In this document: in pieces, positions 1 to 52,939 of the stretch
Numbering within the stretch: the first letter of the stretch is position 1
Layout of the letters: each line of letters begins with the position of its first letter
Origin: Thermostichus vulcanus str. 'Rupite'
GTDB lineage: Bacteria; Cyanobacteriota; Cyanobacteriia; Thermostichales; Thermostichaceae
Length of the DNA: 52,939 bases
Direction: 5' to 3'
Assembly: GCF_022848905.1 (NCBI RefSeq)
Contig: NZ_JAFIRA010000024.1
Location: forward strand, 1-52,939
Program-made: the position numbers and the translations under genes
Notes under the pieces: model-generated
Databases searched by the model: none
What the model saw: only the letters and a program-made list of their open reading frames with translations
What the model was told of the DNA's origin: nothing

Positions 1-1
1 G

Positions 2-994
2 CCCCCCCCTCCCGAACCAGAGTCGGAGCCGTCGGATCCCGAACCGGAGGATGACAATACAGAACCCCAACCGGAAAACAGCAGCCTGCCGGAAGAATTT
101 TTGTTCGACCCGGAAAGTGTTGCCCTCGATCCTCGCCTGTTGGCCTTTGCTCAATCTCTTAACCAACAGGGCAAAACGGGATCCCGCAGTTTGGTGTTCA
201 GTGCTGACCGGGGCCGTTATATCAAGCCCATTCTGCCCCAGGGATCCCACCCTCGGGTTGCCGTCGATGCCACCCTGCGGGCTGCCGCCCCCTACCAACA
301 GAGCCGCCGCCAAAAGCAACCGGGGCGAACGGTGATCGTGGAGCAAAGTGATATTCGCGCCAAGAAACTGGCTCGCAAAGCCGGGGCCTTGGTGATCTTT
401 GTGGTGGATGCCTCCGGTTCGATGGCCCTGAATCGGATGCAATCCGCTAAAGGCGCGGCACTGCGGTTACTGACGGAAGCCTACCAAAACCGCGATAAGG
501 TCGCCTTGATCGCGTTTCGTGGCGAAACCGCCGAGGTGCTGCTGCCCCCCACCCGCTCGATTGAGCTGGCCCGTCGTCGCCTAGAATCTCTGCCCTGTGG
601 CGGCGGATCCCCTTTGGCCCATGCCCTAACGCAAGCGGTACGGATGGGGGTGAATGCCCGTACTGCCGGAGATGTGGGCCAGGTGATGCTGGTGGCCCTT
701 ACCGATGGCCGCGGCAACATTCCCCTCAGTCGCTCTTTGGGCCAAAGCAAAGATGCAAAGGAATCTGAAGCCACCGACCTGAAACAGGAACTCCGTGACA
801 TTGCCCTGCGCATTCGGGCTCTCGGGTTGAAACTGCTGTTGATCGATTCCCAAAGCCGCTTTGTCACCACCGGTTTTAGCCAGGAGCTAGCCGAGCTAGC
901 AGGAGGGCGATATTTTCATCTGCCCCGGGCCACCGATCAGGGGATCGCGGCAGTGGCTCGTTCGGCCATTCAGGAAGGTCGGGGATCCCGTTGA
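2..994 (+). CDS. chlD: Magnesium chelatase subunit D, C-terminal part (5' end outside window)
   Basis: The reading frame is open from base 2, so this is the 3' part of a longer gene. It begins with a proline/acidic linker ([18 protein letters not shown]), typical of the hinge between the AAA+ and integrin-I halves of ChlD. A von Willebrand A-type domain with the MIDAS motif VVDASGSM (near base 400) and a later ALTDGRGN segment follows. ChlD forms the ChlI/ChlD/ChlH complex that inserts Mg2+ into protoporphyrin IX, the first committed step of chlorophyll synthesis. The N-terminal AAA+ half is not visible. An apparent TTG start at 101 lies inside the linker and is not the real start. GGGATCCC palindromes interrupt the frame several times (as GSR or GSH). 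Identification is secure. Confidence 0.95.
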
Positions 995-1077
995 AGGTAA
1001 CGGAGGGCATTCTGAAGGCGGTTGTAACCTTTCTTAATAATTCGCTATGATTGGGCTAGACGATATCCACTTCTCCT

Positions 1078-1845
1078 ATGACCACAGGTCTCCTGCCGGA
1101 ACTGCCCCTCCAGAATCAAGCGGCTGTCGATTGGGTCAGCCGGGGCGTGGGTGCTGCCATCCGTGCTTTGTTCAAGCATTCGGAGCGACTGGAGGCCCGT
1201 GTGCGGGTGGAACCTGTGGCCAAGCTGCTGCAGGGATGTGTGGATGGCTTTGAGCTGCTGGGTCAGCACCTGCAGATGTACAACGGCCTCAGGCTTTCGG
1301 TATTAGAGTTATTCTCCAATTCGGTTGCCATCGATTTCAGCCAGATTTGGCAGGGCCGAGTCCGCCTACGGCAGCCCGTACAGGCCACCATGCGTGTGGT
1401 GCTCACAGAGTCTGATCTGGCTGAATCCTTCAATACACCCTTTGTGTTGGATAAGCTGGCTCAGGTGGAACCGGAGGGGCAATCCCTATCCTTTCAGCAG
1501 GTGCAGATTCGCATCACCCCAGATCGGCGGTTGCAGCTACGGGCAGATGTGCAGCAAGGGGCCGAGAATGCTCTAAAAGTCGGGTTCTCCAGTCGGATTG
1601 AGGTGCTCGACCGTCGCCGCATCCGTTTTGAGGATCCTGTGTTTGAGGGCGATGCGGATGGATTAGTCCTGAGCCGGGCCTTAGTTGATCACTTGAATGC
1701 ACTCCTAGATTTGGATCGATTGGCTCTGCAAGGTACCGAGTTGCGGGTGGATCGGGTGCGGCTCCAGCAGCAGCAGATGATCTTTTACGGCAGTGCCACC
1801 ATCGAGCGGTTCCCAACTCGGCAACCCCAATGGGCCGGTGCTTGA
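1078..1845 (+). CDS. DUF2993-family (LmeA-like) conserved protein
   Basis: A 255-residue protein from an ATG at 1078. It has no signal peptide or clear membrane segment. The pattern resembles the DUF2993 family common in cyanobacteria: an amphipathic N-terminus with a VAKLLQG segment, then alternating beta strands (VRLRQPVQATMRVVLTESDLAESFN) and a repeated lipid-binding-like fold. In actinobacteria, relatives such as LmeA act on envelope glycolipids. The cyanobacterial role is unknown to me, and I infer only a possible lipid- or membrane-associated function. The gene lies 83 bp after chlD on the same strand and is followed by a good intrinsic terminator at 1900-1940, so it probably ends a transcription unit. 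Confidence 0.6.
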   Translation: MTTGLLPELPLQNQAAVDWVSRGVGAAIRALFKHSERLEARVRVEPVAKLLQGCVDGFELLGQHLQMYNGLRLSVLELFSNSVAIDFSQIWQGRVRLRQPVQATMRVVLTESDLAESFNTPFVLDKLAQVEPEGQSLSFQQVQIRITPDRRLQLRADVQQGAENALKVGFSSRIEVLDRRRIRFEDPVFEGDADGLVLSRALVDHLNALLDLDRLALQGTELRVDRVRLQQQQMIFYGSATIERFPTRQPQWAGA

Positions 1846-1899
1846 CACCCTTCGAAGGAGCAGATATATTCAGTTGTGGTGAGGAGTGAAGAGAAGAAG

Positions 1900-1940
1900 C
1901 CTCTGGGGTCGAAACACGGACAGACTCCCAGAGGTTTTTT
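1900..1940 (+). terminator. Intrinsic terminator after the DUF2993 gene
   Basis: CCTCTGGG (1900-1907) pairs with CCCAGAGG (1927-1934), extended by GTC/GAC pairing, and six T residues follow directly (1935-1940). It faces the + strand. It ends only 30 bases before the likely TTG start of the next gene, so it could also act as an attenuator in that gene's leader. Confidence 0.75.
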
Positions 1941-1970
1941 CATGTTTGCCTACATAGTTGCCCACACGAA

Positions 1971-3068
1971 TTGCTCACTGAGATACCCCCTGACGTGCGC
2001 CCCAGTTTACGAGCACGCCTACTCCAGTTGTGGCACAACCGGTTTCCCCACAGCTTGCGCACCCAAGTGGCACTGGTGATTGCCAGTCTCTCTTTTGTGC
2101 CCAACTTGGTTTTGATCCTGTCGGTGCGTTGGATTTTGCCCGGTGCCCAGATCAGCGGCGAGGGGGTTGTGCTGTTGTTGCTGTGGATCCCATTGTTGGC
2201 AGGGCTTTCGGCAGCCGTAGGGTATGGGTTGTCTTCTCTCATTTTGCGACCTCTCACTCTGCTAGCGCGTGAGTTGGTGCATTTGGAAACGTTGCTCAAT
2301 CAGCCGGCGCGGTGGAACCTGTTGCTGCGGCCAGAGGATCCCCAGGAATCGCTGATCTTGCGGAGAGCTTTTGGCCATCTGCTGCGCCAGATTCAGACCG
2401 ATCAAATGCGGCGGGAAGCCTTTATGGCCACCCTGGTTCACGACTTGAAAACCCCTCTGATTGCCTTTGGGCACCTCCTCAGTGCCCTCAAACAAGAAGA
2501 TCTCGCACCGGAACAACGGCGTGCCCTGCTGGATCGCCTCTTGCAAGAGAATCAACACAATCTTTCGCTCGTGCAAAAAATGGTGGAAGCCCATCGCTTA
2601 GAGCGGGGGGAGATCACGCTGAACCCACAACCCTGCGATCTGGGATCCCTGGCCAGAAGAGTGACAGAGCGTATGGGATCCCTGGCCCAAGATCGAGATA
2701 TCCAATTGCGGGTGGAGGGGCAAGGATGGGGCAAGGCCGATGAGGCAGAGTTAGAACGGGCCTTGGTGAATCTGATTGATAACGCTTTGCGCTATGCCCG
2801 CCATGAAGTTGTACTCACGGTTATGCCTGAGCAAATACAAGTCCGGGATGATGGCCCTGGCTTGCCGGCTCCGCTAGAGGAATTGGCCCAGCCCTATGTC
2901 ACCCAGCCGATTCACATTGCCGGCCACCATTACCCGACTGGATCAGGAGGCCTGGGGCTGTATATTGCCAGGCGCATTCTACAAGCTCACGGGGGAGACT
3001 TGTGCTTGCTTGAGACGGGATCCCAGGGAACGACGCTGGCCCTAGTGTTGCAGTCTATGTTGCCGTAA
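1971..3068 (+). CDS. Two-TM sensor histidine kinase
   Basis: About 365 residues. Two hydrophobic segments near residues 30-55 and 63-90 enclose a very short extracytoplasmic loop. A HisKA dimerisation domain with H-box FMATLVHDLKTPL (about residue 155) and a HATPase domain with N-box LVNLIDNALRYA, DDGPGLP and GSGGLGLYIARR follow. The histidine, N, G1 and G2 boxes are all intact, so the kinase should be active. The almost absent sensor loop suggests intramembrane sensing or a protein partner. No response regulator gene is adjacent. The start is uncertain: TTG at 1971 fits the frame but has no clear ribosome binding site, and in-frame GTG codons follow within 100 bases. The next gene downstream encodes a Fur-family regulator with its own promoter candidate. 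Confidence 0.85.
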   Translation: MLTEIPPDVRPSLRARLLQLWHNRFPHSLRTQVALVIASLSFVPNLVLILSVRWILPGAQISGEGVVLLLLWIPLLAGLSAAVGYGLSSLILRPLTLLARELVHLETLLNQPARWNLLLRPEDPQESLILRRAFGHLLRQIQTDQMRREAFMATLVHDLKTPLIAFGHLLSALKQEDLAPEQRRALLDRLLQENQHNLSLVQKMVEAHRLERGEITLNPQPCDLGSLARRVTERMGSLAQDRDIQLRVEGQGWGKADEAELERALVNLIDNALRYARHEVVLTVMPEQIQVRDDGPGLPAPLEELAQPYVTQPIHIAGHHYPTGSGGLGLYIARRILQAHGGDLCLLETGSQGTTLALVLQSMLP

Positions 3069-3079
3069 CCCAGGATCCC

Positions 3080-3128
3080 TTGGGCAACTGAGGCAAGTAG
3101 GGTTACTATCAAGTTATTATCAATTAAC
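3080..3128 (+). promoter_or_regulatory. Promoter and Fur-type palindrome upstream of the Fur-family gene
   Basis: TTGGGC (3080-3085) and TACTAT (3104-3109) are separated by 18 bases. Just downstream, GTTATTATCAATTAAC (3113-3128) is an imperfect 16-bp inverted repeat of A/T-rich character, like Fur/PerR/Zur boxes. Its position over the expected start site suggests autorepression by the gene it precedes. This is inference from sequence only. Confidence 0.4.
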
Positions 3129-3178
3129 TGTCTTATTGACTGTTGCGGCGACCTTGCCCAACAGGGGGGGGCGGCACT

Positions 3179-3625
3179 ATGGTCTACACCGAAGAAGCCT
3201 TCAAAGCAGAGCTGAATGCCAAAGGTTGGCGATCGACTCGGCAGCGGGAGATCATCCTCCAGACCTTTCAAAACTTGCCTGAAGGGACTCACCTGAGCGC
3301 CGAAGAACTGCACGAAAAGCTACGTGAAGCAGGTCACAACATCAGTCTTTCCACTATTTATCGTACCGTCAAGCTGATGGCTCGTATGGGCATTTTGCGG
3401 GAGCTGGAACTGACAGAAGGTCACAAGCACTACGAGATCAACCAACCCGCTCCCCACCACCATCACCACTTGGTTTGCGTGAAAACCAACCAGGTGATCG
3501 AGTTCAAAAATAGCGCTATCCTCGGCATTACCCAGAAGGTGGCAGAAAAGTATGGCTTTAAGGTGCTCGACTGTCAGCTCACCATCATCGGGATTAGTCC
3601 GGAGGGGCAACGCTCGATTTTGTAG
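3179..3625 (+). CDS. Fur-family transcriptional regulator (Zur/PerR-like), structural Zn cysteines missing
   Basis: A 148-residue winged-helix metalloregulator. ATG 3179 is chosen over an upstream in-frame TTG (3143) because family similarity starts at MVYTEEAFKAELNAKGWRST. The DNA-binding helix is ISLSTIYRTVKLMARMGIL and the metal-sensing histidine run is GHKHYEIN...APHHHHHLVC. Cyanobacterial Fur/Zur/PerR proteins normally carry two CxxC pairs for a structural zinc. Here the first reads CVKTN and the second reads SPEGQRS, so three of four cysteines are gone, and only one other Cys (LDCQL) remains. Regulatory metal ligands look intact. It probably controls metal uptake or peroxide defence, but which metal cannot be told. 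The gene is followed closely, and convergently, by lgt. Confidence 0.85.
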   Translation: MVYTEEAFKAELNAKGWRSTRQREIILQTFQNLPEGTHLSAEELHEKLREAGHNISLSTIYRTVKLMARMGILRELELTEGHKHYEINQPAPHHHHHLVCVKTNQVIEFKNSAILGITQKVAEKYGFKVLDCQLTIIGISPEGQRSIL

Positions 3626-3645
3626 GGTGACCTAACCTCCTACAG

Positions 3646-4794
3646 CTAACTCTCTTGGGCCAGTCCTTCCCCAGAGGGATCCCGACCTTCCAACCGACAG
3701 AACAATTTCCGCAGAATCAGCTCCCGCTGGCCAATGGAAAGGGAGGGAGCAAGAGTACTGGGAAAGTGGGGCATAGCAAGCGTGACCCGATCCAGTAAGT
3801 CCGCACGCCTTTGTTTTTGTTGAATCGACCAGGCCCGTTCCAAAAGATTTTGGGCTGCTTCCGGCTCCAGACCTGCCTCTTTCGAGAGCCAAGCCGCCAG
3901 TTGTTCCAGGTCGGGGTCGAAACGTAGCCGATACATATAAATCAACATACCGATCCCGATCACGAGCCCCAGGCCACTGGCGATGTAGGCCACCTTGATC
4001 GAGGTGCCTGGCAGATAGGCCACCGCTGAGACGCGCAACATTTCATACGGGATCCGAATCAAGCTATAACCGACCACATAGGTCCAAACCCAAGTGCCAT
4101 CCTTAAGTTTGGGCGCCCGCCAGAACATCCCCATCAGCAGGGCAAACAACAGCAGATTCAGGATGCTTTCGTAGAAGAAGATCGGGTGGAAAAACTCGAA
4201 CTGGCTGTACTGCGGTTCGCGGGCTTGGGGAGGGATGTACACCCGCAATGGCCAAGCACTGCCCGGAGGGAGGGGGGCTCCATAGGCTTCTGAGTTGAAA
4301 AAATTTCCCCAACGCCCAATCGCTTGGCCCAAGATCAACCCAGGGGTGAGAACATCGGCATATTTCCAACCGTTGATACCGGTGGCGCGGCAGTAGAAGT
4401 AGAGGGCAAGACTACCAGCCAGCACCCCACCATGGATAATGATGCCCCCCTGCCAAATGGCGAAGGCCGAGAGCGGGTTATCGCTAAACTCTGACCAATG
4501 GGTGAGCACGTAGTAGAGCCTGGCCCCCACAAATCCAGAGACCACCAGCCACAGAGCCAACATTTCTACTCGTTCGCTGGCTTTGCCCGGTTCTTTCTCC
4601 AGGTGCCGCGCTTCCGCCAGCCTCTTAGTCAAGATCAAGCCAATCAACACTGCTGCCGCCATTAACAGCCCGTACCAGCGCAAACCCAAGCCCCCCACCC
4701 CAGGAGTCTCAACAGGAAAACGGAAGACAAATTCCCCTGGAGAACTGAAGGTGAGGCCCAACAGCCCGGGATCCCATGAGTTCATCAACAACAT
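3646..4794 (-). CDS. lgt: Prolipoprotein diacylglyceryl transferase with C-terminal extension
   Basis: An integral inner-membrane enzyme that moves diacylglycerol from phosphatidylglycerol to the lipobox cysteine of prolipoproteins, the first step of lipoprotein maturation (LspA at 18.0-18.5 kb is the second). The Lgt signature GQAIGRWGNFFNSEAYG and HGGVLAG are present, with about seven hydrophobic segments. The usual length is about 270-290 residues. This one, from ATG 4794, has 382, because some 85 charged residues follow the last membrane helix (from FDPDLEQLAAW), predicted to be cytoplasmic and helical. The start at 4794 is preferred over 4905 because the extra N-terminus has no family similarity. 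It is convergent with the Fur-family gene. Confidence 0.93.
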   Translation of the reverse strand: MLLMNSWDPGLLGLTFSSPGEFVFRFPVETPGVGGLGLRWYGLLMAAAVLIGLILTKRLAEARHLEKEPGKASERVEMLALWLVVSGFVGARLYYVLTHWSEFSDNPLSAFAIWQGGIIIHGGVLAGSLALYFYCRATGINGWKYADVLTPGLILGQAIGRWGNFFNSEAYGAPLPPGSAWPLRVYIPPQAREPQYSQFEFFHPIFFYESILNLLLFALLMGMFWRAPKLKDGTWVWTYVVGYSLIRIPYEMLRVSAVAYLPGTSIKVAYIASGLGLVIGIGMLIYMYRLRFDPDLEQLAAWLSKEAGLEPEAAQNLLERAWSIQQKQRRADLLDRVTLAMPHFPSTLAPSLSIGQRELILRKLFCRLEGRDPSGEGLAQES

Positions 4795-4882
4795 GCTTTG
4801 CACCACAACCCTTCTCAACTCAACCCAAGGCATACCCCACTCAGGGATCCTTTTTGTCCCATCCGAAGCGCCAACCCCACCC

Positions 4883-5143
4883 TCAACTGCCCGACAAAGG
4901 CACATTCAAACTGGCCAACAGGGCTTGAAATCGTTTGTTTTTGCGCAAGCGATCCAAGTCGGGATCCGTGCGGGCGGCAGGCCCATCCTTCTGGGGGTTC
5001 AGCCGAATAGCCTCGGCAATACAGTCTATCGCTTCACGGGCGCGTCCCATAAAGGCATGGATGATGGAACTTCTGCGCCAGCGACAACACTCTCCAGACC
5101 AGAATAAACAAGGGGGTGGAAATTTGCTCTCTCTGGCTTCCAT
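4883..5143 (-). pseudogene. Remnant of a TPR-repeat protein
   Basis: An 86-codon minus-strand frame between lgt and rpmI. Its last half reads like the end of a cyanobacterial TPR protein: MGRAREAIDCIAEAIRLNP is one TPR helix pair, followed by DPDLDRLRKNKRFQALL, a common closing motif of such proteins. The first 30 residues (MEARESKFPPPCLFWSGECC) look random, and no further TPR units are found upstream in any frame. I read this as a decayed gene fragment. A short live gene is possible but less likely. Confidence 0.35.
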
Positions 5144-5153
5144 GCTTTATGAT
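5124..5153 (+). promoter_or_regulatory. Candidate promoter for rpmI-rplT
   Basis: TTGCTC (5124-5129) and TATGAT (5148-5153) are spaced by 18 bases and lie 50 bases before the rpmI start. The -10 box matches the consensus at five of six positions and the -35 is weak. The rest of the 4795-5203 interval holds only the TPR remnant. Confidence 0.4.
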
Positions 5154-5203
5154 GGGGGACTGTGACCTTTAGCTCCAGCCGTAGGCATTCTACGGTCATT
5201 GTC

Positions 5204-5404
5204 ATGCCCAAAATCAAAACCCGTAAGGGGGCAGCCAAGCGCTTTCGCCTCACTGGCAGCGGCAAATTTATGCGTCGCAAGGCCGGGCACAACCACCTGT
5301 TCGAGCACAAAACCACCAACCGCAAACGCAAATTGGCGGGAGTGGCCCTCGTGGATAAGCGGGATGCAGGCAATGTGCGCCTGATGCTGCCCAATACCCA
5401 TTAG
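5204..5404 (+). CDS. rpmI: 50S ribosomal protein L35
   Basis: A 66-residue, very basic protein starting [20 protein letters not shown], which is diagnostic of bL35. The ATG at 5204 is the family start; an earlier in-frame start at 5162 would add a non-conserved tail. L35 is a component of the large ribosomal subunit. It is followed after 114 bp by rplT, the usual partner. The translation initiation factor gene infC, often upstream in other bacteria, is not here. Confidence 0.97.
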
Positions 5405-5414
5405 GATTGCCTGA

Positions 5415-5456
5415 GCCGCTGGAACTTTTCCCTTAGGGTTCCAGAGGAATGGCGGC
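5415..5456 (+). promoter_or_regulatory. Stem-loop between rpmI and rplT (possible L20 control element)
   Basis: CTGGAAC (5419-5425) pairs with GTTCCAG (5438-5444) over a 12-base loop. Outside it, GCCGC (5415-5419) can pair with GCGGC (5452-5456) across a one-sided AGGAATG bulge, the two stems sharing base 5419. No T-run follows, so it is not a standard terminator. L20 represses its own operon through mRNA structures in other bacteria. A similar role here is inference. Confidence 0.4.
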
Positions 5457-5518
5457 TAGGGATCCTTGGGCTTGTTTGCTGTCTGATACCTAAATATTCG
5501 TACATTCGAGTACCGACC

Positions 5519-5875
5519 ATGAGAGTAAAACGGGGCAATGTAGCCCGCAAACGCCGCAAGAAAATCCTGAAGCTGGCCAAAGGCTTCCGGGGAGCAGGTT
5601 CAAAGCTGTTCCGCACCGCCAATCAGCAGGTGATGAAGGCTTTGCGCAGTGCCTATCGGGATCGCCGCCGTAAGAAGCGGGATTTTCGTAAGCTGTGGAT
5701 TGCCCGCATCAATGCTGCCACCCGCGCTCAGGGTTTGCGCTACAGCGAGTTCATCGATGGTCTGAAGAAATCCGATATCCAGCTGAATCGTAAAATGTTG
5801 GCCCGCTTAGCCATGTTGGATCCAGAGGCGTTCACCCAGGTGATCGCTGAGGCACGTCAGTCTCGGGCTTCTTAG
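5519..5875 (+). CDS. rplT: 50S ribosomal protein L20
   Basis: 118 residues. The N-terminus [20 protein letters not shown] and the C-terminal globular part ([20 protein letters not shown]) are standard bL20. L20 binds 23S rRNA early in large-subunit assembly and often acts as a translational repressor of its own operon. One residue is missing after the initiator Met compared with the frequent MTRVKRG start. The stop is only five bases from the ATG of the next gene, a solute-binding protein, so the two are probably co-transcribed, which is an unusual pairing. Confidence 0.97.
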
Positions 5876-5880
5876 TCAAA

Positions 5881-6663
5881 ATGGGATCCCTGTCTCGGCT
5901 AATCCGCTCTCTGATGATGGGGGCGGCTTTGTGTTGCTTACACGGGATCCCTGTGATTGCTCGCCCTTGGGCAGAGATTGTCGCCTCTGGGCAAGTCCGC
6001 GTTGCCGTGAAAGACAACCTGAGACCGTTGGGCTTTCGGGATCTGGAAGGGGAGTTACAGGGGTTTGAGATTGAGCTGGCACAGGAGATTGGATCCCGAC
6101 TCTTGGGCTCTGAACAGGTGGTCGAGTTGATTCCAGTTTCTAACTTGGAACGGCTGGAGGTGTTGATAGAAAACAGGGTAGATCTGGCCATTGCCCAGAT
6201 TGGCATCACTCCAGATCGGGCGCGGCAGGTGGATTTTACCTCGGCTTACTATCAGGATGGCCCCAGCTTAGTGGTGGCTCGATCCAGCGGGTGGGAGCGC
6301 TGGTCGGATTTGCGGGGTGGTCGTGTTGCCGTTTTGCAGGGATCCAGCGCCATCCCTTACCTAAACCGCTACCTGCCAGGGGTGGAGTTGGTGGCAGTGG
6401 ATTCCTATGTCATGGGAGCCGAATTGCTCTTGGCGGGAGAAGTCCAGGCGTGGGCGGCGGATCGCTCGATACTGGCGGGATGGTTAGCAGAGCATCCTGA
6501 CTATCAGTTTTTGGGATCCCCTTTGGCCACCGTTGGGCTGGGCATTGCCATGTCAAAGGGGCTAGATCAAGCCGAATTGCGACTACGGGTGCGCCGAGAA
6601 TTGGAGGAATTGCGGGCTTCTGGTTGGTTGGCAGAACGTGCTCAGGCTTGGGGGTTACCGTGA
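5881..6663 (+). CDS. Periplasmic solute-binding protein, family 3 (amino-acid type)
   Basis: 260 residues. An N-terminal signal peptide (basic start, hydrophobic MMGAALCCLHGIPVIA, likely cleavage near ARP-WA) precedes a two-lobed SBP_bac_3 domain. Family landmarks are GQVRVAVKDNLRPLGFRD, LQGFEIELAQEIG, VDLAIAQIGITPDRARQVDFT and the substrate-contact region SSAIPYLNRYLP. Such proteins capture polar amino acids or similar small ligands for ABC importers, or serve as sensors. No permease or ATPase gene is adjacent, so the partner must be elsewhere. The start lies five bases after rplT with no clear ribosome binding site, and translational coupling is possible. Confidence 0.85.
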   Translation: MGSLSRLIRSLMMGAALCCLHGIPVIARPWAEIVASGQVRVAVKDNLRPLGFRDLEGELQGFEIELAQEIGSRLLGSEQVVELIPVSNLERLEVLIENRVDLAIAQIGITPDRARQVDFTSAYYQDGPSLVVARSSGWERWSDLRGGRVAVLQGSSAIPYLNRYLPGVELVAVDSYVMGAELLLAGEVQAWAADRSILAGWLAEHPDYQFLGSPLATVGLGIAMSKGLDQAELRLRVRRELEELRASGWLAERAQAWGLP

Positions 6664-6727
6664 TCTTTTACGGATCATGTGGGTATTTGGGGTGACTGGG
6701 CACTGCTTAACTAGGCTGTTCTTGTCT

Positions 6728-7534
6728 TCAGAGAATCTCAGCAGCTAGGAACAGGCGTTGGTGCTCGGCGGGGATCCGCTCTCGTTCAGCGGCAGGGATG
6801 ACCAGGGGAGGTTGTTGGATGTAATTGACGGGATCCCGAAACCAAGCCCGGCTGTAGGTGTTGTAGAGCAGGGGGCGTGGGGCAGCAGAACGATTGGCTC
6901 GACCCAGATGAATGAGGCGGTAATCGAAAATAAGACAGGATCCCTTGGCAATCGGCGGATCCACGTAGGGCATTTGCTTGGCCAGTTCTCTGTAATGAGC
7001 ATCAAAGACGGCGTGGCTGCCGGGCCAAAGACGGGTCATGCCATTTTCTTCGTTGACATCCACCAAAGGAATGAGCAGATTGAGAGCATAGCAGGGGAGG
7101 ATGGCATCCAACATCTCATCCCCAAACAAATGAGAGAGATCCCGGTGTACCTGTTGATCTGCGGATCCCGGCAGAGAAACCACTGCCCCAAACCCACTTA
7201 AAAGCAGCTCCGGCCCCAAAATCCGCTTTAGAATCGGCAAGAGCAAGGGATGGGCGTAAAAGAGGGGATCGTTAAAGGGTGGCTCTAGGCGAACGGTCAC
7301 CATCACCCGTTTGTTGCCGACCAAAAGGGCATCGGCGTGACTGGCACTGCTGCAGTACTGGCTGTAGGTTTCCAGAAATGCCCCGTGCAGAGTGTCAATC
7401 GCCTCCGGCTCAAAGACCTCTTGTAATAGAAGATATCCCTCAGAGGAAAACAATTGAAAAGCTTGTTCCACAGTTGTTAGTTGTGGAATTTGAGCCGCCT
7501 TTTCTTCAGGGCTAAACTGCAACTGCGCTAGCAT
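6728..7534 (-). CDS. Phytanoyl-CoA dioxygenase (PhyH)-family Fe(II)/2-oxoglutarate oxygenase
   Basis: 268 residues. The facial-triad HxD is visible in QVHRDLSHLFGDEM, with the distal His probably in RLIHLGRANRS and the 2-oxoglutarate-binding Arg in APRPLLYNTYSR. PhyH-family enzymes hydroxylate lipids and secondary metabolites; the substrate here is unknown. The ATG lies eight bases after the trpE stop. An AGGAG inside the last trpE codons, plus a nearer GAGG, serve as ribosome binding site, so the gene is coupled to trpE. No tryptophan-derived pathway gene is next to it to explain the pairing. Confidence 0.8.
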   Translation of the reverse strand: MLAQLQFSPEEKAAQIPQLTTVEQAFQLFSSEGYLLLQEVFEPEAIDTLHGAFLETYSQYCSSASHADALLVGNKRVMVTVRLEPPFNDPLFYAHPLLLPILKRILGPELLLSGFGAVVSLPGSADQQVHRDLSHLFGDEMLDAILPCYALNLLIPLVDVNEENGMTRLWPGSHAVFDAHYRELAKQMPYVDPPIAKGSCLIFDYRLIHLGRANRSAAPRPLLYNTYSRAWFRDPVNYIQQPPLVIPAAERERIPAEHQRLFLAAEIL

Positions 7535-7542
7535 TTTCCTCG

Positions 7543-9060
7543 TTACTCCTGTAGGCTGGCCAAGGCCATGAGCATACCCCGTGCCTTATTCAGGCATTCC
7601 TGGTATTCTTTCTCGGGATCCGAATCGGCAACAATGCCTGCCCCAACCTGGAGCGTCACCTGTCCCTTTTGCACCATCAGGGTACGGATGGTGATTGCCG
7701 TGTTCAATTGCCCCGAAAAGTCATAGTACCCATAGGCACCGGAATAGGGGCCCCGACGGGATCCCTCCAGTTCGTGAATGATCTGCATGGCCCGGATTTT
7801 GGGTGCCCCCGTCACCGTCCCAGCGGGGAAGGTAGCCCGCAACAGATCCCAGGCGCTATGGGTGGGATCCAATTGCCCCACGACGTTGCTGACGATGTGC
7901 ATGACGTGGCTGTAGCGTTCGATCTGCATCAGATCGTCCACCTGCACGGATCCCAGCTTGCACACCCGGCCTAGGTCATTACGGCCCAGATCCACCAACA
8001 TCACATGTTCGGCCCGTTCTTTGGGATCCGCCAGCAGATCCTGCTCCAACTGCCGATCCTCAAAAGGTGTGGCTCCGCGGGGGCGGGTTCCGGCAATCGG
8101 TCGCACGGTGGCTACTCGCTCTCCTCCAAGCTGACTTAGCTTCACCATGACCTCCGGGCTTGATCCAATCAAATACAGATCCCCAAACTGCATAAAGGCC
8201 ATGTAGGGGGAAGGATTGATCAAGCGCAAGGAGCGGTAGAGATGAAAGGGATCCCCGTGGAAAGGGGTGGTAAACCGCTGTGAGAGCACCACCTGAAAGA
8301 TATCCCCAGCGCGGATGTAGTCTTTCGCTTGTTGGACGGCCTGTCGATAGGCTTGCGGGCTCAGGTTGCTGGGGGGGATCCCGGTGGGCGGTTGCGGTTT
8401 CCAATGGAGGCTGAGGTTGCCGGTAGATACGGGGGCGCTTAACTGTTGCACCAGCCGTTCCACCCGTTGGCAGGCTTGTTCGTAGGCTTGCTCGGCAGAG
8501 TGTTGGCGGGTATCAGCAAAGGCCACCACCCAAATTTTGCGCTTCACCTGGTCAAACAGAAGAATGCTATCCACCTGCATGAAAATGGCATCCGGCGGAT
8601 CCCCTGCTTGGGCCGGATAGATCGGCACTTTCGGTTCGATCCAATGGATCAGCTCATAGCCCCAGTAGCCAAACAACCCGCCAATGCTGCTGGGTAACTC
8701 CGGCAAATGCACCGGCTGATAGGGCTGTAAGCACTGGGCCAAAATATCAAAGGGATCCCCTTGGTGTTGTTCTTGCTGACCATCCCGATACACTTGCAAC
8801 GCTTGATCCCCGCGCACCTCTAATGTCCAGAGGGGGTCACACCCGAGGAAGCTGTAGCGGGCAATTTGATCCCCACCCTCCACCGATTCCAGCAGAAAAT
8901 TGTAGGGCTGACCGGCACAGACGCGATACCAAGCGGAGACAGGGGTTTCCAGATCCGCTACCCATTCCTGATATACCGGGATGAAATTGCCTTGTTCCGT
9001 CAAGGCCAGAAAGTCCTTCAGGGGCGGATGAATCATAACCCTCAGCATCTTGTGCAACAC
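7543..9060 (-). CDS. trpE: Anthranilate synthase component I
   Basis: Converts chorismate and ammonia (from TrpG) to anthranilate, the first step of tryptophan synthesis. 505 residues with all hallmarks: the feedback-inhibition LLES motif (FLLESVEGGDQIARYSFLG), GSSPEVMVK, VRPIAGTRPRG, HVMLVDLGRNDLGRV and the signature FPAGTVTGAPKIRAM. A good ribosome binding site (AGGAG) stands 3 bases before GTG 9060 and 6 before TTG 9057, so translation probably begins there rather than at the ATGs at 9048 or 9036. No trpG follows. A PhyH-type oxygenase gene is coupled downstream. Confidence 0.95.
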   Translation of the reverse strand: MLHKMLRVMIHPPLKDFLALTEQGNFIPVYQEWVADLETPVSAWYRVCAGQPYNFLLESVEGGDQIARYSFLGCDPLWTLEVRGDQALQVYRDGQQEQHQGDPFDILAQCLQPYQPVHLPELPSSIGGLFGYWGYELIHWIEPKVPIYPAQAGDPPDAIFMQVDSILLFDQVKRKIWVVAFADTRQHSAEQAYEQACQRVERLVQQLSAPVSTGNLSLHWKPQPPTGIPPSNLSPQAYRQAVQQAKDYIRAGDIFQVVLSQRFTTPFHGDPFHLYRSLRLINPSPYMAFMQFGDLYLIGSSPEVMVKLSQLGGERVATVRPIAGTRPRGATPFEDRQLEQDLLADPKERAEHVMLVDLGRNDLGRVCKLGSVQVDDLMQIERYSHVMHIVSNVVGQLDPTHSAWDLLRATFPAGTVTGAPKIRAMQIIHELEGSRRGPYSGAYGYYDFSGQLNTAITIRTLMVQKGQVTLQVGAGIVADSDPEKEYQECLNKARGMLMALASLQE

Positions 9061-9184
9061 CGTCTCCTGACTCTATCCCAATCCAGGGATCCCACGGCAA
9101 GCAAGCGAGCGGCTGGGGTTTGTTCTCTTCTGCACACCGGAAAAGATTAAGCTGGGTGCGGCCCCACTCTCCTGGACTCTCGCC

Positions 9185-9742
9185 ATGTCAAATCCTCCAC
9201 AGGTTATTCGTGAGCGTTTGCGTTTTCAAGGCTACAAATACACCTTTGTCAGCCAACGGATGCGCTTTCCCAATGGCAAAGAGGGGGAGCGAGAATATTT
9301 GATTCATCCTGGTGGGGCGGTGGTGGTACCGATGACGGCGGCGGGGAAGTTTGTGTGCATTCGTCAATATCGCTTTGCGGTCGCCTCTTACATTTACGAG
9401 TTTCCGGCAGGGACTCTTGAACCGGGCGAACATCCTGACCAGACCATTCGACGGGAGCTAGAGGAAGAAACAGGGTTGCGTGCCCATCGCTGGGATTCTC
9501 TAGGGCAGTTTTATCTCTGTCCTGGTTACTCCGATGAGATCATGTACGCCTATTTGGCGCGAGATCTGGAAGTGCTGGATTTGCCTCCCGACAAAGATGA
9601 GGATGAAGATATTACCGTTGTGGAATTTTCTCCTGCCGAGCTAACCGAGATTGCCCGCTCTAGCATGGATCTGGATAGTAAATCCATTACCTGTTTTTGG
9701 CGAGCCCAGATGTTTTTGGCGGCAGAGAAGGAAAAAAGCTAG
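9185..9742 (+). CDS. NUDIX hydrolase (ADP-ribose pyrophosphatase type)
   Basis: 185 residues. The complete Nudix box G(x5)E(x7)REUxEExGU is present as GTLEPGEHPDQTIRRELEEE followed by TGL. The upstream beta sheet (GGAVVVPMTAAGKFVCIRQYRF) and EFPAGTLE are typical of the ADP-ribose/NudF subgroup, which splits ADP-ribose or related nucleoside diphosphate sugars into AMP and sugar phosphate. All metal-binding glutamates are present. It is divergent from trpE, with 124 bases between them. Confidence 0.9.
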   Translation: MSNPPQVIRERLRFQGYKYTFVSQRMRFPNGKEGEREYLIHPGGAVVVPMTAAGKFVCIRQYRFAVASYIYEFPAGTLEPGEHPDQTIRRELEEETGLRAHRWDSLGQFYLCPGYSDEIMYAYLARDLEVLDLPPDKDEDEDITVVEFSPAELTEIARSSMDLDSKSITCFWRAQMFLAAEKEKS

Positions 9743-9926
9743 GGGATCCCTTGAAATTCATCTTTGCCTCGCTGCAAGATCGGCTAATTCCCCGCCAGCA
9801 CGACCTTCAGTTTCACACTGACGTTAGTCCTGCCAACCGGCTCAGGAAAGGTTGAGAAGCACCCTCCGGTAGCACATAAGTAGCTTCTAGACTGCACAAA
9901 GCAGTGTTCATGTTCAACAGGATGCC

Positions 9927-10361
9927 ATGAAAGAGATCTCCACCAGCATCGACATCCATGCTTCTGCGGGAAAGGTGTGGCAGATTTTGATGGATTTTCC
10001 TGCCTACGAGCAATGGAATCCGTTTATTCGCTCAATTGAGGGACAGGCAATGGAGGGATCCCAGTTGCAAGTGCACATCCAACCACCCGGAGGGCAGGGG
10101 ATGGCCTTCAAACCCAAGGTTTTGACAGCCCTACCGGAACGTGAGTTTCGCTGGCTGGGCCATTTTATTTTGCCTGGATTATTTGATGGGGAACATTGTT
10201 TCCAACTGGAAGCCCTAGGAGAACATCAGGTGCGGCTAACCCATAGTGAGCGCTTTTCGGGGTTGCTCTTGCCGTTACTGTCCAGGAGCTTGGATACCCA
10301 TGTTCGCCAAGGGTTTGAAGCGATGAACCAAGCCCTGAAGTCTCGGGCAGAAGCAGGATGA
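9927..10361 (+). CDS. SRPBCC/START-like domain protein
   Basis: 144 residues made up of one SRPBCC (polyketide-cyclase/dehydrase) helix-grip fold. It begins MKEISTSIDIHASAGKVWQIL, with the typical VWxxLxDFxxYxxWNPF pattern and a closing amphipathic helix (RQGFEAMNQALKSRAE). These proteins bind hydrophobic ligands in a central cavity. The ligand is unknown. The gene stands alone, and its 3' end is followed 22 bases later by an inverted-repeat element. Confidence 0.8.
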   Translation: MKEISTSIDIHASAGKVWQILMDFPAYEQWNPFIRSIEGQAMEGSQLQVHIQPPGGQGMAFKPKVLTALPEREFRWLGHFILPGLFDGEHCFQLEALGEHQVRLTHSERFSGLLLPLLSRSLDTHVRQGFEAMNQALKSRAEAG

Positions 10362-10383
10362 TCTCGAGGAAGCAGGGCAAAAC

Positions 10384-10536
10384 TACAGCCCTTTTGCGGG
10401 TTTGCTACAACAGCAGTTGTGTCCATAACCCATTTCAAAAGGGCTAGAGCGCTCCGCACCGCTGGCGCGAAGGAGATTAATCCCGTGCTAGGTGACTAGC
10501 GGTCGCGCTAGCGTGCCCTTGGCACAAAGGGCTGTA
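10384..10536. mobile_element. MITE-like element, copy 1 (terminal inverted repeats, TA ends)
   Basis: 153 bp, bounded by TACAGCCCTTTTGC on the left and an imperfect inverted copy ending AAAGGGCTGTA on the right. The interior aligns with the element at 24371-24499 over almost its whole length (shared blocks include GGGTTT, CTACAACAG, TAACCCATTTCAA, GCGAAGG and GGTGACTAGCG). This copy carries about 24 extra bases near the right end. TA at both outer ends suits a Tc1/IS630-type insertion at TA. It has no coding capacity, so it would need a transposase in trans. It overlaps the last 20 codons of the oxidoreductase gene. Confidence 0.8.
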
Positions 10537-11511
10537 AGGTGCAGATCCAATGCTGATGGCCACTTTCCCACACACCTGCCGCTGCTCAAGGGCGTGAATG
10601 GCATCGGGTACCTGCTCCAGAGGGTAGGTACGATCCACATAGGGGTAAATTGTGCCCCTTTCAATCCAGTCTTTCAGAAGGGTTAAATCCTTTGAGTTGG
10701 GCTGACAAACCAGACTCTTGACCCGGCGGCCACTCAGGGCAGACATCAGGGATCCCAGCAGCAGCACCTGGAAAAAGTAGGGCATGGCTCCCCCTACCAT
10801 CACATAGCGCCCCCCCGGCTTCAGGACAGCCAACGAGGCAAACACCGAGCGATAAGCAGCTGTATCCAGAATCAGGTCAAAGCGGGGAGCCTGGTGAACG
10901 GCTTGGTCATAGTCCATCACTTCATCGGCCCCCAGCTTGCGCACCACCTCTTGTTTATGAGGGCTACACACCCCCGTCACCTCAGCCCCCAAAGCTTTGG
11001 CAATCTGTACCGCAAAGGATCCCACCCCTCCGGCGGCACCCTTGATCAGCACCCGTTCACCAGCCTGAAGCTGCCCCACATCCCGCAGTCCCTGTAACGC
11101 CGACAATCCAGATACTGGCACCGTGGCGGCTTCTGCAAAAGTGAGATTTTCCGGCTTGAGCACCAAGGCAGACTCCGGCACACTCACATACTCCGCAAAG
11201 GCCCCGAAGCCACATTCTGTCAGATCCGCAAACACGGGATCCCCGGGCTTAAACTGCCTCACGGCCTGACCAACAGCGTCCACCTCTCCCGCCACATCAG
11301 AACCAAGAATGGTGATCTTGGGCCTGTGGATCCCTCCGTAGATGAAGCGCAGCAAGAAGGGATCCCCGCGCATCAGGTGCCAATCTCCGGCATGAACCGA
11401 GGCTGCTCGTACCCGCACCAACACGCTGTTCGCCGACATAGGCGGACGATCCACCTCCTGCAAGTGCAACACGTCGGCGGATCCATACTCCCTCTGGACA
11501 ACGGCCTTCAT
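10477..11511 (-). CDS. Zn-independent MDR-family NAD(P)H quinone oxidoreductase
   Basis: 344 residues. A GroES-like N-terminal domain (MKAVVQREYGSADVLHLQEV) is followed by a Rossmann NAD(P) domain with VLIKGAAGGVGSFAVQIAKALGA. The zinc-ligand cysteines of classical alcohol dehydrogenases are missing, as in quinone-oxidoreductase-type MDR proteins. The expected end is around GKVAISI. The last ~20 residues (GSAPYSPLCQGHASATASHL and on) and the stop are encoded by the inverted-repeat element at 10384-10536, a new tail added by insertion. The gene is divergent from a tetR-type gene that probably controls it. Confidence 0.9.
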   Translation of the reverse strand: MKAVVQREYGSADVLHLQEVDRPPMSANSVLVRVRAASVHAGDWHLMRGDPFLLRFIYGGIHRPKITILGSDVAGEVDAVGQAVRQFKPGDPVFADLTECGFGAFAEYVSVPESALVLKPENLTFAEAATVPVSGLSALQGLRDVGQLQAGERVLIKGAAGGVGSFAVQIAKALGAEVTGVCSPHKQEVVRKLGADEVMDYDQAVHQAPRFDLILDTAAYRSVFASLAVLKPGGRYVMVGGAMPYFFQVLLLGSLMSALSGRRVKSLVCQPNSKDLTLLKDWIERGTIYPYVDRTYPLEQVPDAIHALEQRQVCGKVAISIGSAPYSPLCQGHASATASHLARD

Positions 11512-11534
11512 GATGGGATCCCTGTCAATCTAAA

Positions 11535-11565
11535 CGTACAGCGTAAGTCTAGCGTACAGTGTAAG
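11535..11565. promoter_or_regulatory. Tandem operator candidate between the oxidoreductase and tetR genes
   Basis: CGTACAGCGTAAG (11535-11547) and CGTACAGTGTAAG (11553-11565) are direct repeats 18 bp apart. The second contains the odd palindrome TACAGTGTA. Two dimer sites on one face of the helix in a 94-bp divergent intergenic region is the classical arrangement for a TetR-family repressor. Confidence 0.55.
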
Positions 11566-11605
11566 CTGATGGGTAAGTGCTCTACATAACGTTGAAATTT
11601 GCCCA

Positions 11606-12256
11606 ATGTCTGCCTTGCCCCTAACCCGAGAGCGGATCCTCGATGCTGCCCTAAAGTGGGTGGATGCCGAAGGACTAGAAGCCCTGTCGATGCGCAAGCT
11701 GGCCCAAGTGCTGGGGGTGAAGGCAATGTCGCTCTACAACCATGTGGCCAACAAGGATGAGATTATCGATGCGCTTGTGGATCGGGTGATCGGCGAGATG
11801 GCATTGCCGGATCCCGCCTTGGATTGGAAAGCCGCGATGCGGCGGCGGGCTATCTCGGCACACGAGGTGCTGCTGCGTCATCCCTGGGCAACAATGCCGA
11901 TTGTGTCGCGGATGAATGTCGGGCCAGCCATGTTGCGCTATGTGGATGCCACACTGGGCTGTTTGCTGAGGGCGGGCTTTTCTGCGGAAATGGCGGATCA
12001 TGCCTGGAATGCGATAGACAGCCACATCTATGGCTTCACGCTGCTGGAGCTAAACTTCCCGATTGCAGCAACGGAGTATGTTTCCATGGCTAAGCAGTTT
12101 ATCCACCGGATCCCGCCGGATCAGTATCCCCACATGCATCACTTGACCCGTCTCATCATTCAAGGAGACTATGACGGCCTACATCATTTTGAGTTTGGCC
12201 TTGAGTTAATCCTCAATGGTTTAGAACAAGCCCTGACACTACGTTCGCCGGGTTGA
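11606..12256 (+). CDS. TetR/AcrR-family transcriptional repressor
   Basis: 216 residues. An N-terminal helix-turn-helix (RERILDAALKWVDAEGLEAL, then SMRKLAQVLGVKAMSLYNHV) is followed by a ligand-binding domain of the TetR_C (tetracycline-repressor) type, rich in aromatic and His residues (IDSHIYGFTLLELNFP). It is divergent from the MDR oxidoreductase, with tandem operator-like repeats between them, so it likely represses that gene and itself until a small hydrophobic or electrophilic ligand binds. The ligand is unknown. Confidence 0.88.
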   Translation: MSALPLTRERILDAALKWVDAEGLEALSMRKLAQVLGVKAMSLYNHVANKDEIIDALVDRVIGEMALPDPALDWKAAMRRRAISAHEVLLRHPWATMPIVSRMNVGPAMLRYVDATLGCLLRAGFSAEMADHAWNAIDSHIYGFTLLELNFPIAATEYVSMAKQFIHRIPPDQYPHMHHLTRLIIQGDYDGLHHFEFGLELILNGLEQALTLRSPG

Positions 12257-12339
12257 TGCCGAGTTGATTTCAAGTTGATCTCAAGTGGCTGCCTACCCTG
12301 AGGAACCCGCTAAGATCAGTCTGTTCTCCTCTGCTGGAG

Positions 12340-13383
12340 ATGGGCCTGTTGTTGTCACACACTCCTCCCTTACACGGACTGAACTCTCAGGCCTCGGATT
12401 CCGAGGCGGTTCTCCCCCGCTATGGGCACTCGCAAACCTGGCACTGGCGCGGTTGGCCTGTCCACTTTACCTACACCCCTAGCCGCGCTCAAACAACAAC
12501 TGGACAAGTCAATCTCAGTGGGGCCCCAGTCCTTTTGATCCACGGGTTCGGTGCCTCTGTGGGTCACTGGCGGCACAACATTATCCCCCTGGGATCCCAG
12601 CGCTCGGTGTATGCCCTGGATTTGTTGGGGTATGGAGGCAGCGCCAAGCCGGAGATCGCCTATAGCGTCGATCTGTGGGTGGAGCAGGTGTACGAGTTTT
12701 GGCAAACCCATATTCAGCAGCCGATGATCCTGGTGGGTCACTCGATTGGGGGTTTGGTGGGAGTGATCGCGGCGGCCCGCTATCCGCAGATGGTGAAGGG
12801 ATTGTGTTTGATTAGCTGTGCGGATGGCCCCCATCCCGAGGAGTTGCCCGCCCCTTGGGATGGCTTGGTACAGGCTTTGTGCGATGGGATCCTGGCGGTG
12901 CTGGGGTGCCCCCTCACCTATCCGTACCTATTCAACTGGCTGCGGCAAACGGAGGTGCTGCGAGCTTGGATCAAGAATGTTTACAAACGAGATGAACAAG
13001 TCGACGACGAACTGGTGCAGATTTTCCAGAAACCCACTTTTGATCCCGGCGCTTCCCATGTGTTTTTGGATAGCCTACGGGCGATCATCAGCCGCCGCTT
13101 CGACAGCCCCAAGCGCTTGTTACCCACGCTGAAAATGCCGATTTTGTTGCTCTGGGGCCGAGAGGATCCGGCGGTGCCTAGCTTTTTGGCGGATCAGTTC
13201 AAGCGGTGGCAACCGGCCCTAACGCTGGTCAAATTGCCGGGAGTGGGCCACTGTGCCCATGATGAGTTGCCGGATTGGGTGAATGTGTTGATTGGAGAGT
13301 GGGCTGCCAGTTTGGAGGTGAGTTCTGGTTACACCTCAGGGCAAGGGCGAGTGGGATCCCCCCGTTCTGCAGTAGAACCCTAG
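12340..13383 (+). CDS. Alpha/beta-fold hydrolase
   Basis: 347 residues. The oxyanion segment HGFGASVGHWRHN, the nucleophile elbow VGHSIGG, the acid loop LLWGREDPAVP and the catalytic His in GVGHCAHDELP give a full Ser-Asp-His triad. The size and the HGFGAS pattern are common in cyanobacterial and plastid hydrolases near pigment and lipid metabolism, but the substrate cannot be named. A poorly conserved 45-residue N-terminus precedes the domain, so the start may be further downstream. It is convergent with ubiX. Confidence 0.85.
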   Translation: MGLLLSHTPPLHGLNSQASDSEAVLPRYGHSQTWHWRGWPVHFTYTPSRAQTTTGQVNLSGAPVLLIHGFGASVGHWRHNIIPLGSQRSVYALDLLGYGGSAKPEIAYSVDLWVEQVYEFWQTHIQQPMILVGHSIGGLVGVIAAARYPQMVKGLCLISCADGPHPEELPAPWDGLVQALCDGILAVLGCPLTYPYLFNWLRQTEVLRAWIKNVYKRDEQVDDELVQIFQKPTFDPGASHVFLDSLRAIISRRFDSPKRLLPTLKMPILLLWGREDPAVPSFLADQFKRWQPALTLVKLPGVGHCAHDELPDWVNVLIGEWAASLEVSSGYTSGQGRVGSPRSAVEP

Positions 13384-13429
13384 GTCAAGTGACAGACAAT
13401 AACAGGCAAGCTGGGATCCCGTCCCCAGC

Positions 13430-14077
13430 CTAAGCGTCTGGAGGTAAGGTTAGGGCACTGTGCTGTTGCATCCCTTGCCAACGCTGAATCAAGTCGCTGT
13501 CGATACCGAATTGATCCAATGCCTTCACCACAACAAAATCCACCAGATCCAAAATAGTGCGCGGCTGATGATACCAAGCGGGGATCGCCGGTACAATCCG
13601 CACGCCTGCTTCTGCCAAGGTGGTTAGGTTGCGCAGGTGAATCAAGCTAAAAGGGGTTTCTCGGGGCACCACCACCAAGCGCCGCCCCTCTTTCAGTTGC
13701 ACATCAGCGGCCCGTTCCAGCAAATCCGAACTGAGCCCGGCGGCCAGTTTGGCCACAGTGCCCATGCTGCAAGGGATTACCAACATTCCCTGCGTGCGGT
13801 AAGAGCCACTGGCAATGGTCGCCCCCACATCCTGCCACCGATGACAAATCAGGGATCCCGTCTCACTTTCCGCTTGTTTTCGCCAAAAGCGGGCCTGTTG
13901 CTCCGGATCCACCGGCAGTGGTATCCGCTGCTCCCCTTGCCACACCTGGTAGGCAGCCTTGGAGGCCACCAATTCGACGTGGTAGTCCAAGCTGAGCAAG
14001 ACGTGCAAAGTACGCACTGCGTAGAGCATTCCCGATGCGCCGGATATGCCAAGGATGATGGGTTTGGACGAAATCAA
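13430..14077 (-). CDS. ubiX: Flavin prenyltransferase UbiX
   Basis: 215 residues. FMN-binding GISGASGMLYAVRTL, the PCSMGTVAKLAAGLSSDLL segment and the C-terminal RRLVVVPRETPFSLIHLRNL are diagnostic. The enzyme prenylates FMN to give the prFMN cofactor of UbiD decarboxylases, which in cyanobacteria serve plastoquinone synthesis. No ATG fits: the frame opens at TTG 14077, which directly precedes the conserved start (ISSKPIILG), with no strong ribosome binding site. The gene lies 64 bases downstream of nusA on the same strand. Confidence 0.93.
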   Translation of the reverse strand: MISSKPIILGISGASGMLYAVRTLHVLLSLDYHVELVASKAAYQVWQGEQRIPLPVDPEQQARFWRKQAESETGSLICHRWQDVGATIASGSYRTQGMLVIPCSMGTVAKLAAGLSSDLLERAADVQLKEGRRLVVVPRETPFSLIHLRNLTTLAEAGVRIVPAIPAWYHQPRTILDLVDFVVVKALDQFGIDSDLIQRWQGMQQHSALTLPPDA

Positions 14078-14141
14078 AATCGCTCGGGCAAATCTTTACT
14101 TTAGTTTACCGTTTCTCATCCTCAGGGATGCGGAAGCAGCG

Positions 14142-15521
14142 CTACTCTTGAGGCTCGGCGATATCGAACTCGGCATCGTAGTCGAAGTCTTCTTCTTCCT
14201 CAGCCCAATCTTCCGCCATCAAATCGTCCTCTTCTAGTTCTAGCTCCTCTGCCTCTAGATAGGACTGTTCTTCATACTCCTCATCCTCTAGGCCTAGAGC
14301 CGCCCGTTCTGCCCGCCGTTGAAAGCGCTCCAAAGCCGCCGGACTGATGAAGGGGTAGGGCAAGCCTTGGGCTCGCGCCTCCTCCATCGCCGTGCGGTAA
14401 CTCTCCACTTCTTTGATATCGATTTTCCATCCCGTGAGACGGGCAGCCAGACGCACATTCTGCCCCTCTTTGCCGATGGCCAAACTGAGCTGGTCGCTAT
14501 TCACCAGCACATGCGCCTGCTGAATTTCGGGATCCACCAGCAACACCTCCACCACTTTGGCAGGGCTGAGGGCATTGGCAATATAGGTCGCCGGATCCGG
14601 TGACCAACGAATCACATCGATTTTCTCGTTGCGCAACTCGGCCACCACGGCTTGAATCCGGGATCCCCGAGCGCCGATACAAGCCCCTACCGGATCCACA
14701 TCCCGCTCTACCGTATCCACCGCAATCTTGGTGCGCGGCCCCACGGTACGCGAGGGTGGATTGGCTTCCCGTGCCACCGCCACGATCCGCACCACATCGT
14801 CTTCGATCTCCGGCACCTCATTGGCAAACAGGTTCACCACCAAGCCCGCATCAGCCCGCGACACCTGCAACTGTGGCCCTCGCCGGGATCCCTCGTATAC
14901 CTTCTTGAGGTAGACCTTCATCACTGCGTTGGGAGTATAGCGGTCGCTGGCCAGTTGCTCCCGCTTCGGCAGTTCGGCTTCCACTTCCGGCTGCCCAAAT
15001 CCGCTGGATACCGACATGATGACTGTCTGCCGTTCCATGCGCAGTACCCGCGCCTGCAAGACCGTATTTTCCAGATCACGAAATTCTTCTTGGATCAGAC
15101 GGCGCTGTTGATCCCGTAACTTTTGGGCCAGCACCTGCTTGGTTTGAATGGCCGCCATCCGTCCAAACTCCGCCTGCTGTGGGGTGACATCATCCGTGAC
15201 CTCCCACCCCACCTCCGCCTCGGGGTAGTCCTGCTGCACATCGTAGAGGGAGATCTCGTGATCCGGGTTTTGCACCTGCTCGACGATGGTTTTGGTGGCC
15301 AACACACGAAAGCCCCCTGCCTCCACATCCAACTCCACATCGAAGTTGTGGAAATGCTCTTCCTCAAAGACCGCATCCCGCTGAATGGTTTTGCGGTAGC
15401 GCTCGTAGCCCTTGAGCAGCGCCTCCCGCAGAGCATCGGTGACCACATGACGAGGCAAGTTACGCTCCCGCGAGATCATCTCCACCATTTCCGTCAAACC
15501 GGGCAGGGGCACCATCGACAT
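14142..15521 (-). CDS. nusA: Transcription termination/antitermination factor NusA
   Basis: 459 residues: N-terminal RNA-polymerase-binding domain, S1 domain (about 130-200), and two KH domains (GACIGARGSRIQAVV and AIGKEGQNVRLAARLTGW). A very acidic C-terminal tail of about 45 residues replaces the repeats seen in proteobacteria. The start ATG 15521 has AGGAG nine to ten bases upstream. rimP is just upstream on the same strand, the conserved arrangement. The usual next genes ylxR and infB are not present; ubiX follows instead. Confidence 0.96.
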   Translation of the reverse strand: MSMVPLPGLTEMVEMISRERNLPRHVVTDALREALLKGYERYRKTIQRDAVFEEEHFHNFDVELDVEAGGFRVLATKTIVEQVQNPDHEISLYDVQQDYPEAEVGWEVTDDVTPQQAEFGRMAAIQTKQVLAQKLRDQQRRLIQEEFRDLENTVLQARVLRMERQTVIMSVSSGFGQPEVEAELPKREQLASDRYTPNAVMKVYLKKVYEGSRRGPQLQVSRADAGLVVNLFANEVPEIEDDVVRIVAVAREANPPSRTVGPRTKIAVDTVERDVDPVGACIGARGSRIQAVVAELRNEKIDVIRWSPDPATYIANALSPAKVVEVLLVDPEIQQAHVLVNSDQLSLAIGKEGQNVRLAARLTGWKIDIKEVESYRTAMEEARAQGLPYPFISPAALERFQRRAERAALGLEDEEYEEQSYLEAEELELEEDDLMAEDWAEEEEDFDYDAEFDIAEPQE

Positions 15522-15599
15522 ACCAACTGTTCTCCTGAAGAGTGCTAAAAACCTTGTTCGTATAACCTGAGCTAATCCAACCTCGGGGATCCCTGAGCT

Positions 15600-16073
15600 C
15601 TACTCAGTTTCGGCCTCGGAAAGAGCCACCTGCTGCACCGAAGCTCGGGGCAACTGGACTCGCCGCCCTTTGAGGGACAACATCACGTTCTCCTCATCCC
15701 GGCCTAAGAGGTGGCCTGACCAAAGTGCTTTGCCTTTGTGGGGGGGATCCAGAGTGACCTCTACCACAAAGCCTTTGAACACTGTGAAGTCTCGGTCGCT
15801 GCTCAAGAGGTTACCGAGGCCGGGACTGGAGATCTCCAGCACATACTGGCCGGGGATGATATCCACCCGATCCAGCTCAGCTTCCAAGGCTTGGCTCATG
15901 GCTTCGCAGTCGGCGTGGCTGGTCTCTTGCTGCGGATCGAGTGGGCGAATATCCACCCGTAGGATGGGCGGATGTTGGTTGGTATGAAAAACCATCTGCA
16001 CCAGCTCGTACCCCAGTTGCGTCGCCAAGGGGCGGGCCAGGGTTTCCAGTTGTGGGATCAGAGGGTGAGCCAT
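15600..16073 (-). CDS. rimP: Ribosome maturation factor RimP
   Basis: 157 residues from ATG 16073, chosen because family similarity begins at MAHPLIPQLETLARPLA; a TTG at 16112 would add 13 non-conserved residues. RimP is needed for 30S assembly. Landmarks: YVLEISSPGLGNLLSSDRDF and the C-terminal SH3-like domain with GHLLGRDEENVMLSLKGRRV. It is the first gene of an operon with nusA (78 bases apart). Its leader carries a terminator-like hairpin at 16141-16164. Confidence 0.95.
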   Translation of the reverse strand: MAHPLIPQLETLARPLATQLGYELVQMVFHTNQHPPILRVDIRPLDPQQETSHADCEAMSQALEAELDRVDIIPGQYVLEISSPGLGNLLSSDRDFTVFKGFVVEVTLDPPHKGKALWSGHLLGRDEENVMLSLKGRRVQLPRASVQQVALSEAETE

Positions 16074-16140
16074 AACACACTCGATATCAAAACCAGGTGG
16101 TGGTAAAGCCAATCTGGAGAACGACAGCTCCTAAAAACAC

Positions 16141-16164
16141 AAAAAAAGTGGGTACTACCCCACT
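16141..16164 (-). terminator. Terminator-like hairpin in the rimP-nusA leader
   Basis: On the minus strand AGTGGG pairs with CCCACT over a six-base loop and is followed by seven T residues. It lies 68 bases before the rimP start, and no minus-strand gene ends just upstream, since the neighbour runs divergently. It therefore sits inside the rimP leader and may work as an attenuator. Confidence 0.6.
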
Positions 16165-16262
16165 CCCCGTTGCTGTTTCGGAGGTTGCCAGAGATTCAAC
16201 CCAAGTTGGCAAAGCCAGGGTTCAGAAGAATCCCTCTTTCTCACCTTAGGAGATCCTGCCAG

Positions 16263-16291
16263 ATTTTGCCAGGGGATCCCTTTCCGGTCAA
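16263..16291 (-). promoter_or_regulatory. Candidate promoter of rimP-nusA
   Basis: On the minus strand TTGACC (16291-16286) is followed after 17 bases by CAAAAT (16268-16263). The -35 matches the consensus at five of six positions and the -10 at four of six. It would give a leader of about 180 nt containing the hairpin at 16141-16164. Confidence 0.4.
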
Positions 16292-16311
16292 ATCCACGGA
16301 AAGGCAACCTC

Positions 16312-16317
16312 TATAAT
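16312..16317 (+). promoter_or_regulatory. -10 box for the TIGR02652 gene
   Basis: A perfect TATAAT stands 54 bases before the ATG at 16371. No convincing -35 is found at the right distance. It shares the divergent intergenic region with the rimP promoter. Confidence 0.4.
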
Positions 16318-16370
16318 GTGTACAACTGTGGATTTGCCTGTACACACAGCCCATTTTTGTGGGGTTCTCT

Positions 16371-16892
16371 ATGACGGTTGCCTTTTCCTATCCCATTTTT
16401 GGCCCCAGCATCCAGTGTCCCCACTGTCGGCAAACGATTGCTGCCCTGACCCTGACGGATACCTACCTTTGTCATCGGCATGGCGCGTTTGAGGCAGATC
16501 CTGAGCAGGAGGAGCTGGTGCACTTGCAATCGGGGCGGCGTTGGCGTTTCTGGGAAGGCCGTTGGTTCCGTCAACACACCCATGCTGATGGGATCCGCTT
16601 TGAGATTCATGAAGAATTGGATCGGTTGCGCATGCAGGGGCTGCGGGCCACCCAGGTGGTTGTTGCGGAGCGTTATCACCAATTGCTCTCCCCCTATTTG
16701 GAACAGGGATCCCATCGTCGTCCTGGCCCACCTCGCCTCTATGGCTTGCCTGTCAGCTTCAGTTCCAGTGCCCCGGATGGTTCCAACTCCAATGGATCCG
16801 CCAACCGTTGGCGGGTGATCAACTTTGAACTAACCTACGAGATCGACCCGGCCATGCGGCAGCCGCAATCCCGTCTGCAATTGTGTGATTAG
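16371..16892 (+). CDS. Conserved cyanobacterial protein (TIGR02652 family)
   Basis: 173 residues from ATG 16371 (a TTG four codons earlier is less likely). The N-terminus has a zinc-ribbon-like arrangement, CPHCRQTIAALT then YLCHRHGAF, followed by ELVHLQSGRRWRFWEGRWFR and a helical segment DGIRFEIHEELDRL. I recognise these blocks from a conserved hypothetical family limited to cyanobacteria. Its function is unknown. The two CxxC/CxxH groups suggest one bound zinc. The C-terminal third is Ser/Asn-rich and contains GGATCC-derived insertions. It is divergent from rimP. Confidence 0.75.
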   Translation: MTVAFSYPIFGPSIQCPHCRQTIAALTLTDTYLCHRHGAFEADPEQEELVHLQSGRRWRFWEGRWFRQHTHADGIRFEIHEELDRLRMQGLRATQVVVAERYHQLLSPYLEQGSHRRPGPPRLYGLPVSFSSSAPDGSNSNGSANRWRVINFELTYEIDPAMRQPQSRLQLCD

Positions 16893-16924
16893 TGTTGGGA
16901 TGAGGTTGTGGGAGTGAGGGATCC

Positions 16925-17890
16925 CTAGACCAAACCTTGATCCAGCACTTCGCGGGAACGGGCGATGGCGGCCCGCAGGTTGGCTCTCTGGGTGTAGCGC
17001 ATGGTCATGGCGGCTGTGGTATGGCCAAGCAGGTGCTGAATGTGTTCTGGGGCAACGCCGCGATCCAAAAGTAAGGTGGCAAAACTGTGACGGAATTGAT
17101 GGGGGGTTTGCTGGCCCGGTTCAGGCTCCGTAAGCTTCAGGACAATATGGCGTAGGCCATCGTAGGTGAGGGGTTTGCCCTGGTAGGCCGAGCAGCGGGA
17201 TTGAGAAACAAACAAGGGATCCGTCGGCGCATACAGACCCCGTTCCAGGTTCAGGTAGTTTTGCAACAGCTCAGCAAGGGGAGCTCCAACCGCCACTGCC
17301 CGAGGTTTACTGCCTTTCCCGCAGCGCACCTCCAGCAGGGATCCCTCAGGGCTCATCTGAAAATCTTGGATGGTCAGATCCAACAGTTCCTGTGCGCGCA
17401 ACCCGCACTCCAGCATGAGGCGGATCAAAGCTGCGTAACGCAGCGAATGGCTCTGGGCACGTTCCAACACCCGTTGCAACAGCAATCGATCCAAATCGCG
17501 GGGCAAGCGGGTCGGTAGGCGAGCAGCCCGAATCGCTTGGGTAGGCAGGGGAGTCTGGAAATAGCCGCGTCCGTGGGCCCATTCAAAAAACTGTTGCAAG
17601 GCTAGCCGCTTCAGGTTGTAGGTAGCGGGGGAAGCAGGCGGATGGATCCATTGGCCAGAACGGCTTTGAAACGGGCGACCCTTCAACCCATTCAGAAACG
17701 TCTGGACATGCACAGGCTGAATCTGCGCCAGAGGGACGGGGCAGGTTTTGGCAAATTGTTCCAGCGCAATACGATAGGTACGGCGGCTGGCTTGGGCCAA
17801 ATCTCGCTCTCGCTCCTGCAAAAACTGAGCCACCAACTGGCTGAGGCTGGGGTGTAGGGATTGATCTGGAGCTGATGTTGGAGCCCTCAT
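16925..17890 (-). CDS. Tyrosine recombinase (phage-integrase / XerC-D-like)
   Basis: 321 residues. A SAM-like N-terminal DNA-binding domain (LVAQFLQERERDLAQASRRT) is followed by a catalytic domain with the full set: Arg in MLECGLRAQELLDLT, HQFRHSFATLLLDRG, LLGHTTAAMTMRY with the nucleophile Tyr. It catalyses strand exchange at short inverted sites. It could be the host XerC/D-type resolvase or an element integrase, and the family alone does not decide. A perfect 14-bp palindrome lies ten bases upstream of its start, and a tRNA-Gly-like fragment stands 90 bases away. Confidence 0.88.
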   Translation of the reverse strand: MRAPTSAPDQSLHPSLSQLVAQFLQERERDLAQASRRTYRIALEQFAKTCPVPLAQIQPVHVQTFLNGLKGRPFQSRSGQWIHPPASPATYNLKRLALQQFFEWAHGRGYFQTPLPTQAIRAARLPTRLPRDLDRLLLQRVLERAQSHSLRYAALIRLMLECGLRAQELLDLTIQDFQMSPEGSLLEVRCGKGSKPRAVAVGAPLAELLQNYLNLERGLYAPTDPLFVSQSRCSAYQGKPLTYDGLRHIVLKLTEPEPGQQTPHQFRHSFATLLLDRGVAPEHIQHLLGHTTAAMTMRYTQRANLRAAIARSREVLDQGLV

Positions 17891-17899
17891 GTCTCATCT

Positions 17900-17913
17900 T
17901 GTCACATGTGACA
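17900..17913. promoter_or_regulatory. Perfect palindrome upstream of the recombinase gene
   Basis: TGTCACATGTGACA is a perfect 14-bp inverted repeat at -10 to -23 from the recombinase ATG. Its size and symmetry fit a dimeric repressor or CRP/FNR-like operator. No name can be given from sequence alone. Confidence 0.45.
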
Positions 17914-17978
17914 TACTCCCGACGCTATACCTACGGTACGCGACGCAAACACCTAACGGGTGCAGCGCGGGGCTGCTT

Positions 17979-17996
17979 GCGGGAATAGCTCAGTGG
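17979..17996 (+). other. tRNA-Gly 5'-end-like fragment
   Basis: GCGGGAATAGCTCAGTGG matches the acceptor strand and D-arm start of bacterial tRNA-Gly(GCC). Nothing downstream forms an anticodon arm or T-arm, so this is not a working tRNA. The lspA stop codon falls inside it. It may be an attachment-site relic of the neighbouring recombinase, or chance. Confidence 0.3.
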
Positions 17997-18514
17997 CTGT
18001 GGGGCGGGATCCCTTCCTCCGATTTTTTTCCCGGCTTGGGTAAAGCGGAGGGCGGTTCCGTTTTTTTCGAGTCACCCCGTAACAAGCCAATCAGCAGGCA
18101 AGCAACCCCAATGTTAATCGCCACATCCGCCACATTGAAGACCGGGAAGCGAATCCAGACAAAATTGAAAAAATCCACCACATAGCCCGTTGTGAAGCGG
18201 TCAATGCCATTCCCCACCGCCCCTGCCAACACCAAGCCATAGCCCGCCTGTTCCCAGCGGCTCATGATCCCGCCTCGAATCGCCAGCACCATCAACGCCA
18301 GCGAAACCCCCAAAGAGATCCACTTGAGGAACTCTCCCGAATCTTCAAACAAGCTCCAGGCGGCTCCGGTATTTTCCACGTAGGTGAGATGAAAGACCCC
18401 CGGCCACAGGCGAATCTCAGGCCCCGGCAGCAGCCGTTCCACCGCCCAGCGTTTGGTGACCTGATCCAAAATCACCCCCAGGATCCCGGCCAGCCAAAAA
18501 CCTCCATTTTTCAT
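17990..18514 (-). CDS. lspA: Lipoprotein signal peptidase (signal peptidase II)
   Basis: 174 residues, four hydrophobic segments. The two catalytic aspartates are in GNGIDRFTTGYVVDFF and FPVFNVADVAINIG, and N-terminal GVILDQVTKRW and ENTGAAWSLF are conserved. It cuts signal peptides of lipoproteins after Lgt has modified them. The C-terminal tail of about 28 residues (SKKTEPPSALPKPGKKSEEG) is hydrophilic and not part of the family core; its final codons run into the tRNA-like fragment. Confidence 0.95.
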   Translation of the reverse strand: MKNGGFWLAGILGVILDQVTKRWAVERLLPGPEIRLWPGVFHLTYVENTGAAWSLFEDSGEFLKWISLGVSLALMVLAIRGGIMSRWEQAGYGLVLAGAVGNGIDRFTTGYVVDFFNFVWIRFPVFNVADVAINIGVACLLIGLLRGDSKKTEPPSALPKPGKKSEEGIPPHSH

Positions 18515-18617
18515 GCTGTCTTCACCTCAATCAGTTCACCGGCAAGAGCGCCCAGATTAGCACTTTTCCTATCCTGACATCCTGCCACCCCCCTGAGGAA
18601 TGCTTAGGAATGCGAAC

Positions 18618-21305
18618 TCATTGAGAACTTTGAGCACTTTTGGCAGTGCTCTCTGTTAAGGCTAGACAAAGGATTTGAGCTGGCTCAAACTGGAGCTCTA
18701 GGGTGGTCAGGGATCCCTGGGTTGGACAAGTGGCTATACAAGGCAATTCCCCCGCCGGGAGCGGATCCTCATTCAAATCACAACGATGCACCGCTCGGAT
18801 TGGACGGTGAATTTGAAGTTGCACCTGTTGCCGGATCCCGCTGCGGTTGTACAGCCTCAGGATTAGGCGACCAGCTTCGTCTCGCTTCAGGGCCGACAGG
18901 GCGATGATGGGGTTATCCACTTCAATCAACTGGGCCGGCATCTTCTGGGGGTGGGGTTGATCGTAGTCTCCCAACCACACCTGCTCTGCCCACAAAGGGT
19001 TCACCCAGGCTTCGGCGAGGGTGGCAGCCTGTTCTGGCTCTGGGGATCCCTCCAGCCAACGCCAGGCATACTCAAAGCGGTGTTCCCCGTGGCATTGTCC
19101 TTCTGGGGTGGGCAAACTTGGCCCCGCCTGTACCCGCCGAATGGCGCCACCGGCCCGCGACAGTATCCCTACCGCCCGGAGCAAAGTCAGGGCACAACGG
19201 GCTGTTTGTCCGCTGTCCACCAGCTCGTATTCGTGTAGGCCGCGATGGGCAATGAGCACACCATAACGTTGACCGGGATCCCTGTGGACGGTGTAAATCA
19301 TGTCTTGGCTGAACTGGGTTGGGTAAAGCCCTTCCCCCGGATAGCCTTGAAAACAGTCGGGATCCTGGGCTGAGAGATCCACTCTTGGACGGGCTTGAAC
19401 TTGGAAATGCCCGGTGACATAGGTGGCTGGGATCCCCGTAGGGCAGGGCAACAACACCCGCAGGCGATGATTCTTTAAGGTATTATTCAAGCGTGTGGTG
19501 AACTCCACCCACTCCTGGTGCAAACTGATGTCCGTGATCAGCGGCAAAGGAGAAGAGAGATCCCAGGGCGGTTGGATCAACGTGGCAACTTGTAGATGGT
19601 GGGGATCCAGCTGGGTGATGGCTGCTTCAGACAAGATCTGTGGGGATCCTGTCAAGCTGCTACTGTACAGATCCCCTTCATCCTGTTGATCTTCAAAACA
19701 AAGAAACTCTGGAATCACCTGCCCCGAGGGCTTATGCAGCAGAGTCAGTTGGCCGCTGGCGTTGGCAGTAATCCGGTAAATGGTGTTCTCGATTTGGATC
19801 GGATCTGGGATCCCGGTTGATGATGTTTCAGCGTTGGCTCTCGGGGAGGCAGAGCCAGCCGCGCGCAATTGTAAAAAACGCAGCCCCGTGGCGGGCATTT
19901 CTACTTCAAAGCGGAGTTGCAGACGGGATCCCTGGCGAAAATCCAAATGGCGGGCCTGAAACTCAGCGGGGGCTTCCAGTTGAACCTGTACCGGCATCTC
20001 CCCCCAGTCTTGATGCCAAAGCACCCACCCCTGCGCGGGGGGATCCCGGCGCCAAAGCAACGAACAGAACACCCGCTGAGTGACGGGGTAAGGATGGGGA
20101 TTGAACACAGCCAGCCATTCCACGTCGGGATCGGGCCGAACCCCGGACTTCAAGGCCAGCTCGGTGAGGGTTTCGGCAATCACACCGCGAGCAAGGGTTT
20201 CCGCTTGACGAAAATGGAACAGATTATCCTGATGTACGGGGTCGATGCTACAGCCGCAGATGTCATCGTGCGGGTGACACAACAGCAACTGTCGCCAGGC
20301 TTCCTCCAGATGGGCCACCCACGGGATCCCTTCCGGACCCAAAGCGGCCACCAGCGGTTCAGCATAGCGCTCCAGCAGCGATTGCACCCGTTGATTGTGC
20401 TGTTTTAGATAAACCCGGGCCGACCACACCTGGCTGAGAATCGGGTGATGGGCGTTACCGAGTAACTCGCCCGTGTAGGTTTCCAGATCCGGTTGAGCAT
20501 CCAGAATGGCCTGTACCAAGTTGGGGTAGCTGCCGTGGCTGAGGGAAATATCTGGGAATGCCCGTTGAGCCTTTTCCAGAAGGTCTGGCACTTGCGGTTG
20601 AGGAGGCATGTGATCGCCACCATTGCACAGCGGGATCACCCCCGAACGGCTGTGGGGAGCCAGTTGTTCCAGACACTCCTGCAACTGTTGTACCGCCAAC
20701 TGGGGATCCGGTAATCTGCCCCGAAACTGACCAAACCGATGCGGATGCCCCCATGCCGAGAGGTTGTCGTAGCCGCCCCGGAGATTGACGGCCAAAACTC
20801 GGCTGCCATCCGGGGCTTGCCAATAAAACTCCGTGCCTGTGCGTTCAAACAGCGCTGCTGACATCCCTCGCATAAACAAAAAAGAACGCAGGCCAAACCC
20901 CTGCAAAATCTGCGGCATCTGGGCAATATGGCCAAAAGAATCGGGCATATAGCCTTCGCTCGGGATCCCACCCCAGGCCCGCACCGACCGGATCCCCCGC
21001 TGTAGATTACGGAGTAGCGCTTCGCCACTCACCAGAAATTCATCTGGCAAGACAAAAAAAGGTCCTACCTGTAGCCGCCCTAACCGGATCCAGTTCTCAA
21101 TTTCTGGCCAGCGTTGGGGGCGAATTTGCCGGTAATCCTCCAGGACCACCGTTTGTCCATCCAGGGTGAAGCAGTGGTAATCCGGTTGACTCTCCAGAAT
21201 ATCCAGCACATGGTCGATTAAGCGCACCCAGTGCAACCGGTAGCTCTGGAACGGAAGGTACCAGGCTCGATCCCAATGGGTGTGAGAGAGGAGGATGGCT
21301 CGCAT
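18618..21305 (-). CDS. GH38 alpha-mannosidase
   Basis: 895 residues. GH38 core: ILLSHTHWDRAWYLPF at the N-terminus (zinc-binding His and Asp), VLPDEFLVSGEALLRN, and the catalytic nucleophile Asp in MPDSFGHIAQMPQILQ. A helical middle domain (HPHDDICGCSIDPVHQDN contains further zinc ligands) and long C-terminal beta-sandwich domains follow. It removes alpha-mannosyl residues, probably as a cytoplasmic enzyme since no signal peptide is present. The size and the HTHWDRAWY variant recall the MngB/mannosylglycerate-hydrolase side of the family; the substrate is uncertain. It stands alone between lspA and secA, without sugar-transport genes. Confidence 0.9.
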   Translation of the reverse strand: MRAILLSHTHWDRAWYLPFQSYRLHWVRLIDHVLDILESQPDYHCFTLDGQTVVLEDYRQIRPQRWPEIENWIRLGRLQVGPFFVLPDEFLVSGEALLRNLQRGIRSVRAWGGIPSEGYMPDSFGHIAQMPQILQGFGLRSFLFMRGMSAALFERTGTEFYWQAPDGSRVLAVNLRGGYDNLSAWGHPHRFGQFRGRLPDPQLAVQQLQECLEQLAPHSRSGVIPLCNGGDHMPPQPQVPDLLEKAQRAFPDISLSHGSYPNLVQAILDAQPDLETYTGELLGNAHHPILSQVWSARVYLKQHNQRVQSLLERYAEPLVAALGPEGIPWVAHLEEAWRQLLLCHPHDDICGCSIDPVHQDNLFHFRQAETLARGVIAETLTELALKSGVRPDPDVEWLAVFNPHPYPVTQRVFCSLLWRRDPPAQGWVLWHQDWGEMPVQVQLEAPAEFQARHLDFRQGSRLQLRFEVEMPATGLRFLQLRAAGSASPRANAETSSTGIPDPIQIENTIYRITANASGQLTLLHKPSGQVIPEFLCFEDQQDEGDLYSSSLTGSPQILSEAAITQLDPHHLQVATLIQPPWDLSSPLPLITDISLHQEWVEFTTRLNNTLKNHRLRVLLPCPTGIPATYVTGHFQVQARPRVDLSAQDPDCFQGYPGEGLYPTQFSQDMIYTVHRDPGQRYGVLIAHRGLHEYELVDSGQTARCALTLLRAVGILSRAGGAIRRVQAGPSLPTPEGQCHGEHRFEYAWRWLEGSPEPEQAATLAEAWVNPLWAEQVWLGDYDQPHPQKMPAQLIEVDNPIIALSALKRDEAGRLILRLYNRSGIRQQVQLQIHRPIRAVHRCDLNEDPLPAGELPCIATCPTQGSLTTLELQFEPAQILCLALTESTAKSAQSSQ

Positions 21306-21373
21306 CTGGCCAACTTAGCCCCGGTGACTGGCTATGGGCGATTCGGGGATCCCTGCTCCTGTTTCTGGCAAAA

Positions 21374-24253
21374 CTATTCCTCGCTGAAGTCCGCTTCCAC
21401 TACGCCCCCACTGGCCTCTGTTGTACCCGCTGCACCCGCAGCCACCGTCTGAGCTGGAGCCGCCTGAACCACTTGAGAGGGCTGCACAATTTGCGGGGTA
21501 AAGACGAACAAGTTATAGACCGTGTTGCGGCGGATATTGTCCATCATCTCCAGGAACAGCTCGTAGCCCTCATTTTTGTACTCGATTAAGGGATCCTTCT
21601 GGCCATAGCCGCGCAGCCCCACTGATTCTCGCAGCGCTTCCATTTGTTGTAGGTGCTCCCGCCAAAGGGTATCCACCTGTTGCAACAGGAAAAATCGCTC
21701 CGCCCGACGCATCAAGCCCGGTTCAAAGGTATCCAGGAAGGCCTCCTTGGCTTCGTAAGCCAGTTCCGCCTGCTTGGTCAGATAGTCCAAGATTTGCTCG
21801 TAGGAAAGATCCCGCAGATCCTGAGCCTTGAGGTTGTCCTTCAGGAGCGGCACAAACTCCTGCATTTTGGCGGTCAGCTTGTCGATTTCCCATTCTTCTG
21901 GGGGCAATTCCGGATTGACGTGGGCGCGCACGATCTCGCCAACGGTTTTGCGCACGTAATCGAGGATTTTGGTTTTAATGTCCTCCCCTTCCAAAACCCG
22001 CCGCCGCTCGGAGTAAATGGCCCGCCGCTGGTTGTTCATCACCTCGTCATACTCAAACACCTGCTTGCGCATGTCGAAGTAATAGACTTCCACTTTTTTC
22101 TGGGCATTTTCCAGGCTGCTGGTGAGCAGGGGATGCTCAATTGGCATATCTTCTTCCACCCGGAACATGTCCATCATGCGGGAGACGCGATCCCCGCCGA
22201 AGATCTTGAGCAGGTTGTCTTCCAGGCTGAGGAAAAAGCGGGAGGAGCCCGGATCCCCTTGTCGGCCAGCCCGGCCCCGCAGTTGGTTGTCGATGCGCCG
22301 AGATTCGTGCCGCTCCGTGCCGATGACGTGCAGCCCCCCCAGCTTCACCACCTCTTCGTGTTCGGCGTCGGTGACCTTTTCGTACTCGGCTTTGATGCTG
22401 TTGTACACATCCCGCAGTTGTAAGATCAGTGGATCCTGCACGGGTGCTTTCTCGGAAGCCACTGCAATCAGATCTTCAACTGCCAACTCTGGCAACCGGT
22501 TCAAACCATACTTGGCCACCGCTGCCGCCACCGCTTCCTCCAGAGCCTGGCTGACCGGCTGAGAAAGCTCACAGGGATAGAGACTGGCAGAGACCACCGC
22601 CCAGGATTTTTTCGGTTTTGGGGCTGCCCCGCCAAACCCTTGGCCACCCCCCCGTCCGCCAACTTGTACGGATCCCATTGGGTTGTCCATATCCAGTTGC
22701 GCCAGCTTGGGCATCAGCCGCTCCCGGATCTTCAAGCGGGCCATGTACTCGGCATTTCCCCCCAAAATGATGTCGGTACCGCGGCCGGCCATGTTGGTGG
22801 CGATGGTAACAGCACCTTTGCGTCCGGCCTGGGCAATGATCTCCGATTCCCGCTCCACGTTTTCCGGTTTGGCATTGAGGAGGTTGTGGGGGATCCCCAT
22901 CTCCTTGAGGATGGCCGAGAGTCGCTCCGATTTTTCCACGCTGGTTGTTCCCACCAGGACTGGACGGCCCCGCTCGTGCATTTGGGCAATTTCTTCCGCC
23001 ACCGCTTGCCACTTGGCATTTTCGGTTTTATAGACCAAATCGGGGGCATCTTTGCGGCGAATCGGGCGGTTGGTGGGAATGGCCGTCACTTCCAGGTTGT
23101 AGGTTTTGCCAAATTCGGCTTCTTCCGTGCGGGCTGTTCCCGTCATGCCCGAAAGCTTCGGATAGAGCAAAAAGAGATTTTGGTAGGTGATGGTGGCCAG
23201 GGTTTGGCTCTCGTTTTGAATCGGCAGCCCCTCTTTGGCCTCAACCGCCTGGTGCAACCCATCCGACCAGCGCCGACCGGGCATCACCCGTCCGGTGAAC
23301 TCATCCACAATCACCACTTCTTGGCCGCGGATGATGTAGTTGACATCCTTAATGAAGAGTTCTTTGGCCTTTACAGCATTGAAGACAAAGTGAGCCCAGG
23401 GATCCTTAGGATCAAACAGGTCGGAGACCCCCAACAACCGCTCTGCGGCTTCAAACCCTTCGTCTGTGAGGATAACGTTACGGGCTTTTTCATCCACCTC
23501 ATAGTGTTCTTCGTTGATCAACTCCCGCGCCACCTGGGCGGCCCGCATATATTTCTCGGAGGGACGTGCTACCTGACCGGAGATAATCAGAGGGGTACGG
23601 GCTTCATCGATCAGGATGGAGTCCACTTCGTCGATGATGCAGTAGTTAAAAGGTCGCTGCATCACTTCCTTGATGTCATTGGCCATGTTGTCCCGCAGGT
23701 AATCAAAGCCCAGCTCGCTGTTGGTACAGTAGGTCACGTCACAGTTGTAGTTGCGGCGTTTTTCCTCTGGAGACATGCCCTGCTGGATGAGGCCCACCGT
23801 CAAGCCCAAAAAGCGGTGAACCTGTCCCATCCACTCCGAGTCCCGACGGGCCAGGTAATCGTTCACTGTAACGATGTGAACCCCTTTGCCGGTGAGACCA
23901 TTGAGGTAGGCAGGCAGGGTGGCAACGAGGGTTTTCCCTTCCCCCGTTTTCATTTCGGCGATTTGGCCTTCATGCAGCACCATGCCACCGATCAATTGCA
24001 CATCGTAGTGACGCAGGTTTAGAACTCGTTTTGCCGCCTCCCGCACTACGGCAAAGGCTTCCGGCAAGAGTTCGTCCAGAGATTCTCCCCTGTCCAGGCG
24101 CTGCCGAAATTCGCTGGTTTTGGCCTTGAGCTGCGCATCCGAAAGAGAGGCGATCTCGATCTCTAGCGAGTTGATCAACTTGAGGGCAGGGCGGTACTGC
24201 CGCACCTTCCGATCGTTGGGATCGCCGAGGATCTTCTGTAGAGTCTGGAGCAT
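21374..24253 (-). CDS. secA: Preprotein translocase ATPase SecA
   Basis: 959 residues from ATG 24253 ([17 protein letters not shown]); a start at 24271 would add six residues. SecA drives proteins through SecYEG at the plasma and thylakoid membranes. Walker A is [17 protein letters not shown], Walker B is [11 protein letters not shown], and the helicase motif is [20 protein letters not shown]. The cyanobacteria/plastid-type insertion in the second nucleotide domain is present, here with a glycine-rich stretch ([18 protein letters not shown]). The C-terminus ends in an Ala/Thr tail without the SecB-binding zinc motif, as usual in cyanobacteria, which lack SecB. Confidence 0.97.
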
Positions 24254-24370
24254 GGGGCAAGCCTGGGCCAATAGCCAATAATATTGATCTGTGACAATTT
24301 TACCATTTTGGCTTCGTTAGCCAGGTAGAGGTTCTCCCGCGAGACTCCCGTTTACGCCCCTAGGGGATAT

Positions 24371-24499
24371 TACAGCCCTTTCGCGGGTTTACTACAACAG
24401 CGGCTGTGTTGCTAACCCATTTCAAGAGGGATAGAGTGCTCCACAACGCTATCGCGAAGGGGATTAACCCCGTGCTGGGTGACTAGCGAAAGGGCTGTA
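24371..24499. mobile_element. MITE-like element, copy 2 (15-bp terminal inverted repeats)
   Basis: 129 bp. TTACAGCCCTTTCGC (24370-24384) and its perfect reverse complement GCGAAAGGGCTGTAA (24486-24500) bound the element. Its interior matches copy 1 at 10384-10536. It lies between the end of the atp operon and the secA start. Folded as RNA or DNA the ends form a strong stem, so it may also act as a bidirectional terminator. It contains no open frame of note. Confidence 0.85.
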
Positions 24500-24571
24500 A
24501 TTTTCGCTGAGCCCTGATGGCTGTTCTTCCGGTTTTGAATTGACGATATCTCCCTGATACCTACCGAAACC

Positions 24572-25516
24572 CTACAGGGCTTGCGCTCCCGCCACGACTT
24601 CTAAAATCTCTTGAGTAATGGCTGCTTGACGGGCTTTATTGTAGGACAGCCCCAGGGTACGGATTAACTCGCTGGCATTGTCACTGGCATTGTTCATGGC
24701 AGTCATCCGGGCAGCCAACTCACTGGCGGCTGATTCTTGCAAGGCCCGCAGTAATTGGTTGTTCAAATAAAGGGGCAACAGGGCATCCAAAATCTGTACC
24801 GGATCCTGCTCAAAGATCATGTCTTGGGGAGGGGCAGAAACAGGGGCCACCACCTTGGTACGTTCCACAGTAAACTCGCCACCTCGAACCAGCAGGTTGA
24901 AGATCTCATCATCCTGGGTGGATAAACGGGAAGGATCCAAAGGCAGAAGGGACTGCACCACAGGGCGGGAACTAATCAGAGAAACAAAGCGGGTGTAGAT
25001 CAGCTCCACTTTATCCACCTTTTCCGAAAGGAAGGCCGAGAGCAGTTGATCCCCAATTTGAGCTGCCTCAGCCGCAGAAGGGATCTGAGACAAATTCATA
25101 TAGGTCTTGGCAATGGGGGCAGAGCGTCGCTGAAAGTATTGCACCGCCTTACGCCCAATCAGGTAAAGCTCCACTTGGCCACCCGCTTCCTGGATTTCGC
25201 GGACGCGTTCCTCGGTGCGTTTGATAACGTTGGAGTTGTAGGCCCCACATAAGCCCCGATCCCCAGACACCACCAACAGACCTACCGTTTGGATCGGGCG
25301 CTGTTGCAGCAGGGGTAGATTGACATCTTCTAGCCGCAGACGGGTTTGCAGCCGATAGAACACCTGGGCCAAGCGATCCGCAAAAGGACGGGTGGCATTC
25401 ACCTGATCCTGGGCACGTCGTACCCGAGCTGCCGCCACCAACCGCATGGCTTCGGTGATCTTGCGGGTGTTTTTGACTGACTTAATCCGATCGCGGATAC
25501 CCTTTAGGTTTGCCAT
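24572..25516 (-). CDS. atpG: ATP synthase F1 subunit gamma
   Basis: 314 residues, longer than the ~290 of non-photosynthetic bacteria because of the insertion in the middle (around [20 protein letters not shown]) that in cyanobacteria and chloroplasts modulates ATP hydrolysis. The plant-type regulatory cysteine pair is missing, as expected for cyanobacteria. N-terminal [20 protein letters not shown] and C-terminal [15 protein letters not shown] are the central-shaft helices. It is the last gene of the atp operon, 108 bases after atpA. It is followed by inverted-repeat element copy 2. Confidence 0.97.
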
Positions 25517-25624
25517 GACCTGTCCCCTGTGCTGTGGTGAGTCTTGGGGGGATCCGCTGCAGAAAGTAACTTTAGGGGATCCCCACCCTTACGCAAGTGA
25601 ATCTCAAGCCCTCTGGGCTGAATC

Positions 25625-27154
<1,530 letters not shown>

Positions 27155-27195
27155 CTAAACGTGATTCGATCAGGATCCAAAAAACAACGGCAAAC

Positions 27196-27744
27196 TTAGG
27201 TCAGCTGTAGGGTAAGACGGCGCAACTGGCCCCGCAAGCTCAGGTCGATCACCTGGGATCCAACCTTGATGATCACTCCACCCAGTAGGGTTGGATCCAG
27301 AGTGGTTTGCAACTCCACACTGCTGGCTTGGGTGAAGTCCTGCACCCGCTCACAGATGGACTGTTGCTGGGCTTCCGTCAGAGGCACAGCCGTCGTCACT
27401 TGGGCCAAGGCAATGTTCTGCAACTTCCGTTGCAAATCCAAGAAGCGCTGACAGACTGCCCCCAGAAACATGATGCGGCGACGGTCGGTCAATAACTTCA
27501 AGGCATTCAGCAATAGCGGATGAATCTGATCTGCAAATACCTGCTGCAACAGGCTTTTCTTGACTTCGACTTTAATCACCGGGTTGGAGAGAAATTGGGT
27601 CAGCTCTGGGGTGGACTGAAGGACAGCGGCGATGAAGCGAATATCGGCAGCAAAGGTGTCCAATATCCCCTGGCCAGATCCCAGAGAGATGAGGGCCTCA
27701 GCGTAGGGATCCACCACCTGTTCGGCAATTGCACTGCTGGTCAT
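27196..27744 (-). CDS. atpH: ATP synthase F1 subunit delta
   Basis: 182 residues of the OSCP/delta family, joining F1 to the peripheral stalk. It has the N-terminal helical bundle (VVDPYAEALISLGSGQGILD) and the conserved C-terminal LLGGVIIKVGSQVIDLSLRG. Only 17 bases separate it from atpF. Identification is secure. Confidence 0.96.
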   Translation of the reverse strand: MTSSAIAEQVVDPYAEALISLGSGQGILDTFAADIRFIAAVLQSTPELTQFLSNPVIKVEVKKSLLQQVFADQIHPLLLNALKLLTDRRRIMFLGAVCQRFLDLQRKLQNIALAQVTTAVPLTEAQQQSICERVQDFTQASSVELQTTLDPTLLGGVIIKVGSQVIDLSLRGQLRRLTLQLT

Positions 27745-27761
27745 AGCTTCCCCTTTCTCCT

Positions 27762-28334
27762 CTAGCGGGCAATCATCTGGATCCCTTGGTCAATCAGGCG
27801 CTGCTGCACTTGATCGGTGAGGTGTTGCGGCAACTCTTGCTCGACCTTGCTCAGGGCCTGGCGCACGATTTGGCGGCGCAACTCCTGTAAAACGCGCTCC
27901 TGCTCAGTAGACACATCTTTTTCAGCGGTGGCCCGCAACCGTTCAATTTCTCGATCCGCCTGCTCTAGCAACTCTTGACGACGGGCTTCGGCGTTGGCTT
28001 CCGCCTGGCGAAGGATTCGCTCAGCTTCCTGCTGTGCTTGGGCCAGCTTTTGCTGCTGATCCGCGAGCTTCTCAATCGCTTCCTGCTTACGGTGCTCCGC
28101 CTGTTGCAATTCTTCTAAGATGGCCTCCCGCCGTTTGGCCAGAGCTTCACCCACCACCTTGCGACCGAGGATGAAGAGCAGGATGAGGATAATGGCGATG
28201 TTGACCAAGTTACTATCCAGAACCTTGGCAAACAGATCCCCCTCTTCCGAGTCTTCAAGAAGTTCCATGGCCTCGGCCACTGGTTCAGCGACAGCAAGGA
28301 TCCAACTGGGCATCAGGCTCCACACGGGTGTCAT
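27762..28334 (-). CDS. atpF: ATP synthase F0 subunit b
   Basis: 190 residues from ATG 28334, which has GGAG six bases upstream; the longer frame to 28424 would overlap the b' gene and lacks similarity. An N-terminal extension typical of cyanobacterial b, one membrane segment ([20 protein letters not shown]) and a long coiled coil (about residues 60-165) form the peripheral stalk with b'. It sits 40 bases after the b' gene. Confidence 0.95.
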
Positions 28335-28374
28335 GCTCGACTCCAAAGGCATTGAACGCACTTTCCAAACCAGA

Positions 28375-28848
28375 TCAGCGGGTGCTACCCAATAGCTTCT
28401 GGGTAATCTGGGCAGCAATGGCATCCACCTGTTGTTGCAGTTGGCTCAGGGCTGCCTGTTTCTCTTCCTCCACTCGTACCCGTGCAGCTTCTAGCTTCTC
28501 CTGAAGTTCTGCCTGAACGACAGCCAATTTTTCAGACCGGATCCGTGCTGCCGCCGCTTCAGCTTCGGCAATCAGTTGCTGGGCCTTGAGGCGGGCTTGA
28601 CTGATCTCAGTCTCATATTGGCGAGTCAGGGCCACCACCTTATCCAAGCGGTCTTGCGCTTCCGCCTGGGTGGTACGGATGTAGTCGCTACGACCGTCCA
28701 TGGTGCGGGTGACTGGCTCGTAAAACAGAGCGTTAAGTACTGCCACCAACAGCAAAAACTGAATGGCGATCAGAGGCAGAGTGGCATCGAAATCGAATAG
28801 CCCACCTTTTTCAGCAACTTCAGCAGCCAACAGGGTTTGAGAGAGCAT
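28375..28848 (-). CDS. atpG': ATP synthase F0 subunit b'
   Basis: 157 residues. One membrane segment near the N-terminus ([20 protein letters not shown]) followed by [16 protein letters not shown] and a coiled coil. b' is the divergent second copy of b found in photosynthetic bacteria and chloroplasts (AtpF2/AtpX/atpG'), forming a b-b' heterodimeric stalk. It lies between atpE and atpF, the cyanobacterial order. Confidence 0.96.
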
Positions 28849-28965
28849 CGGTGTTGCAGCCCCAACAGGAACAATCTTCGATCTGATATCAGGTTAGGTC
28901 AGGGGGCAGATCCCTCAATAGACCTGCAATAGCCTGAGCTAGGCAATCTACCCCCGTGAACCTTC

Positions 28966-29214
<249 letters not shown>

Positions 29215-29394
29215 TCAGACGCTCCTTAGTGATTGACAAAATGAGAGACAGCGTTTTTCGAACGGTGAGGTGATCTGGCCTGAAACGATACATCAGCCTC
29301 AAATCACTTCCTTGTCAGTGGCCTTCAGATCAAACCTGTCAGCCCCAACAAACCTTACCAGAGAAGGGATCCCTAGCGATGACCCAATTGTGGA

Positions 29395-30141
29395 TCAGTC
29401 GTGGTGTTCCCCGCCCCCATGACCTTCTAAGGCCTCCCCGATATAGGCAGCTGAGAGGGTAGAGAAGATCAAAGCTTGAATCGCCCCCGTGAACAGGAAC
29501 AAAATCATGACTGGCACCGGGATAAACAAAGGCACCAGTAAAACCAACACTGCAATCACCAGTTCTTCCGCCAAAATGTTGCCAAACAGTCGGAAGCTGA
29601 GGGAGAGGGGCTTGGTGAAGTCTTCCAGGACGTTGATGGGCAACAGAATCGGGGTGGGCTCGATGTACTTCCTGAAGTAGGACAGACCCCGCTTGCTAAT
29701 GCCCGCCACAAAGTACATAACACTAGTGAGCAAAGCCAAGCCGGCAGTGGTATTGATGTCATTGGTGGGGGAGGCCAATTCCCCTTCCGGCAACGGGATC
29801 AGCTTCCAGGGGAAGAGATTACCCATCCAGTTGGAGACAAAGATGAACAGGAACAAGGTGCCCACGTAGGGAACCCAGGGGCGGTAGTTTTTCTCCCCGA
29901 TCTGGGCGCGGGCAATCCCCTGGACAAATTCCAGGGCATACTCGACGAAGTTTTGCAAACCACCGGGCTCCCGTTGCAACTGGCGAGTGCCGAGCACCAC
30001 CACCGTCAAGATGAGGGCGATGGCGATCCAACTGGCGATCAGGACCTGCCCGTGTACGGTGAATTTGCCGAGATGCCAGTAGAGGTGATGGCCAACCTCC
30101 AGTTCTGCCAGGAAAGGGTGAGAGAAGAAGGACAGGTTCAT
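29395..30141 (-). CDS. atpB: ATP synthase F0 subunit a
   Basis: 248 residues from ATG 30141 ([20 protein letters not shown]); the longer frame to 30477 overlaps atpI in another frame and is rejected. Five or six membrane helices. The essential Arg is in [19 protein letters not shown], and the C-terminal [20 protein letters not shown] is conserved. It forms the proton half-channels against the c-ring. The start is five bases past the atpI stop. Confidence 0.96.
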
Positions 30142-30146
30142 GGATA

Positions 30147-30695
30147 TCACGCAGAAGAGGATGAACGTGTCAAGGTCTGGACAATATGGATGAGCAGGGT
30201 GACTTTGTAGGTCATAAAGCCGAGAAAAATGGGCAGAACTTGCAAAGATTCCACCTGAGTGGCTAAGACGATCAGCCCAACAAACAAAGCCAGACGAGTC
30301 ACTCCCAAGCGGTTGCGGCTTTTGCCTAACTCCGCCACCCCTCGGCTCAGCATCCGCAGGTAAACCAAACCCACCAGCGCACCGAGCAGGTAGTTGGCAG
30401 CCACCGCAACGGAGTAGACAAAGGCCACACAGATGGCAATGGCTAGGCTGACCGCCAACGTCACCCCCACCAACCACAATTGCAGCTGTGCGTAGCTCCC
30501 CTTGCCGGAATCCATCGCCTTCGGCACGCTCGGGGTCGGTTCTGGCAGATCCTGAACCGCAACCTTTGAGTCGGATTCCGTAGAATCCCTAGAACGGGCA
30601 GACACCTCAGGCAGGGGAGGCAGTGGCGTAGGCTTCCACTGAGTCGCCTTCCAACGGCTAAAACTATGGGAGAGGAGTCTGGGAGAACGTGTCAT
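30147..30695 (-). CDS. atpI: ATP synthase subunit I (CGL160/Atp1-like assembly protein)
   Basis: 182 residues. A hydrophilic, Ser/Pro-rich N-terminus of about 65 residues is followed by four membrane helices in two hairpins ([68 protein letters not shown]). AtpI proteins help assemble the c-ring. It is the first gene of the atp operon. The N-terminal extension is the plant/cyanobacterial CGL160 type. The promoter region upstream holds nested palindromes. Confidence 0.9.
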
Positions 30696-30745
30696 GAGTA
30701 TGAGGTCATACCTCTCGGGACTCGACCGTAACTCAACATAACATG

Positions 30746-30774
30746 ATTAAGTAACAATACTTAATGACATTAAG
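30746..30774. promoter_or_regulatory. Nested palindromes upstream of atpI
   Basis: ATTAAGTA (30746-30753) and TACTTAAT (30758-30765) form a perfect 8-bp inverted repeat with a 4-base spacer. Overlapping it, CTTAATGACATTAAG (30760-30774) is a perfect 15-bp odd palindrome. The half-site (C)TTAAT/ATTAAG thus occurs three times. The place, 50-80 bases before the first atp gene, fits an operator. The rest of the 30696-31009 gap holds only the divergent promoter elements. Confidence 0.45.
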
Positions 30775-30976
30775 CTGAGCTGAGGCCGGGTGAAACGTCC
30801 GTTCTCTGCCCAGAAGAGCAACTCGCCCCCTGATACACCCGGATGTTCCTCTAAGAATCTACCACTTTCGCGGATCGGCAACGGCAGAAATTGGAAAACT
30901 TTCTGAGGGTCGCCCAGTGCAAAGTTTTGTCTGTGCTAAGCGGAGAAATTGTAATATTTCGTGATCCCGCCACTTT

Positions 30977-30982
30977 TATACT
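30977..30982 (+). promoter_or_regulatory. -10 box for the DUF3177 gene
   Basis: TATACT stands 28 bases before the ATG at 31010. A TTGTAA lies upstream but 22 bases away, which is too far for a good -35. GGAAGG (31001-31006) is the probable ribosome binding site. Confidence 0.35.
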
Positions 30983-31009
30983 GAGGGACAGAACTCCTAG
31001 GGAAGGCAC

Positions 31010-31609
31010 ATGAGCCCAGAAAGTTGGCTAGCAGACGTAATCTGGCTGGATTATGGCCTCGCGGTGGCTTGGACGGTTCTGCTGCCTTTGATCCTTTTGG
31101 TTTGGGCTTTCTTGGTGGGGCTGCGCCCCCTGATTCAACTGCTGATCGTCTACTGGCGGGTTTCCAGCTTGCTGGCAGTGACGGTGTATTTGATGATTGC
31201 TAGCCTGCCGGTGAGCTTTTTGACAGGGGCAATGGCGCGTCTGTTGATCTTGATCTGCGTTTGGTTTTGGTCGGATTGGAGTGTGGCTCTGCAACAGTCT
31301 AGAACTTGGGCGGCGCGAGTGTTTCTGCTCTGGCGTTGGAGTTTAACCGGGTATATGGGGATTGGGATCCTCTTTTCGGGAGCGTTTGTGCCCTGTGCTT
31401 TTCAGGGATCCCTATCGGAGGCTTGTCGGGCTTGGTTTGCGCCGCCGCTGGGATTTCGAGAGATTTTTCACCCCCAGGTGCCGGTGGAGCTGCTGGGTCG
31501 TGTGGGGGCCTTTGGCTTGGTGGCTTACCTGCTCTACAGCGTTTATTTTGTCTGGCGGTTGCGACCCGGTGGTCCTCTGAACCCCATCCCTAGAGGAGAG
31601 GAGGCATGA
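31010..31609 (+). CDS. DUF3177-family membrane protein
   Basis: 199 residues with five to six hydrophobic helices (for example AVAWTVLLPLILLVWAFLVG; SLLAVTVYLMIASLPVSFL; FGLVAYLLYSVYFVWRL). The pattern DYxLAVxxTVLLPLxLLxWA and LIVYWRVSSLLxxTVYLMIA is what I recognise as DUF3177, a cyanobacterial membrane family of unknown function. It is divergent from the atp operon. Its stop overlaps the next start in ATGA, so the two genes are translationally coupled. Confidence 0.65.
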   Translation: MSPESWLADVIWLDYGLAVAWTVLLPLILLVWAFLVGLRPLIQLLIVYWRVSSLLAVTVYLMIASLPVSFLTGAMARLLILICVWFWSDWSVALQQSRTWAARVFLLWRWSLTGYMGIGILFSGAFVPCAFQGSLSEACRAWFAPPLGFREIFHPQVPVELLGRVGAFGLVAYLLYSVYFVWRLRPGGPLNPIPRGEEA

Positions 31610-31938
31610 CGGCTTTGCCTTGGCCATTGGCTCTAGAACGCTACAGTCAAGCGCACCCTCAGGAAGTGTTGCGGGTGCAGGTGGATGTGTCTGGAGAAGC
31701 TGACTTGGTGTTAATTTACAAAGGCTTTAGCAGTTCCTTAATGCGCTCTACCCCTGCCAATGCGGACGAGGCGGTGATTGCTCCGGCGGCTCAGTTTCGA
31801 CAACTGGAGCGGTTGACTGCCCCCTACCATCCCAGCCAATCCCAGATCTTGGCCACCTACAGTCAATGGTCAGAGCTAAAAGCGTGGCTTGAACAGGAAG
31901 GGATCCCTGTAGCGGAGTATCCCAATCCAGCGGGATAA
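31606..31938 (+). CDS. Small conserved cyanobacterial protein coupled to the DUF3177 gene
   Basis: 110 residues, soluble, no signal peptide. The pattern LERYSQAHPQEVLRVQVDV, VLIYKGFSSSLMRSTPAN and IERLxxPYxPxxxxI is one I associate with a small cyanobacteria-limited family (possibly DUF7734; I cannot confirm the number). Function unknown. The 4-base overlap with the DUF3177 gene suggests they work together. It ends nine bases from the convergent gpmI. Confidence 0.55.
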   Translation: MTALPWPLALERYSQAHPQEVLRVQVDVSGEADLVLIYKGFSSSLMRSTPANADEAVIAPAAQFRQLERLTAPYHPSQSQILATYSQWSELKAWLEQEGIPVAEYPNPAG

Positions 31939-31947
31939 CCCAACGAA

Positions 31948-33537
31948 CTAACGAACCACGGGAGCCGGACGCCGCTGCACCGAGAACTCTGCCGAATGCA
32001 ATAGAGAACGACCCGTCATCTCCTGAGGCTGGGGTAAGCCGAGAATTTGGAGGAGGGTAGGAGCCACATCCGCCAAAGTGCCGTCGGAGCGCAACTTCAC
32101 CTGTCCACCGTAGCCAGGGATTTTTCGGCCTTCCCCTTCCACCAAAATGCAGGGAACAGGGTTGGTGGTATGGGCTGTCCAGGGGTTGTGATCCTCATCC
32201 CACATCACCTCAGCATTGCCGTGATCTGCCAAGATCAAGGTTGTGCCGCCCACATCCACCACGGCTGCCAATAGCTTGCCAATACACTGATCTACTGTTT
32301 CTAGAGCGCGCACGGTCGCTTCGTAGTTGCCGGTATGACCGACCATATCTGGGTTGGCATAGTTGAGGATCACCAGGCTGTACTCACGGCGGGCAATAGC
32401 TTCGACGACTTTCTCGGTGACTTCTATGGCCGACATTTCCGGTGCTTGGTCGTAGGTCGTGACCATTGGGCTTTGTACCAAGATGCGATCCTCGCCGGGG
32501 AAAGGCTGCTCGATACCCCCATTGAAGAAATAAGTGACGTGGGCATACTTCTCGGTTTCCGCAATGCGCAGCTGCTTTAAGTTGGCCTCACTCACCACTT
32601 GACCCAGCAGATGATCCAGATTCTGGGGCTTGAACAGTACCTCCACCGGCAAGTCCGCTTCGTACTGGGTCATGGTGATAAAAGTCAAGTTGGGTAGCAG
32701 CGGGCGCTCAAAACCAGAAAAATCCGGGCTGACAAAGGCGTGGGTGAGCTGGCGGGCGCGGTCGGGGCGGAAATTAAAGAAGATGACCCCATCCCCGTCT
32801 TGAATAGCACCAGGAGCGAGGCGGGTGGGGGGAATGAACTCATCTGTCAGATCTTGGCTATAGAACTCCTCCATCACCTCAGCGGCGCTGCGTCCCTGAC
32901 CGGGGCCATCTTGGGTCATCACTTCGTAGGCTTTCTGGATCCGATCCCAGCGGCGATCCCGATCCATGGCATAGTAGCGCCCACTCAGGGTGGCAATCAC
33001 ACCGTTGCCCAACAGATCCAACTCCTTTTGCAGAGCAGCTAAAACGGTTGCACCCTCCCGTGGCAAGGTGTCGCGGCCATCGGTAATTGCGTGGATATAA
33101 GTGGGAACCTGAGCTTGTGCCGCCAGTTTGAGCAGACCGTAGAGGTGGTCAATATGGGAGTGGACTCCCCCCTTGGAACACAACCCCAGCAGGTGCAGAC
33201 GACCACGCCGTTCCTTGAGAGTGCGGCAGAGATCCACCAGTAACGGCTCCTGAAACAGGGATCCCGTTTCCACTGCATCGCTAATGCGCACCAGTTCTTG
33301 AGGCACTACCCGTCCAGCGCCCAAGGTGAGATGTCCAACTTCCGAGTTGCCCATTTGCCCAGCCGGCAAGCCCACCGCTCGCCCTGAGGCTTCCAGAAGG
33401 GTGTGGGGATAGGCAGCCCAGAGGCTATCCATGACAGGGGTATGGGCACTCAGCACCGCATTGCCATCGAGGGCATCCCGGTAACCCCAGCCATCCAGGA
33501 TTACCAAAACCACAGGCGCCACCGATTGCGTGTCCAT
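31948..33537 (-). CDS. gpmI: 2,3-bisphosphoglycerate-independent phosphoglycerate mutase
   Basis: 529 residues from ATG 33537, which has GAGG seven bases upstream; 33552 would add five residues. Interconverts 3- and 2-phosphoglycerate in glycolysis. The phosphatase-fold metal sites are clear: VILDGWGYR, catalytic Ser in MGNSEVGHLTLGAGR, YANPDMVGHTG, ADHGNAE and HTTNPVPCI. The length and motifs are normal for a dimanganese iPGM. Confidence 0.97.
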   Translation of the reverse strand: MDTQSVAPVVLVILDGWGYRDALDGNAVLSAHTPVMDSLWAAYPHTLLEASGRAVGLPAGQMGNSEVGHLTLGAGRVVPQELVRISDAVETGSLFQEPLLVDLCRTLKERRGRLHLLGLCSKGGVHSHIDHLYGLLKLAAQAQVPTYIHAITDGRDTLPREGATVLAALQKELDLLGNGVIATLSGRYYAMDRDRRWDRIQKAYEVMTQDGPGQGRSAAEVMEEFYSQDLTDEFIPPTRLAPGAIQDGDGVIFFNFRPDRARQLTHAFVSPDFSGFERPLLPNLTFITMTQYEADLPVEVLFKPQNLDHLLGQVVSEANLKQLRIAETEKYAHVTYFFNGGIEQPFPGEDRILVQSPMVTTYDQAPEMSAIEVTEKVVEAIARREYSLVILNYANPDMVGHTGNYEATVRALETVDQCIGKLLAAVVDVGGTTLILADHGNAEVMWDEDHNPWTAHTTNPVPCILVEGEGRKIPGYGGQVKLRSDGTLADVAPTLLQILGLPQPQEMTGRSLLHSAEFSVQRRPAPVVR

Positions 33538-33753
33538 GAAATGGCCTCTCATTTTGATTCAACATATGATACCAGCCCAGGCAACACGATGCCGGATCCT
33601 CTATTTGCGCTCAAGATTTCTGCCCTCTTTTGAGGGGAAAAGCACCCATTGTGCTGACTTTGATGAGGACTTATTCTAACCAGAAACGGCCTTGGATCCC
33701 TGGGTCAAGGGTATTTCTACCGAAGCTAGAATCTGGCTACTCGGATCAATCCC

Positions 33754-34272
33754 TCAGGTGCTGGGTTGCAGGCGTTTGCGCAGTGAGTCCGAGCGACGTT
33801 TGGCGACGGCATTCTTCGGGTCCAATTTCAGGACAGTTTCGTAGGCTTCTAGGCTGGGTCCATAGAGATTTTTCTTCTCGTAGGCATGGGCCAAATTATT
33901 CCAGCCAGTCACATAGTCGGGATCTGCAGTCACCGCATCTTTGTAGTAGCGGATGGCTAGATCGTATTGCTCCTGGCTGAAATAGGCAAAACCCAGGGCA
34001 TTACAGACGAGGGGAATGTCTTCTCCCGCCACCTCAAGGGCCTTTTTCATCTGAGCAATGGCTTGATCGTAAAGGCGCTTTTGCAGATAGACACTGCCTA
34101 GCTCGTAGTGCTCCTGCGGGGATCCCTTTCCTTTGGTCAGGCGAGGTTGCAGTTGGTTGAGCACTTTTTCTTGGGCCCGTACCCGCAACACTTCCCGCAG
34201 GACGAAGAAGCCTGCTACCCCGAGAATGCCAGCCAATGCAGAAAGGTAAAGGAGCGGAGCATTGATGCCCAT
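33754..34272 (-). CDS. Membrane-anchored TPR protein (Ycf37-like)
   Basis: 172 residues. One N-terminal membrane segment (PLLYLSALAGILGVAGFFVL) is followed by a hydrophilic linker and three TPR repeats from about residue 55 (PQEHYELGSVYLQKRLYDQA; PLVCNALGFAYFSQEQYDLA; VTGWNNLAHAYEKKNLYGPS). Length, anchor and three TPRs match Ycf37, a photosystem I assembly/stability factor of cyanobacteria and algae. I infer that role. It is 15 bases downstream of dps on the same strand. Confidence 0.7.
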   Translation of the reverse strand: MGINAPLLYLSALAGILGVAGFFVLREVLRVRAQEKVLNQLQPRLTKGKGSPQEHYELGSVYLQKRLYDQAIAQMKKALEVAGEDIPLVCNALGFAYFSQEQYDLAIRYYKDAVTADPDYVTGWNNLAHAYEKKNLYGPSLEAYETVLKLDPKNAVAKRRSDSLRKRLQPST

Positions 34273-34287
34273 GGTGCCTACCCAGAA

Positions 34288-34788
34288 TTACGCCTGTAGG
34301 TGAGCCTCGATGAACCAGAGATCTTTGTCAATCTGGCGGGAGATTTCCGTGAACAGATCAGCAGTATCCGCATCCCCTAGCTCTGTGGAGCGCTCGATGT
34401 TGCTGCGGGTGGCTGCCGCGTACTGACCGTAGCGGTCGGCCAAGGCTTGCAGGTGATCCCGTCCTGCTTCAGCGGCCAGGTCATATTCTGGTAAGGCGGA
34501 GGTTTGGGCAACGATGCGAGCCGTGCCCCGCGCAACCCCCCCAAGGGCGGTTACCCGTTCTGCTAGCATATCCACGTAGGTTTCCAGGGTGCCCGCAAAG
34601 GTATCGAACATCTCGTGCAGAGCAATGAAATGCATCCCTTTGACGTTCCAGTGGGCTTGCTTCACCTGGGTTTTCAGATCCAGTGTGTCCGCCAGCGCCT
34701 GGTTGAGCAGCCCCACCAGCTCGACACGAGCGTCTTGGGGCAGATCAATGCGAGTGGAGTACAGACGGGTCTTCTCGGTGGTTAACAT
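34288..34788 (-). CDS. dps: Dps-family DNA-binding ferritin
   Basis: 166 residues from ATG 34788, with AGGAG seven bases upstream; a TTG at 34794 is too near that site. The inter-subunit ferroxidase ligands appear in VKQAHWNVKGMHFIALHEMF and the following DTFAGTLETYVD. Dps dodecamers oxidise Fe(II) with peroxide, store iron and protect DNA. The short N-terminus lacks a long lysine tail. It forms an operon with the TPR gene downstream. Confidence 0.93.
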   Translation of the reverse strand: MLTTEKTRLYSTRIDLPQDARVELVGLLNQALADTLDLKTQVKQAHWNVKGMHFIALHEMFDTFAGTLETYVDMLAERVTALGGVARGTARIVAQTSALPEYDLAAEAGRDHLQALADRYGQYAAATRSNIERSTELGDADTADLFTEISRQIDKDLWFIEAHLQA

Positions 34789-34931
34789 AACCAAGCTCCT
34801 GGGTATCGGTTTCCATTATCGAACATTAGACAACGGCCTGAGGAACGCCCCCATGGGAGGGATCCCTACGGTTGTCAACTAAAGACATATTAACACAAAC
34901 TCGGAACGGGTATGAGTTAGGGCTTGAGTGA

Positions 34932-36311
34932 CTACTTGCCGATGCAGAAGCGGCTGAAAATCTGATCCAGGACTGACTCTGAGACTTCTTCACCGGTAAT
35001 TTGTCCAAGGGCATGGAGAGCGGCCCGCAGGTCGATCGTCCAAAAGTCGAAAGGGAGCTGCTCTTGAAGGGATTCTTGCACCCGTTCCAGGCTAGCTTGC
35101 GCTTGGATCAGAGCCGCAGCTTGGCGTTGGTTCAGACTCACGGCCAAGTTAGGTTGGGGACGGCCTTGGCAGGCGATCTGCTCCACAGCCGCTTCTAGGG
35201 CCGGGATCCCTTCTCCTTGGGCGGCCACTGCTGGGATCCGATATTGAATCTGCGGGGGGATCTGGATCCCTTGCAGGGGGGCCAAATCGGTTTTGTTGAC
35301 TACCAGAATTAGGGGACGGTGGCGGATGGACTCGTAAATGGCGGCATCGGCTTTTGTCCAGCCTGCCTGAGCATCGATCACCAGCACCAGTACATCGGCT
35401 GTTTGGGCTAGGCGCGTGGAGCGTTCTACCCCTAAGCGTTCCACCGGATCTTCGGTGTTGCGGATGCCAGCTGTATCCAGCAGTTGGACTGGGATCCCCC
35501 GCACCACCAAATTGGACTCCACCACATCGCGGGTGGTACCTGGTAGGTCGGTAACAATGGCCCGATCCTGGCCCGACCAGGCATTGAGCAGGCTGGATTT
35601 GCCCACATTGGGGCGCCCGACAATGGCAACCTTTAGGCCGGTGCGCAGCAACTCTCCCCGTGCCGCCGTAGCCAGGAGGGTTTGGATCTGGGTTTGGCAT
35701 TGTTGCAACTGGGCTTGCCAAGCTGGAAGATCCAAGGGGGGCAGATCCTCTTCAAAGTCGATGCGGGCCTCGATCTCCGCCAATAAACTCAGCAACTGGT
35801 GCCGCAGGGTGCGAATGGATTCCGCCAATTTCCCTTGGAGGCCCGCCAGCGCCATTTGGGCGGCCTGCGGAGATCGGGCAGCCACCAGATCCGCCACACT
35901 TTCTGCTTGGGTGAGATCAATTCGGCCATTCAAAAAGGCCCGCAGGCTAAATTCCCCCGGCTGGGCCAGACGGGCTCCCCGCCGCAAACACTGCTGCAGC
36001 GTTGCCTGAACCACCATAATCCCCCCATGGCAGTGCAATTCCACCACGTCCTCACGGGTATAGGAACGGGGGGCTTGCATCCACACCGCCAGAGCTTCGT
36101 CCAGGGTTTGGCCGGTTTCGTCGCGGATCCAGCCGTAGATCATCTGGTGGCTTTTCCAGAGGCGATGCGGGCGGGCGGGGGTAAAAATGGTCTGGGCAAT
36201 GGAGAGGGCCTGGGATCCCGAAAGGCGCACAATCCCAACACTGCCCTGTTCGGGAACCACCGCAGTCGCAATGGCGGCAATCGTATCGGCAAGCGGGGTG
36301 GTCGGATCCAT
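34932..36311 (-). CDS. mnmE: tRNA modification GTPase MnmE
   Basis: 459 residues from ATG 36311 ([17 protein letters not shown]). N-terminal tetrahydrofolate-binding domain, helical domain, G domain with P-loop [22 protein letters not shown] and NKTD, and the invariant C-terminal FCIGK. With MnmG it makes the 5-carboxymethylaminomethyl modification at U34 of several tRNAs. The K-loop region is normal. It is divergent from the HdrB-like gene, 103 bases between starts. Confidence 0.97.
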
Positions 36312-36414
36312 GGGGCGCAAGATCACAAGAAAGCAGGCAACGGCAACAGGACAAGACTGGCTAGAATTGCCCGTACTGCTTATTTTCTCCTGGCTCTCTT
36401 GCCACGAACGCCCT

Positions 36415-37338
36415 ATGAACGCTGTTGCTTCTTCTCAGCCGTTGCTGCGCTATGCCTACTATCCCGGTTGCGTTGCTCAGGGAGCCTGCCGTGAGCTATA
36501 CGACTCCACCGAGCAGATCACCCGCCATTTGGGGATTGAGCTGGTGGAACTGGAGTCGGCTTCCTGCTGTGGATCCGGCACCTTTAAGGAGGAATCAGAA
36601 CAGTTGGAAGATGCGGTCAATGCCCGCAATTTGGCCCTAGCGGAGGCGCTGGGGTTACCGATGTTGACCCATTGCAGCACCTGTCAGGGGGTTTTGGGTC
36701 GGGTGAATGAGAAACTCAAAGCGGCGAAAACCAACAACCCGGAGTATTTCCATCACATTGAAACCCTCTGCCAGAAAGGAGGTTGCGAAAGCCGCTATCA
36801 GGGCAGTGGTGATGTGCGGCATCTGCTTTGGATGTTGGTTTCTGATTATGGTCTGGAACGGCTGCAACAGCAGGTCAAACGCCCTCTGCGAGGGCTGCGC
36901 TGTGCGGCCTTCTACGGTTGTTATCTGCTGCGGACTCACGATATTGCCCGCTTTGATTCAGCTCGGGATCCCCGTTCCATGGAAACCCTATTTGAGGGTT
37001 TGGGGGCAACCCCCGTTTGGTACCGGGGGCGAACACAATGTTGTGGTTGGCCGATCTCCAGCTATGCCCCAGAACAGTCTTTTACAATGGCCGGTCGGCA
37101 TTTGTTGGAAGCCCTAGAAGCGGGGGCGGATTGTTTGGTGACCCCCTGTCCCCTGTGTCACCTGAATTTGGATTCTCGCCAACCGGAGGTGGAAGCCGTG
37201 ATCGGGCGCAAGCTGGGGATCCCGATTCTGCACCTGCCACAGCTGGTGGGCTTAGCCCTAGGGATCCCGGCAGAAAAACTGGGCCTCAATCGCCACGTGG
37301 TACAGGTGGAAACGGTGTTGCAGAAGGTCTACCAGTAA
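36415..37338 (+). CDS. HdrB-like protein with two CCG (cysteine-rich) domains
   Basis: 307 residues from ATG 36415; a longer frame (to 36187) overlaps mnmE. Two CCG domains are visible: YYPGCVAQ ... [11 protein letters not shown] ... CSTCQG, and AFYGCYLL ... TQCCGWPIS ... [10 protein letters not shown]. In HdrB and the related SdhE these bind noncuboidal [4Fe-4S] clusters or pass electrons. Cyanobacteria have no coenzyme M system, so a quinone- or thiol-linked redox role is likely, but the partner is unknown. No iron-sulfur or flavoprotein gene is next to it. A tnpB remnant starts immediately after its stop. Confidence 0.85.
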
Positions 37339-37342
37339 ACTC

Positions 37343-37369
37343 CTCTCCGCCGCTACGCTGAGCGGAGAG
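37343..37369. repeat. Hairpin at the right end of the tnpB remnant
   Basis: CTCTCCGC (37343-37350) pairs perfectly with GCGGAGAG (37362-37369) over an 11-base loop. On the minus strand it is followed by GAGTTTAC, resembling the subterminal hairpin and cleavage site of IS200/IS605-type right ends. It abuts the stop of the HdrB-like gene and may terminate that gene too. Confidence 0.45.
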
Positions 37370-37376
37370 CTTTATC

Positions 37377-38182
37377 TCAATTCCCAACCGTCACAGAACA
37401 GCTAAGTTTCGGAATTTCGGGCAAGTTTACAGTTGCCCCAAGCGCAGCAATCACAAGAGCGGCATTATGGTCTGCATCCCCTTCCCACTGACAATGTTCA
37501 CACCGAAAACGTTTGCCGCTTCGGTAGGACTGGTCGGGTTCAGGATGGATATGCAGGCAGCGGTTGCAGATCTGACTTGTAAATTGAGGGGGCACAAACA
37601 CCGCCGCCACACCTGCACAAACCGCCTCAACTGGTAAAAAGCCCAACGGTTGGTGCGGCGGCGTTCAGGTTTGCTGCGACGTTTTTTGTTGAGGGAGTGG
37701 CGGATGCCCGTCAGAACTTCTGGTGCAGCATCACAAACCAGTGTCTTGCTGAGAGGGTGGTTCAGCCCGGTTTGTTCATCCTCCGGACGCCCCATAGCGC
37801 CTTTCCCGACCCGAAAGCCTCCTGAGCAATCGTGCGGAGCACGTTTGGACTGGCGATAGCTGAAGGTACGCGCATCCAACCTCAAGCTGGTTGGTCTGAA
37901 TTTGTGAATCTGCTTAACCGCTTCCGCGTTCCCGAGCACCCGCCGCAAGGCTTGGCAGACGTGATTGGCTTTCAAGCCTGTAGAAGCACGAACAGCGTGA
38001 TAGGGTAAGGTGTGATGCAATTTAGTGACATTCCACACTTGTTCACGGCGTGCCACTTCAAGAATCTGGTTGCAAGTCTCGGCAAACGCCTGCAAAGTGC
38101 GGTCAATTTCTGGCTGTGACTCTACAGGGGCTACCAAAGATAAAGATAAAAGATAAAGATATATAGGTATAGTCTGGCTCAT
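37377..38182 (-). pseudogene. tnpB: TnpB (IS605/IS1341-type) pseudogene, internal deletion and frameshift
   Basis: The coding trace starts at ATG 38182. The N-terminal TnpB region ends near PTSLRLDARTFSYR. The sequence then jumps within the same frame to the RuvC-II area (APEVLTGIRHSLNKKRRSKP, TNRWAFYQLRRF). A frameshift near 37630 moves the rest, VFVPPQFTSQICNRC...CEHCQWEGDADHNAA, the zinc finger and RuvC-III Asp, into another frame. The RuvC-I Asp region and bridge are deleted, so the RNA-guided nuclease is dead. No tnpA is present. The right end has a hairpin. The element sits between the HdrB-like and MFS genes. Confidence 0.85.
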
Positions 38183-38347
38183 GCAGCTAAAGTAGCTCAT
38201 CCAGACTGCTTGGCTCAAGGGGTATTGTTGGTGCAAGCCTGCCGTCAGCATAGCGCATACCCCATCGCCAAGCCCTCTATCCCTCCCTACACCGCTGTGC
38301 TGTAGACCGCAGGTCGTCCTGTGTGGGGTCTCTCGGAGAGAAAACAG

Positions 38348-39727
38348 ATGACCAAACAACGACTCAGCCTGTGGACAAAGCTCGCCTATGGAGTGGGGGA
38401 TCTGGGCACAGGCATGACCGCCAATATTTTGATCTTTTTCCTGTTGCCTTTTCTCACCAATACCGTTGGCATGGCGGCAGGCTTAGCCGGCAGCATCTAC
38501 GCCATCACCCGCTTTTGGGATGCCATTAACGACCCGGTGATCGGTATTCTCAGCGACCGTACCCGCACCCGTTGGGGACGCCGACGACCGTGGTTGCTGT
38601 TTGCGGCGATCCCGTTTGGTCTTACCTTCTTAGCCCAGTGGTGGATCCCGTTTCCGGGCCAGATTGGTCCCCTGTTTGCCTACTATCTGCTGGTGTCGTT
38701 GCTGTTCAACACCTTTTACTCTGCCGCCAATATCCCCTACGCCTCCCTCACCCCGGAGCTGACCCAAGACTATGACGAGCGCACACAGCTCAATCAATTC
38801 CGTTTTGCTTTCTCCGTTGGCGGCAGCATTGTGGCGGTGGTACTCTTTCCTTTACTTTATAACCTGCTACCGGATCGCAGCGCGGGCTACTTGTTGGCAG
38901 GAGCCTGCTTTGCACTGATCTCCTCCCTACCATTACTGTTCTGCTTCTGGGGGGTACAGGAACGATATCAATCGGAACGGGATCCCTTGCCCTTGGCGCA
39001 ACAAGTGCGGGTGGCTTTTCGCAATCGTCCCTATCTATTTGTGATTGGGATTTATCTCTGTTCTTGGCTTACCTTTCAGTTCATCGCCACCATCATTCCC
39101 TACTTCATCGTGTTTTGGATGGGCTTACCGGAGGTTTGGATTTCATTGACAGTCCTAGCGGTACAAGGGATCGCGGTGTTGACCCTGTTTATGTGGACGC
39201 AACTGAGCGCTCATTTGGGCAAACGCACCATGTATCTGATTGGGGCGGGGTTTTGGTTGATCTCACAAGCGGGTTTGTTTTTCTTGCAGCCTGGACAACA
39301 GGGGATCATGATTGGGTTAGCCCTCATTGCCGGGGTAGGGGTATCGGCTACGGTTTATTTGGGGCCTTGGTCGATGCTCCCGGATGTGATCGATCTGGAT
39401 GAGTTGGAAACCGGAGAACGGCGGGAGGGAATCTTTTATGCCTTCATGGTGCTGTTGCAAAAGGTGGGTCTGGCCTTGGGGCTATTTCTCATTGGGCAAG
39501 CCTTGGATCTAGCCGGATTTATCTCATCTGTAGCTGGAGAGGCTCCCCCGATTCAACCGGAGTCAGCCCTGTTGGCGATTCGCTTTGCCATTGGCCCCTT
39601 GCCAGCCGTGTCTTTGGTCGGCGGGATCCTGCTGGTGTGGTTCTATCCCATTACTCGGCAGCGCCATCAGCAGATCTTGGCGCAATTGGAAGAAAAACGG
39701 CAAGAATCTCACCTTAACCCCGAATAA
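38348..39727 (+). CDS. MFS transporter of the GPH (MelB-like) sugar:cation symporter family
   Basis: 459 residues from ATG 38348 (GGAG about ten bases upstream); about twelve membrane helices. GPH signature regions: LSLWTKLAYGVGDLGTGMTA at the start, WDAINDPVIGILSDRTRTRWGRRRPW (cytoplasmic loop 2-3), ANIPYASLTPELTQDYDERT, and PDVIDLDELETGERREGIFY. GPH carriers couple glycosides, pentosides or hexuronides to H+ or Na+. The substrate is not deducible. The nearest sugar enzyme in the window, the GH38 mannosidase, is 17 kb away. Confidence 0.88.
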   Translation: MTKQRLSLWTKLAYGVGDLGTGMTANILIFFLLPFLTNTVGMAAGLAGSIYAITRFWDAINDPVIGILSDRTRTRWGRRRPWLLFAAIPFGLTFLAQWWIPFPGQIGPLFAYYLLVSLLFNTFYSAANIPYASLTPELTQDYDERTQLNQFRFAFSVGGSIVAVVLFPLLYNLLPDRSAGYLLAGACFALISSLPLLFCFWGVQERYQSERDPLPLAQQVRVAFRNRPYLFVIGIYLCSWLTFQFIATIIPYFIVFWMGLPEVWISLTVLAVQGIAVLTLFMWTQLSAHLGKRTMYLIGAGFWLISQAGLFFLQPGQQGIMIGLALIAGVGVSATVYLGPWSMLPDVIDLDELETGERREGIFYAFMVLLQKVGLALGLFLIGQALDLAGFISSVAGEAPPIQPESALLAIRFAIGPLPAVSLVGGILLVWFYPITRQRHQQILAQLEEKRQESHLNPE

Positions 39728-39883
39728 TCCCCGTAAAGTACCGATTTTCAGCAAAAAAGGCTACGGTTTCCACAGGCGGTTCCACTACGATGGCATTACG
39801 GACTTCATGTAGTCTGTTTAACATGGGCCAGTTCGTTGACCGTCACATCAGATACACATCAGAAGATAATAGTGAGGTTGAGC

Positions 39884-42292
39884 GTGCTCCGTGCCACCAC
39901 GGGTTCTGTGAAGTTAGCCCAAGCCATGAAAGCAGGATCCCTGGCAGGGTTCAGGGGAGTATGGGTGGGGTGGGGTTTGGGGCTGTTGGGCTATGGGATC
40001 CTTGCCGTCTTGAGCCAGCGCTACCTTGACCAGTTGGAAACAGCGCAGGCTCGGCAGGCTTTGCAACAGATCCTTTGGCAGGTAGCGGTGGACTCCTTAC
40101 CGGAACCTGCCCCCCGACTCTCTCCCCGTCCTGAGGCAGCACAGCCCTCCCCATCCAGCCGGGATTTGCCCACAAGAATCATTGACCATCTCCTGGCCTT
40201 GCGGGATCCCTTGTCAACCGAGCCAGAACCCGCAGACCTGACCACCGCCGTGCAGATTTACCCCCTCAGAGATTTGGATCCCCAGCACCCAGATAGGATA
40301 GCCCGCCTACGCCAACTGAGCCCTACACAGGACATCGAGAGTGTTGCCGGGATCCCGATTGCCGTTGAACGGTTGGATGCGCAAACCCTAGCCAGCTTTG
40401 TCCTGTTGCAGAGGGATCCTACTGCAGAAGATCAGGTGGATCCCGCCCCAATCCATGAATGGGTGGTGCAACTCAACTCTCCACAGCCTCTTCCTTATCT
40501 GCCCTGGGCTTGGGGAGGGGTGGGGGTGCTGTTGGTGGCGGGTGGGTGGCTGAGTCAGGCAGATTTGCAGCGAATCAGCAAACAAGAGGAGCGCTATCGG
40601 AGTATTTTGGCCAAAGCCTTGCCCACGGTCATGTTGGTGGATCCGGCAACCCAGCACATTTTGGAAGTGAACCCAGCTTTTGAAAGCCTGCTGGGCTATT
40701 CTTTGGCAGAAGCTGCCAGCCTAACCTTGAAGGATCTGGTGGTGACCAATCTAGAATCTCTGGATGATGCCCGTCATACTGAAATTCAGGGGCATCTGCT
40801 GCAAACGCCCGAAGGGGTAACTGAGCAGCAGTATTGGCGGCAGGATGGCACTACGGTGGATGTCTCCGTGAGCACCAGCACTTTGGTCTTGAGCAAGCGC
40901 TCTTTGCTGTGTTTGATTGTGCAGGAGATCAGCGAACGCAAACGCCTGGAAGCCCAGTTGCGCAGGGCTGCTTCCCTGGATCCCCTCACACAATTGCCCA
41001 ACCAACCCTCCTTTATTGCCAAGCTCAAGCAGGCCATACAGCGCATGGAGGAGCAACAGGCTCTGTTGGCGGTGCTCTTCCTGGATTTGGATGGGTTTAA
41101 GGTGATCAACGATAGCCTTGGGCACAGTGTTGGGGATCACCTGCTGGTGGAGATCAGCCAACGTCTGTCTGGCTGCCTGGATAGCAGTGAAACCCTAGCC
41201 CGCTTTGGGGGCGATGAATTCACCATTTTGCTGGAATATGTGCAAGGGGTTGAAGATGCCTTGCATGTGGCGCAACGGGTGTTGGCCGCCTTTGCCAACC
41301 CCTTCGACGTCAAGGGGCAGCCGGTACCCGTCCATCTGAGCACCAGCATTGGCATCGCCATCAGCCAAGAGTTCCATGAGTGGGGCCATAGTGGGCAAGC
41401 CACCTCTCCTGAAGAACTGATCCGCAATGCTGACACGGCGCTGTCTTGGGCAAAGTCTCGCGGTAAGGCCCAGTACGCTGTTTACGATGAGGTGATGCGG
41501 CAACGGGCTCTGCAACGGCTGCAAATGGAAACGGAAATTCGTCAGGCCCTCCGGCAGGAGCAATTCCGGGTGTACTATCAGCCGATTGTGCAACTGAGCA
41601 CAGGCCGTGTGGTCGGGTTCGAAGCCCTACTGCGTTGGGAACACCCCGAACGGGGACTGGTTTCTCCTGCTGAGTTCATTCCCATTGCTGAGGAAACGGG
41701 CCTGATTGTGCAACTGGATCGCTGGATTCTTCAGGAAGCCTACTGGCAAAATGTGCGCTGGTTGGCGCAGATGGGCAAAAAGGCCGCCGTGACCCTGAGT
41801 GTCAACCTCTCCGGCAAACAATTTTCTCAGCCCGGTTTGGTAGAGTTTATCGCGCGGCTCCTGTCCAACACCGATTTGGATCCCAGCTACCTAAAACTAG
41901 AAATCACTGAGAGCTTGATCACCGAGTCGGATGGAGAAGCCGTCGAACAACTGGTACAACTGCGCAAACTGGGGGTGTTAATCAGCATCGACGACTTTGG
42001 TACCGGCTACTCTTCCCTCAGCCGCCTGCACGATTACCCCATCGACACCCTAAAAATTGACCGCTCTTTCATCTCCCGCATAGGACCCAATGGCGAGAAT
42101 GCCGAGACGATCCGCATGATCATCACCTTCGCCCACAGTCTTGGTATGGATGTGATTGCCGAGGGGATCGAAACCCTACAGCAACTGCACCTGATTAAGC
42201 TGTTGAACTGCGAGTATGGTCAAGGTTATTTCTTCGCCAAACCCCTGAAACCAGCTGATGCCGAACATCTTCTGCGCACGCAATTGGGATAG
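39884..42292 (+). CDS. Membrane PAS-GGDEF-EAL cyclic-di-GMP enzyme
   Basis: 802 residues from GTG 39884, with GAGG six bases upstream; a TTG at 39836 is a weaker option. Membrane segments near residues 25-43 and 205-223 enclose a ~160-residue extracytoplasmic region rich in Pro. Then come PAS (~236-355), GGDEF (~370-535, intact RFGGDEF) and EAL (~550-795, FEALLRW, NLSGKQF, DDFGTGYSSL, KIDRSFI). Both catalytic motifs are complete, so it may make and degrade c-di-GMP, possibly controlling motility, phototaxis or biofilm. The cognate signal is unknown. It stands alone. Confidence 0.92.
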   Translation: MLRATTGSVKLAQAMKAGSLAGFRGVWVGWGLGLLGYGILAVLSQRYLDQLETAQARQALQQILWQVAVDSLPEPAPRLSPRPEAAQPSPSSRDLPTRIIDHLLALRDPLSTEPEPADLTTAVQIYPLRDLDPQHPDRIARLRQLSPTQDIESVAGIPIAVERLDAQTLASFVLLQRDPTAEDQVDPAPIHEWVVQLNSPQPLPYLPWAWGGVGVLLVAGGWLSQADLQRISKQEERYRSILAKALPTVMLVDPATQHILEVNPAFESLLGYSLAEAASLTLKDLVVTNLESLDDARHTEIQGHLLQTPEGVTEQQYWRQDGTTVDVSVSTSTLVLSKRSLLCLIVQEISERKRLEAQLRRAASLDPLTQLPNQPSFIAKLKQAIQRMEEQQALLAVLFLDLDGFKVINDSLGHSVGDHLLVEISQRLSGCLDSSETLARFGGDEFTILLEYVQGVEDALHVAQRVLAAFANPFDVKGQPVPVHLSTSIGIAISQEFHEWGHSGQATSPEELIRNADTALSWAKSRGKAQYAVYDEVMRQRALQRLQMETEIRQALRQEQFRVYYQPIVQLSTGRVVGFEALLRWEHPERGLVSPAEFIPIAEETGLIVQLDRWILQEAYWQNVRWLAQMGKKAAVTLSVNLSGKQFSQPGLVEFIARLLSNTDLDPSYLKLEITESLITESDGEAVEQLVQLRKLGVLISIDDFGTGYSSLSRLHDYPIDTLKIDRSFISRIGPNGENAETIRMIITFAHSLGMDVIAEGIETLQQLHLIKLLNCEYGQGYFFAKPLKPADAEHLLRTQLG

Positions 42293-42331
42293 ATGGAGCA
42301 GAGATCAGGATCCCTGGTTAAAATCCACTCG

Positions 42332-42790
42332 TCAATCTCGAATGATGCGAATGCCACTGCCGGAGGGGGTCACTGTTCCAGAGTTGGGCACAATCCGAAT
42401 ACCGCTGCCAGAGGGTTGAATCACCGTATTGTCAGTATTCACATAAAAGGTATTGGACTGGCGATCCCGCCGATAGACCACCACATCGTTGCGGTTGAAC
42501 TGGGAGCGGCAGATGATCGGCGCATCGGTGGCAGCCGTAGCGGCACTACAACGGTAGCCAGGCGCAGAAACAATATTGCCCGACTCGTCAATGCGGAAGC
42601 GAGCCCCCGAAGAAAAGCCCGAGCCTGGATGGGTGGGATTGAGAATGACCGAGCCGCCCGTACTGGGTTCCACTTGAATGCCGCGCCCGTCGATGATGAT
42701 CCGTTGCGCTTCTGCCGTAGGCATAGTCACAAGGCCCATCAACAATGCGACGGCAGCACAACCCATTTTCATCAGGGAGGGGGTGTTCAT
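42332..42790 (-). CDS. Small secreted protein with duplicated PSGSGIRI motif
   Basis: 152 residues from ATG 42790, which has AAGGAG seven bases upstream. A signal peptide (MKMGCAAVALLMGLVTMPTA, cleavage after AEA) leads to a mature region rich in Gly, Ser and Asn with few Lys. Two cysteines (YRCSA, IICRS) could form a disulfide. The last 30 residues hold a repeat: TVIQPSGSGIRIVPNSG and TVTPSGSGIRIIRD. I recognise no family. Probably periplasmic or extracellular; function unknown. Confidence 0.7.
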   Translation of the reverse strand: MNTPSLMKMGCAAVALLMGLVTMPTAEAQRIIIDGRGIQVEPSTGGSVILNPTHPGSGFSSGARFRIDESGNIVSAPGYRCSAATAATDAPIICRSQFNRNDVVVYRRDRQSNTFYVNTDNTVIQPSGSGIRIVPNSGTVTPSGSGIRIIRD

Positions 42791-42969
42791 GAGAGATCTC
42801 CTTCTGCCCAGAGCAGCCATATCATCAAAGGAATCAAGCGATCAGCAGGGATCCCCTGATTTGCTCTTTGATCTATCTATTTGATTCTGATCTTGACCTG
42901 AGCCAGCGGCAGAAACCAGGGCGGAAGCCGTCACTGCTGTTGCCAAAATGGGCACTTCAGCCTGCCAGA

Positions 42970-44067
42970 CTACCAAAGACCTGAGCGTCCCAAAGCCAAC
43001 CCCACCACCAACATCCCCAACACCAGAAAGGGCTGAGCACTGGCCTGATATTTCACGTCGTTTTTGAGGGGATCCCGTAGGAAATACATATCTTGAAAGG
43101 TGATCTGGGGAATGATCAGCAGCACCAAAATCGCCGCATACAGTTGCATACCCGCCCCCACCAAGAAAGAGGCCATGCTGAGCTGGAATAAATCAATCAT
43201 CAGCACCGAGATCCAGGCAGCTCCCATCGCCCCAAACATCACCGGCAAAGAGGCCAAACCAAATTGTTTATCCCCTTCGATGCTCTTGAAATCATTGACC
43301 ACGGCAATACCCAGTCCGGCCAAGCTGTAGATCAAGGTGAGGATACACACCGTCCAGTTCAACTGGCCAAACAAGGCATGGCCTGTCCACCAAGGTAGGG
43401 CGATATAGCTGGCGCCCAAAGCATAGTTCCCCAGCCAGCCATTGCGCTTCAGCTTCAGGGGCGGAGCTGAATAAATATAGGCCACCAGGGCTCCCCCCAA
43501 GGCAATACAGGTGATCACCGGGAATTCATGGCCCGTATACCAATCCAACCCATAGGCCAACCCTACCCCCAAGATCAGCAGCACCCAGATCTGCGCAATC
43601 ACCCGTCCCAAGGAGATCGCCCCAGAGGGGATCGGTCGGTAGGGCTCGTTAATGGCATCGATTTCGCGGTCATAGTACTCATTGACCGTTTGGGTATAAC
43701 CTGCCATCAGGGGGCCAGCCAGAATCATGCCCACCAGAATCAAACCAACATTCTCCCAAGTCCAGGTGAAATGGCCGGAAGAGGCCGCCCCTGGGATCAA
43801 CCCCCACACCAACGGGATCCAGGTGACGGGTTTCATCAGTTGTAGGTGCAGTTGCCAGATGGAGCGCGATTCCACCTCCGCCCCTTTCATGCCCAACAGT
43901 TGACGGGCGCGTTTGGATCCCTTGTCAGACTTGTTAGGTTTAGGCTCTGGGGCAGTTTCTTCTGAAGCAGCACCCGGATCTTCTAAACTGGGAGCCGCAG
44001 CAGACCCTGAGGCCATTTCAGCCGGCACTTCCGGCAAGGATAAATCTTGAGGGGTCGTTTCGCTCAT
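42970..44067 (-). CDS. chlG: Chlorophyll synthase
   Basis: 365 residues, about eight or nine membrane helices of the UbiA prenyltransferase superfamily. Asp-rich motifs NEYYDREIDAINEPYRPIPS and NDFKSIEGDKQFGL bind the Mg-diphosphate of the phytyl/geranylgeranyl donor. It esterifies chlorophyllide, the last step of chlorophyll a synthesis. The hydrophilic N-terminal ~70 residues (Ser/Glu/Pro/Lys-rich) exceed many homologues. It runs opposite to ridA, with 280 bases between; I see no structure in that gap. Confidence 0.95.
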   Translation of the reverse strand: MSETTPQDLSLPEVPAEMASGSAAAPSLEDPGAASEETAPEPKPNKSDKGSKRARQLLGMKGAEVESRSIWQLHLQLMKPVTWIPLVWGLIPGAASSGHFTWTWENVGLILVGMILAGPLMAGYTQTVNEYYDREIDAINEPYRPIPSGAISLGRVIAQIWVLLILGVGLAYGLDWYTGHEFPVITCIALGGALVAYIYSAPPLKLKRNGWLGNYALGASYIALPWWTGHALFGQLNWTVCILTLIYSLAGLGIAVVNDFKSIEGDKQFGLASLPVMFGAMGAAWISVLMIDLFQLSMASFLVGAGMQLYAAILVLLIIPQITFQDMYFLRDPLKNDVKYQASAQPFLVLGMLVVGLALGRSGLW

Positions 44068-44347
44068 GGTGGGGTGCGCAATAAAAATTCAACAACTGGG
44101 ATAACCTCTCCCATTTTGGGGCATCTTCCCGGATTCCTCAAACAGCACCAGAGTGTTGGGGCGTTGGAGATAAACAAAAATCCTGGTCGGGATCCCCAGA
44201 TCTCCATCACCCCAAGGCTGAATCGGCGCGAAAATGGCTTCTGGAGGACTTCGACCCGAATCACTGTGGCCAAGACCCGGCAAACAAGGGTTGGCCGCAG
44301 GGTTTTGAGAGGGGTAAATCCTTGTGTTTTGTTCTGGATGGGATCCC

Positions 44348-44740
44348 ATGACCGACCGCACCCTCGTCTCTACCGGTACCCCTTGGGAGAAATATGTCGG
44401 CTATTCGCGGGCGATCCGGGTGGGATCCATAGTGGAAGTGGCAGGCACTGTGGCCGCAGATGAACAGGGACAAGTGGTGGGATGCGGGGATCCTTATGGG
44501 CAAACCCGCTTTATTTTGAGCAAGATCGAGCGTGCCCTTAAACAGGTGGGGGCTGAGCTAACGGATGTGGTGCGTACCCGCATTTATGTAACGAATATGG
44601 CTTATTTCGAAGGGGTGGGACGCGCTCATGGGGAAGTGTTCGGGGAAATTCGCCCCGCCTCAACGATGGTGCAGGTGAGCGCCTTGGCCAGCCCAGAATT
44701 TTGGGTGGAGATCGAAGTCAGTGCCATTGTATCGAATTAA
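44348..44740 (+). CDS. RidA/YjgF-family protein
   Basis: 130 residues from ATG 44348. It has VEVAGTVAADEQGQVVG, the family arginine region DVVRTRIYVTNM and the C-terminal RPASTMVQVSALASPEFWVE. RidA-type members hydrolyse reactive enamine/imine intermediates from PLP enzymes; this one is nearer the Rid subfamilies with a longer N-terminus, so the exact substrate is uncertain. It overlaps the convergent bolA by four bases. Confidence 0.88.
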   Translation: MTDRTLVSTGTPWEKYVGYSRAIRVGSIVEVAGTVAADEQGQVVGCGDPYGQTRFILSKIERALKQVGAELTDVVRTRIYVTNMAYFEGVGRAHGEVFGEIRPASTMVQVSALASPEFWVEIEVSAIVSN

Positions 44741-45021
44741 CTGGCGGAGCCCACTTGCGGACCAGAATCCAGTTCGTGAAGTTGCTCCCACTGGGCTGGA
44801 GTGAAGGTGCGCAGAGCCAGCGCGTGCAGACGGCCATCCTGGAGATGGGCTTTTAGAGCGTCATTGACCAAACGGTGTTGCTTGATCATGGTCAGTCCCT
44901 GGAACTGTTCTGCCACCACGACCGCCTGAAAATGGTTGCCATCGCCGACGGTATCTTCCACATGCACCTTGGCACCCGGGAGAGCTGCCTCGATCAACTT
45001 TTCAATCTCGCGTGGATCCAT
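44737..45021 (-). CDS. BolA-family protein
   Basis: 94 residues. The BolA fold is seen in VEDTVGDGNHFQAVVVAEQF and the helix-turn-helix-like KQHRLVNDALKAHL, with the conserved His-containing C-terminal strand HALALRTFTP. BolA proteins pair with monothiol glutaredoxins (Grx4) in iron-sulfur transfer. In many cyanobacteria a glutaredoxin gene follows, but not here; ridA lies convergently. Confidence 0.9.
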   Translation of the reverse strand: MDPREIEKLIEAALPGAKVHVEDTVGDGNHFQAVVVAEQFQGLTMIKQHRLVNDALKAHLQDGRLHALALRTFTPAQWEQLHELDSGPQVGSAS

Positions 45022-45105
45022 GCGCTGTAGTCCTGTGATCGGGTAAGGATCCCTTGGGGATCCCTTATTTACCCTAAACGCTTTTTGGCGAAACCGGGAT
45101 CCCGG

Positions 45106-46056
45106 CTAACCCCTGCTGCATGTTAAGCCCGCAACCCTCTGCTGGGAACCAGACGACAGGGAGCATCTTGGACTGCCCAAGACCAGCACCTCTGGAATGC
45201 GTCCACGTTTGTGGCCTTGGGAATTGATGGCACGGCTGGCAGAGATGGTATAGATGGGAAAACCCCGGTACAGCTCCCGCACAAAGGGACAATCGGAATT
45301 GGAGAGCATCACCTGCACCTGTTGTTGGACCAACGCTCCAAATACTTCTCGCAGATACCTTTGCTCCGCCTCGCCAAAGGGAAAGCGGCTGTAGGCAGTG
45401 AAACGGCTGCTGCTGGAAAGGGGATGATAAGGCGGATCCAGATAGACGAAATCCCCAGGCTTGACCCGTTCCAGAATCTGCCAAAACGGTTGCACCGACA
45501 GCTCAATCCCCTGTAGTACCTGAGAAGCTGCGCGTAAATTATCGGCATCACAAATGCGAGGGTTGCGGTATCGCCCTAGGGGCACATTGAAATGCCCACG
45601 GGAGTTTTCCCGGTAAAGCCCGTTGAAGCAGGTTTTGTTCAGATACAACAGGCGCGCCGCCCGCCATAAGGGATCCTGAGAATGGGCCGCCCGTAGAGTG
45701 TAGTAGTAATCAGCACTATGTTGGGCCTGGTGGAGGGTCAGTTGAGCAATCAAGTCCTCCACCTGATCCCGCACGCAGCGATAGACATTCACCAGCTCGG
45801 GGTTGATATCGGACAGAGCAGCCCGAAACGCTGGTGGGGAGCCAGGATCCGTTGCAGATCCTGTTGATCCCTGGTTTTTTTGCCGCTGGGCAAGATGAAA
45901 AAACACGGCTCCACCCCCCAAAAAGGGCTCGTGGTAGGTGCCCCATTCTTGTGGGAAAAAAGGCTCGTACTGGCTCAGCAACTGTCCTTTGCCCCCAGCC
46001 CATTTGAGAAATGGACGTGCCTTGTTCTGGGCTGTGAGCCGATTCCTCTGCCCCAT
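45106..46056 (-). CDS. Dam-type (D12) DNA adenine methyltransferase, solitary
   Basis: 316 residues from ATG 46056, GGAG five bases upstream. Motifs: ARPFLKWAGGKGQLL (motif X), YHEPFLGGGAVFFHL (motif I), LSDINPELVNVYR and VYLDPPYHPL (motif IV, catalytic). D12 Dam enzymes methylate the A in GATC. No restriction enzyme is near, so it is an orphan methylase. Its expected target is the core of the GGGATCCC palindrome that fills this genome. The C-terminal tail (after EVLVLGSPR) is unusual, ending CSLSSGSQQRVAGLTCSRG. It lies 27 bases after the M3-like gene, with which it forms a cluster. Confidence 0.9.
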   Translation of the reverse strand: MGQRNRLTAQNKARPFLKWAGGKGQLLSQYEPFFPQEWGTYHEPFLGGGAVFFHLAQRQKNQGSTGSATDPGSPPAFRAALSDINPELVNVYRCVRDQVEDLIAQLTLHQAQHSADYYYTLRAAHSQDPLWRAARLLYLNKTCFNGLYRENSRGHFNVPLGRYRNPRICDADNLRAASQVLQGIELSVQPFWQILERVKPGDFVYLDPPYHPLSSSSRFTAYSRFPFGEAEQRYLREVFGALVQQQVQVMLSNSDCPFVRELYRGFPIYTISASRAINSQGHKRGRIPEVLVLGSPRCSLSSGSQQRVAGLTCSRG

Positions 46057-46083
46057 CCTGCTCCCTCTAGGCTGTCCCTACAC

Positions 46084-47904
46084 TCAACGACCGTGCTGGC
46101 GCGGAGCGCCATAGGCTGGCCCATCTTCCAGCAGCTCTTCCAAGGTTTCGATCCAGCTTTCCATCTCCTCCAGTGCCTGCAAAAATAGGTCGGGGTCCGC
46201 GATATCCACCTGCAGCATCAGGGCCGTTTCTTCCAAGGTCAGGGATCCTGGTGGACTGGCCAACCAACTCAAGTAACGAGGTAAGAACTCGCGCGGAGAA
46301 AGATGATAGCGTCGGTACCACGCCAAAGCCATCAAGCTGGAGAGGCTGGCTTGATAGGTGCTAAAGGGGCGTTGAAACAACTCCCGGATCCCGACCCAGT
46401 CAAACTGATGTTCTGGCAACAACTCCACGGCATCCCCACACAGCTCCTGGTAGAGCTTCAGCCACTCCTCATTCACCCAGTCTGAATAGGTTTCGCCATT
46501 CTCCAATTCCGGGATCCCCTGTCGATAGAGGAGCAACTCCAGTTGGGTGATCAGGCTCTGACAAAACACCGCCTGTAACTGAGCTTCCAAGCTATGGATC
46601 AATAGCGCACGAGCCAAAGCGGATTTTACCCCATTCCCCCGCTGCAGCTCCTCACGGGATCCCGCCCACCCACCCCGGCCCGAGTGCAGCAGATAATCCA
46701 GCACCAGCAACTGTAAAAACTCACGGTGAACTTGACTCAAAAGGGCTGGCGTAGCCTCAGCCTGAATATCCTCCAGTTCCGGCCAAACCACGGGATCCGC
46801 AGCCCGTAACTCCTGACTCACCTTGGCAATGCTTTCTAACAAGGGCTGGATCAGAACTTGGGGGGCTACAGATTCTGGTTCTGCCGGTATCGCAGGCTCA
46901 TCCGCAGCAGCTTCTCCAGAAAGCCAAGGCTTGGATTGAGTGGCACACTCGGGGCAAAACTCTTGCAAAGCGGCCAACACCAGAGCAGAGGCTTCCGTTG
47001 CCCTCAAGGTTAGGTCGGCCATATCTCCAGAGACTTCCCAAGGGGCTTGTAGATCGCAAATGCGGATGGAACGACCCATCTCCCGGCTTTTCAGGCGATA
47101 GTAGCGCTGGAACAGATCCACCCGATCGCGGATCCCTTCTATCAAGTGGTCGAAGACCGTCTGGGCAAGGCAGTGACGAGCCAGATACAGCTCAACGGGA
47201 GAATCATAACTTCGCCATTGGGCTTCCCAGAGGTGATCTCGAACCAGGGTGCTGAGAATAAAACCACAGAGCTCAGCATGGGCTTCCAAATGCTGGTGCA
47301 AGCGTTGGTAGGCCGCCAATCGGATCTCGGCACTGGGATGGGTTTGCAGGCGCTGCAATTCCGCAAGGGTATAGCTATGCTCCGCATCGGCCTTGAGGCT
47401 ATGGCGTTCCGGCACATGGAGGATGGTTTGCCACAACTGCCGCCAAGCAAAACGTCCCGTCAGGTGTTGTTGGTGCAGTAGGCGCTCCAAAGGCTCAGGG
47501 TGTTGGTGGCCCCGTTCCCAGAGCAGCCGGGCTAGAAACACGCGAAACGGCAACCCTGCTGGCTCGGAGCGATACGCGGCCAATCGGTCGGTGGGCAAAG
47601 CCTGCAATTCTAACGGGAAAAACAGCAGTGGATTTTGCAGAGCGATGCGCTGTTCCAGCCACTCCAGGACGCCTTGTGCATCCTGCCACACCCCAGAATC
47701 ACCAGGGATCCCTGGAAAGGCTGTCCACAAAGACGAAAGTTCCTCTAGGGCTGCTACCAACTCTGCCCCACTGAGCTGAGCCACCTGTCCCCAGTAGCGT
47801 TGGCGAAACGCTTGGATTTGCGCTTCTAGCGGGGTCGGTTCGGGATCCGGATCCGCCAGTCCCCCAGAGAGGGAAGAGGTCGGTTCAGAAGCAGGGGGTA
47901 CCAC
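46084..47904 (-). CDS. M3-peptidase (oligoendopeptidase F)-like protein lacking HExxH
   Basis: 606 residues from GTG 47904, GGAGG nine bases upstream within the last codons of the histidine kinase gene. Residues ~40-290 and ~381-585 follow the PepF/M3B helical pattern: ELQALP, a TPSAEIRLAAYQRLHQHLE-type region, DLFQRYYRLKSREMG; and later LVLDYLLHSG, GDAVELLPEHQFDWVGIREL and FQRPFSTYQASL. The zinc-binding HExxH with its flanks is absent; residues ~291-380 instead form an acidic/Pro stretch. The acidic residues of the ASTFNE-type motif read Gln here. It is probably a catalytically dead scaffold or binding protein. Its place between kinase and methylase is tight. Confidence 0.65.
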   Translation of the reverse strand: MVPPASEPTSSLSGGLADPDPEPTPLEAQIQAFRQRYWGQVAQLSGAELVAALEELSSLWTAFPGIPGDSGVWQDAQGVLEWLEQRIALQNPLLFFPLELQALPTDRLAAYRSEPAGLPFRVFLARLLWERGHQHPEPLERLLHQQHLTGRFAWRQLWQTILHVPERHSLKADAEHSYTLAELQRLQTHPSAEIRLAAYQRLHQHLEAHAELCGFILSTLVRDHLWEAQWRSYDSPVELYLARHCLAQTVFDHLIEGIRDRVDLFQRYYRLKSREMGRSIRICDLQAPWEVSGDMADLTLRATEASALVLAALQEFCPECATQSKPWLSGEAAADEPAIPAEPESVAPQVLIQPLLESIAKVSQELRAADPVVWPELEDIQAEATPALLSQVHREFLQLLVLDYLLHSGRGGWAGSREELQRGNGVKSALARALLIHSLEAQLQAVFCQSLITQLELLLYRQGIPELENGETYSDWVNEEWLKLYQELCGDAVELLPEHQFDWVGIRELFQRPFSTYQASLSSLMALAWYRRYHLSPREFLPRYLSWLASPPGSLTLEETALMLQVDIADPDLFLQALEEMESWIETLEELLEDGPAYGAPRQHGR

Positions 47905-47909
47905 CGGAA

Positions 47910-50900
47910 TCAGCCTCCACCGTTGGGGGAGTGCCCGATTGGGTATGTAGGGCGCCGTGATGTCTCTCTGCCCACTAAAGCTCGGATGGTACTGAGGAAC
48001 TCTTGATTGGAGGTACGGGCTTTCACCAGCGTAGCCTGGATCCCGTCCTCCAGGTTGTCGGGGCCAATATCTTGAGCAGAAAAGACCACGACAGGAGTCG
48101 TGCTGACCGAGCGCAACAACGGCAACAGTTCCAACCCTGAGCCATCCGGCAAGTACAAATCCAAAATCACCAATTGAAACTGTCGGGTCTGCAAAAGCTG
48201 GCGAGCTTCCTCTAGGGAATGGGCATGAGCCAATTCAGCAGTATTCTGCAAAATTTGCGCGACCACTTGCAAGATATCGGGATCATCCTCCACATGCAAA
48301 ATTTGGGGACGTGGTCGTTCATGTTGGCCTGCTGCCTGCTGTACCGCCGCCACCAGCTGCTCTTGGTCAATTGGTTTGTTTAACCAGGCGATCAGCTTGG
48401 CGGGGTACTCTGCCATCACCGAAAGAGCCTCAGACGTGGCTCTGTGGGCAGCCTTTCGGGCCGGCGGCAACTTGTTACAGGGCGAATCCGCCAGCGGGGC
48501 GGAGTCCTTGTTGACCTCGGAGGAGCATCTGAGCCACTCCGCCTGCCGCCGTTGCTCTGCTGTCGCCGACACCACCACAATCGGTAGGTTGCCCAACCCC
48601 TGCATTTGCCGCAGATCTTCCACCAGAGACAGGCCATCTTGATCCGGCAGGGAAAGATCCAAGGTCATGGCGGCATAGTGTCGCTCTTGCAAGCGAGATT
48701 TGGCCGCGGCAGCAGTAGGCGCAATATCGGTTTGGAACCCCCCCTGCTGCAAAATCAACTCCAACAACATGGCAATATCCGGGTCATCTTCGCAAATCAA
48801 AATGGCGGCCCCATCAGCAGGTTCTTCGGTTACAGGGGCAAGAAACGGTTGCCACTGGGGCAGGGTGAAGTAGAAAGTGGTGCCCTGCTGACCGGGTTCT
48901 CCTGTCTCTTGAATTGGATTGGACTGGAAACCAATCGTGCCACCAAACCGCTCCACGATTGCTTTGCTGATGCTCAAGCCCAAGCCCGTGCCCCCTTTCT
49001 GTCGCGTATCAGAAGAATCGGCCTGGGCAAACTTTTGGAAGATCCGAGAGCGAAACTCCTCCGGGATCCCTGGCCCCCGATCCCGCACATAAACCCGGAT
49101 CCCTTCCTGAACGTGTTCGGCCCAAACCCGCACGGTTTGACCGGGCGGAGAAAACTTGGCCGCATTGGAGAGCAAATTGTTCATCACCTGCATCAACCGA
49201 TTTGGATCCACATTCACCTGTATCGCCGTCAGCGGGATCCCGGTGGTAGAGAGCACTTCCGGTTCTAGCCGCAAGTCCACTGCAAATTGGGCGGCATAGG
49301 CACGGTTGGCCTCAATCGCCTGCTGCAACAGAGCCATCAGATCGACGGGGTGAATATCGAAATGCATTTTGCCGGACTCGATCTTCTCGATATCGAGAAT
49401 GTCGTTGATCAGCATCACCAGCCGTTCGCTGTTTTTGTAAGCAATGTCCACCAAAGACTGAACTTGGGGGGGGAGCTGCCCACTGACTCCACCGCTGATC
49501 AACCCCAAGGCACCGCGAATCGAGGTGAGGGGGGTGCGCAATTCATGGCTGACGGTCGAGACAAATTCGTTTTTCAACCGTTCGACTTTCTTCCGTTCGG
49601 TGATGTCGCGGTGGCTCCACACACACCCGGAAATCTGGGTAGGGTTGGCAGCCGTTTCCCCCAACTGGCGCGGCTTGCTATAACACTCAAACACCCGCCC
49701 ATCTTTAAGCTCCACCAGGTCATATCCCTCCTGTTGCAGGCGCAGATGGGAGCGGATACGGCGCAAAAACCGCAACGGCTGACGGGCGCGACGGGCCATA
49801 CGGCGCAGGCGTTGACTGGGGGAGAGTCGCATCAGTTCGGCATAAGTCAGGCCCCAGAGATCTAAAAAGCGCTGATTGTAGCTGAGCACCTGTCCTTTCA
49901 AATCGAAGGCGAGGATACCATCGGCGGTGGAATCCAGAGTGGCTTGCAGCAGCGAAAGGGATCGTTGCAATTCCTGTTCGGCCTTTTTGCGTTCGGTGAT
50001 GTCTTCAAATGTGCCTTCATAATAGAGAACTTGCCCGGCTTCATCTCGAACCACACGGGCATTTTCTCGCACGGTAATGCGGCTGCCATCGCGGCGAAAA
50101 TATTCGATTTCCAAACCGCGAATCTCCCCAGCACTTTCCAATTGGCGCTTGAAGTCGGCTCGGGAAAAGTCGGCTGGATAGTGACTTTCTTCCTCTAGGT
50201 TCCAGGCCATCATCTCCTCGTAGGAGCTGCAGTTCATCATGCGAATGATGGCAGGGTTGGCCAGGATGGTTTGGCCCTCCGGGGTGGTACGGTAGACGCC
50301 GATGGGGGTATTTTCAAACAACGACCGATAGCGAATTTCACTTTCTCGCAGGGCTTGTTCGACTTTCTTGCGCTCGGTGATGTCTTCGACAAAGCCTTCA
50401 TAGTAAAGAATCTGCCCCTGGGGATCCCGGACGGCGCGGGCATTCTCGGAGATCCAGATGATGCTGCCATCTTTGCGGTAAACCTGGGATTCGAAGCGAC
50501 CGATGCTGCCGACCGTTTCTAGCTGCTGCACAAAGGTTTGCCGCCGCTGGGGATCCACATACAAGCGATGTTCAATGTCGGTGAGCTCCCGGATTAATTC
50601 TTCCGGGCTGTCGTAGCCGTAGATGCGGGCCAGAGCTGGGTTGGCACTGAGGTAGTTGCCGGCAGGGGTGGTTTGAAAGATCCCTTCCAGGGCGTTTTCG
50701 TAGATGCTGCGATAGTTTTCTTCCGCTTGCCGCAGGGCTTCTTCTGCCTGTTTGCGCTGCATGATGGATCCCAGCTGAGCGGCGGCAGCCTTGACCAAAT
50801 TGACCAGGCGTTGCTCTTGGGGTCGGGCCCGCACCAAATAAAACACCAACACCGCCACCACTGCTTCGTCCGCCAGAATCGGTACGCCAAAACAGGCCCT

Positions 50901-52598
50901 CAGCCCCGCCTGCTGTGCCAGTTGCCCACGTCGAAATTGTGTACCAGAGAGCTGGGTGACATCTTCATGCCAAACCGAGCGACGATCCAACCACATTTGG
51001 CCGGGTAGTCCTTCTCCCAAGCGGAAACGATAGGCGGCACTGCCCCGATGAAACAACAGCAAGGTTTCGACTCGGTTGTACCAAGCGGCCCCCCGCACCA
51101 AGTACTCTCCCTGCGGGATCCAAGCCTCCCCCAAATCCCAACCCGTCAGTACGCACACCTGGCGCAACATCACCTGTAGAGCAGAGGGAAAATCAACCGC
51201 CTCGCTGATCGCTTGGGTCAGGCTTTGCAGCAGTTGCAGCTCTTGTTCCGCCCGTTTGCGCTCATGAATGTCTTGCACCATTGAGAAGGTGAACTGAGGC
51301 TTGCCGGTTGCATCTCGCACCAAAGACACCGTGATATCCACCCAGAGGGGATCCCCGCCTTTGCGGACATAGCGTTTTTCAATGCGAAAGGAATCCCGTT
51401 TGCCCTCCAACAACTCTTGATTGAGGGTGATATCTTTTTCGAGATCGTCCAGATGGGTGAAGTCCATGAAGGTGAGTTGATTCAGCTCCTCCGAGGTATA
51501 GCCCAACATGGAGACATACGCTTCGTTATGAGCAATCAGACGACCTTGAGTATCGGCAACTCCAATACCAATGGCCGCCTGCCGAAACATGACCCGAAAC
51601 AGGTTCTGACTTTCTTGCAAAGCAGTGGTGGTTTCCTGTCGTTCTGCCTCCCATTGCCGCTGACTGTGGGAAAGTCGAGACTCTGCCTGCTGCCGTTCTA
51701 GCGTCAAGGTTAAAGAGGTGGCGGCGGCTCGCAACAGATGAATCTCAGCCTCTGACCACCGATAGGGCTGTTCACAATGATCAAAGCCAATCAGGCCAAA
51801 AAATTGGTCTTCTACAAACAAGGGCAAAAGCAAGATGGAGAGGATCCCTTGCGGTTCGAGGTGGTGGCGTTCTGCTTCTCCCAGTTCACTGACCAATCCA
51901 GAGATCGGCTCGCCAGCGGCCAGCCTGGGTAGCCAATGGGGTGCAAAAGCATCGTAGGGCAGGTTTTGCAGCAGGGGATTGTCGATTTGGGGTGGGATCC
52001 CCGCTTGGCACCATTCGGCTTTTTGGCTAACCCGCAACTTATCGGGATTCTCCGGATCCCGGTGATTTTCAAAGACGTAAACACGGCTGGCTCCACAGGC
52101 TGTGGCCAAGGGTTCGAGCACCATGTTGTAGATCTGCTGGCGGCTGGTGCTTTTGAGATGGAGTAGTCGCTGTTGCACCTCCACTAGGGTGGCCAGATAC
52201 CGCTGCTGAGTGGAGGAGGCTGGTTCCGGCGGGATCCCGATGTCACCAGGAGAAGGGGAGGTGGAAATGGGGCGGGCAGAGCCGATCCAGACTTCTGCTT
52301 GGGGATCCCAAGATCCCTTCCAGTCGAGCGGTTGATAGGATCCCTGTCGGTGCCGAAAGCGAAGGGTTAGGGAGAGCAGCGTTTCTCCCTGGCGGTTTTT
52401 CTCTAGCCAAGATTGCCAGTTCAGTTGGTCGTCGGGATGCAGAAAATGAAGACAGGGCCGGCCCCTCAATTCAGACAGCTCATATCCCAAGCAAGACTGC
52501 CATGCAGCGCCCAGTTGTCCCAGACATCCATCGGATCCCAGCACGTAAAACAGCTCCGGTTCAATTGGGGATCCCGATGCAGAGGGGGACAAATCCAT
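47910..52598 (-). CDS. Giant hybrid sensor histidine kinase (PAS/GAF x7, HisKA, HATPase, two REC)
   Basis: 1562 residues from ATG 52598; a TTG six codons earlier is also possible. Order: PAS (~20-125), GAF (~145-310), PAS (~340-455), GAF (~460-625), PAS (~635-755), PAS (~765-880), PAS (~890-1005), HisKA with SHELRTPLTSIRGAL, HATPase (GTGLGLSISKAIVERFGG), then REC1 (DDPDIAM...LDLSLPDQDG) and REC2 (EDDPDILQ...LDLYLPDGSG). No membrane segment, so cytoplasmic. REC1 carries an in-frame insertion of 27 residues (48435-48515) near its end. The first GAF lacks the phytochrome Cys context. The M3-like and Dam genes follow in the same transcription unit. Confidence 0.9.
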   Translation of the reverse strand: MDLSPSASGSPIEPELFYVLGSDGCLGQLGAAWQSCLGYELSELRGRPCLHFLHPDDQLNWQSWLEKNRQGETLLSLTLRFRHRQGSYQPLDWKGSWDPQAEVWIGSARPISTSPSPGDIGIPPEPASSTQQRYLATLVEVQQRLLHLKSTSRQQIYNMVLEPLATACGASRVYVFENHRDPENPDKLRVSQKAEWCQAGIPPQIDNPLLQNLPYDAFAPHWLPRLAAGEPISGLVSELGEAERHHLEPQGILSILLLPLFVEDQFFGLIGFDHCEQPYRWSEAEIHLLRAAATSLTLTLERQQAESRLSHSQRQWEAERQETTTALQESQNLFRVMFRQAAIGIGVADTQGRLIAHNEAYVSMLGYTSEELNQLTFMDFTHLDDLEKDITLNQELLEGKRDSFRIEKRYVRKGGDPLWVDITVSLVRDATGKPQFTFSMVQDIHERKRAEQELQLLQSLTQAISEAVDFPSALQVMLRQVCVLTGWDLGEAWIPQGEYLVRGAAWYNRVETLLLFHRGSAAYRFRLGEGLPGQMWLDRRSVWHEDVTQLSGTQFRRGQLAQQAGLRACFGVPILADEAVVAVLVFYLVRARPQEQRLVNLVKAAAAQLGSIMQRKQAEEALRQAEENYRSIYENALEGIFQTTPAGNYLSANPALARIYGYDSPEELIRELTDIEHRLYVDPQRRQTFVQQLETVGSIGRFESQVYRKDGSIIWISENARAVRDPQGQILYYEGFVEDITERKKVEQALRESEIRYRSLFENTPIGVYRTTPEGQTILANPAIIRMMNCSSYEEMMAWNLEEESHYPADFSRADFKRQLESAGEIRGLEIEYFRRDGSRITVRENARVVRDEAGQVLYYEGTFEDITERKKAEQELQRSLSLLQATLDSTADGILAFDLKGQVLSYNQRFLDLWGLTYAELMRLSPSQRLRRMARRARQPLRFLRRIRSHLRLQQEGYDLVELKDGRVFECYSKPRQLGETAANPTQISGCVWSHRDITERKKVERLKNEFVSTVSHELRTPLTSIRGALGLISGGVSGQLPPQVQSLVDIAYKNSERLVMLINDILDIEKIESGKMHFDIHPVDLMALLQQAIEANRAYAAQFAVDLRLEPEVLSTTGIPLTAIQVNVDPNRLMQVMNNLLSNAAKFSPPGQTVRVWAEHVQEGIRVYVRDRGPGIPEEFRSRIFQKFAQADSSDTRQKGGTGLGLSISKAIVERFGGTIGFQSNPIQETGEPGQQGTTFYFTLPQWQPFLAPVTEEPADGAAILICEDDPDIAMLLELILQQGGFQTDIAPTAAAAKSRLQERHYAAMTLDLSLPDQDGLSLVEDLRQMQGLGNLPIVVVSATAEQRRQAEWLRCSSEVNKDSAPLADSPCNKLPPARKAAHRATSEALSVMAEYPAKLIAWLNKPIDQEQLVAAVQQAAGQHERPRPQILHVEDDPDILQVVAQILQNTAELAHAHSLEEARQLLQTRQFQLVILDLYLPDGSGLELLPLLRSVSTTPVVVFSAQDIGPDNLEDGIQATLVKARTSNQEFLSTIRALVGRETSRRPTYPIGHSPNGGG
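48435..48515 (-). other. 81-bp in-frame insertion in the REC1 domain
   Basis: Residues VNKDSAPLADSPCNKLPPAR and the next seven (KAAHRAT) interrupt REC1 just before its closing LNKPID segment. Removing them joins RCSSE to ALSVMAE, a normal REC end. The DNA contains a TCCGCC/GGCGGA stem and two AACAAG copies. It is probably a small inserted repeat element that keeps the frame. Confidence 0.5.
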
Positions 52599-52815
52599 GG
52601 GGGTCAGCAACCGCAAGACTTCTTATGATTGTGACACTCTCCTCCAAGGAATGCAGCTTGGAGGGCTTGGGCCAAGCGGTTCCCGCAAGCAAGAGGGAAT
52701 CCAGAAAGCTACTGTTCCTGTTCCCATGGTGCAGGTCGGTTGATGTCTCGCAGCAAAGCCAAGGGCTTCTACAGCCTGGATGATCTGATCCAGCAAACGG
52801 CTGGAGTGGAGTGCC

Positions 52816-52850
52816 TTGACACTCCCCCGGTTAGAAACCGGGGGATTCTC
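52816..52850 (-). mobile_element. Right end of an IS605/IS1341-type tnpB element
   Basis: On the minus strand, GAATCCCCC is followed by a hairpin (stem AACCGGGGG/CCCCCGGTT, 52824-52832 with 52836-52844, loop of 3) and GAGTGTCAAG. This is a typical subterminal hairpin and cut-site arrangement of single-strand-type tnpB transposons. It lies right after the putative tnpB stop. The element body is outside the window. Confidence 0.65.
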
Positions 52851-52854
52851 CCTT

Positions 52855-52938
52855 CTAGCCCCTTGCAACCTTAGACTGCAAGGTATTCATGGAGTTCAGG
52901 GGATTGCCAACTACCCCATCCCCTGAGCCGACCCTACC
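52855..52938 (-). CDS. C-terminus of a TnpB-like protein (partial, 5' end outside window)
   Basis: A minus-strand frame is open from the window edge to TAG at 52855-52857, giving 27 residues (GRVGSGDGVVGNPLNSMNTL and seven more). It has no recognisable catalytic motif, but its place directly before the tnpB-type right-end hairpin suits the extreme C-terminus of tnpB. The call rests on context. Confidence 0.4.
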   Translation of the reverse strand, partial: GRVGSGDGVVGNPLNSMNTLQSKVARG

Positions 52939-52939
52939 T

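Follow-up and report, generated by a model that had tools for sequence, protein, structure and literature searches.

Within the 52,939-nucleotide stretch of Thermostichus vulcanus str. 'Rupite' analysed here (the window), one gene raises the question whether a relative of oligoendopeptidase F that carries no zinc-binding motif is still an enzyme, a relic in decay or a protein selected for another task. The gene (46084..47904, minus strand) reads uninterrupted from a GTG start codon, with a GGAGG ahead of it, to its stop codon and encodes 606 amino acids. A motif search of the protein agreed with the first-pass annotation that HExxH occurs nowhere in it, and the motif is likewise absent from 5/5 orthologues of the genus.

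In profile searches, the protein matched NCBIfam TIGR02290 (E 1.2e-42) and TIGR00181 pepF (E 3.2e-17), each in two stretches and with both scores under the curated whole-protein cut-offs; the intact orthologues from two sister genera (genomes G006 and G007) also stay under the TIGR02290 cut-off. A whole-genome search showed that the two stretches flank the missing site on either side. With phmmer, the protein matched PepF 2QR4 (E 3.5e-11). Among the Pfam profiles, Peptidase_M3_N gave a marginal match slightly under its cut-off (E 5e-5) that, together with TIGR02290, supports the assignment, whereas the catalytic-domain profile Peptidase_M3 (PF01432) matched neither this protein nor any other in the whole genome.

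An AlphaFold2 model computed from a 20-sequence alignment reached a pLDDT of 80.4 and a pTM of 0.83; this alignment contains active relatives, on which the model leans, and prediction from the five inactive sequences alone gave an unusable model (pLDDT 35.5). Low confidence was confined to the tail, residues 67-73, 332-348 and 409-423, and the C-terminus. By structure comparison, the model shows the M3 helical fold: its top match is oligoendopeptidase F of Enterococcus faecium (PDB 2QR4; Z 39.4 over 497 residues at 18% identity), followed by an entry at 27.8, with other M3B enzymes at Z 20-28 and ACE-type M2 enzymes at ~18-20. Unlike 2QR4, the window protein has lost the active-site sequence, that is, HExxH, the zinc-ligand Glu and a strand segment. 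Lack of kinship with M3 was one way in which the initial reading could have failed; the relationship stands in sequence as well as in predicted fold.

The nature of the loss becomes apparent in an alignment with the active orthologues, whose segment reads ..W-DAxxRPGKRGGAFCxYxxGxHSYLLLSYTxxxxSLFTLAHEMGHGLH..NSxPPMVLAEIASTFNELLLLDYLL; the corresponding segment of the 606-residue protein is PWLSGEAAADEPAIPAEPESVAPQVLIQPLLESIAKVSQELRAADPVVWPELEDIQAEATPALLSQVHREFLQLLVLDYLL. HEMGH is replaced by Q364-E-L-R-A368, with Q364 at the first zinc His and A368, directly past the divergent helix, at the second. Across the clade, these two positions hold Gln or Arg and Ala or Pro, while the position of the catalytic Glu is occupied by Glu (E365) in G000 and G003 but by Arg in the three remaining orthologues, residue placement within this divergent stretch being less certain than elsewhere in the alignment. 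The Glu of VLAE, which we take to be the third zinc ligand (presumably at the M3 His-to-Glu spacing of 28-29), has become Q391, conserved as Gln in four orthologues and changed to Arg in G001; at the position of the FNE Glu, all five proteins carry Gln (Q398). The Gln residues that had been noted in the ASTFNE-type motif are thus correctly placed; they bound QVHREFLQ (residues 391-398; 46711..46734, minus strand), which stands in place of EIASTFNE. The C-terminal M3 region (residues 431-595; 46120..46614, minus strand) retains its conservation, except that the invariant His and two Tyr of the active enzymes are replaced at positions 508, 515 and 519 by Glu, Ser and Ala/Val (E508, S515 and A519 in the window protein).

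The site had further been described as replaced by an acidic/Pro stretch. This holds for the strand segment RPGKRGGAFC..SYLLLSYT, at whose place we find an acidic/Pro linker (residues ~330-348; 46861..46917, minus strand) predicted with low confidence (pLDDT ~40), but not for the HExxH helix, which appears to be retained in divergent form (~348-366; residues 349-366 at 46807..46860, minus strand). The strand segment before it is gone, and usual substrate docking is therefore impossible. Because the zinc ligands and catalytic residues are gone as well, we infer from the sequence that the protein would no longer cleave peptides.

A hydrolase in which a different metal site or chemistry has taken over from the zinc site would be compatible with the retention of both lobes and with several polar residues that have become invariant in the clade (H393, Q398, E508, R222 and R531). 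However, inspection of the five-sequence alignment reveals no compact group of conserved ligands such as HxxxH or HxH, and the Arg at the catalytic Glu position in three of five proteins and the absent strand segment also speak against such an enzyme, which we consider very improbable. Likewise, no alternative zinc site is apparent by inspection among the conserved residues of these five sequences, so that the hidden site which would have contradicted the pseudoenzyme reading did not emerge.

The comparison with the sister genera defines the change. The TIGR02290 (M3_fam_3) enzymes of G006 and G007 are orthologous by tree position, similar in length and share the helical fold at 37-39% identity, and they retain an intact HELGH or HEMGH; the window protein differs from them in lacking HExxH, the zinc-ligand Glu and the strand segment and in its replaced C-terminal His and Tyr residues. 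HExxH is also intact in 36 further cyanobacterial genomes with loci read. By contrast, full-length orthologues without the motif, 59-88% identical, occur in five of the six genomes of the genus (G000, G001, G003, G004 and G005). A survey of 291 genomes sampled from the class found weak or broken matches among the close orthologues in this genus only, a few matches cut by contig ends or split excepted; reading at residue level covered matches with a locus outside a distant group at 20-28% identity. In an unrooted tree, the five inactive proteins form a single clade on a long stem (support 100/100), and its point of attachment is the one expected from vertical inheritance in the family. The observed lack of the site is neither decay nor a sequencing error.

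PF01432 matched nothing in the six genomes G000-G005, while 11 of 14 control genomes gave a match. As an M3 catalytic domain is thus found in none of these genomes, we rejected a role as partner of an active M3 paralogue.

An open frame may also persist by chance in a gene that lost its activity and then its function. Such slow decay could be read from G002 (95% complete), the sole genome among the six of the genus without a homologue, where the ComM-side flank holds different genes and no recognisable remnant of the pseudopeptidase gene, a picture that fits a loss and a gene never gained equally well; the function is therefore dispensable or absent there. It could also be read from several short repeat-like in-frame insertions in the G004 orthologue, and from a dN/dS of 0.342 for the pair G004-G005 (bootstrap interval 0.27-0.43), which exceeds that of the neighbouring genes in the pair G000-G003 (0.10-0.11). 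For the pseudopeptidase itself, dN/dS was 0.168 in G000-G003 (0.12-0.23), a constraint somewhat weaker than that on these flanking genes, and 0.235 in G001-G005 (0.19-0.30). All three intervals exclude 1, indicating purifying selection. Moreover, all 28 of the 28 indel events counted in the three pairs comprise whole codons, and the five frames are open. In a simple, substitution-only simulation of neutral evolution, none of 300 copies kept an open frame even at 0.2 substitutions per site. The core blocks are near-identical although synonymous sites are near saturation, with a dS of 1.5-1.9 between the two subclades. Slow decay is thus already strongly disfavoured, and we give it very little probability.

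Residues 87-318 and 431-595 are the most strongly constrained, and the linker and N-terminal tail are only weakly so; the terminal and linker parts vary freely among the orthologues. The first of these regions is a helical scaffold part (46951..47646, minus strand), to which TIGR02290 matches best and in which 34 of 59 positions invariant in the active enzymes are retained in all five orthologues. Overall, the five retain 62 of the positions that are invariant in 15 active enzymes, whereas at 28 other such positions the five share a single different residue; 49 additional positions, each occupied by five or more residue types in the active enzymes, are invariant here. Part of this invariance reflects shared ancestry, because the five proteins are related, but the two subclades are far enough apart for their synonymous sites to approach saturation. 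The single origin, the five intact orthologues, the dN/dS values below 1, the in-frame indels and the newly invariant residues together favour, as the first-pass annotation had proposed, a functional pseudoenzyme over random decay, with function deduced from selection. We therefore regard the protein, with high confidence, as a selected pseudoenzyme, and its job is probably non-catalytic, because the site was lost yet the rest of the protein was preserved by evolution.

We also considered whether the gene neighbourhood reveals this job. The stop codon of a hybrid histidine kinase gene lies 5 bases ahead of the pseudopeptidase start, and a Dam-type methylase gene follows 27 bases past its end, all on the same strand, as would be expected if the protein were an adaptor for either product within one operon. 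Yet the kinase has a full-length orthologue only in G000 and G003 and a receiver-domain remnant at the same place in G004, the methylase adjoins the gene in four carriers (G000, G003, G004 and G005), G001 being the exception, and the pseudopeptidase persists without both. Neither being a constant neighbour, kinase and methylase were rejected as obligate partners, and the adaptor reading is improbable, if marginally less so than decay or an altered hydrolase. In several genomes of the genus, a ComM-like gene is found on the opposite side. Kinase, methylase and ComM-like neighbours are too inconstant, and no role can therefore be assigned from context. PADLOC gave no match for the protein that would point to a role in a defence system. 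The kinase gene itself (window 47910-52616) is large and encodes a GAF domain, several PAS domains, HisKA/HATPase and two receiver domains.

Our preferred reading, which we consider likely, is neofunctionalisation: a pseudopeptidase whose helical M3 body is retained for binding or as a scaffold. An ancestral M3B oligoendopeptidase was passed down vertically in this cyanobacterial family and, as alignment and tree show, lost its zinc site and active-site strand segment once, ahead of the divergence of the five known carriers. The leftover helical body has since been held by purifying selection with an invariant residue set of its own; the scaffold (87-318) and the C-terminal lobe (431-595) may bind a partner, either a peptide or a protein, and the acidic/Pro linker would then bridge the former active site. 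Binding or scaffolding is the most likely job by analogy with other pseudopeptidases, although we hold it less firmly than the pseudoenzyme status as such.

Many known pseudoproteases are kept beside an active paralogue. Among metallopeptidases, inactive homologues retained for interaction or scaffolding are described in a review (PMC11266112), in which a term search returned neither family M3 nor oligoendopeptidase; the inactive form of this genus differs in being alone in its genome, with no active family copy beside it. We lean towards the view that in this genus the sole M3-family peptidase became a pseudopeptidase, selected for a new function in peptide or protein binding and lacking an active paralogue. 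Searches of the open literature, the coverage of which is incomplete, returned nothing on an inactive oligoendopeptidase F or an M3 non-peptidase homologue. Although pseudopeptidases in general are well documented, such an M3B lineage is undescribed in the literature searched. It is a clear natural example of an enzyme turned non-enzyme in which the active version was not left behind. With active-type orthologues in the sister genera (~38% identity), inactive ones within the genus (59-88%) and a limited set of switched residues, it becomes possible to ask which part of an M3 peptidase can serve for binding after catalysis has been lost. Homology-based annotation of the gene as a 'peptidase' calls for caution.

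The G004 locus showed two further peculiarities. In a stretch covering the orthologue and its upstream side (L034:11367-12846), the variable loops of the gene contain in-frame, near-identical short repeats of two types, TATGCCTACGGCACCCTGGCGGGAACCGC and TATCGCTACGCGACGCTTC, and such repeats also occur just upstream of it; small dispersed repeats thus seem to insert in this genome and leave the frame unbroken. In addition, a 24-nt unit within the Dam open reading frame of G004 is repeated in tandem, in three identical copies, where the contig ends (L034:13734-13807), and this array is possibly the cause of the contig ending there.
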